A program made the translations under genes and the position numbers. This document shows positions 1-24,533 of a DNA stretch of 24,533 nucleotides, one piece after another. The DNA is from a virus, in IMG/VR virus record IMGVR_UViG_3300032287_004341, positions 1-24,533 of that record; one strand, 5' to 3'. Positions within the stretch are counted from its first letter, which is position 1; every line of letters begins with the position of its first letter. The notes beneath the pieces were generated by a model. That model had not been told where the DNA came from and ran no database searches. It was given only the letters and a program-made list of their open reading frames with translations.

Positions 1-867
1 AATCAAGGCCTCTCTATCAGAAAATCCTTGACTATTTAAAGCACGATGGGTTGAGTCTGAAGTTATCCTTCCGTTTACACGAACCCAGTCTCCCCAATGG
101 CTAGAAATATTCCAAACCATCTTCGAACCATCGACAACATCTTCGGTCAGTGATCCAGAAGTAATAATACCTTTAAATAGTAAAAATGGCGTTCCAATGA
201 TGGCGCCTGTATTCACACTAATATGTGCCTTATATACAAAAATTTCTCTGTTAATATATCTCGCGTATGAAGAATCGGTTTTGGGCAATAGAAGTGCACC
301 AATATCTTTTGTATTTAAAATAATATTAGTAGCCGAAGCACTGGTAGTACCTTCAAGTAAAGTAACATATGCTGTGGCGTTTGGAATACCGCTTGCAGTT
401 ACAAATCTATCAATTCGTGCAGTCCAGCCAGGACTTCCACCACTTATGTATATCTCGTCACCTTCGAGAAATCCAGCTTCTACTAAATTTTGGTTACTTG
501 TAATAGAATAGGGGCCACTTCCAGAAATTGTGAAAGTAGCAGTCAAAGAGGTGCGAAGAGCGCTTGCGCCAATCGTAATAGAAAAATTGGAAGCACGCGC
601 TTCAACAGTTTCCGAAATTCCAGATACATCAAGTAGTCTGTTTGCAATATATGTTTGTTCACCGTTTGCAACTCCAGCTACGCTAACAGAGCCATCATCA
701 TACTTAATATCTATAGAGGCATCCGTTATATAAGAATAACTGGTAGCCTTTTTTGTAGACTTCCCACTTTCCGTCTTTATAGGTTTTTCAAATTTTACAA
801 GATGAGCGTATCTAAAAGGCTCTTCTTCCATCAAAGACTGAATAAGTGGTGTGCTAAGACTTCTCAT
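1..867 (-). CDS. tail tip / baseplate-hub-like minor tail protein (3' end outside window)
   Basis: The start is the ATG at 865-867, which overlaps the stop of the preceding gene as ATGA, a translational-coupling arrangement. There are 289 codons before the window edge without a stop, so the C-terminal part is missing. The visible protein is rich in Ser, Thr and Ile beta-strand-like sequence. It ends in an ISSHWGDWVRVNGRITSD segment that resembles the SHW-D-R-GR pattern I associate with tail-hub proteins of siphoviruses. Its place directly after the tape measure and a distal-tail-like gene fits a lambda gpL / tail-hub role: closing the tail tip and touching the tape measure end. That role is inferred from gene order and a weak motif; the exact family is not recognised. 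Confidence 0.7.
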   Translation of the reverse strand, partial: MRSLSTPLIQSLMEEEPFRYAHLVKFEKPIKTESGKSTKKATSYSYITDASIDIKYDDGSVSVAGVANGEQTYIANRLLDVSGISETVEARASNFSITIGASALRTSLTATFTISGSGPYSITSNQNLVEAGFLEGDEIYISGGSPGWTARIDRFVTASGIPNATAYVTLLEGTTSASATNIILNTKDIGALLLPKTDSSYARYINREIFVYKAHISVNTGAIIGTPFLLFKGIITSGSLTEDVVDGSKMVWNISSHWGDWVRVNGRITSDSTHRALNSQGFSDREALI

Positions 868-1574
868 TGAACTTCCTCAAGCGATAACGAGAACGAATAT
901 AGATTATTCGTTCCGAGTGAATATGAAAATACGTCAGATTTTTGTACAACTTTGATACGTGGGTTACTAAATACGAAACTCGAACCCGAAGAAACTTGTT
1001 TCTGCAGTGGCGGGGTAAAATGTAATCGAACTTGTGTACCAAGCGCTGGAGATCCTCCAATATTACTATTATAATCCGCATTTGTTTCTACTCGAGTAAC
1101 CATATATGCTTTTGTATGATTAGAGTTTGCTGGATCAGATATTGTGAACATATCTCCTGGCGTAGGTGCAGTAACAATAGTAGCGCCTATCATTGCATAT
1201 GTGTTGCCTGGGTAGTATATTTGAGATGTAGTATACGTGCCTGGGGAACCCGTTTGAGAGTACTGCGGTAACTCCATATAAAATGGCTTTAGCCCGCCCT
1301 GTTTCTCATAGAGAAAAGAAGATACTGGGTTAAATTCGGCTCTCGTCATCGGGTTATACTGAATATCAATTTCCCAGCGGTGCGCGGCAACTGCTCTCGC
1401 AATAAGACGACCAGAATTTGTTTTATCCCGCATAATCTGATTTACGGAGTCTACTTTGACAGATGCGTAGCCAGGCCCTTCAAAGCCTAAAGTAGGAGAA
1501 CCAAGCTGACCTGCATACGTTATTTTGTAGGTAGGTGTTGGTAATATATCTGAAAATGATGTAAATACTGCCAT
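864..1574 (-). CDS. distal-tail / minor tail protein (gpM-like position)
   Basis: This is a 236-residue protein. Its ATG overlaps the tape-measure stop by one base (TAATG), and its own stop overlaps the next start as ATGA. The sequence is mostly beta-strand-like with several GSP turns. It has an early segment HRWEIDIQYNPMTRAEFNP near residues 85-105, typical of tail proteins that handle a short field-like data layout (residues WEI.I.Y.PMT). Its position immediately after the tape measure is where siphophages carry the distal tail protein or the lambda gpM analogue that joins tail tube to tail tip. The assignment rests on synteny and general composition, not on a decisive motif. Confidence 0.7.
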   Translation of the reverse strand: MAVFTSFSDILPTPTYKITYAGQLGSPTLGFEGPGYASVKVDSVNQIMRDKTNSGRLIARAVAAHRWEIDIQYNPMTRAEFNPVSSFLYEKQGGLKPFYMELPQYSQTGSPGTYTTSQIYYPGNTYAMIGATIVTAPTPGDMFTISDPANSNHTKAYMVTRVETNADYNSNIGGSPALGTQVRLHFTPPLQKQVSSGSSFVFSNPRIKVVQKSDVFSYSLGTNNLYSFSLSLEEVQ

Positions 1575-4500
1575 TATGCTCTTGCAACCCCGTATCCTTT
1601 AGAAGGTTGAGTATAGACTGAGGTGTCTACCGTCTCAAGAAACTTCTCTCCGTATGAATTTGCTGCTTCTCTTATCATTCCAATGATATTTCCACGCTGT
1701 CTTGTTAGTACTTCTTCTACTCCTGCAGCATCAAGTGCGCTGATGGAGATATTAACATTTTGTGCAGGTGCGGCGTTTACTTTGTCCGCTGGAACTATTC
1801 TACCAGGTAGTTTTGGTACGAATAGTTCGGGGCCTTGTTCGCCAACCATATATCCCGCGTTTACGCGGCCGCCTGCTGCTCTTGAACCGATAAAGGCTGG
1901 ACGAAAGTTTTCTGCGCCTCCCATACCTTTATCGCCTTGTAAATAACCAAGTTCACCAGAAGCTGACTGTGATTTAGCTAAATCAATTGTGCTTTTTCTC
2001 TGGCCTACTGATACTGTAGTTGGAGCTGTGGCACTCACTGATCCGCCTCCGCCCTCATAAGACATGCCAGAAATTATTGCTAATTGCGCGGCTCCGAGCC
2101 CAATAATCATTGCGCCCAGTGCAGGTCCAAGTAACGGTCCTAACCCTGTTGGGGGAGGGGCGAAAGCTGCCATTGCAGCTGCAGCGGTGTTAATAATAGT
2201 TGTAGCCATCATCATTTTTTTGTTTGTTTCAAAAGCCTTTCTTTTTGCGGATTCTTTCTTTTTCTCCATCGCGGCTATTTTAGCTAAACTTTCTTTGGAT
2301 TTTCCGTCGCGCTGCTTTTCTGCGTTAATTTCCGCATCAATACCAGAAATTTTTGCAGAACTTGCCGCATTAATTACGGAAGCTACTGAAGAGACTATGG
2401 AGCCAACTAAAGCCATTTTATCCGCGGCAGTTTTCCCAGATTCTGCAAATTTTGTCATACTATCGGCCATTACAAGAGTTCCAGAAGCAATAGAAGCTAC
2501 TAATTCTCCTTGAGGACCAAGACCTTTTAAGCTTTCAATAAAGGGTGCTAAAGCTACGGAAGCTGCGGAAATACCGGCCTTCATATTAGCAAAAGGATCT
2601 TCCCCGGCTGCAATAGCGTCTCTTTGAGCTCTTAACTCTTTTAACTTATCGCTCATAGCACTAAACTGGCTCATATCAATAACATCTGAGTCAAGAAGTT
2701 TGCTTCTTTCAGCCTCTACTTGTTTCATTTGTTCGCTAACAGCGCCAACTTGATCTTGAATAGCGCCTCTCGCAGCCATACCTATAGATTCGCCATATTT
2801 TTTAGTATCAAATATTTGTCCCGCTTCTGGCAATATTGTTTGCAGTGTCGCAGTTACAATTATGTTTCTATCCTTTATCAATTTAGAAGCGTCTAGATCT
2901 GAAATTGCTACTGCAGTTTCAGATCTTATTTGATCTTTTGCCAGTGCCGCCAATTCAGGAATCTTAGCTATAGCATCCGATAAGCCTTTTTCTATCCCAG
3001 AAGTCGCAGTGCTATTTAATTCAGCTATGGCACTATTTGCAGAAGTAATAATATTATCTAATTGTGCCTGTACTTGAGGGTCTTTATTTTCAGGTTTTGC
3101 TTTTTCAAGTATAGCATCCTGTTTTCTGCCTTCGGCCTCTTTACGGAGAGCATCTAGCCTACTACTGATCTCATATTTTTGAAAGATCATCTGTGCCTTT
3201 AACAGCGCAAATTCAAGATCAATCATATTTAGCTTTCTTGTCTCTTCTTCTTTTATTAATGCTGATCTTTTATTAGCATAATCTATTTCGAGATCTAGAG
3301 TCTGCTGAGCGGTTAATTCATACTTACCATTTTCTCTTAGATTTATAGCTTTTAACTCATTCTCGGTAACTCTTCTCTGGTTGTCAAGAATGCTGGTTCT
3401 TGCAGAATTAATTCTACTATAAATATCGTCTATAGTCTGAGCAGCGTCAAGAATTTGATTTGAGACATCTACTGCAATAGAGTAAGTTCTCTCTACATTC
3501 TGTCTTTGCTTTTCTAGTATTGATACTTCTACTTCTGCTTTTTGCCTATCCTTTTCTCTAGCTGCTAGAGCTTGTTCTAGAGCTGCTACCGCACCTGCAA
3601 TATCCCCACCAGAAGATTTTTGAATTTCAGCAAGAACATCCTTTAACGCCTGTATTTCTTCAGTTGAAAGCACTGATATACTTTGAACTTCACCGGCTGC
3701 TTGAGCCGCTCCAGCAGCAATACCTGCACTAACTCCAGCTTCCGTAGTGCCTGCAATAGCTCTAAAATATTCATTGCTTGTAACAGCACTTAAAACGCTT
3801 TGTAAAATATTTCCAGCACCTGACTGCTGGGCAGCGGCTGGGGCTGGGGCGGGGGCTGGTGCACTGACCACTATCCCAGGCTTATTAGCTTTGGATTCCT
3901 CACTCTTTATTAAAACTTGTAATTCAGCGGCGGTTACAGCTAACTTAGCACGAGTAATTTTTTCTTCGAGAGCAATTGTCCTTGATTTAAGTTGATACTC
4001 TCTATCAATATTAGCCTGTTTTTCAGCTTCAAATTCTTTTAGTACTCTTAACTGGCTAGATACATCTATTTCTCCAGTGCCCCCAGCTCTTAAATCAGCT
4101 ATTCGTAATTCAAGCATCATTAAGCTTTCACTAGCGTCAGTAATAGAAGAATATAAGCCAGCTTGCTTTTGCAAAAGCGAAACAACTTCTTGTTGCAGCC
4201 TTACTTCCTCTTCTATGTTTTTAAGAGTATTTTTCGCTAAATTTATTGATCTATCTCTTTCAGCAATGGCTGTATCGGCTGTTAATTTTGCATTTTGACT
4301 TGTAAGATTATTTATAGCTCCCTGTATTTTTACCATGTTCATGGTATTTTCTTGGGTAGCACCAGAAATAGCTTCGGTCTGCCTTGCCGCGCCCAAAGAC
4401 TGTTCAAGTTCCATGATTTGTAGATTATTAGACTGTACCTGAAGACTATTAAGTTCCTTCTGCTTATTAATTCTATACTCTAATTGAGAGTTACTTAATA

Positions 4501-7303
4501 ATACATATTGGCTTTGTTTTGCAGTTTCTGTATTCAGTTCAGCTTGTGCTTTTGCAGTATTTTGCATTATTGCAAAAATTTGACCATAATTATATATAGC
4601 CTGTTTAACTCTTTTATCAATTATTTCAGAAATTTTAAGCTGCTGTTCTAGAGCCTTAGCAAATTCATTATCCTGCTCAGATAACTTTTTTACTTTTGCA
4701 GCTACAGCGTCTAACTGTTCCTTCATGGCACCGGAACCATATTTCTTCTCTAAAAGAGGTATTTGGTCTTTTGGTTTTAAGTTTTTATTAATTTCTTCGA
4801 TCTTTGCATTTGCTTGTGACAGTACTTCGTCATTTCCGCCAAATGCTCCTGCCCAAAATCCAATGTCTTCTTTTAATTTTGGAAAGCCTTCAATTATGCC
4901 AGAAAAGCTCTCGGCTTTTTTCGCAGTTTCGCTGAATTGTGTTGCTAGCGTAGCAAGTCCAAGAACTGCTAATCCTTGCTGTCCAAAGTTATCTATAATA
5001 GCTTTTGTTTTAGTAAACTGATTTCCAGCTTTAGCAGAATCCTCTGCTAATGACTTTTCTGCTTTTCCTAAATTTATAAATGAATCAATAAGCGAGTCTA
5101 ATGGAGTCGAAGTAGTGAGAGTATTAAAATATTTTGTTAACTGATCGCCAGTTTCTTTTATGGCAGCGTTATAAGCATTCTGAGAAGTTATAGCTTTATT
5201 TTGCTCTTTTAAAAACTCCTGCAAAAACTTTGCTCTTTGCTGGTCAGATAAAGTGCCTATGTCCTTTCCTTTCAGCTCTACTTTTATTCTCTCTTGAAAA
5301 GACTTTTTTAGGGCGTCGTTTGAATTTATAAAATCTTCTGTACTGCTAATTAAATCTCCATAATCTCCGGCATCCGCGGCAGTAGCAAGAGTCTTATTAA
5401 ATTCTGCACTCGCAGAAGATACTATATTAAATTGTGCGGTTACTGCTTGAGTCTGAGTTGTAATAGACGCGGAAACTCCAGTAAATCCCTTATTCACTTC
5501 TTTAGAATTATCTTTTAATTCTGTAAATGTCTCGGTAAGTTTTGATACCTGCTCTTCGTATTTCTTTGTAGCGTCGGACTTAAATAAATTAAATACATAC
5601 TCAAGACCTACTATAAGTAAATCTACGACAAATAAAAGCTGACCGATTACTGGAATTGCAGTAAAAATACCTTTTATTGCTACTTTTGCAGCTAACCCAA
5701 ACGATTGGAAAGCTATTGAGGCTCTTCCTAACCCTTCCCCAATTAATGGTAATCTACCAGCAAATCCTGCTGCTGCGGCTTCATTTCCCCGCATATTAGC
5801 GCGGAATCTGGCTCCGGCAGCTAAAGATTTTGTCATCTGTTTTCTATAGTTTTCAAACGTAGGTGTGGCGTCTAAGCTAGATAAAATATCTGCACTTCTT
5901 AAGGCTAATCTTCCTTGTGCTCTTGCGACACCTGCGGGTATGCCAGGACCACCTGCAAAAGTTCCAGCTTTTCTTTGCTGTTCTACTTTTATTATTTCTT
6001 GAATTTTTGCTTTTTCTTCGTTAAGTTGATTTATTCTTGCTTGAGCAGCTTCTTTATCCTTTGTGCTAGCTCTAAGTAGTGCTCTTTGCCTATTCTCAAT
6101 TGAAGCGACTAAATCTTTCTCTATTTTTTGCCAGTCTTGTAAACTTCTTGCGTTTTGTATATTTAAATTATACTGTTTTCCAAAAGCGCCGAAACTAGAT
6201 TTTAAAGTAGCGAGTTGTGATTTTTTTGCGGCTACGTCTTTTTTTGCAGCTTTTTCAGATGCCTCAGCTACTCCTGAAAGCTTTCCAGCAAATTTAGCTG
6301 TTTCTGCGGCCATCATAGATAAAACTGGCAAAGCAGTCTTAATTAGGCCTCCAGAAAGCATAGCAATTAACCCGCCAAGAGCAAGTGTATTTTCTGCTAA
6401 GAAATTAGCTATTGGAGCTAATATGACATTAAATGCGTTTAGTACGGTTGTAGCTAGTTCTTGAAGTTTTGCGCTTAATTTATCATATGGGTTAGCGTCG
6501 ACGCTTGCGCCTATTGCACCAAATTTTTGTTCTCCTTCGGCGAGAACAGCATTCATAAATGCTTGGCGCTTTTCAAAGTTTGTTAACTGAGAGGCTGTCT
6601 TTCCCATCTCTTTCGCATACATTTCTGTAGCTTCATCAATACGAACCATAATACCAAGTTCGTCAAGAAGTTCTGGCTCTAATTTTGTAGCGCCTTTTAC
6701 AAGTCTATTCATAGAATCCTGTAAATCTCTTCCCAAAGCTACGCTAGTATTTTTAGCTACAATACCAAGCCTCTCTATAACCGCTGGGTCAAATCCAGCC
6801 GAAGTTACCATAGCAACCTGTCTCATTGAGTCCTGAAGGCTTATGGCATACCCAGTAGCTTCTTGTAGACCTTTTGACAAAGAGCCCATCGCCAGACCGC
6901 TAGCATTACCAAGAGCAGCTAATCCCTGAGTTAGCTGCTCTACCTGAGCAGCTTTTTGCAGAGCACCAAAAGCCGCAGTAGCGGCGAATAAGTTTGCGGC
7001 AAGAGTTGCGTATGCACCAACAAGACCAGAAGAACTACCCCCGATCACGTCCCGCATTTTTGAGAAATTCTTGGCTCCTGCGCCCGCAGTACCCGCAGCA
7101 CCTTTTAACCCACGATCAAAATGACCATGAGCGTCTCCAGCGTTTCTTGCTGCTTGAGCATTTTGATTGGCGGCTCTTGTATTTTTAGCCTGAGCACTTG
7201 TATTTTCATTGACAGCATCAGTCACTCGTTCAACATCACGCTGAACGACTTTAACATTTTTACCTTCTACAACTACTTCTAAAAGTACACTACCGTCAGC
7301 CAT
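1574..7303 (-). CDS. tail tape measure protein
   Basis: At 1909 residues this is by far the largest gene. It begins with a charged, Gln/Asn/Ala-rich helix, has hydrophobic segments near residues 300-338 and 544-574, and contains long coiled-coil stretches over roughly 850-1100 and 1200-1500. An alternating Pro-Ala linker lies near residue 1148. A hydrophobic Ala/Gly-rich region near 1694-1748 is followed by the GYMVGEQGPELFVP box near 1825 that is typical of tape-measure C-termini. In the family this protein sets tail length, is assembled with the chaperone encoded just upstream, and is thought to help DNA cross the cell envelope. By the usual rule of about 1.5 angstroms per residue, the tail would be long, roughly 280 nm (inference). 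The start overlaps the chaperone stop by one base. Confidence 0.96.
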   Translation of the reverse strand: MADGSVLLEVVVEGKNVKVVQRDVERVTDAVNENTSAQAKNTRAANQNAQAARNAGDAHGHFDRGLKGAAGTAGAGAKNFSKMRDVIGGSSSGLVGAYATLAANLFAATAAFGALQKAAQVEQLTQGLAALGNASGLAMGSLSKGLQEATGYAISLQDSMRQVAMVTSAGFDPAVIERLGIVAKNTSVALGRDLQDSMNRLVKGATKLEPELLDELGIMVRIDEATEMYAKEMGKTASQLTNFEKRQAFMNAVLAEGEQKFGAIGASVDANPYDKLSAKLQELATTVLNAFNVILAPIANFLAENTLALGGLIAMLSGGLIKTALPVLSMMAAETAKFAGKLSGVAEASEKAAKKDVAAKKSQLATLKSSFGAFGKQYNLNIQNARSLQDWQKIEKDLVASIENRQRALLRASTKDKEAAQARINQLNEEKAKIQEIIKVEQQRKAGTFAGGPGIPAGVARAQGRLALRSADILSSLDATPTFENYRKQMTKSLAAGARFRANMRGNEAAAAGFAGRLPLIGEGLGRASIAFQSFGLAAKVAIKGIFTAIPVIGQLLFVVDLLIVGLEYVFNLFKSDATKKYEEQVSKLTETFTELKDNSKEVNKGFTGVSASITTQTQAVTAQFNIVSSASAEFNKTLATAADAGDYGDLISSTEDFINSNDALKKSFQERIKVELKGKDIGTLSDQQRAKFLQEFLKEQNKAITSQNAYNAAIKETGDQLTKYFNTLTTSTPLDSLIDSFINLGKAEKSLAEDSAKAGNQFTKTKAIIDNFGQQGLAVLGLATLATQFSETAKKAESFSGIIEGFPKLKEDIGFWAGAFGGNDEVLSQANAKIEEINKNLKPKDQIPLLEKKYGSGAMKEQLDAVAAKVKKLSEQDNEFAKALEQQLKISEIIDKRVKQAIYNYGQIFAIMQNTAKAQAELNTETAKQSQYVLLSNSQLEYRINKQKELNSLQVQSNNLQIMELEQSLGAARQTEAISGATQENTMNMVKIQGAINNLTSQNAKLTADTAIAERDRSINLAKNTLKNIEEEVRLQQEVVSLLQKQAGLYSSITDASESLMMLELRIADLRAGGTGEIDVSSQLRVLKEFEAEKQANIDREYQLKSRTIALEEKITRAKLAVTAAELQVLIKSEESKANKPGIVVSAPAPAPAPAAAQQSGAGNILQSVLSAVTSNEYFRAIAGTTEAGVSAGIAAGAAQAAGEVQSISVLSTEEIQALKDVLAEIQKSSGGDIAGAVAALEQALAAREKDRQKAEVEVSILEKQRQNVERTYSIAVDVSNQILDAAQTIDDIYSRINSARTSILDNQRRVTENELKAINLRENGKYELTAQQTLDLEIDYANKRSALIKEEETRKLNMIDLEFALLKAQMIFQKYEISSRLDALRKEAEGRKQDAILEKAKPENKDPQVQAQLDNIITSANSAIAELNSTATSGIEKGLSDAIAKIPELAALAKDQIRSETAVAISDLDASKLIKDRNIIVTATLQTILPEAGQIFDTKKYGESIGMAARGAIQDQVGAVSEQMKQVEAERSKLLDSDVIDMSQFSAMSDKLKELRAQRDAIAAGEDPFANMKAGISAASVALAPFIESLKGLGPQGELVASIASGTLVMADSMTKFAESGKTAADKMALVGSIVSSVASVINAASSAKISGIDAEINAEKQRDGKSKESLAKIAAMEKKKESAKRKAFETNKKMMMATTIINTAAAAMAAFAPPPTGLGPLLGPALGAMIIGLGAAQLAIISGMSYEGGGGSVSATAPTTVSVGQRKSTIDLAKSQSASGELGYLQGDKGMGGAENFRPAFIGSRAAGGRVNAGYMVGEQGPELFVPKLPGRIVPADKVNAAPAQNVNISISALDAAGVEEVLTRQRGNIIGMIREAANSYGEKFLETVDTSVYTQPSKGYGVARA

Positions 7304-7731
7304 TATTTTCTCTTTAACTTGTCGTATTCACGCTTCAACTGTTCCGAAGACTTTTTAATTGCGTGAGCGTCAAGCCTAGATAATATTTCGATTAAAAGGT
7401 CAATATTATCAATTTTATATATATCTAGCAAGATAGGAAGATTTGTATAATCTTTTCCTACGTACCCTATCTCTGGGTAAATTCTATCGCCTAAAGAATT
7501 ATAAATATTAATTCCGTCAATAAATATGTCTGGCATATCTTCAATACCTGGAGGGCATTTTTCAATATCGGGCTCTCTACCGAGTTGTTCCTGCATCTCC
7601 AGATATTTATCTTTAGTCATTCCTACTTCAGTGTGTCTCTGCCAAAGATCAACTCTCTGCCATAGAAGTTCTTTCTGCGCCTCTACGAAAGTTGGCGAGA
7701 TCAAAAACGACCTCGTTAATCCAAGTGTCAA
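7303..7731 (-). CDS. tail assembly chaperone, downstream frame (gpT-like part of frameshift product)
   Basis: This open frame has no convincing start of its own: the first usable codon is a TTG at 7731 with no good ribosome site, and a TGA closes the frame just upstream near 7755. It overlaps the end of the preceding gene by 83 nt in another frame and stops one base into the tape-measure start. That is the standard gpG/gpGT layout of siphophage tail chaperones, where a fraction of ribosomes change frame to make a long form that recruits the tape measure. The encoded segment is acidic and helical (MQEQLGREPDIEKCPPGIED, then LLIEILSRLDAHAIKKSSEQ). Independent initiation at TTG is possible but less likely. 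Confidence 0.75.
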   Translation of the reverse strand: MTLGLTRSFLISPTFVEAQKELLWQRVDLWQRHTEVGMTKDKYLEMQEQLGREPDIEKCPPGIEDMPDIFIDGINIYNSLGDRIYPEIGYVGKDYTNLPILLDIYKIDNIDLLIEILSRLDAHAIKKSSEQLKREYDKLKRK

Positions 7732-8080
7732 ACTCTGTGGAGTTTGAAATCATAAGTTCAGCTTGCTCTTCACTATACTCAAGTTCAAGTTCTGTGTCTT
7801 TTCCGCTCAAGTCTACCAGAAGAAGATCCTCAAGATATTTAAGTTTCAAACCCTTCCAATCCTTGATAGTTGCTCTAGCAAACTCACTAATAAATTTTTG
7901 CTCGTCAAGCACTTCTTCTGGCTGACGAGTTTTTCTGTCGAACTTTGTATGTACGCAACGCTTACGAAGAGCAACAAGCTCTTTTCTTGCAAGATTTGCT
8001 ACTTTTACTTCAAACCCAGGGCAACCAGGAAACTCAATCCATGCAGCTTTGGTGTCCACCATTAAATCTTGTAGTCTCAT
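7649..8080 (-). CDS. tail assembly chaperone, short form (gpG-like)
   Basis: The gene encodes 143 residues starting at an ATG with a strong AAGGAGA ribosome site six bases upstream. Residues 1-30 look beta-like (AAWIEFPGCPGFEVKVANL), followed by Lys/Arg-rich and acidic helices, and FDTWINEVVFDLANFRRG near the end. It lies between the tail-tube genes and the tape measure, where lambda gpG-type chaperones are found. Chaperones of this kind coat the tape measure before tube polymerisation. Its 3' end overlaps an open frame that continues toward the tape measure, and the probable long form is described with the frameshift region. Confidence 0.85.
   Translation of the reverse strand: MRLQDLMVDTKAAWIEFPGCPGFEVKVANLARKELVALRKRCVHTKFDRKTRQPEEVLDEQKFISEFARATIKDWKGLKLKYLEDLLLVDLSGKDTELELEYSEEQAELMISNSTEFDTWINEVVFDLANFRRGAERTSMAES
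7684..7711 (-). other. probable +1 or -2 programmed frameshift window
   Basis: The downstream frame is +1 (equivalently -2) relative to the short chaperone frame, so the common -1 slip cannot join them. Within the only possible window two candidates are visible. At 7702-7708, GTT TTT G lets a Phe tRNA re-pair perfectly after moving back two bases. At 7687-7690, TTT followed by C lets Phe tRNA move from TTT to TTC in a +1 slip, just before CGT AGA. I cannot tell which is used. Confidence 0.55.
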
Positions 8081-8089
8081 AAATTCTCC

Positions 8090-9016
8090 TTAGTATGTAA
8101 AATAACTAGTTAAAGATACCGGATTAGTCATTAATCGGTAATCGTAGCTTTGGGTAAAAATATCGCCAAATTGTACTCTATTTGTAAATGAGCACGCATT
8201 TGGCATGTTTACTTGCAACTGGTAATCAGTAGAACTATTTCCTACTTGAATTACGACAGAAGTAAGTTCCTTCCATGTCTGAACATTTGTTTTGGATTGT
8301 GTATATGCTTCATCAACATATTGTTGAATACTGCCGCCAACCACCCTACTTTCTAAAGTAAAGCTAGAAGGAAATACTGTATTCGACGGACTTGTAACAA
8401 CAAGACTTTTTTGCAAAGTCACGTTCTCCGTCCAAGTTATGTTGTTTTGAACTTCAAGAGAGACTCCCAAAATATTTGCTAATGGGTTTCCTCCGACAGT
8501 AACATTAGTGTGTCTCGATACAGCCAAAGTTGGGGATGTTTTATAGTTTACACCCGCCGAACCTGTAAAGGTTGTATTAAAACGACTTAATTTTATTGCC
8601 TGACCAGAAACAGCGACAGTAATTAATCCTGCCCGAGGAATATTAAATGAGCCACTCGTAAAAACACAACCCTCTAATTTATAGTATATGTCCGGATTAT
8701 AATTCGTATATACAAAATATAGATTGAAAGTATTTAACAAATTCCCATTATAATTTAAAAGCAAATCAAGGGGTAGATGTTGATATCTCGGAGAATCTCC
8801 TTTTATTAAATACATAGTAAAAGAAAAATCTGCCGGATTTGCAGAAGTAATAGAGGAGCCTTCGAACAAGTTATTTAACTTGTGAAGACTCCTTTGTTGT
8901 GTTCCATCTTGTTTAAAAGTTTGGCTAAAAGTAACATCAGAGGTTGTATGCAGCAAATAAAAGCTGCCACCATACTCTAAATATACTCTGCCTTCTCTTA
9001 AGATTTCTACACTCAT
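8090..9016 (-). CDS. second tail-tube-like structural protein
   Basis: The start is placed at the ATG at 9014-9016 because GGAGA lies about five bases upstream. An upstream TTG at 9058 would require translating through a terminator-like hairpin. The 308-residue product resembles the preceding tail tube protein: both open with a R-x-(A/G)-(K/R)-VY-(V/L)-E strand, then a TFSQ/SFSQ strand, and both carry an (E/Q)NNI(S/T) segment in the second half. It may be a tube paralogue, such as a tail tube initiator or minor tube subunit between tube and tip, or a decoration. It is separated from the tube gene by its own promoter and hairpin, implying an expression level different from the tube. The paralogy is my reading by eye. 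Confidence 0.75.
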   Translation of the reverse strand: MSVEILREGRVYLEYGGSFYLLHTTSDVTFSQTFKQDGTQQRSLHKLNNLFEGSSITSANPADFSFTMYLIKGDSPRYQHLPLDLLLNYNGNLLNTFNLYFVYTNYNPDIYYKLEGCVFTSGSFNIPRAGLITVAVSGQAIKLSRFNTTFTGSAGVNYKTSPTLAVSRHTNVTVGGNPLANILGVSLEVQNNITWTENVTLQKSLVVTSPSNTVFPSSFTLESRVVGGSIQQYVDEAYTQSKTNVQTWKELTSVVIQVGNSSTDYQLQVNMPNACSFTNRVQFGDIFTQSYDYRLMTNPVSLTSYFTY

Positions 9017-9030
9017 TCCATCTCCAGCAT

Positions 9031-9056
9031 AAGAAAAGGGGGAAAAAATTTCCCCC
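9031..9056 (-). terminator. intrinsic terminator or 5' leader hairpin
   Basis: On the minus strand GGGGGAAA pairs with TTTCCCCC over a TTT loop, followed by TTTTCTT. This has the shape of a rho-independent terminator. It lies only a few bases after the predicted start of transcription from the promoter at 9068-9096, and also after the tail tube gene. It may end or attenuate tube-gene transcripts, or act as a 5' stem on the new transcript. Confidence 0.65.
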
Positions 9057-9067
9057 AAATTTTACTC

Positions 9068-9096
9068 ATTATACCTAAGAGTGGATGTTTTGTCAA
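9068..9096 (-). promoter_or_regulatory. sigma70-type late promoter before second tail-tube-like gene
   Basis: The -35 is TTGACA (9091-9096) and the -10 is TATAAT (9068-9073), with a 17-base spacer; both hexamers are exact consensus. An A-rich tract lies just upstream. It sits in one of the few gaps of the late block. Confidence 0.85.
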
Positions 9097-9109
9097 GAAC
9101 TATTTTTTG

Positions 9110-10294
9110 TTAGGCCTTATAAATAATAGTTGCCTCGTCTGTATTATCGACGTTACCATTAGCTACCTGACCGTGGAAGTTAATTTCCAAAGTAAGCAAG
9201 TCGTCTACACCAATTGTTGGAATCTCGACGTGCGCTGTAGGGAGGTCTAACTCTATACGTGGGCCAGTAGTGCCCCCAATGAATACAGACATATCAAAAG
9301 AGTTTCTAACTGTACTCGTATCGGCTAATTGGTCAATAAATAGCTCACTTGATGCTGTGGAAGTATCGTCGTAGTAACAAGTTAAACTACCACTTATGCT
9401 ACGAGTTCCAGTGATATTACCAATCGGCTGATTGACAACACCTAATTGTTCAGGTATCAAATAGCTGATATTGTTTTCTACAGTAAACGAACCACCTGTA
9501 AGAATTACACTGTAATCATCGGAAGTAGAGCTTCTTTGCAGAGTAACAGTTGATAGACGATTACGAATAAAGTTTGATGTATCCGCAACTCCAACTGTAA
9601 CAACAGAAGCCGTAGGTGAACCCGAAGTGGTCCAGCTTGGTGCGGTAGTAGTCGATAAGCTTGTAGCAAACCCGCTCCACTGAGCCGTAGCAATTCCTTC
9701 GATATCAAAATCAATAGTTACCGAATTTACAACAGCATCTGTTAGCTTAAAGTACTCTACGTTACTACCGCCGCCATCAACGAACGCAAACCAGATATTA
9801 TTACCAGCACCAAAATAAGAAGTATTTGACCCGCTAAAGTCAAAAGTATTTGCTCCTGCAACTTGTGTGCCGCTATTTATAGCTTGAAAAGGCGTCGGAG
9901 ACGCTAATGGCGAAATCATCGGGGATGGACTACCTCCAGTAGCGCTAGAGCCTTGAGCAATCGTACTGCCAAACTGTTTAGTAGTACTGTAATAGGCGTT
10001 TGCACCCATCAACATTGCCCAAAGTGCTTGTTCTGGAGCAACAACAGCGCCTCCACTACTTATTGGGCGTATATATGTGCTGCAACTCCACTCTACTGGA
10101 GCTAAAGAATCATTAAACAACAGTCTTGCTCTTCTAGAAGCTACTCCAGCTTCATTTACTGTTACTTCCGAAGAGTTCATGCTCTGAGAGAACGAAAAAC
10201 CAGCTAAAACAGGGATTTGAAATATTGAATTTGTGGGGGACCCGGAAGTCATCTCCACATATACTTTTGCGTTTCTTTGAAATTGTAATGCCAT
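9110..10294 (-). CDS. major tail tube protein
   Basis: I place the start at the ATG at 10292-10294, preceded by GGAG with an eight-base gap; the GTG further upstream at 10321 has no ribosome site. The 394-residue product is Ser/Thr/Gly-rich and beta-strand-like throughout. It opens with ALQFQRNAKVYVEM, has a SFSQSMNSSEVTVNEAG segment near residue 35, and a C-terminal region that reads like an extra immunoglobulin-type domain. It lies directly after the tail-terminator-like gene and before the chaperone and tape measure, the usual place of the tube subunit. The product would be one of the most abundant virion proteins. No lipid, membrane or catalytic motif is seen. Confidence 0.85.
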   Translation of the reverse strand: MALQFQRNAKVYVEMTSGSPTNSIFQIPVLAGFSFSQSMNSSEVTVNEAGVASRRARLLFNDSLAPVEWSCSTYIRPISSGGAVVAPEQALWAMLMGANAYYSTTKQFGSTIAQGSSATGGSPSPMISPLASPTPFQAINSGTQVAGANTFDFSGSNTSYFGAGNNIWFAFVDGGGSNVEYFKLTDAVVNSVTIDFDIEGIATAQWSGFATSLSTTTAPSWTTSGSPTASVVTVGVADTSNFIRNRLSTVTLQRSSTSDDYSVILTGGSFTVENNISYLIPEQLGVVNQPIGNITGTRSISGSLTCYYDDTSTASSELFIDQLADTSTVRNSFDMSVFIGGTTGPRIELDLPTAHVEIPTIGVDDLLTLEINFHGQVANGNVDNTDEATIIYKA

Positions 10295-10335
10295 GGGCGT
10301 ATCTCCGTTGGCTCGCGCCACTTAACCGAAATTGG

Positions 10336-10788
10336 TTAATATCTAACTTCGCAAATTATTTCGCCGACACCAAGAGGTTCGAGAGCCCCTTCATCAGAAT
10401 CGATACTCAAAATTGAAATCGTTTGAGTTCTTTGAGTATTTCCATCTTGGTCGAGGTAAACGAGAGAGGAATTAGTCTCAAGAACAGTCTCAATGTCTTC
10501 GAATAATTTTTCTAAGGCAAAGACTGCGTTCTCTTCTTGTACATAAATTCTTATGGTTAAAGTAAGATAACGGTCTTTGTATCCCCCACCTTGATATTGG
10601 CGGGTTTCTGCTCCTGCACTTACATGAACTGCAGGAAAATCTTGTACTTCGTCCCAGAACTTTAACCTTGGAAGTACATTTCCAAATAGGTTTGTTCGAT
10701 AGGGAGAATTACCGTCGATTAATTTGAGTTTATCTTCAATGGCTTTTACGATCGCCATACGTCGTGTTGTATAGTCTCTTTCAGCCAT
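10336..10788 (-). CDS. tail terminator protein (gpU-like)
   Basis: This 150-residue protein has an N-terminal helix (RRMAIVKAIEDKLKLIDG), a central FPAVHVSAGAETRQYQGGG stretch and a strand-rich LTLTIRIYVQEE followed by a long acidic helix (FALEKLFEDIETVLETN). This alpha/beta order matches minor tail terminators such as lambda gpU and HK97-type completion proteins, which cap the tube and dock it to the head connector. The start ATG directly follows the previous stop (TAAATG), with GGAG seven bases upstream. Its position before the tube gene supports the call. Confidence 0.82.
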   Translation of the reverse strand: MAERDYTTRRMAIVKAIEDKLKLIDGNSPYRTNLFGNVLPRLKFWDEVQDFPAVHVSAGAETRQYQGGGYKDRYLTLTIRIYVQEENAVFALEKLFEDIETVLETNSSLVYLDQDGNTQRTQTISILSIDSDEGALEPLGVGEIICEVRY

Positions 10789-12258
10789 TTAAACTCTCCT
10801 AGTATAAAATCTTCCGACAATAAGCTGTGTTGCGATTTCTCGAATAGAACGATCAATCAGTGCTCGTGGGTCTCTATCAACCGAGCCTTGTTTGTAGCCA
10901 GGCTCAAAGGTTTGATACGGATATTTTTGATAGGTATATCCGATAGAAGGGAAGCCTTGTGATGTTTGTACAACATCTGTAACAATTGCGGATCTTGCAA
11001 ACCTTCCTGTGCGATTCTCAAGGGCCGGAGTGCCCATGTTTTTAATCACAGTCATTGAGAGTCTTGCGTTGATTTGCGCTTTGAGTGCGTTAAGATTAAG
11101 AGTTGGTTGTTGCGTTGTTTTATTAGTTTGGGTTTTTGGTATAGCCGACCCAACCTTGCCAAAACTTGCTTTCTTTCCCGATACCTTTTTAATTTTTGAT
11201 TTTTTCTTTTTTACTCTTTTTACTACAGGTTGTCCCGTGGAGTATTTTGGTTTAGTATCTATTGATTTAACTTTTACTCTTTTATTTTTTTTAAGCCCAT
11301 TAACAAAATTTTTAATTTGTTTTTTCTTTTCTATAGTAGACCTAGAATCAGAGCCCCCCCTATCAGCAAAGTCAGTTCCTATCTTTAATTGAGCTTTTGC
11401 TAGTGCCTGTATATAAGTATTTCTAATATTTGATTCTATTTTTTTATATTTTGGGTTATTGAATAAAGCGGACTCTATTTCTACATAAAAAGATGATCGA
11501 GGATCAATATCTATTTTATATAACCTCCAAATATCGTCTCCGAATATAATTTTTAAATCCTCTTCTGTAATCGTGTCTTTATCTTGACTTTTTGCAATTT
11601 GCGATCTATTAAATTTTTGTACTTTAGATTCTATTTTTTTAGCGCTGCTGGCAACTCTTCTTTCAATTATTGAGCTTCCACCGATGTGGCCTGTGACCAA
11701 TAATGGTTGCTTTTTCATCTTTTCTATAAGATCTGTTTCTCCAAGACTAGACAATAACCTCTCGATCTTGTCTTTTAAGTTAGTTCTAGGCTTTTTAAAT
11801 GAGTCAGAAATTAGGCTAAAGGCTGTTGCTGGAGTTTGTTTTTTTAACCTATAATCGTAAGATAGTTTTCCAAGAGTCATTGATTCGGTTACTGTTATCT
11901 CTATTAATTCTTCATTTTGTAAAGTAATATTAAATGATTCATTTAAACTACGTCGTATTTGTACTAATGTCTCAGATATTATAGCGTCTATACGATCCTT
12001 AACTGTTACATCTCTTCTTTTATATTTTAACTTTCTATTTTCATCGATACTCTCTAATCTTCCGAGATCGGTACGTACTCCTAACTCATCATATGCTCCA
12101 CGCAACTCTTTCTCTATTTCTTGCCTAATTTTTTGAAAATTGACAGTAAAAATATGATCTTTTTTCTCGGCAGATTGTCTGTAAAAATTTCCGCCGCCTT
12201 CTCGCATAAAAAATTTTAGTTCTTGTTCAAATAACTCTTCTAGAAATTTCTTACTCAT
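10789..12258 (-). CDS. neck / head-completion region protein, unusually long
   Basis: The 489-residue protein starts at an ATG overlapping the connector stop (ATGA). Residues 1-310 are helical and charged. Residues 313-363 form a very Lys-rich linker with repeated KKKK/KVSGKK clusters. The last about 110 residues (from LNALKAQINARLSM) contain GRFARSAIVTDV and a YPYQTFEPGY stretch, which look like a gp10-type neck or completion domain. Its slot, between head-tail connector and tail terminator, is where HK97-like phages carry a short neck protein of roughly 100-150 residues. So this looks like a completion domain carrying a large N-terminal extension. The function of the extension is unknown; the Lys-rich linker could touch DNA (inference). 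Confidence 0.7.
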   Translation of the reverse strand: MSKKFLEELFEQELKFFMREGGGNFYRQSAEKKDHIFTVNFQKIRQEIEKELRGAYDELGVRTDLGRLESIDENRKLKYKRRDVTVKDRIDAIISETLVQIRRSLNESFNITLQNEELIEITVTESMTLGKLSYDYRLKKQTPATAFSLISDSFKKPRTNLKDKIERLLSSLGETDLIEKMKKQPLLVTGHIGGSSIIERRVASSAKKIESKVQKFNRSQIAKSQDKDTITEEDLKIIFGDDIWRLYKIDIDPRSSFYVEIESALFNNPKYKKIESNIRNTYIQALAKAQLKIGTDFADRGGSDSRSTIEKKKQIKNFVNGLKKNKRVKVKSIDTKPKYSTGQPVVKRVKKKKSKIKKVSGKKASFGKVGSAIPKTQTNKTTQQPTLNLNALKAQINARLSMTVIKNMGTPALENRTGRFARSAIVTDVVQTSQGFPSIGYTYQKYPYQTFEPGYKQGSVDRDPRALIDRSIREIATQLIVGRFYTRRV

Positions 12259-12857
12259 ACACGATAGAGATCAAGCACTCGACGAATATGATCCGGAAAG
12301 CCAGGATCGTTTCGTACAGCAGAAACACCAGCACCTTCACGGCTAGCAGAGCCAATGCTCTGACGCTCTTTATATTCGTCTTTATGATAGTAGGTAATCA
12401 AATCTGCAACAGCAAGTTTCAAATCATATGGAATTGTAGCGTAGCCGGCCGTATAAATTACTTTTACGGCTCCCACACCACGAGGCCAATCTTGATAAGA
12501 ACCACTCTCAGTTGTGCGAAATATGCTCTCGCTCAAGTTATCAAAATACCACTCATATTTACTATTAGTACCATTTGCAAATAATTCAGTATAGGCTTCC
12601 GATTGTGTTGCTCTTTCGTATACTCCAACTACGTTTATTACCGGAGTCTCTGCGAGCTGCACCGTATATGTGCTCCACTGAACATCAAAAATTTCAGTTT
12701 TGCCAGGAGAAGCTACATAAGCATCAAAATCCTGCCCAGTATACGTGCGAACAAGTCTACTGACGGCAGTAATTAAATACTCGAACTTATCATCGCTCGT
12801 AGTAGAATTAATACCTTCCAGTAATTTGTAATCGTCAAGTGTAATTAAATTTGCCAT
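12255..12857 (-). CDS. head-tail connector / head completion protein
   Basis: The 200-residue protein begins ANLITLDDYKLLEGI, followed by DDKFEYLITAVSRLVRTYTGQDF, the helix-turn pattern of gp6-type connectors. The C-terminal part has VKVIYTAGYATIPYDLKLAVADLI followed by a polar tail, also typical (a GY-x-x-x-P-x-D-L box). These proteins form a ring under the portal after DNA packaging. The start has no visible Shine-Dalgarno sequence: the 18 bases between the capsid-gene hairpin and ATG are AU-rich only. That would be consistent with much weaker translation than the capsid gene just upstream. Confidence 0.88.
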   Translation of the reverse strand: MANLITLDDYKLLEGINSTTSDDKFEYLITAVSRLVRTYTGQDFDAYVASPGKTEIFDVQWSTYTVQLAETPVINVVGVYERATQSEAYTELFANGTNSKYEWYFDNLSESIFRTTESGSYQDWPRGVGAVKVIYTAGYATIPYDLKLAVADLITYYHKDEYKERQSIGSASREGAGVSAVRNDPGFPDHIRRVLDLYRV

Positions 12858-12875
12858 AGTATTAATAGTAAATAT

Positions 12876-12901
12876 GAGAGAGGCCCCGAAGGACCTCTCT
12901 C
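12876..12901 (-). terminator. UUCG-loop hairpin after major capsid gene
   Basis: On the minus strand GAGAGAGGTCC pairs with GGGCCTCTCTC (one G-T wobble) over a TTCG loop: an 11-base-pair stem with the most stable tetraloop type. The following sequence is AU-rich but not a true T run, so it may be a partial terminator, a processing block or a 3' stabiliser of capsid mRNA. Confidence 0.7.
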
Positions 12902-12902
12902 A

Positions 12903-12917
12903 CTGGTACCTTACCAG
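12903..12917 (-). repeat. short hairpin across the capsid stop codon
   Basis: CTGGTA and TACCAG pair over a three-base loop that includes part of the TAA stop. It stands directly before the UUCG hairpin, giving two stacked stems at the end of the capsid gene. Confidence 0.5.
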
Positions 12918-14308
12918 GTGCCCACAACAACTTGACCAGCTGTGGAGAACATACGATCGAAACCACGACGCTGCGTAGCAACCAGAACACGACGCTGGTT
13001 TTCAACGTCATAGTCCTGCTCAACCGTAACACCACGAAGTACAGGTACAACGAAGTTACGAACGTTTACAGCAACCGCACAAGCATTACCGTCTGTCTTT
13101 GAGGCGAACTCATCGCAAACAATAACTGGAGTTGCGTAGATCGAACCTACCTGACCAGTTACCTTGGTAGCAAGGCCTTGGCCAACAAGGTTAACATCAT
13201 CATACTCGGAGTCATCCAGAAGATCGTAATATGCATCAAGAGATACGATAAATACGAGGTCATTTGGATTACGACCATACTTGCCCATTGCCTGACGAAG
13301 GTTAAGCAGTTTAGCGGCGGTGACTTGTTGGCTTGGTGAGCCGAAGTCGAGTGTCTTCGAGTCATCACGAGCCATCTCTACAAGGCCGTCATAGGCATTG
13401 AGTACAATACCTGTCGAGTGGCCGCCAAGCAGAATTGAGTGCTCGATAGCGCGCGCGTGGGCGCGAACCATTGCATCACGAATGTATGGAAGAACTGGAA
13501 TAATTGCATCCTCTTCCACTTCATTAGCAATGTAAGACTTTGAAACAAGCTTGAGAGCCTGCAGAGTCTTGATGCCCATCGTAATACCGGTGTTTGCGCC
13601 AGGCGAAGCAGCCTCACGAGACTCAAGATTACCTTTAGGTGGGTTGATAGCACCTGAACCAGCACCCGATAAGAAGTCAGCATAGCCAGCATCTGGAAGT
13701 GTTGGAACAACCATAGAAGCAGCATTCATCGTAATCTTACGGAACAGAGGGTCGAGAACTAACTGAAGCTGAATGTCTTCTTCAATTGAAGTGGAAACTT
13801 GCAGCTGGAAAGCATCGCCAGCTGTGCCCGCACCTGTAGGAACGATAACACCGGCGTCATTATTTGCAGCTTTCTCAATAAATTGACGGCCAATCTTGGT
13901 GTCAAGACCCTTACGAGTAATTACGCCAAGAACATAAGCATCCTTTGCGGCTTCAAGATCGAGAGCCTTCTCTTCGGCGCGATTCGAAAATACGCGCTTG
14001 CTATCACGAATCTTTTGGATTTCGTCAGCTTTTTCTTTCAGTTCCGACTGTAGCTCGTTTACAACGCGCGTATAATCGGCATCTTTATCAGCAAGACGCT
14101 TTTCAACTTCTTGCATCAGTTTTTCTGTACCGCTCTGAACGGCACTTATAATGCGCGCTTCGTCCGCAGCTTTGCGAGCAACTTCTTCTTCAAGAGCTTT
14201 TTGCTTGCGAGCTTCCTCGGCCTTCTTCTCGGCATCCTTCATAGCCATAGCCGTTGCTGTTTTTTCTACAGCTGCAGCTACGATGGCATTGATATCAATA
14301 TCACTCAT
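12911..14308 (-). CDS. major capsid precursor from probable internal start
   Basis: Inside the fusion, Met188 (ATG 14306-14308) is preceded by AGGAG at 14315-14319 with a six-base gap, an almost ideal ribosome site. Initiation here would give a 465-residue precursor starting MSDIDINAIVAAAVEK. This is exactly the delta-domain plus capsid arrangement of HK97 gp5, without the protease. It would give many capsid subunits and few protease-fused copies, as a prohead needs. Whether it is used is an inference from the ribosome site and the domain boundary. Confidence 0.6.
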   Translation of the reverse strand: MSDIDINAIVAAAVEKTATAMAMKDAEKKAEEARKQKALEEEVARKAADEARIISAVQSGTEKLMQEVEKRLADKDADYTRVVNELQSELKEKADEIQKIRDSKRVFSNRAEEKALDLEAAKDAYVLGVITRKGLDTKIGRQFIEKAANNDAGVIVPTGAGTAGDAFQLQVSTSIEEDIQLQLVLDPLFRKITMNAASMVVPTLPDAGYADFLSGAGSGAINPPKGNLESREAASPGANTGITMGIKTLQALKLVSKSYIANEVEEDAIIPVLPYIRDAMVRAHARAIEHSILLGGHSTGIVLNAYDGLVEMARDDSKTLDFGSPSQQVTAAKLLNLRQAMGKYGRNPNDLVFIVSLDAYYDLLDDSEYDDVNLVGQGLATKVTGQVGSIYATPVIVCDEFASKTDGNACAVAVNVRNFVVPVLRGVTVEQDYDVENQRRVLVATQRRGFDRMFSTAGQVVVGTW

Positions 14309-14869
14309 AGTCTTCTCCTGTGCTTTGACCTCTTCTACGAAGTCAACCGATTCGTTCTTACCGAAGGAATCTTTTAACGTTTTTTTGAACTCTTCGTACT
14401 CACTCTCTGAGTTAAAAGATTTAGCTAAAGAAAAAGTTGCAGCTTGATTAGCAGGAACGGTAACTACCGACACTTCTAACAATTCTACGTCCTTGATCTT
14501 ATATCCATCGGATTCCTTCAAGTATTCGGCGTCCTTGACTCGGAACCCGACAGAAAAAGCTCCAAGAACGCCCTCCTTAATTAATTCTCTCACGTGACCA
14601 GCAGATTTGGCAATTTTTGCTTTTAACTGCAGACCATTATCTCCAGTGCTAAGCTCTATAGCTCGCCCTATCGGCTGATTATAGTCGTGATTGAATAAAA
14701 TTACAGGATTATTCAGATAGTTATGTAAACCACCTTTAGTCCAAGCCTCCGCTTCGATAATATCACCTACTCTGTCAGTATCGGCCGTACTAGCCATACC
14801 GCGAATAAAGACATCGTCTTCTTCTTCGAACGCTTTAAAGGTGGAGCCAATATGAAAAATTTTATTCAT
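12911..14869 (-). CDS. prohead protease - major capsid protein fusion (HK97 type)
   Basis: This is one 652-residue frame. Residues 1-150 are an HK97-type prohead protease with NHDYNQPIGRA (His61), GAFSVGF (Ser106) and ELLEVSVVTVPAN (Glu132 region), matching the known catalytic set of the family. Residues 188-295 form an Ala/Glu/Lys-rich coiled coil equivalent to the scaffolding delta domain. From about 293 the HK97-fold capsid subunit follows (DAGVIVPTGAG, a P-domain-like long helix near AMVRAHARAIEHSIL, and a C-terminal VVPVLRGVTVEQDYDVENQRR). The protease should cut the delta domain from capsid subunits inside the prohead. The start has AAGGAAAT upstream. There is no stop between the modules, but a strong internal ribosome site suggests the capsid part is also made alone. 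Confidence 0.93.
   Translation of the reverse strand: MNKIFHIGSTFKAFEEEDDVFIRGMASTADTDRVGDIIEAEAWTKGGLHNYLNNPVILFNHDYNQPIGRAIELSTGDNGLQLKAKIAKSAGHVRELIKEGVLGAFSVGFRVKDAEYLKESDGYKIKDVELLEVSVVTVPANQAATFSLAKSFNSESEYEEFKKTLKDSFGKNESVDFVEEVKAQEKTMSDIDINAIVAAAVEKTATAMAMKDAEKKAEEARKQKALEEEVARKAADEARIISAVQSGTEKLMQEVEKRLADKDADYTRVVNELQSELKEKADEIQKIRDSKRVFSNRAEEKALDLEAAKDAYVLGVITRKGLDTKIGRQFIEKAANNDAGVIVPTGAGTAGDAFQLQVSTSIEEDIQLQLVLDPLFRKITMNAASMVVPTLPDAGYADFLSGAGSGAINPPKGNLESREAASPGANTGITMGIKTLQALKLVSKSYIANEVEEDAIIPVLPYIRDAMVRAHARAIEHSILLGGHSTGIVLNAYDGLVEMARDDSKTLDFGSPSQQVTAAKLLNLRQAMGKYGRNPNDLVFIVSLDAYYDLLDDSEYDDVNLVGQGLATKVTGQVGSIYATPVIVCDEFASKTDGNACAVAVNVRNFVVPVLRGVTVEQDYDVENQRRVLVATQRRGFDRMFSTAGQVVVGTW
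14315..14319 (-). promoter_or_regulatory. internal ribosome binding site before capsid module
   Basis: AGGAG on the minus strand, six bases before the internal ATG of the fused protease-capsid frame. It lies at the exact border between the protease tail and the delta domain, so chance occurrence is less likely. Confidence 0.6.
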
Positions 14870-14870
14870 A

Positions 14871-15125
14871 TTATTTCCTTGTTGAAGCTATTCTCATTTT
14901 ATCGAGAATTGATGCTGAAGCGACGGAGGGCTTCGGTTGGATTTCATGCCATCGATCGGCATACGCTTTTCTTATTAATCGTATAATTCTTTTAGTGCTA
15001 ATAAGTTTATATCTATTCCTTATTGCTTTTAGCTCTACTGGATAGTTTGTTACTAGCTCACGAAAAGGAATTTCTCTTCCTTCCGCTACATACGCATTAA
15101 AAATTGGTTCAAATATTGCTTTCAT
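14871..15125 (-). CDS. small basic protein between portal and protease, unknown
   Basis: An 84-residue, Arg/Lys-rich, mostly helical protein (FRELVTNYPVELKAIRNRYK, then TKRIIRLIRKAYADRW). Its start overlaps the portal 3' end by 17 nt and its stop lies two bases before the protease start, so it is translated within the head operon. I do not recognise the family. Its place among head genes suggests a small head-assembly role, and the basic helices could bind DNA or RNA. Both are inference. Confidence 0.72.
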   Translation of the reverse strand: MKAIFEPIFNAYVAEGREIPFRELVTNYPVELKAIRNRYKLISTKRIIRLIRKAYADRWHEIQPKPSVASASILDKMRIASTRK

Positions 15126-16311
15126 CGTCTGATTGCGACTCTGGTCGCCCTCCTATAGAAGGGTCTGAGGCAGACCCTGTGATATTTTGTGGAATTCGAA
15201 GATCGTCATGACCATCTTTAAAGTCATAATTTAATTGATAACGAGCTTCGTTTGCTGTAATAACTCCAGTATTTACTAGCGTTGCGTAGTAAGATGCGGC
15301 GTCACTAAGCTCCGGCTGAAGTGCGGGAACTCCGGTTATGTCTGGCTCAATCTCATAGCCAAAATATCTTTCGAGAGCTGCACACATCTTGTGAAGAATA
15401 GGCAGTACAGTCTCAAGATAATAGAGACGGTGATTTGGTCTAATATTGGCATTATTGCCAGAATTAAGAAGAATTGGCGGAACGCCTAAAACTTTCAGAA
15501 TCTCGACTTCAGCGGATTCAATCGACGCTTCAAAATCAAGCTCTTTAAAGTTTACATTTGTAATATTTGCTATCTCCATACCGCCATCAAGAACCATTGG
15601 TCGCCGACCACCACCGTCTGGACGATAGCGAGTAACCCATGATTGAATCATGCGCTCTTTGTTCTTTTCGCTAATGACTGAAGGGGATTTGATAACGAGG
15701 CCTGGAACGGCGCCGTTCTTAAAGAAGTTATCTTGAAACTCTCTCATCTTTGTGAGTTGCGCCATCGTGCGGCGGGCCGCTCTCAAACGGCTAGTTCCAC
15801 GATAAATACTTTGGAAACTGTTTTCTTTAATGTGAACAATTTCACTAGGGGCATACTTTATATTGTGCTGAAATGTAAAGTCTTTAATGTAAGTAGTTTC
15901 ATCTGGTTCGATTTGAACGTAGTTGGCGGGTAGATGATACAGCGCAGTTCCATCAAAATAAATAAATATATTACCATCTAAAATATAATCAACTATGAGG
16001 TTTCTTTTAAAGGTTGAAATATCTTGAAATGGGTTAGGTTCTTTATTAAGTAGAAGTTCTACTCGTGTTCTCCTAACATTCTTTACTACTGGATTCATTC
16101 CTTTGACGGCTTCGCCAATTCGTAATGGAATTTCCGAAGTATCATCTACAATCATGTTTACCGCACGGTTCACTACTTCAAGATATTCGTAGTATGCAGT
16201 ATAATTTAGTATAAGTTCTCTAGAGGCAATAGGTCCTGCCCCTTCAACCATCGAAACAATATCTCGCTGGGCAGGATTTAATTTTTCTCTCAGATTATCA
16301 AACCAACCCAT
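15109..16311 (-). CDS. portal protein (HK97 family)
   Basis: The 400-residue protein has the order expected for HK97-type portals. It has an N-terminal MGWFDNLREKLNPA, a VVNRAVNMIVDDTSEIPLRI segment near residue 50, NPFQDISTFKRNLIVDYILDGN near 100, and EIVHIKENSF near 160. Then come the RAARRTMAQLTKMREFQDNFFKNGAVPG stem helix and VLGVPPILL in the crown-side region. The Asp/Ser-rich C-terminal tail is disordered-looking. Twelve copies would form the DNA channel at one vertex and dock the terminase. It is slightly short for the family but looks complete. The start overlaps the HNH gene by 14 nt. Confidence 0.95.
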   Translation of the reverse strand: MGWFDNLREKLNPAQRDIVSMVEGAGPIASRELILNYTAYYEYLEVVNRAVNMIVDDTSEIPLRIGEAVKGMNPVVKNVRRTRVELLLNKEPNPFQDISTFKRNLIVDYILDGNIFIYFDGTALYHLPANYVQIEPDETTYIKDFTFQHNIKYAPSEIVHIKENSFQSIYRGTSRLRAARRTMAQLTKMREFQDNFFKNGAVPGLVIKSPSVISEKNKERMIQSWVTRYRPDGGGRRPMVLDGGMEIANITNVNFKELDFEASIESAEVEILKVLGVPPILLNSGNNANIRPNHRLYYLETVLPILHKMCAALERYFGYEIEPDITGVPALQPELSDAASYYATLVNTGVITANEARYQLNYDFKDGHDDLRIPQNITGSASDPSIGGRPESQSDDESNI

Positions 16312-16690
16312 ATTTTTCTCTTTGAATTCTTACCCAGCTCTCTTGCTTTTTTGCTGTGGAGAGTTTAGGGTTTTTACCGTAAATACTATGTAGTTTCATA
16401 TGATGGGGGTTGCAGAGCGTGACTGTCGCTTCAAATAGTTCATATTTATGTTGCTGGATAAAACGATCTCGCTCTGCAATTGCTTCTTCATCACTCTTTA
16501 CTTCACCGTTTATGCGTTCCCACGCATGAACCAGCTCGCTTACGCTGTAAAAGTGATGAAAGTCTAATTCTTCTGTAACTCCGCAAATCTCACAATAAGT
16601 TTTTTTCTGGTAAGAAGATTTTGCGGCATCTCTAATCCATTTTACATAATAGCGGCTTAATTGGCCATTTAAAGGTTTCTGTATTCCCAC
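16298..16690 (-). CDS. HNH endonuclease-like protein next to terminase and portal
   Basis: The 130-residue protein has C33-x2-C36 (YCEICG), a FHH motif at 45-46, LCNPHH at 92-97 and a downstream His101, the zinc and beta-beta-alpha metal layout of HNH nucleases. HNH proteins coded beside terminase and portal genes assist DNA packaging and cleavage in several HK97-like phages, which fits this slot. The visible start is a GTG at 16690 with no clear ribosome site, and its first 59 nt lie inside the GIY-YIG frame. The true start may be at GTG or a little downstream. The 5' region looks disturbed by the neighbouring insertion. Confidence 0.85.
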   Translation of the reverse strand: MGIQKPLNGQLSRYYVKWIRDAAKSSYQKKTYCEICGVTEELDFHHFYSVSELVHAWERINGEVKSDEEAIAERDRFIQQHKYELFEATVTLCNPHHMKLHSIYGKNPKLSTAKKQESWVRIQREKYGLV

Positions 16691-17243
16691 TTATTAATCT
16701 TCCGCTGTTATATAAATAAGGTTTAAGCTTTTGTTTTAATTTCTGTTCTTCAATAAAAGCTTCATCACCTGAATTAAACTCTTCATATTCTATAAGCTCA
16801 CATTTAGCACCTAACTTAATAAGCCTAGTATGCAAGTTTATAGTTATTCCTACTTTATATAAATCTAAATTAGGAATGTAAATAAAATATAAATAAGTTT
16901 TAGAGTTGTGTACGCTACCTCTCTTACTACAGCCGGGGCAGCCTATACATTTTTGTAAGTTATTCGGACTGACTTTCCACTCAAATCCACACAGTAAATG
17001 TCTATGAAGAATTTTTACCTGACTTCCTTGATATTCTTCTAGTGGTTTATATGGGTATTCTGATAAAAATTTTCTGTAAAGCCTATCATCTTTATTCAAG
17101 AGAGCACATTTAATCTTTAGCCTGCTGGCTTTTATTTTTACTGAGTTTTTGGACTTACCTAGTAATTTTACACAAAAGTCAATTCCATATTTCGGGTAAA
17201 AAATTTCTAAAGACTTAACTTCCTCACTCGTCCATCTGCCCAT
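16632..17243 (-). CDS. GIY-YIG homing-type endonuclease
   Basis: The 203-residue product has an N-terminal DNA-binding-like helix bundle (WTSEEVKSLEIFYPKYG, about residues 1-45, SANT/Myb-like). A treble-clef zinc segment follows at about 72-106 (LLCGFEW...KCIGCPGC). A compact GIY-YIG core runs from 117: YLYFIYIP, YKVGIT, Arg140 and a Glu near 163-167, closest in style to the MUG113/T5orf172 type. Such stand-alone genes spread by cutting uninserted relatives. It has its own consensus promoter and a strong AGGAGG site seven bases before ATG. Its last 19 codons overlap the HNH gene in another frame, so its C-terminus appears to be written in sequence of the gene it landed beside. Confidence 0.88.
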   Translation of the reverse strand: MGRWTSEEVKSLEIFYPKYGIDFCVKLLGKSKNSVKIKASRLKIKCALLNKDDRLYRKFLSEYPYKPLEEYQGSQVKILHRHLLCGFEWKVSPNNLQKCIGCPGCSKRGSVHNSKTYLYFIYIPNLDLYKVGITINLHTRLIKLGAKCELIEYEEFNSGDEAFIEEQKLKQKLKPYLYNSGRLISGNTETFKWPIKPLLCKMD

Positions 17244-17257
17244 TTTAGCCCCTCCTT

Positions 17258-17323
17258 TCGAGCTAAGAGCGGCGTTCCTTAAGGAAAGGAAACGAGGTTA
17301 ATTACTCCTCTCGCCGCTTATCG
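17258..17323 (-). ncRNA. structured leader before GIY-YIG gene (candidate)
   Basis: In the transcript, AGCGGCG pairs with CGCCGCU, extended by UAA/UUA across a bulged C. This long stem encloses two small hairpins (GAGG/CCUC and UUCC-UUAA-GGAA), giving a three-way-junction-like fold that ends just before the AGGAGG ribosome site. Leader hairpins controlling homing-endonuclease translation are known in other phages. The regulatory role here is inference. Confidence 0.45.
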
Positions 17324-17338
17324 TATTTTAATAAATCT

Positions 17339-17367
17339 ATTATAGTGAGGTATGAGGTAAAAGTCAA
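17339..17367 (-). promoter_or_regulatory. sigma70-type promoter of GIY-YIG gene
   Basis: The -35 is TTGACT (17362-17367) and the -10 is TATAAT (17339-17344), spacer 17, preceded by an A/T tract. It lies in the 145-base gap after the terminase stop. The stretch AAAGTCAAG followed by AAAAATTTTT on the plus strand is nearly the same as at the promoter near 23000. Confidence 0.87.
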
Positions 17368-17388
17368 GAAAAATTTTTTTCTCGGTCT

Positions 17389-18669
17389 TCAGAATGTTGG
17401 AGCAGCCACTTCAAAACTATAAAGAGCATAACGAATAGCGTCTGCCATGTGACTAGAGCTGTCATGTAGCGGCTTTTCTTTTATGAGGTTTGGGTTTGGA
17501 TCCCAGCGATACTGGTCAAGAGTTCTCAACACCTCTCCACAGGATTGGTCAACTATTAATTTATCATTTTCAACTAAAGATGCGACGTATCCAATGCCAT
17601 CAATTACCGACTTCTTCGCATTTTCAGTAGTAATATCGTAATTTTGTGCAAAATCATAGCGCGTTTGCGCAGCAGCCGAGTCAATAAAGCAGTAATCTAC
17701 GTCTCGACGCTGAATAATTTCAGAAATATGGCGAGCGTGTTCTTCTGTTGTACGCTCTGCGGCGTAGTATTCCTCTAAACAGTAGTATTTCTCACCGTCA
17801 TAAGCAAAAACACAAAATGCAGTTGGATCTTTAAAACCTATATCAATGCCAGCGATAATATCCATTCCTCGAATATCAAGACTCGATAGATCCGCTACGC
17901 ACTTTTCATAGTCAAAGTTCCATATCTGACCTTGGAAAATATTAAAGTCTGCTTCGTACTCTTGGGCGAATTCCGCTGAAGACATACTTCGACGAGCTTC
18001 ATCAATATCACTTGTTGCAGCGCGAGGATTATCTTTCCAGGTAGCCTTTATTGAAGCCCATTCGCTAAACTCATCAGTAAAGCCACGAGCGAAAAAACGG
18101 CTAAACCAATTATTACGGCCCCGAGGAGTGGAGATAAATAAAGCCTTACTACCCGGTTTGTCGAGTGTTGGCCGAATAGCCACGTTAAAAGCAGACTCAC
18201 CATCAGCGAGTGCAGCTTCGTCAAATAGAACAAAATCATAAGAACGTCCTACTACTGAATCAATTTGATTCACCGAGCCGAGTCGTATCGTTGATCCGTT
18301 CGCCATTTCAATTACACGATCTTTTGCGTTATCTTTCGACACTTCCAAATCAAAGTGTTTTATCAAATTTCTCTGCAAGTCAAAACTAATCTGGCTAAGA
18401 TTATAATTTGGAGATACAATTAGCACATGAGAGTTTGGAACAAGCGAAACGCACTGAGCAATAATGTTTCCAATGTAAGTTTTACCTTGGCGACGCGATA
18501 ACGCCCCTACAATAAAACGATACTTTGGGTTATTAATTGCATTAATTAGGGCGATCTGCGAAGGAATCGGGTCTATCTTTAACAAATCAAGATAACCCGT
18601 AATCGGCACCTTCAAAAAGTCGCCCTTTATCACTCGATCAGTAATTATATCTTTTCGACTTATTTCCAT
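17389..18669 (-). CDS. terminase large subunit
   Basis: The 426-residue protein has an ATPase with Walker A-like SRRQGKT at 58-64, Walker B VLFDEAA at 147-153 and motif III STP at 180-182. An RNase-H-like nuclease follows with acidic residues at GIDIGFKD (Asp276), FIDS (Asp330) and HMADA (Asp410). It cuts concatemeric DNA and drives it through the portal into the prohead. All key residues appear present. The start directly follows the previous stop (TAAATG) with only a weak ribosome site, so translation probably depends on coupling to the upstream Cys-rich gene. Confidence 0.96.
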   Translation of the reverse strand: MEISRKDIITDRVIKGDFLKVPITGYLDLLKIDPIPSQIALINAINNPKYRFIVGALSRRQGKTYIGNIIAQCVSLVPNSHVLIVSPNYNLSQISFDLQRNLIKHFDLEVSKDNAKDRVIEMANGSTIRLGSVNQIDSVVGRSYDFVLFDEAALADGESAFNVAIRPTLDKPGSKALFISTPRGRNNWFSRFFARGFTDEFSEWASIKATWKDNPRAATSDIDEARRSMSSAEFAQEYEADFNIFQGQIWNFDYEKCVADLSSLDIRGMDIIAGIDIGFKDPTAFCVFAYDGEKYYCLEEYYAAERTTEEHARHISEIIQRRDVDYCFIDSAAAQTRYDFAQNYDITTENAKKSVIDGIGYVASLVENDKLIVDQSCGEVLRTLDQYRWDPNPNLIKEKPLHDSSSHMADAIRYALYSFEVAAPTF

Positions 18670-18903
18670 TTAACACTCACAGGGGTGTAAATTACAGCGG
18701 TCACAAATTTGAAACCCAAGAAGTTGTTCATATGGGCTTGGGACTGCTGGGTCTTGTTTTTCTACTACAATATCGAACTCAGTTAATCCCATTTGTCCGC
18801 CTATTTGCACGGTAGCGTTTACAGCTTCTTCTTCCGTAGTGAAAAAAAGATGCTCATTGCCTTTTAACGTCCAGGCTCCGTTTTTTTGGTAAATATGAAA
18901 CAT
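18670..18903 (-). CDS. small Cys-tail protein, copy 2 of tandem paralogues
   Basis: The 77-residue protein opens with a strand-like HIYQKNGAWTLKGN segment and an F-x-T-x-EEA helix. It ends in YEQLLGFQICDRCNLHPCEC, a C-x2-C-x4-C-x-C set at residues 67-77 that could hold one zinc. It is clearly related to the gene just upstream. The stop directly precedes the terminase ATG, suggesting a coupled role around packaging, but no function is known to me. Confidence 0.8.
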   Translation of the reverse strand: MFHIYQKNGAWTLKGNEHLFFTTEEEAVNATVQIGGQMGLTEFDIVVEKQDPAVPSPYEQLLGFQICDRCNLHPCEC

Positions 18904-19139
18904 TCACAGGGCTCCAAGTCACAAAGTTTACAAACAGTTTTTCCAATCATATTTTCATATGGAGTATTTTCGATAGGTTCTACTATCTGCTCCTTCATAG
19001 GAGGTTTTACATACTCCTCTATGACTTCTCCACGCAGTGCAGCTAAAGCTTTTTGTTCGTACGCTTCAGCTTCTTCTTTTGTTCTAAAAGGCATATAATT
19101 GCCTCTAATCTTCCAGTAGTTTCCTTTTTGATAAATCAT
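18864..19139 (-). CDS. small Cys-tail protein, copy 1 of tandem paralogues
   Basis: The 91-residue protein begins IYQKGNYWKIRGN with a following FRTKEEAEAYE helix. It carries C70-x2-C73-x4-C78-x-C80 in YENMIGKTVCKLCDLEPCEC, matching copy 2 at both ends but with a longer middle. After CEC it continues for 11 residues (FIFTKKTEPGR) that are read in another frame over the start of copy 2. This suggests the original end was at CEC and was lost when the copies were joined. The start overlaps the previous stop as ATGA. Confidence 0.8.
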   Translation of the reverse strand: MIYQKGNYWKIRGNYMPFRTKEEAEAYEQKALAALRGEVIEEYVKPPMKEQIVEPIENTPYENMIGKTVCKLCDLEPCECFIFTKKTEPGR

Positions 19140-19417
19140 ATTCCTCGCCTCACAAGTTCGCCAACTAAAAATAATATGGCTGAACCGCTTACAATCAAAA
19201 CGAGTTTATAAAGAGCCTCAATACGCATTTTTGACTCTTTCATCACTTCACGCGTATGTGCCTGAAAATCTCTTAACTCATTAAAAATTGTTTTCCATCT
19301 TTCCTCAACAACAGCTTCATGCCTATAAAAATCCTCTCTTAGCGAGCGGTGCTCTCTCCATAGATCGTCTAATTGTTGTTGAGCGCTCCAGTCACGATCC
19401 TGAGCTCTCCGTTCCAA
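19136..19417 (-). CDS. coiled-coil protein with one C-terminal membrane segment
   Basis: A TTG start at 19415-19417 with GGAG seven bases upstream gives a 93-residue protein. It has a long charged coiled coil (about residues 10-68: LDDLWREHRSLREDFYRHEA and on) followed by one membrane span (about 71-90, LYKLVLIVSGSAILFLVGEL) and a short basic end. The build resembles XhlA-type or other holin-accessory proteins. It is the only holin-like candidate in the window, but no endolysin is nearby, so the lysis role is uncertain. It overlaps the terminase-small candidate by 26 nt. Confidence 0.72.
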   Translation of the reverse strand: MERRAQDRDWSAQQQLDDLWREHRSLREDFYRHEAVVEERWKTIFNELRDFQAHTREVMKESKMRIEALYKLVLIVSGSAILFLVGELVRRGI

Positions 19418-19826
19418 GTAATTTCTCCATTAGTTTACCATAGTTTCCTTCGCCAAAGGGAGAATTTATCTGAACATTGTTCTGCTGTCGAATGGTATTT
19501 TTTGGCTCCTTGCGATGATCTTCGGCAACCTTGTGTGCAAGTGCTAGAATATCAACAAGATCCTTTGAAGAATACATACCCGCTTCTCGAGCTTCCTGTA
19601 GTTTGTTCTCGATAATTTCATCAAGCAATTCGGCGAGACGAAAACGATTACGGTAACCTTGGTCTAAATAGACCGAATTCATGTACTCTTTTACTTCCGA
19701 CTTCGCAAGTACTGAATGCACCACGTCGGGTGTAATGCCAAGACTAGAAGCGGCTTTGATAGCACATCCCATTGAGAGATAGGCATTTGCGACTTCGAGG
19801 TTTTCGGGAGCAAGTTTAACTAACAT
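19392..19826 (-). CDS. terminase small subunit (probable)
   Basis: The 144-residue protein has an N-terminal helix-turn-helix-like region (LEVANAYLSMGCAIKAASSL then TPDVVHSVLAKSEVKEYM, about residues 8-48). An acidic helix with KLQEAREAGMYSSKDLVDIL follows, then a Gln/Asn-rich linker and a short C-terminal helix. This matches the DNA-binding plus oligomerisation layout of small terminases, which recognise the packaging start and regulate the motor. It lies about 0.7 kb before the large terminase with only three short genes between. The start has GGAG about eight bases upstream. Confidence 0.75.
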   Translation of the reverse strand: MLVKLAPENLEVANAYLSMGCAIKAASSLGITPDVVHSVLAKSEVKEYMNSVYLDQGYRNRFRLAELLDEIIENKLQEAREAGMYSSKDLVDILALAHKVAEDHRKEPKNTIRQQNNVQINSPFGEGNYGKLMEKLLGTESSGS

Positions 19827-20286
19827 TTAACCACTCCGGTGGCGTTGGCCATGGCGCATCTTCTATATTCATGTACGCCTGTGGATTTGCAACAACTGGA
19901 TCTGTCATATCACGAAGGGCTTGTCGATAAGTAGTAACTTCCTCATCTTGCTCAACAGTAATTGGAGCATCATGAAGCTGAGTCCAATCGCATCTATACA
20001 ACAACATATCTCTTTCAAACCTTACTTGTTTCAAATAGTTTATCTCATCAACTATCCAAGAACTGCCAGTCCAAGCACAAAAAGGACTCGGTCTTGGAGA
20101 TCTTGTTTGAAGACTCGTACCATCCCAATATCTTTGATCTATAAACTGATAAGGCTCTAGCCCCTCTAAGTCATTAACATAGAGTATATAAGTTCCATCG
20201 GCCTGTACTCCTTCTTCCGGATTATTTATTGGAATAGGAGAGGCCACGTTAATTATCTCGCCGTCTTTAATTACTATTATCATCAT
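19816..20286 (-). CDS. tail fibre assembly chaperone-like protein
   Basis: The 156-residue protein has an N-terminal beta part (MIIVIKDGEIINVASPIPIN) and a middle WDGTSLQTRSPRPSPFCAWTG. The C-terminal helix block RDMLLYRCDWTQLHDAP, then TYRQALRDM and WPTPPEW is the signature of the phage tail assembly chaperone family (Phage_tail_APC). Such proteins often stand next to fibre genes and help their trimers fold, or are part of the fibre. It follows two fibre-like genes and begins at overlapping ATGATG codons. Confidence 0.85.
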   Translation of the reverse strand: MMIIVIKDGEIINVASPIPINNPEEGVQADGTYILYVNDLEGLEPYQFIDQRYWDGTSLQTRSPRPSPFCAWTGSSWIVDEINYLKQVRFERDMLLYRCDWTQLHDAPITVEQDEEVTTYRQALRDMTDPVVANPQAYMNIEDAPWPTPPEWLNVS

Positions 20287-20909
20287 ATCGACTTTACCAA
20301 AATAATAGAGGAGTCATTATAAAAAGTAGCTCCAGTAAAGGGAGGAGCTGCTGCAAGTTGTGATATATACTGTATTGATGTACTTGCTGCATCCCATTTA
20401 AATGAGTTTATTACTATAGAAGCGCTTGCGTTTTTAATTGAATTATTTACACAAGCATATACGCTTAAATAATCTGATCCCGTGTAAATAGTAGAATAAT
20501 TTCCATAAGCTCCTTGAGCATCCACAACTTTTGACACATAAGCAACGTTTTCTCCGACCGTCCCGCTATCAAATATTCCCGAATCGAAAGCTAGTTGATT
20601 GTCTGAATTATATAGTTGTAATCCGTATCCAGTACTAGGAGAGGTTACCTTAGCTGGCCTCAATACAAGATAATCCGCCGACGTATTTGTAGTATTTGCA
20701 TAAATACTATAGGTAGGATAGCCAGTAGAATCCATTCCCCATATAGCGGTACTCGAAGACGACGGTTTAATAAATACTAAATCAGTAATATCACTTACAG
20801 TTACGGAGGTTCCAGTTGACTTTTGAGTTACCTTTAAGTAGGAAAACGGCCGATCACTATCAATCTGTAAAGTATTATTTGAGCTATTTGCTACTATACC
20901 GTATGTCAT
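20283..20909 (-). CDS. fibre- or tail-associated structural protein
   Basis: This 208-residue, Ser/Thr/Asn/Tyr-rich, beta-strand-like protein begins TYGIVANSSNNTLQIDSDRP and contains YGLQLYNSDNQLAFDSG near residue 95. That is the YGL-x-(V/L)-Y-x-(S/D)-x-G-x-x-x-FD type repeat seen in tail-associated proteins of siphophages. A similar module occurs in the protein encoded just before it. Its start overlaps the preceding stop as ATGA, with GGAAG upstream. It probably forms part of a receptor-binding or decoration structure; the receptor cannot be inferred. Confidence 0.75.
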   Translation of the reverse strand: MTYGIVANSSNNTLQIDSDRPFSYLKVTQKSTGTSVTVSDITDLVFIKPSSSSTAIWGMDSTGYPTYSIYANTTNTSADYLVLRPAKVTSPSTGYGLQLYNSDNQLAFDSGIFDSGTVGENVAYVSKVVDAQGAYGNYSTIYTGSDYLSVYACVNNSIKNASASIVINSFKWDAASTSIQYISQLAAAPPFTGATFYNDSSIILVKSI

Positions 20910-21901
20910 CTGTATCTTCCAGCAAAGAAATAAAAAGTGGCACTACTTGTAAGATTATTAGTTAATGTAAAATAACCTGTTTGCCTATTTAATGTGTACG
21001 GCGGAGTAGTGTTTAAACTATACGGAGCTCGAACAACAATAAATATACTCGATCCATTCGTCGGAGTTAATCCATCAACAGTTATGTTGGCGCTTGTAGC
21101 GCCTGCTGATAGTGTCTGTTGCGTTACTTCTGTTCCAGAAACCTTACAAGTAATTAAATTCATTGGCTGAGAAGTAGTATCAAAAACTATTTTCGACCCA
21201 TTACTCGAATATACTCTCAGTCCATACGTTGCGAGAGGAGGAACAACCTGAGCAGTTGATAAATCAAAGTCTGCTGCATCCGTCGATCTACGAGCATAAA
21301 AATAATAAGTACTTCCTCGAGTAAATGCATTTGCAAAAGTAGCTGAAGATTGCCAGTTAGTTACAGCAGACTGCTGAGGAGAGCCTGTTGTATTCCAACC
21401 ATACTGAAGTGTTCCTCCAAGTCCATTCAGTTTTAAACTTATACTATGAGATATTGGAGTCGGACTAGAAGTATTAAAATCCTGCGTATCGTCAAGTGTA
21501 GGTTCTTTTATTCTTAAAATGTCAAACGGGTTATTTGTACCCGTTGCATCATACCAGACATTGTCTCCACCATTCGCAGTTGATAATCTTACTTGAATAG
21601 TATAATTACCAACTATACCTTGAAGAGGAAGATCAACTAGCCCAGAATTGGGCGAGCCTACTGGAGAAACGCTCTGCGAATAAAAAAGAGTTGCTGGAGC
21701 TGTAGACGTTTCACTTACTACAAGAGCGGGAGAAGCAAGATCATTTCTTATAATCTGATAAGTATGATTCGCTACTGGGCTCCAGTTAACAGATACGTCA
21801 GAAGTATCTCCACCAGTTAATTCAAGACCCGCTGGAGAAACTGTTCCAATACCGAGTGTTGTCGGAGTAAAAGTACCACTACTGAAGAATAATAAGATCA
21901 T
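20906..21901 (-). CDS. fibronectin-like fibre / tail structural protein
   Basis: The 331-residue protein is built of beta-sandwich-like stretches, with fibronectin type III-like patterns around residues 20-120 (VSVNWSPVANHTYQIIRND) and 150-220. These are followed by YGLRVYSSNGSKIVFDT near 225, a module shared with the next gene. There is no catalytic motif or membrane segment; the short N-terminal MILLFF is hydrophobic but lacks the rest of a signal peptide. Only a weak ribosome site is visible, and the start lies 23 nt inside the preceding gene. Surface-exposed tail or fibre protein is the best reading. Confidence 0.72.
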   Translation of the reverse strand: MILLFFSSGTFTPTTLGIGTVSPAGLELTGGDTSDVSVNWSPVANHTYQIIRNDLASPALVVSETSTAPATLFYSQSVSPVGSPNSGLVDLPLQGIVGNYTIQVRLSTANGGDNVWYDATGTNNPFDILRIKEPTLDDTQDFNTSSPTPISHSISLKLNGLGGTLQYGWNTTGSPQQSAVTNWQSSATFANAFTRGSTYYFYARRSTDAADFDLSTAQVVPPLATYGLRVYSSNGSKIVFDTTSQPMNLITCKVSGTEVTQQTLSAGATSANITVDGLTPTNGSSIFIVVRAPYSLNTTPPYTLNRQTGYFTLTNNLTSSATFYFFAGRYR

Positions 21902-22349
21902 TTATTTTTACTCTCGACAGTACTGAATCCTCAATCGGTATATTTTGCCATCCAAATAAATTATTTCCACTAATATAGTTCAGAGAAGTAGGCCACTCAA
22001 GATACTTCACATTCCAGCGATTCTCACTCTTCAGCCAGGAAAACTCTTCATCCGCAATTCTTCGAATATAGTTCTGTGAGCGAAAAGACGGATGAATCGC
22101 AATGGCTAGAATAGTAAGTGTTTGTTTTGGGCGTACTACTCGCTGTGAAACCCACAAAATGCGATTGCCGTCATTATCGGATGCAATTCGAGACATTTTA
22201 AAGCGATCGTCATTTTCGTTTAAATCTTGATTCAGTGAAATTGCAAGCGATGCGTTTGCATACGTTGTATCTGTAATGGCTTCTGTGAGCCATTTTCTAT
22301 CATCTTCGGTGCTAAAATGCCATGTGAAGTTTGGTCCAAGCCTATTCAT
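21879..22349 (-). CDS. GNAT-like acetyltransferase fold protein
   Basis: The 156-residue protein has a central block LTILAIAIHPSFRSQNYIRR (about residues 77-97), followed by a helix and a LEWPTSLNY strand. This is the beta4-loop-alpha3 region of GNAT enzymes, where R-x-x-x-(G/Y) binds acetyl-CoA. The usual Q/R-x-x-G-x-G/A box is degenerate here (R-S-Q-N-Y-I), so activity is doubtful. Stand-alone GNAT-like genes are found beside fibre genes in several phages, perhaps modifying virion or host proteins. The start overlaps the HExxH lipoprotein gene by 8 nt, with GGAAGG upstream. Confidence 0.7.
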   Translation of the reverse strand: MNRLGPNFTWHFSTEDDRKWLTEAITDTTYANASLAISLNQDLNENDDRFKMSRIASDNDGNRILWVSQRVVRPKQTLTILAIAIHPSFRSQNYIRRIADEEFSWLKSENRWNVKYLEWPTSLNYISGNNLFGWQNIPIEDSVLSRVKINDLIILQ

Positions 22350-22650
22350 GAAACCTTCCCCAAATACAATGGGATATTTCGTGGCCGATAAACTCTGGCT
22401 GATAGGCGACTAGCGGATCTCGCACATGAATAGTGCATTCATTTCCACGAAGTACGCCCCACGCATGAACTTCGGCGGTCACGCCGCGGGCTTTTGCTGC
22501 GGCGTTGAGCTCTTCGTCAGTGGCATACGTTTGAATATGCACTGTAATGGTAGGGTGATTCGTCTCCTTTTTGGCAAATGTAAAGCCGTCGTCTCCCTGC
22601 TTCGAGCAGGATGAGACTAGAAAAAGAAGAGGGAGAAGATACTTTACCAT
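22342..22650 (-). CDS. small lipoprotein with HExxH metalloprotease-like motif
   Basis: The 102-residue protein has an N-terminal signal (KYLLPLLFLVSSC) with lipobox V-S-S-C, so Cys15 would be lipidated after cleavage, as in Gram-negative export. Near the C-terminus is HEISH (residues 90-94) with a third His at 101, a zinc-binding HExxH core like that of metallopeptidases. The mature part is only about 87 residues, so it is a minimal protease domain or an inactive relative. Possible roles are cell-wall or envelope work late in infection, or superinfection exclusion. None can be chosen from sequence. Confidence 0.78.
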   Translation of the reverse strand: MVKYLLPLLFLVSSCSKQGDDGFTFAKKETNHPTITVHIQTYATDEELNAAAKARGVTAEVHAWGVLRGNECTIHVRDPLVAYQPEFIGHEISHCIWGRFHE

Positions 22651-22934
22651 TTTACTTTGTTCGCCCAGTATGCCGCGGAAAGCTTTCCCTTGGCGATGTT
22701 TTTTGCATGACGCGCTTTGAACGATCTACGACGAGCTGCGTACGATTTGCTTTCGCCTTTCTTTTTTGGCGAACCCTTCACACCTTGTTGACCAAATCGA
22801 ATCGTCTTGACTTTTTTGCCTGACTTCGCTACAACAATATGTGATTTTTTTGGATGGTTCGGCGTTCTCTTTGGCTTGTTGTAGCCTGATACGCCCGCTC
22901 TTCGAAGACGGCTATCCTTCTTTTTCTTCGGCAT
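22644..22934 (-). CDS. very basic small protein, first late gene
   Basis: A 96-residue protein of which about one third is Lys or Arg. It starts PKKKKDSRLRRAG, contains KSHIVVAKSGKKVKTIRFGQ near residues 30-50 and ends SFKARHAKNIAKGKLSAAYW plus a few residues. This C-terminal pattern looks like a family I have seen in many tailed phages with no known function. Charge suggests nucleic-acid binding, for example DNA condensation during packaging (inference). AAGGA lies about eight bases upstream of ATG, and it is the first gene after the strong promoter near 23000. Confidence 0.82.
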   Translation of the reverse strand: MPKKKKDSRLRRAGVSGYNKPKRTPNHPKKSHIVVAKSGKKVKTIRFGQQGVKGSPKKKGESKSYAARRRSFKARHAKNIAKGKLSAAYWANKVKW

Positions 22935-22979
22935 GGGGAAGTTCCTTCATGCTGTGCTCGAGTGTGGAGCAATGGGAAT

Positions 22980-23008
22980 AGTATAAACTGGAGTGAACTA
23001 AAAGTCAA
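22980..23008 (-). promoter_or_regulatory. sigma70-type late promoter, start of late block
   Basis: The -35 is TTGACT (23003-23008) and the -10 is TATACT (22980-22985), spacer 17, with an AAAAATTTTT tract just upstream that could act as an UP element. It should drive the whole minus-strand late block. Confidence 0.85.
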
Positions 23009-23138
23009 GGAAAAATTTTTGGGAGGGTTTGAGTTGTTTGTTAAGCGCCTTTTAGTTGGAAAAATACCCAAAGTTGCGCGTGAAGACGTGCGCCCGGGTG
23101 TGTGAATATTACAAGTCTCCGAACCGCCCCACCCCACC

Positions 23139-23154
23139 TGGCACGCCTTGTGCA
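23139..23154 (+). promoter_or_regulatory. sigma54-like -24/-12 site
   Basis: TGGCACG-CCTT-GTGCA: GG and GC are 12 bases apart as required and only one base differs from the TTGCA half. It could alternatively be part of a repeated operator box, since CCTGGCAC recurs three more times. Confidence 0.45.
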
Positions 23155-23165
23155 TGTTCAAAACC

Positions 23166-23172
23166 TGGCACG
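23166..23172 (+). repeat. AAAACCTGGCACG box without a -12 element
   Basis: The box matches the other copies, but 12 bases downstream of GG there is TC, not GC, so this one does not look like a working sigma54 promoter. It argues that the box may be a binding site in its own right. Confidence 0.5.
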
Positions 23173-23205
23173 AAAATTTCCGTGATGAAATGGTAATATG
23201 CACAC

Positions 23206-23234
23206 TTGCATTCGACCTAGGTCTAGCCCATACT
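23206..23234 (+). promoter_or_regulatory. sigma70-type early promoter with operator-like palindrome
   Basis: TTGCAT (23206-23211), 17-base spacer, CATACT (23229-23234). The spacer contains a perfect palindrome GACCTAGGTC at 23214-23223, the classic place for a repressor to block polymerase. Confidence 0.75.
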
Positions 23235-23260
23235 GTGCCCATCACATAGAGGAACACGAC

Positions 23261-23572
23261 ATGCCCAAGATCACTCAAGCCCAACAGTTTCTTTACATGC
23301 CTGCAATGGTAGAATACAACGCATGCTGCGCTGGATGCGGTAGCCCGCTCGATCTGGAATATGACCACGTTATTCCGCGCTGCAAAGGCGGCTCCGATCA
23401 TGTTTCCAACATTCAGATTCTTTGCGGCCATTGCAACAAGCACAAAGGTGTGCTGGCAAATTTCCCACGTGTTGCCCCCCGTAGCCCGGAGTATGACTGC
23501 CGGGCCATCATGGCAAACCGTAAGGAATTTGTTTACGGTTTGAGAATGTGGAAAAAGACCATTGTATCTTGA
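23261..23572 (+). CDS. HNH endonuclease
   Basis: The 103-residue protein starts at the ATG at 23261, with GAGGA seven bases upstream; longer readings start inside the promoter. C23-x2-C26, then DHVIPRCKGGSDHVSN (Asp35, His36, Asn50) and LCGHCNKHKG (C55, C58) form a textbook zinc-stabilised HNH nuclease domain. In small phage genomes such genes are homing nucleases, host-DNA cutters or packaging helpers. It lies far from the terminase and on the other strand, so a mobile or early host-takeover role is more likely than packaging. It is more G+C-rich than the late genes. Confidence 0.9.
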   Translation: MPKITQAQQFLYMPAMVEYNACCAGCGSPLDLEYDHVIPRCKGGSDHVSNIQILCGHCNKHKGVLANFPRVAPRSPEYDCRAIMANRKEFVYGLRMWKKTIVS

Positions 23573-23590
23573 TTCGATTCACCCTATACT
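23562..23590 (+). promoter_or_regulatory. sigma70-type early promoter
   Basis: TTGTAT (23562-23567), 17-base spacer, TATACT (23585-23590). Its -35 overlaps the last codons of the HNH gene. The 27-base leader to the next ATG is like that of the other plus-strand cassettes. Confidence 0.7.
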
Positions 23591-23617
23591 TCCCCCACCT
23601 AAACAGGAAACGCAAAC

Positions 23618-23839
23618 ATGAACGCAGAACAAATCCTCGACGTACTCAAGACCGGCGTATACTTCGTCACGTTCGCAAAAGACAATGGCGAAACCCGCAT
23701 GGTAAAAGGATCGGCTCCAGCAGATGCTTTCATTCGCACAGATGGTATCGTTCCGATTGTGGAACATGGCACGGGCGCATGGAAATCCTTTCGCGCATCT
23801 GCCATGCTCACCATCGTGTCTGAAAACCTTGTAGCCTAA
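23618..23839 (+). CDS. SH3-barrel / WYL_2-like (DUF2693-type) small protein
   Basis: The 73-residue protein has the pattern LKTGVYFVTFAKDNGETRMVKG, an acidic middle, and GAWKSFRASAMLTI at the end, which matches the small SH3-barrel proteins (DUF2693/WYL_2) common in phage early regions. Their job is unknown; WYL relatives bind ligands or nucleic acids and often regulate. AGGAAA lies seven bases before the ATG. The stop codon is part of the ribosome site of the next small frame, so both are probably co-translated. Confidence 0.8.
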   Translation: MNAEQILDVLKTGVYFVTFAKDNGETRMVKGSAPADAFIRTDGIVPIVEHGTGAWKSFRASAMLTIVSENLVA

Positions 23840-23849
23840 GGAATACACC

Positions 23850-23972
23850 ATGAACAATTGCAAATCGTATCGGCAATACCTTGCACTGGTACTCGGGCAG
23901 AAACAGCGGCAGCGGCCTGCACAATTCTGGGCCGTACCGTCCAGCAAAAAAGGCGGTAAAATTGCCGCTTGA
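23850..23972 (+). CDS. 40-residue small protein, coupled to preceding gene
   Basis: ATG at 23850 is preceded by AAGGA with a seven-base gap, and the site overlaps the previous stop, so the frame looks real despite its length. The product (MNNCKSYRQYLALVLGQKQR and on, ending KKGGKIAA) is basic and Gln/Arg-rich, with a short amphipathic helix. No family is recognised. Its stop overlaps the TTGATC hexamer of the 71-bp repeat. Confidence 0.55.
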   Translation: MNNCKSYRQYLALVLGQKQRQRPAQFWAVPSSKKGGKIAA

Positions 23973-24035
23973 TCTTAGGCCGGGCCGTATGTCATAATGG
24001 TGGCAACGGCCAGGGCCGCGCCGAAAACCTGGCAC
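23965..24035 (+). repeat. 71-bp promoter/hairpin/box repeat, copy 1
   Basis: It aligns without gaps to 24463-24533 with about 51 of 71 positions equal. It contains CCGCTTGA, TATGTCATA, a CGGC-loop-GCCG hairpin and the invariant block GCCGCGCCGAAAACCTGG. Identity is concentrated in these blocks while the bases between them vary freely, which points to selection on a regulatory element. Confidence 0.8.
23969..23998 (+). promoter_or_regulatory. sigma70-like promoter within 71-bp repeat, copy 1
   Basis: TTGATC (23969-23974), 18-base spacer, CATAAT (23993-23998). The same layout is kept in copy 2. Confidence 0.55.
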
Positions 24036-24045
24036 GCTTATTGCA
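24030..24045 (+). promoter_or_regulatory. perfect sigma54 consensus site
   Basis: TGGCACG-CTTA-TTGCA matches the -24/-12 consensus at every conserved base, with GG and GC 12 bases apart. It begins in the end of the 71-bp repeat. A near-palindrome GACCTAGGGC follows at 24052-24061. No activator gene or upstream enhancer is visible. Confidence 0.55.
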
Positions 24046-24156
24046 TAGGTTGACCTAGGGCCGAGATGCGAATGATTCCTGTTTAGGCCTGGGTCGCGCC
24101 GATTTTACCACAATAGCTTACGGGCTGTCAACACAAAAGAATGTGAGATATTACCA

Positions 24157-24185
24157 TTGCAATCCTAGTCTGGCCGCTCTATACT
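24157..24185 (+). promoter_or_regulatory. sigma70-type early promoter
   Basis: TTGCAA (24157-24162), 17-base spacer, TATACT (24180-24185). The spacer keeps a CCTAGTCTGGCC string resembling the CCTAGGTCTAGCC of the promoter at 23206. Confidence 0.78.
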
Positions 24186-24212
24186 GCGCTCACCAACTAA
24201 GGAAACAGAGAC

Positions 24213-24410
24213 ATGACCTATATCGAAATCGTTCTGAACAAACTGCCGAAAGGCTTCCCCACTACTGGCCGTTGCGAGGATCTGCTTCGCAACGCATGGG
24301 AAATCAGCATTGCCGAATTCGGCAAAAAACAGACCACCTGGCTCTTTCATGTAAACGAAGATTTTCAGGATGAATTGGTTACCGCATACGCAGAAGCCGC
24401 GAAGGTTTGA
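24213..24410 (+). CDS. small acidic protein, unknown
   Basis: This 65-residue protein has AAGGAA eight bases before the ATG and its own promoter, followed by a strong terminator, so it forms a complete single-gene unit. It starts TYIEIVLNKLPKGFPTTGRC, has a helix (EDLLRNAWEISIAEFGK) and an acidic C-terminal helix (NEDFQDELVTAYAEAAK). There is no recognisable domain. Compact phage proteins of this kind are often inhibitors of host functions, but nothing in the sequence points to a target. Confidence 0.78.
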   Translation: MTYIEIVLNKLPKGFPTTGRCEDLLRNAWEISIAEFGKKQTTWLFHVNEDFQDELVTAYAEAAKV

Positions 24411-24428
24411 AGGAACCATGCCAGGAAG

Positions 24429-24452
24429 GCCTGCTGAAAAGCGGGCTTTTTT
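24429..24452 (+). terminator. rho-independent terminator
   Basis: GCCTGCT pairs with AGCGGGC (one G-T wobble) over a GAAA loop, followed by TTTTTT. It closes the single-gene unit at 24213-24410. Confidence 0.88.
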
Positions 24453-24462
24453 GTGCATATTA

Positions 24463-24533
24463 CCGCTTGACAGACCGCCAAGCGATATGTCATACTATAG
24501 CTAACGGCTGAAGCCGCGCCGAAAACCTGGCAC
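24463..24533 (+). repeat. 71-bp promoter/hairpin/box repeat, copy 2 (window edge)
   Basis: This is the second copy of the element at 23965-24035, ending exactly at the window edge within the TGGCAC box. The hairpin here is CGGC-TGAA-GCCG against CGGC-CAGG-GCCG in copy 1: the stem is kept and the loop changes. Whether it continues into a TTGCA half cannot be seen. Confidence 0.8.
24467..24496 (+). promoter_or_regulatory. sigma70-like promoter within 71-bp repeat, copy 2
   Basis: TTGACA (24467-24472), 18-base spacer, CATACT (24491-24496). It stands directly after the terminator at 24429-24452, as expected for the start of the next unit outside the window. Confidence 0.62.

Follow-up and report, generated by a model that had tools for sequence, protein, structure and literature searches.

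Predicted binding sites for host RpoN RNA polymerase in the probable pre-early DNA of a T5-related phage and in arrays across viral contigs

The window analyzed here, a stretch of 24,533 nucleotides, is an IMG/VR fragment of a phage that, judged by its predicted proteins, is distantly related to T5; we make no claim of family membership itself. Toward its end lies a small group of boxes of the sigma54 (RpoN) -24/-12 type, and boxes of the same kind form arrays in other viral contigs. The enforced spacing, the clustering, and the conserved position of the boxes make it very probable that the window boxes and the arrays are genuine binding sites of the host RpoN RNA polymerase (E-sigma54). RpoN binding would be the simplest reading of a spacing that is enforced while the neighbors vary.

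The first-pass annotation had described a perfect match to TGGCACG-N4-TTGCA (site B) and a match with one difference (site A), both with 12 bases between GG and GC, and re-reading of the letters confirmed this description (Table 1). Site B agrees at 12 of 12 specified bases and site A at 11 of 12, the mismatch being the first T of TTGCA, and the GG-to-GC start distance is 12 bases in both alike. It is likewise correct that a third box (site A') consists of the -24 half alone and that a fourth, TGGCAC, is cut by the contig end; the latter lies within a copy of a 75-nt repeat. All of the window sites are oriented the same way as the small open reading frames (ORFs), and they are intergenic, with the -24/-12 elements aimed at those ORFs. 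Between positions 22936 and 24533, the 12-base pattern gave one perfect site (first-order shuffle mean of 0.0013, reached in 4 of 3,000 shuffles) and two sites at up to one mismatch (mean of 0.033, reached in 3 of 3,000). Further matches, for which the annotation had suggested a wider search, include perfect sites in the sister contig and in other phages; the remaining 22,935 window bases have none at up to one mismatch and three at two mismatches with the 12-base pattern. A looser 11-base pattern with two mismatches gave 16 matches over the whole window against a shuffle mean of 10.5, with 5 of 100 shuffles reaching 16; the one-mismatch matches outside the site region were at 9857 and 9956 on the minus strand.

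TABLE 1 Coordinates of the boxes and of features in the window, and of a small protein encoded beside arrays elsewhere
Feature	Record	Position	Strand	Remark
Terminase large subunit	window	17389-18669	-	Used for placement
Small terminase homologue	window	19392-19826	-	Vibrio phage VspSw_1, 40% over 141 aa
Operator-like element, copy TGTGAATATTACA	window	23101-23113	+	Recurring TGTGAATATTACC, up to one mismatch
Site A	window	23139-23154	+	TGGCACGCCTTGTGCA
Site A'	window	23166-23181	+	TGGCACGAAAATTTCC
Operator-like element, second copy	window	23192-23204	-	TGTGCATATTACC on listed strand
HNH endonuclease ORF	window	23261-23572	+	PHROGs; scanned ORF was the mechanical one from 23198, ATG read from the letters
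73-aa ORF, without assigned function	window	23618-23839	+	Sister copy 85% identical
75-nt repeat	window	23961-24035	+	Holds a sigma70-like promoter and the -24 half of site B
Sigma70-like promoter TTGATC-18-CATAAT	window	23969-23998	+	9/12; consensus match only
Site B	window	24030-24045	+	TGGCACGCTTATTGCA
Fur-box-like palindrome, degenerate copy	window	24067-24081	+	By eye; fails two-mismatch scan
Sigma70-like promoter TTGACA-18-TAAAAT	window	24102-24131	-	11/12; consensus match; in sister by eye
Sigma70-like promoter TTGCAA-17-TATACT	window	24157-24185	+	9/12; consensus match; ahead of 65-aa ORF
65-aa ORF, without assigned function	window	24213-24410	+	
Operator-like element TGTGAATATTACC, third copy	window	24452-24464		
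75-nt repeat, second copy	window	24459-24533	+	72% identical to 23961-24035; sigma70-like promoter at 24467-24496
Fourth box, TGGCAC	window	24528-24533	+	Cut by contig end
Small array-side protein	L005	4265-4663		
Small array-side protein	L032	392-784		
Small array-side protein	L023	3413-3829		
Small array-side protein	L052	4709-5095		
Small array-side protein	L048	5499-5888		
Small array-side protein	L057	222-626		

The surroundings of the sites hold other regulatory-looking elements. The two facing sigma70-like promoters that flank site B are about 100 bp apart, and the sister has the same arrangement by eye. A further sigma70-like promoter stands between site B and the 65-aa ORF; the scan listed none in the stretch from site A to the HNH ORF. 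The operator-like element TGTGAATATTACC, at up to one mismatch, was found three times each in the window, the sister (G001), and the relative L407, once in the relative L375, and not at all in 1.04 Mb of control loci. The window copies and those elsewhere (G001 at 28877; L407 at 1008, 3171, and 3358) adjoin sites and sigma70-like promoters. A looser DnaA-type box occurs at 23547 in the window and at 28952 in the sister, where it is beside site A'. Three Rfam matches were all under the gathering score, and comparison of the DNA of the region with named phages gave a single match of 31 bases. Searching IMG/VR with the 73-aa ORF returned no relatives, a result of little weight since the same search overlooked the sister copy.

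Placement of the region came from comparison with T5-like relatives. The window terminase shares 98.8% identity with its counterpart in the sister, a 106-kb contig, and the best 12 named matches among those listed were Vibrio phages, at 49%, of which four that were looked up belong to the Demerecviridae. A dmp-like ORF, dmp being a T5 pre-early gene, is present in the sister (34795 to 35247), where PHROGs called it a polynucleotide kinase, and also in L387, L394, L407, and L413. No match to A1 or A2 was obtained at an E value of up to 1e-3 in G001, the window, or 80 relatives; an ORF at 37214 in G001 gave a weak "DNA binding protein" match and is not similar to the A2 of VspSw_1. Window and sister are metagenomic contigs that carry no end information. 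On this comparison, the plus-strand site region is most likely pre-early, or first-entering, DNA. The terminase, the dmp-like ORF, and the pre-early site clusters of Vibrio phages described below thus support the earlier designation of the region as early.

The sites are kept in the sister, which has perfect sites at 28915, 29980, and 31040 and a fourth at 36872 on the minus strand if TGGCAT is allowed. The counterpart of site A is the perfect site at 28915, site B is identical to the site at 29980, and the counterpart of site A', at 28942, is likewise a -24 half alone. At 29980, 31040, and 36872, a Fur-box-like palindrome follows 37, 38, and 37 bases after the site, with CTAGG in between. The sister thus has three copies of a composite of site, CTAGG, and palindrome, at its sites B, C, and E, and this composite resembles a promoter that carries its own operator. 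Five such palindromes at up to one mismatch (30017, 31078, 32087, 33917, and 36836) span 30.0 to 36.9 kb of the sister, and there are none in the 1.04 Mb of control loci. Similar palindromes were also seen in PG07 (109664 to 110106) and T5 (9658), in or near the pre-early regions of these T5-like phages. The relative L407, with 67% terminase identity, has three sites on both strands, flanked by two TGTGAATATTACC copies as in the window. It was the only one of 19 T5-related records with a cluster, the other 18 being fragments or unplaceable. No cluster was seen in 20 other relatives with sufficient upstream DNA, and because the HNH and 73-aa genes were also absent from view there, the site region could not be placed in those 20.

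Sites of this type are not confined to the T5-related contigs. Perfect tandem pairs occurred in 104 stretches among 2.9 million viral contigs, forming 65 clusters by shared 25-mers, whereas a control pattern with one extra spacer base occurred in a single stretch. Bacterial and archaeal genomes (257 Gb) held six tandem stretches. With the viral collection put at about 37 Gb, a rough figure from 80 control contigs, about 0.008 pairs would be expected by chance, and the density is roughly a hundred-fold above that of the genomes. One of the six genome hits, a Fibrobacter contig (L126, 90 to 318), has five tandem exact sites near ORFs that by eye resemble a tryptophan operon. Near the 65 representatives, further TGGCAC/TTGC pairs had a spacer of exactly 5 nt in 74 of 84 cases, and the variation among array sites (C/T, G/A, A/T) falls at positions expected for sigma54. 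A sample of single sites, comprising 113 of 119 N4 stretches with six obtained earlier left out, pointed the same way: among the matches listed, a second site at up to one mismatch lay within 200 bp in 35 of 113, against 0 of 120 for an N5 control, and 45 of 113 lay inside ORFs of at least 100 aa, against 108 of 120 controls.

Many of the arrays are dense. When two mismatches were allowed and the 400 bp around each pair were counted, at least three sites were present at 80 of the 104 loci (49 of the 65 representatives) and at least ten at 12 loci (5 representatives), with a maximum of 15; sites lay on both strands in 44 of 104 arrays and 20 of 65 representatives, some sites being 18 bp apart. 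L084 has 15 sites on a single strand in 514 bp, and L037 has ten perfect sites on both strands. Besides its perfect sites, L037 shows repeated palindrome-like stretches around ACAAGCCGTTGT and GGTTAAAGCTGACCA between 650 and 950. There were 104 tandem pairs against 19 convergent ones, a ratio expected to be near 2:1 if orientation were random, which is at odds with a fully random orientation of sites. With respect to genes, the arrays ran six forward and six backward, or four and seven, a neutrality at odds with arrays as clean gene-facing promoters, and single sites ran 13 forward against 5, or 13 against 8, which is not significant. Arrays lay inside ORFs in 8 of 65 cases with a 120-aa threshold and in 21 of 65 with an 80-aa threshold; those of L024 and L031, inside ORFs of 1,671 and 523 aa, may be protein repeats.

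The carriers are varied phages, since the neighboring terminase, portal, primase, and helicase families differ. The distance to terminase was searched in 47 of the 65 representative contigs, leaving aside 18 whose length was small or had not been checked. At an E value of up to 0.001 for either of two families, a terminase was found in 23 of these 47, four of the 23 (G021, G024, G036, and G041) matching only below the cutoff. The array lay within 3.5 kb of the terminase in 13 of the 23 if the contigs are circular (random mean of 4.6, p = 0.00015) and in 12 if they are linear (p = 0.0003), and farther away in 10 or 11. In comparisons of carriers with named phages, L023 has a 206-base DNA match to Pseudoalteromonas phages, the L073 terminase matched T7-like phages, among them those of Rhizobium and Pelagibacter, at up to 51% among the matches listed, the L083 helicase and L071 primase had distant matches only, L069 and L084 had no DNA match, and the L052 small protein and the L090 portal had no protein match. 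No site at up to one mismatch was present in the seven named phages reached through array loci (two of Pseudoalteromonas, two of Rhizobium, and one each of Marinobacter, Caulobacter, and Pseudomonas). The small protein, of 129 to 139 aa, is encoded beside the arrays of six clusters (Table 1), at 58 to 71% identity to that of L005, which has an AT-hook match; two that were inspected singly had no PHROGs match.

Motifs for other host proteins were scanned around the 65 arrays, in 52 kb near them against 452 kb far from them, with motif strings for DnaA, Fur, LexA, CRP, FNR, IHF, and others. DnaA boxes numbered 18 near and 2 far and were confined to 5 of 65 loci. IHF-type motifs, IHF being a common assistant of sigma54 promoters, numbered 10 near and 33 far (shuffled mean of 3.4) and were found at 9 of 65 loci. 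There were 5 LexA-type motifs near and 3 far, 3 NtrC-type near and 1 far, and 2 exact Fur-type boxes near and 5 far; CRP, FNR, TyrR, PurR, PhoB, and NrdR motifs were absent from the 52 kb near arrays. Over entire array loci, exact Fur-type boxes numbered 11 in 0.85 Mb, a count that includes copies in related loci, against 0 in 1.04 Mb of control loci. The first-pass annotation had proposed a search for a gene encoding a bacterial enhancer-binding protein (bEBP) type of activator, and in that search the domain was over the cutoff in none of 50 records, window and sister included; G033 gave a single weak match under the cutoff. The idea that array phages encode a sigma54 DNA-binding domain was rejected, with 0 of 50 records over the cutoff. 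The one record with such a match under the cutoff, G035, had it twice in a 315-aa ORF, which to our reading resembles an IS3-type transposase.

Named T5-like phages were scanned with TGGCAYGNNNNTTGCW, one mismatch allowed, with the reversed pattern as a control. In nine Vibrio records, 57 of the 65 matches fell within the pre-early cluster or a terminal copy of it, and the reversed control gave 19 in the same nine; the four matches counted in Javier and in Chester are two sites present at both genome ends. These nine are not nine independent cases, because they form a few related groups. By annotation, A1 (or a DNA transfer protein), a DNA-binding or A2 gene, and dmp adjoin the cluster in VspSw_1, ValS_X1, pVp-1, and Javier, and 234P1 has a putative DNA-binding gene and an A1-sized gene; in 70E37.1, 234P6, PG07, and Chester, the pre-early assignment rests on similar sites and order. 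Two positions recur, a noncoding stretch beside DnaA boxes and the divergent region ahead of A2, and strict DnaA boxes adjoin sites in VspSw_1, PG07, and pVp-1. Several TGGCATGATTATTGCY (TGGCAT-type) matches in Vibrio phages overlap opposite-strand start codons and may be translation-start sequence instead. Two Aeromonas records gave 5 and 3 matches against 3 and 3 controls; AhSzq-1 has three exact matches at 107.0 to 108.7 kb, near A2. Five enterobacterial records (T5, EPS7, Sugarland, Slocum, and SP3) were not enriched, with 7 matches, one of them in the terminal repeat of Sugarland, against 12 controls.

The injection stop signal of T5 is described as rich in repeats, palindromes, and DnaA boxes, and its proposed role is to engage components of the host that prevent further entry (PMC13250531). 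The sites of the Vibrio T5-like phages adjoin A1, A2, and dmp, a likeness to the first-step-transfer region of T5, and one of them stands beside DnaA boxes in a noncoding stretch that is equivalent to the stop signal by gene order. T5 itself, however, has no sigma54 site at up to one mismatch in its first 10.5 kb. The window has repeats and palindromes and, unlike the stop signal, no TTATCCACA box, and it is a fragment without A1.

What the sites are, and what they would be for, admits several explanations. Because the whole window is barely enriched at two mismatches, which speaks for chance, the claim for the window rests on its close matches; chance is nonetheless a very improbable source of these, as shuffles of 22936 to 24533 rarely reach the observed counts and the sites are kept in the sister and in L407. 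A view weighed in the first-pass annotation was that the repeat is an operator and its -12 halves accidental. The repeats do sit in regulatory regions adjoining other operator-like repeats, but an operator for a phage-encoded protein that resembles a sigma54 site by coincidence seems unlikely when 65 array clusters beside different terminase, portal, and primase types agree in these positions and this spacing, when the variation follows the sigma54 pattern, and when none of the 50 records encodes a sigma54 DNA-binding domain over the cutoff. Spacing supports sigma54-type sites on this point (104 stretches against 1 with an extra base, and 74 of 84 pairs at 5 nt), together with the weaker window site being perfect in the sister.

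If these are RpoN sites, they may be docking points or promoters. As sigma54-dependent early promoters, they would be used by host E-sigma54 with a host activator, transcription would start 12 bases below each GC, and expression would be tied to the state of the host. We regard this as a serious contender. The intergenic -24/-12 elements point at ORFs, and the HNH ORF has no listed sigma70-like promoter between it and site A, whereas one is present between site B and its ORF. No activator domain was over the cutoff in the 50 records, but activators of the host could serve. The dense arrays on both strands and their neutral orientation to genes speak against promoters, and all classes of T5 genes are reported to be transcribed with sigma70 (PMC7472727); the same-strand bias of pairs, the slight and not significant forward lean of single sites, the denser IHF-type motifs, and the operator-like palindrome right below the expected start in the sister speak for them and count equally against docking. 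The first-pass proposal of sigma54-dependent early expression therefore stands as to sigma54-type sites in an early region and is weakened as to dependence by the sigma70-like promoter at 24157 to 24185, the missing bEBP domain, and the neutral arrays. On the absence of an activator domain, the dense two-strand arrays, the neutral orientation, and the DnaA boxes beside a few arrays, we lean slightly, and tentatively, toward docking of host E-sigma54 as the main role of the sites. Host E-sigma54 would bind and remain as a closed complex, which we propose because no phage activator was found, and the site would therefore be mainly a docking point. The bound polymerase could block or modulate sigma70-like promoters nearby, delay the DNA as it enters, or be kept away from host genes, although the few sites on one freshly entered genome cannot hold many RpoN molecules.

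Parts of this proposal have parallels. The consensus of bacterial sigma54 promoters is given as TGGCAC-N5-7-TTGCT (PMC12316311). The phage sites share the consensus and spacing of such RpoN -24/-12 promoters. As predicted sites, they differ in that they belong to phage genomes, are often grouped, with some groups on both strands, and come without a phage activator. RpoN is reported to bind DNA even when core polymerase is absent, although ten-fold less well; the RpoN* roadblock peptide, which acts at -24 sites, lowers transcription and is proposed to block other sigma factors (PMC5626770). The likeness lies in a protein on -24 sites; the peptide is engineered and not a phage feature. Phage phi1422 is reported to encode a sigma54-type protein (PMC3391216), as is Pectobacterium phage Q19, whose gp2 was so assigned by a weak HHpred match (PMC7693777). 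These share with our phages a link to sigma54 control, but theirs are genes, whereas ours have sites, with no gene of that kind over the cutoff. In the open-licence literature, we found no title or abstract opening on RpoN-site arrays in phage genomes.

More speculatively, many phages may carry islands of predicted sites for host proteins, chiefly RpoN; some islands would also include DnaA and Fur-type boxes. The islands would often lie near terminase genes and, in T5-like phages, in the first-entering DNA. Instead of serving transcription, they might dock, stall, or sequester host factors as infection begins, and the window would be a small example. If the sites bind RpoN, these phages engage a host sigma factor that is seldom considered in infection, and the arrays offer a clear case, open to testing, in which viral DNA would serve as a landing pad or sponge. 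Such binding would also be relevant to the long-standing question of what halts T5-type DNA after the first entry step. If the sites are promoters instead, the early expression of these phages would be tied to host activators. Clusters of sites in phage DNA suggest a little-noticed way to dock or divert host proteins.

Follow-up and report, generated by a model that had tools for sequence, protein, structure and literature searches.

A composite control element that occurs twice between small plus-strand genes of one virus raises the question of what acts on it: does it work as RNA, at the 5' end of new transcripts, or as DNA, and in the latter case which proteins would be expected to bind it? 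The window examined here is the whole of a 24,533-bp virus record, and the terminase that it encodes is 49% identical to the terminases of Vibrio T5-like phages. Its tail, head, portal and terminase genes all lie on the minus strand, and a divergent non-coding gap separates this structural operon from a block of small plus-strand genes led by an HNH endonuclease gene (Table 1), whose relatives were too distant for an informative comparison. The G+C content of the small-gene side (positions 22001–24533) is 0.46–0.50, versus mostly 0.33–0.44 in the structural operon.

The repeat and the sites adjoining copy 1

The two copies align without gaps at 72% identity over 75 nt and form the best direct repeat in the window. 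Each contains, as the first-pass annotation had proposed, a sigma70-type promoter with an 18-nt spacer (9/12 in copy 1 and 10/12 in copy 2) and an invariant block downstream of it. That block proved to be 21 nt long (GCCGCGCCGAAAACCTGGCAC), a little longer than claimed; chance would yield about 1e-4 exact repeats of this length in 24.5 kb (∼3e8 position pairs divided by 4^21). The length of 71 bp originally assigned to the element turned out to be an artefact. Copy 2 runs to the very end of the contig (24533) and stops there with the last of the 21 shared bases, so that it does not reveal the length of the element. The assembly probably broke at the repeat, giving a contig end at copy 2.

Table 1. 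Positions of genes, promoters and sequence motifs around the repeat (window coordinates unless another record is named).
Feature	Position	Strand	Remarks
Divergent non-coding gap between structural operon (−) and small genes (+)	22935–23260	.	
Sigma54-type site, one mismatch	23139–23154	+	Exact in G001 (28915)
Second, degenerate TGGCACG site, two mismatches	23166–23181	+	27 nt downstream of the 23139 site
Box GGTAATATTACC-N2-TTG	23190–23205, 24146–24160, 24457–24470; in L131: 8969, 9906, 10347, 15332, 16788		
Small HNH endonuclease gene	23261–23572	+	First of the plus-strand block
Small genes after the HNH gene	23618–23839, 23850–23972	+	
Copy 1 (sigma70-type promoter, dyad, invariant block)	23961–24035	+	Repeat search; G001 identity
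Copy-1 sigma70-type promoter, TTGATC-18-CATAAT	23969–23998	+	TG before −10; −10 region conserved in G001
Copy-1 dyad, CGGCC-AG-GGCCG (CGGCCAGGGCCG)	24007–24018	.	Predicted +1 to +12
21-nt block (GCCGCGCCGAAAACCTGGCAC)	24015–24035, 24513–24533	+	Identical in both copies and G001
Exact sigma54-type −24/−12 site, TGGCACG-CTTA-TTGCA (TGGCACGCTTATTGCA)	24030–24045	+	Identical in G001 at 29980
CCTAGG	24054–24059	.	At predicted sigma54 start; precedes palindrome in five direct G001 copies
Fur-box-like palindrome (GATGCGAATGATTCCTGTT)	24065–24083	.	Degraded, 5 mismatches; G001 counterparts 0–4
Convergent sigma70-type promoter, TTGACA-18-TAAAAT, 11/12	24102–24131	−	Hexamers conserved in G001
Sigma70-type promoter of the 24213–24410 gene, TTGCAA-17-TATACT	24157–24185	+	
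65-aa gene 3' of copy 1	24213–24410	+	No family match
Copy 2	24459–24533	+	Cut off by contig end
Copy-2 sigma70-type promoter, TTGACA-18-CATACT	24467–24496	+	
Copy-2 dyad, CGGCT-GA-AGCCG (CGGCTGAAGCCG)	24505–24516		

The block in copy 1 ends in TGGCAC, and these six bases form the −24 part of a perfect sigma54-type site. This site possesses the TGGCAC-N5-TTGC core at the right spacing, with Y before and W after it, and in core, spacing and flank preferences alike it matches the sigma54 (RpoN) −24/−12 promoter (YTGGCACGN4TTGCW). It differs from such a promoter in lying just 3' of a promoter of the sigma70 type. Beyond it are found CCTAGG, a palindrome resembling the 19-bp Fur box (AATGANAATNATTNTCATT) and a convergent sigma70-type promoter. 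The window palindrome has five mismatches to the Fur 19-mer and is not significant alone, as shuffled sequences yield 4.5 such matches per window. Transcription is predicted to start at about 24005 (rightward) and 24095 (leftward) from the two sigma70-type promoters, which places the sigma54-type site at about +25; both promoters, that site, CCTAGG and the palindrome all fall within a conserved stretch of ∼170 bp. Tandem TGGCACG sites, as in the divergent gap, are also present at 28-nt spacing in a further record (L073).

A search of relatives for further copies identified homologous copies in one of them, G001 (IMGVR_UViG_3300032288_005212, 106 kb). Around the element the window and G001 are ∼84% identical overall, and a run of ∼64 consecutive bases, from just 5' of the −10 to the −12 of the sigma54-type site, is the same in both. 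Conservation continues past the −12 to include CCTAGG, the palindrome and both minus-strand promoter hexamers, while the promoter spacers and flanks have diverged.

The two kinds of site have the patterns TGGCAYRN4TTGCW (sigma54 type) and GAATNATTC (palindrome). G001 contains four exact matches to the former, all within an 8-kb block of genes (28.9–36.9 kb), compared with 0–1 in whole-genome shuffles, and the gaps of that same block hold seven Fur-type palindromes with 0–4 mismatches. Five of the seven come after CCTAGG, within a 46-nt direct repeat family, and the distance from sigma54-type site to palindrome is 40–41 nt in the window and G001 copies. Neither DnaA nor LexA boxes were found in the window or G001, and no sigma54 activator AAA+ domain (PF00158) was found in G001. 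One gene of the G001 small-gene block is homologous to dmp, which is pre-early in T5 (31% identity); tblastn searches with the A1/A2 proteins of T5, Vibrio X1 and 70E37.1 gave no match in either the window or G001. Having a dmp-like gene but no A1/A2, the block thus resembles a first-step region.

Recurrence of the motifs in other phages and in T5-like islands

Scanning IMG/VR for co-occurrence of the two cores gave 120 context clusters. In 64 of these, the bases around the palindrome core complete a Fur-type 19-mer (6 or more of the 10 flanking bases matching), against 2% expected per site, and positions that had played no part in the search follow the sigma54 consensus: among 99 non-redundant sites near a Fur-type palindrome, Y precedes TGG in 84%, R occupies +7 in 74% and W follows TTGC in 87%. 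Position 5 of the palindrome is often mismatched. Compensating flanks in one contig (L303) had hinted at a longer stem at the palindrome, in RNA or as a cruciform, and this idea was discarded: beyond the core, complementarity at 61 non-redundant sites equalled that of shuffled pairs. With no pairing past the core and mismatches tolerated at position 5, the palindrome appears to behave as a protein site and not as a stem.

The phages that carry both motifs have terminases of different families, and the order, spacing and orientation of the motifs vary among them, with tandem and inverted arrays both occurring. A fixed sigma54-to-Fur spacing was also considered and abandoned, as wider scans gave distances from −38 to +74 nt, and only 55 of 89 sigma54-type sites have a co-oriented gene ahead. 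Such variability weakens a strict promoter–operator reading, and keeps open those in which the sites serve as decoys or as roadblocks. In these same regions, perfect DnaA boxes occur at 6 loci out of 35 (0 expected) and NtrC-type palindromes at 4 out of 35 (0.4 expected); no phage Fur gene was found in 14 records, and Fur would have to come from the host. These data suggest that the early or non-coding regions of lytic phages from several families contain sites for master regulators of the host. Arrays of sigma54 or Fur sites in phages were not described in the open-licence literature that we searched; the T5 palindromes may already have been interpreted as Fur and LexA boxes in the classic T5 papers, which lie outside that literature.

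Several loci in this collection have features of their own. NtrC-type palindromes (TGCACCAnnnTGGTGCA or near variants) lie by sigma54-type sites in L159, L171, L183, L241 and L340, and the palindromes AGGGTTTACCCT and AGTGAGCGCTCACT are found in the same kind of regions there. The contig L303 (12.6 kb; rc 2662–6195) has four units in which a Fur-type palindrome is followed by TGGCACG, all with the same 31-nt spacing; three of the four are behind a sigma70-like −10, and they mostly face opposite-strand ORFs. The E. coli phages tuntematon and anhysbys and the Pectobacterium phage phiTE (L199, L200 and L201) each have a non-coding region of ∼1 kb in which three to four Fur-type boxes follow one another with a spacing of 29 nt; in the E. 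coli pair these are annotated as repeat_region only. A T5-like relative (L039) carries a TonB-dependent receptor gene (181–2325; plug and barrel, Pfam) directly 3' of a Fur-type palindrome (L039:11–29); T5-like kin use such receptors, and a phage-encoded one is unusual. Most of the 26 exact matches to GCCGAAAACCTGGCAC were coding or due to chance, with L004 the only homologue, and composite matches in genomic contigs likewise had the look of chance.

In T5 itself (AY543070), Fur-type palindromes at 9552–9709 lie inside the annotated injection stop signal (9140–10149), which also contains one box each for LexA (CTGTATAAATATACAG, at 9411) and DnaA (at 9518). Further such sites occupy the divergent pre-early gap (Fur-type at 6098, DnaA at 6121 and 6194, LexA at 6213). 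Similar islands are present in Klebsiella Sealy, Serratia Kamaji and Vibrio X1, 70E37.1 and Thalassa, with sigma54-type sites confined to Vibrio and marine genomes and none in the enterobacterial T5-like phages. We assessed the enrichment of 36 host motifs in the pre-early or equivalent non-coding islands of seven T5-like genomes, including G001 (Vibrio D51, in which many tiny ORFs are called where annotated gaps would be expected, was left out; its sites were counted as ‘elsewhere’). Four motifs exceeded the shuffled expectation by a wide margin (Fur, 29 versus 0.1; DnaA, 23–24 versus 0.4; LexA, 15 versus 0.5; sigma54, 12–13 versus 0), and the remaining 32 were near expectation save for a small excess of MetJ (5 versus 0.25). 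NtrC-type enhancers were not found in the T5-like islands and were seen in some unrelated phages (L159 and L183).

Judged by its sequence, the element may be a variant of these pre-early and stop-signal islands. The stop signal and pre-early region of T5 are alike in being non-coding islands with Fur-type palindromes, and the Vibrio relatives have sigma54-type sites as well. T5 differs in that it has boxes for DnaA and LexA but lacks a sigma54 site, whereas in the window and G001 the only sites are of the sigma54 and Fur types and no A1/A2 gene was found; moreover, the T5 stop signal takes up an extensive non-coding stretch where the first-step DNA ends, whereas the gaps in G001 are short, spread out and devoid of DnaA boxes. 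Repeats in the T5 stop signal (GTGTGCAAATCCGACA; L355:9750–10000) resemble others in Vibrio X1 (TAGAATCCGCACTCACA; L352:5633–6600) and correspond to no recognised host motif.

Candidate functions of the element

The reading that we favor, tentatively, is that the repeat is part of a docking site for host regulators on the DNA, which would gate transcription of the early region. The identity of the sites is well supported by sequence, and their function we infer. The putative docking site would lie in the small-gene block next to the structural operon of a T5-like phage, and the element combines sigma70 promoters of an ordinary kind with an unusual clustering of sites for host regulators. The first-pass annotation had also suggested a DNA box bound by a phage regulator; action on DNA is indeed favored, but the proteins whose sites match (sigma54 holoenzyme and Fur) belong to the host.

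Iron-loaded Fur generally acts as a repressor, and sigma54 holoenzyme remains in a stable closed complex until an activator arrives; LexA and DnaA, for their part, occupy their boxes in all host cells. In the proposed mechanism, host sigma54 holoenzyme would park at the −24/−12 site as a closed complex and Fur would bind the palindrome; situated between convergent sigma70 promoters, the bound proteins would repress or gate both until the state of the host or phage replication changes. Alternatively, an activator might fire the sigma54 site. Productive sigma54 transcription would be host-dependent, because no activator domain was found in G001 and no NtrC-type enhancer in the T5-like islands. 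The phage sites also depart from known sigma54 promoters in being often tandem or inverted, with neither an activator gene nor an enhancer in G001. The Fur-type palindromes of G001 and many other phages are within 0–4 mismatches of the Fur box; the window copy, by comparison, is degraded, and it lies on phage DNA. A parallel is reported for phages of Alphaproteobacteria, in which CtrA sites of host type place phage genes under a host master regulator (PMC9437464). Those phages involve another regulator and other hosts, whereas here several host regulators share one island.

By analogy, such islands in T5 and its close relatives, including the stop signal, might also act as a roadblock, made of bound protein, against entry of the DNA. 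How T5 DNA entry is halted when the first step is complete has been a question ever since the sequence of the stop signal was determined in 1987 (as cited in PMC13250531). The signal contains repeats, inverted repeats, palindromes and DnaA boxes and is thought to fold or to contact host components, by a mechanism that is poorly understood (PMC13250531). The close Fur and LexA matches among the T5 palindromes attach named host proteins to this old question, and the sigma54-type sites in islands of marine relatives add a further one. Fur, DnaA, LexA and sigma54 holoenzyme, bound to the first-entering DNA, might then pause transfer, with the window element a part of that gate. We regard this as unlikely. 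It would account for the Fur-type palindromes and DnaA and LexA boxes inside the stop signal, agrees with the description in PMC13250531 of its palindromes and DnaA boxes as thought to fold or bind host components, and fits islands of like content in the Klebsiella, Serratia and Vibrio relatives; but the second motif island is mid-way in the T5 first-step DNA, away from the stop point, and in the window and G001 there is neither a DnaA nor a LexA box, nor any A1/A2 match. It is unlikely, too, that occupancy of islands on the first-entering DNA by Fur, LexA, DnaA and, in marine lineages, sigma54 both halts entry and sets early transcription. If it did, infection would read the iron, SOS, replication and nitrogen state of the host before committing.

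Besides docking of host regulators, we considered that the motifs might be sites of a conserved phage protein, or replication-origin iterons, that merely resemble host boxes. The tandem spacings (18, 27–28 and 43 bp) and inverted pairs are iteron-like, and DnaA boxes share the islands. Against this stand four unrelated motifs that are each close to a host consensus, unselected positions included, and their occurrence in phages with unrelated terminases. This reading, too, is unlikely.

Slightly more doubtful still is that the sites are decoys, which after phage replication would titrate host regulators and so derepress iron-uptake and SOS genes or limit initiation of host replication. Arrays in both orientations, tandem or inverted and with no fixed link to a gene in several phages, would suit this purpose, as would the rows of three to four Fur-type boxes in tuntematon, anhysbys and phiTE. 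There are, however, only a handful of sites per genome and few before replication, and those of the window and G001 are ∼1 kb apart beside promoters and not in one array.

That the element is an RNA leader, in which a 5' hairpin and the box would act on RNA polymerase as HK022 put does, was the first suggestion made for it and now seems very improbable. Its placement at the 5' end of the transcript is like that of the put leader RNA, with a dyad (CGGC-NNNN-GCCG) at the predicted 5' end of both transcripts, as first described; the inner pair of the arms changes compensatorily between copies (T.A swapped for C.G, in the only two variants known). The hairpin itself, however, is missing from the minimum-free-energy fold of copy 1, which pairs GGCCAGG with CCUGGC. 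Neither leader folds more stably than its shuffles (z = 0.02 in copy 1, −1.66 in copy 2), no Rfam family scored above threshold, and the box is the −24 part of a −24/−12 site that recurs elsewhere in tandem and in inverted pairs. Recurrence in both orientations disfavors this reading, since an RNA leader would not tolerate it. By eye, a terminator-like hairpin with a T run is visible just upstream of copy 2 (24428–24452), where the program called no terminator and there is a weak, sub-threshold match to Trp_leader.

Plain duplicated sigma70 promoters of no added function would explain why a similar ATTACC-N2-TTG promoter stands at every small plus-strand gene in the block, but have next to no likelihood given perfect conservation of ∼64 nt extending beyond the promoter and composite motifs that recur in unrelated phages. 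The box GGTAATATTACC-N2-TTG abuts the −35 of almost all small-gene promoters, and is possibly a separate operator.
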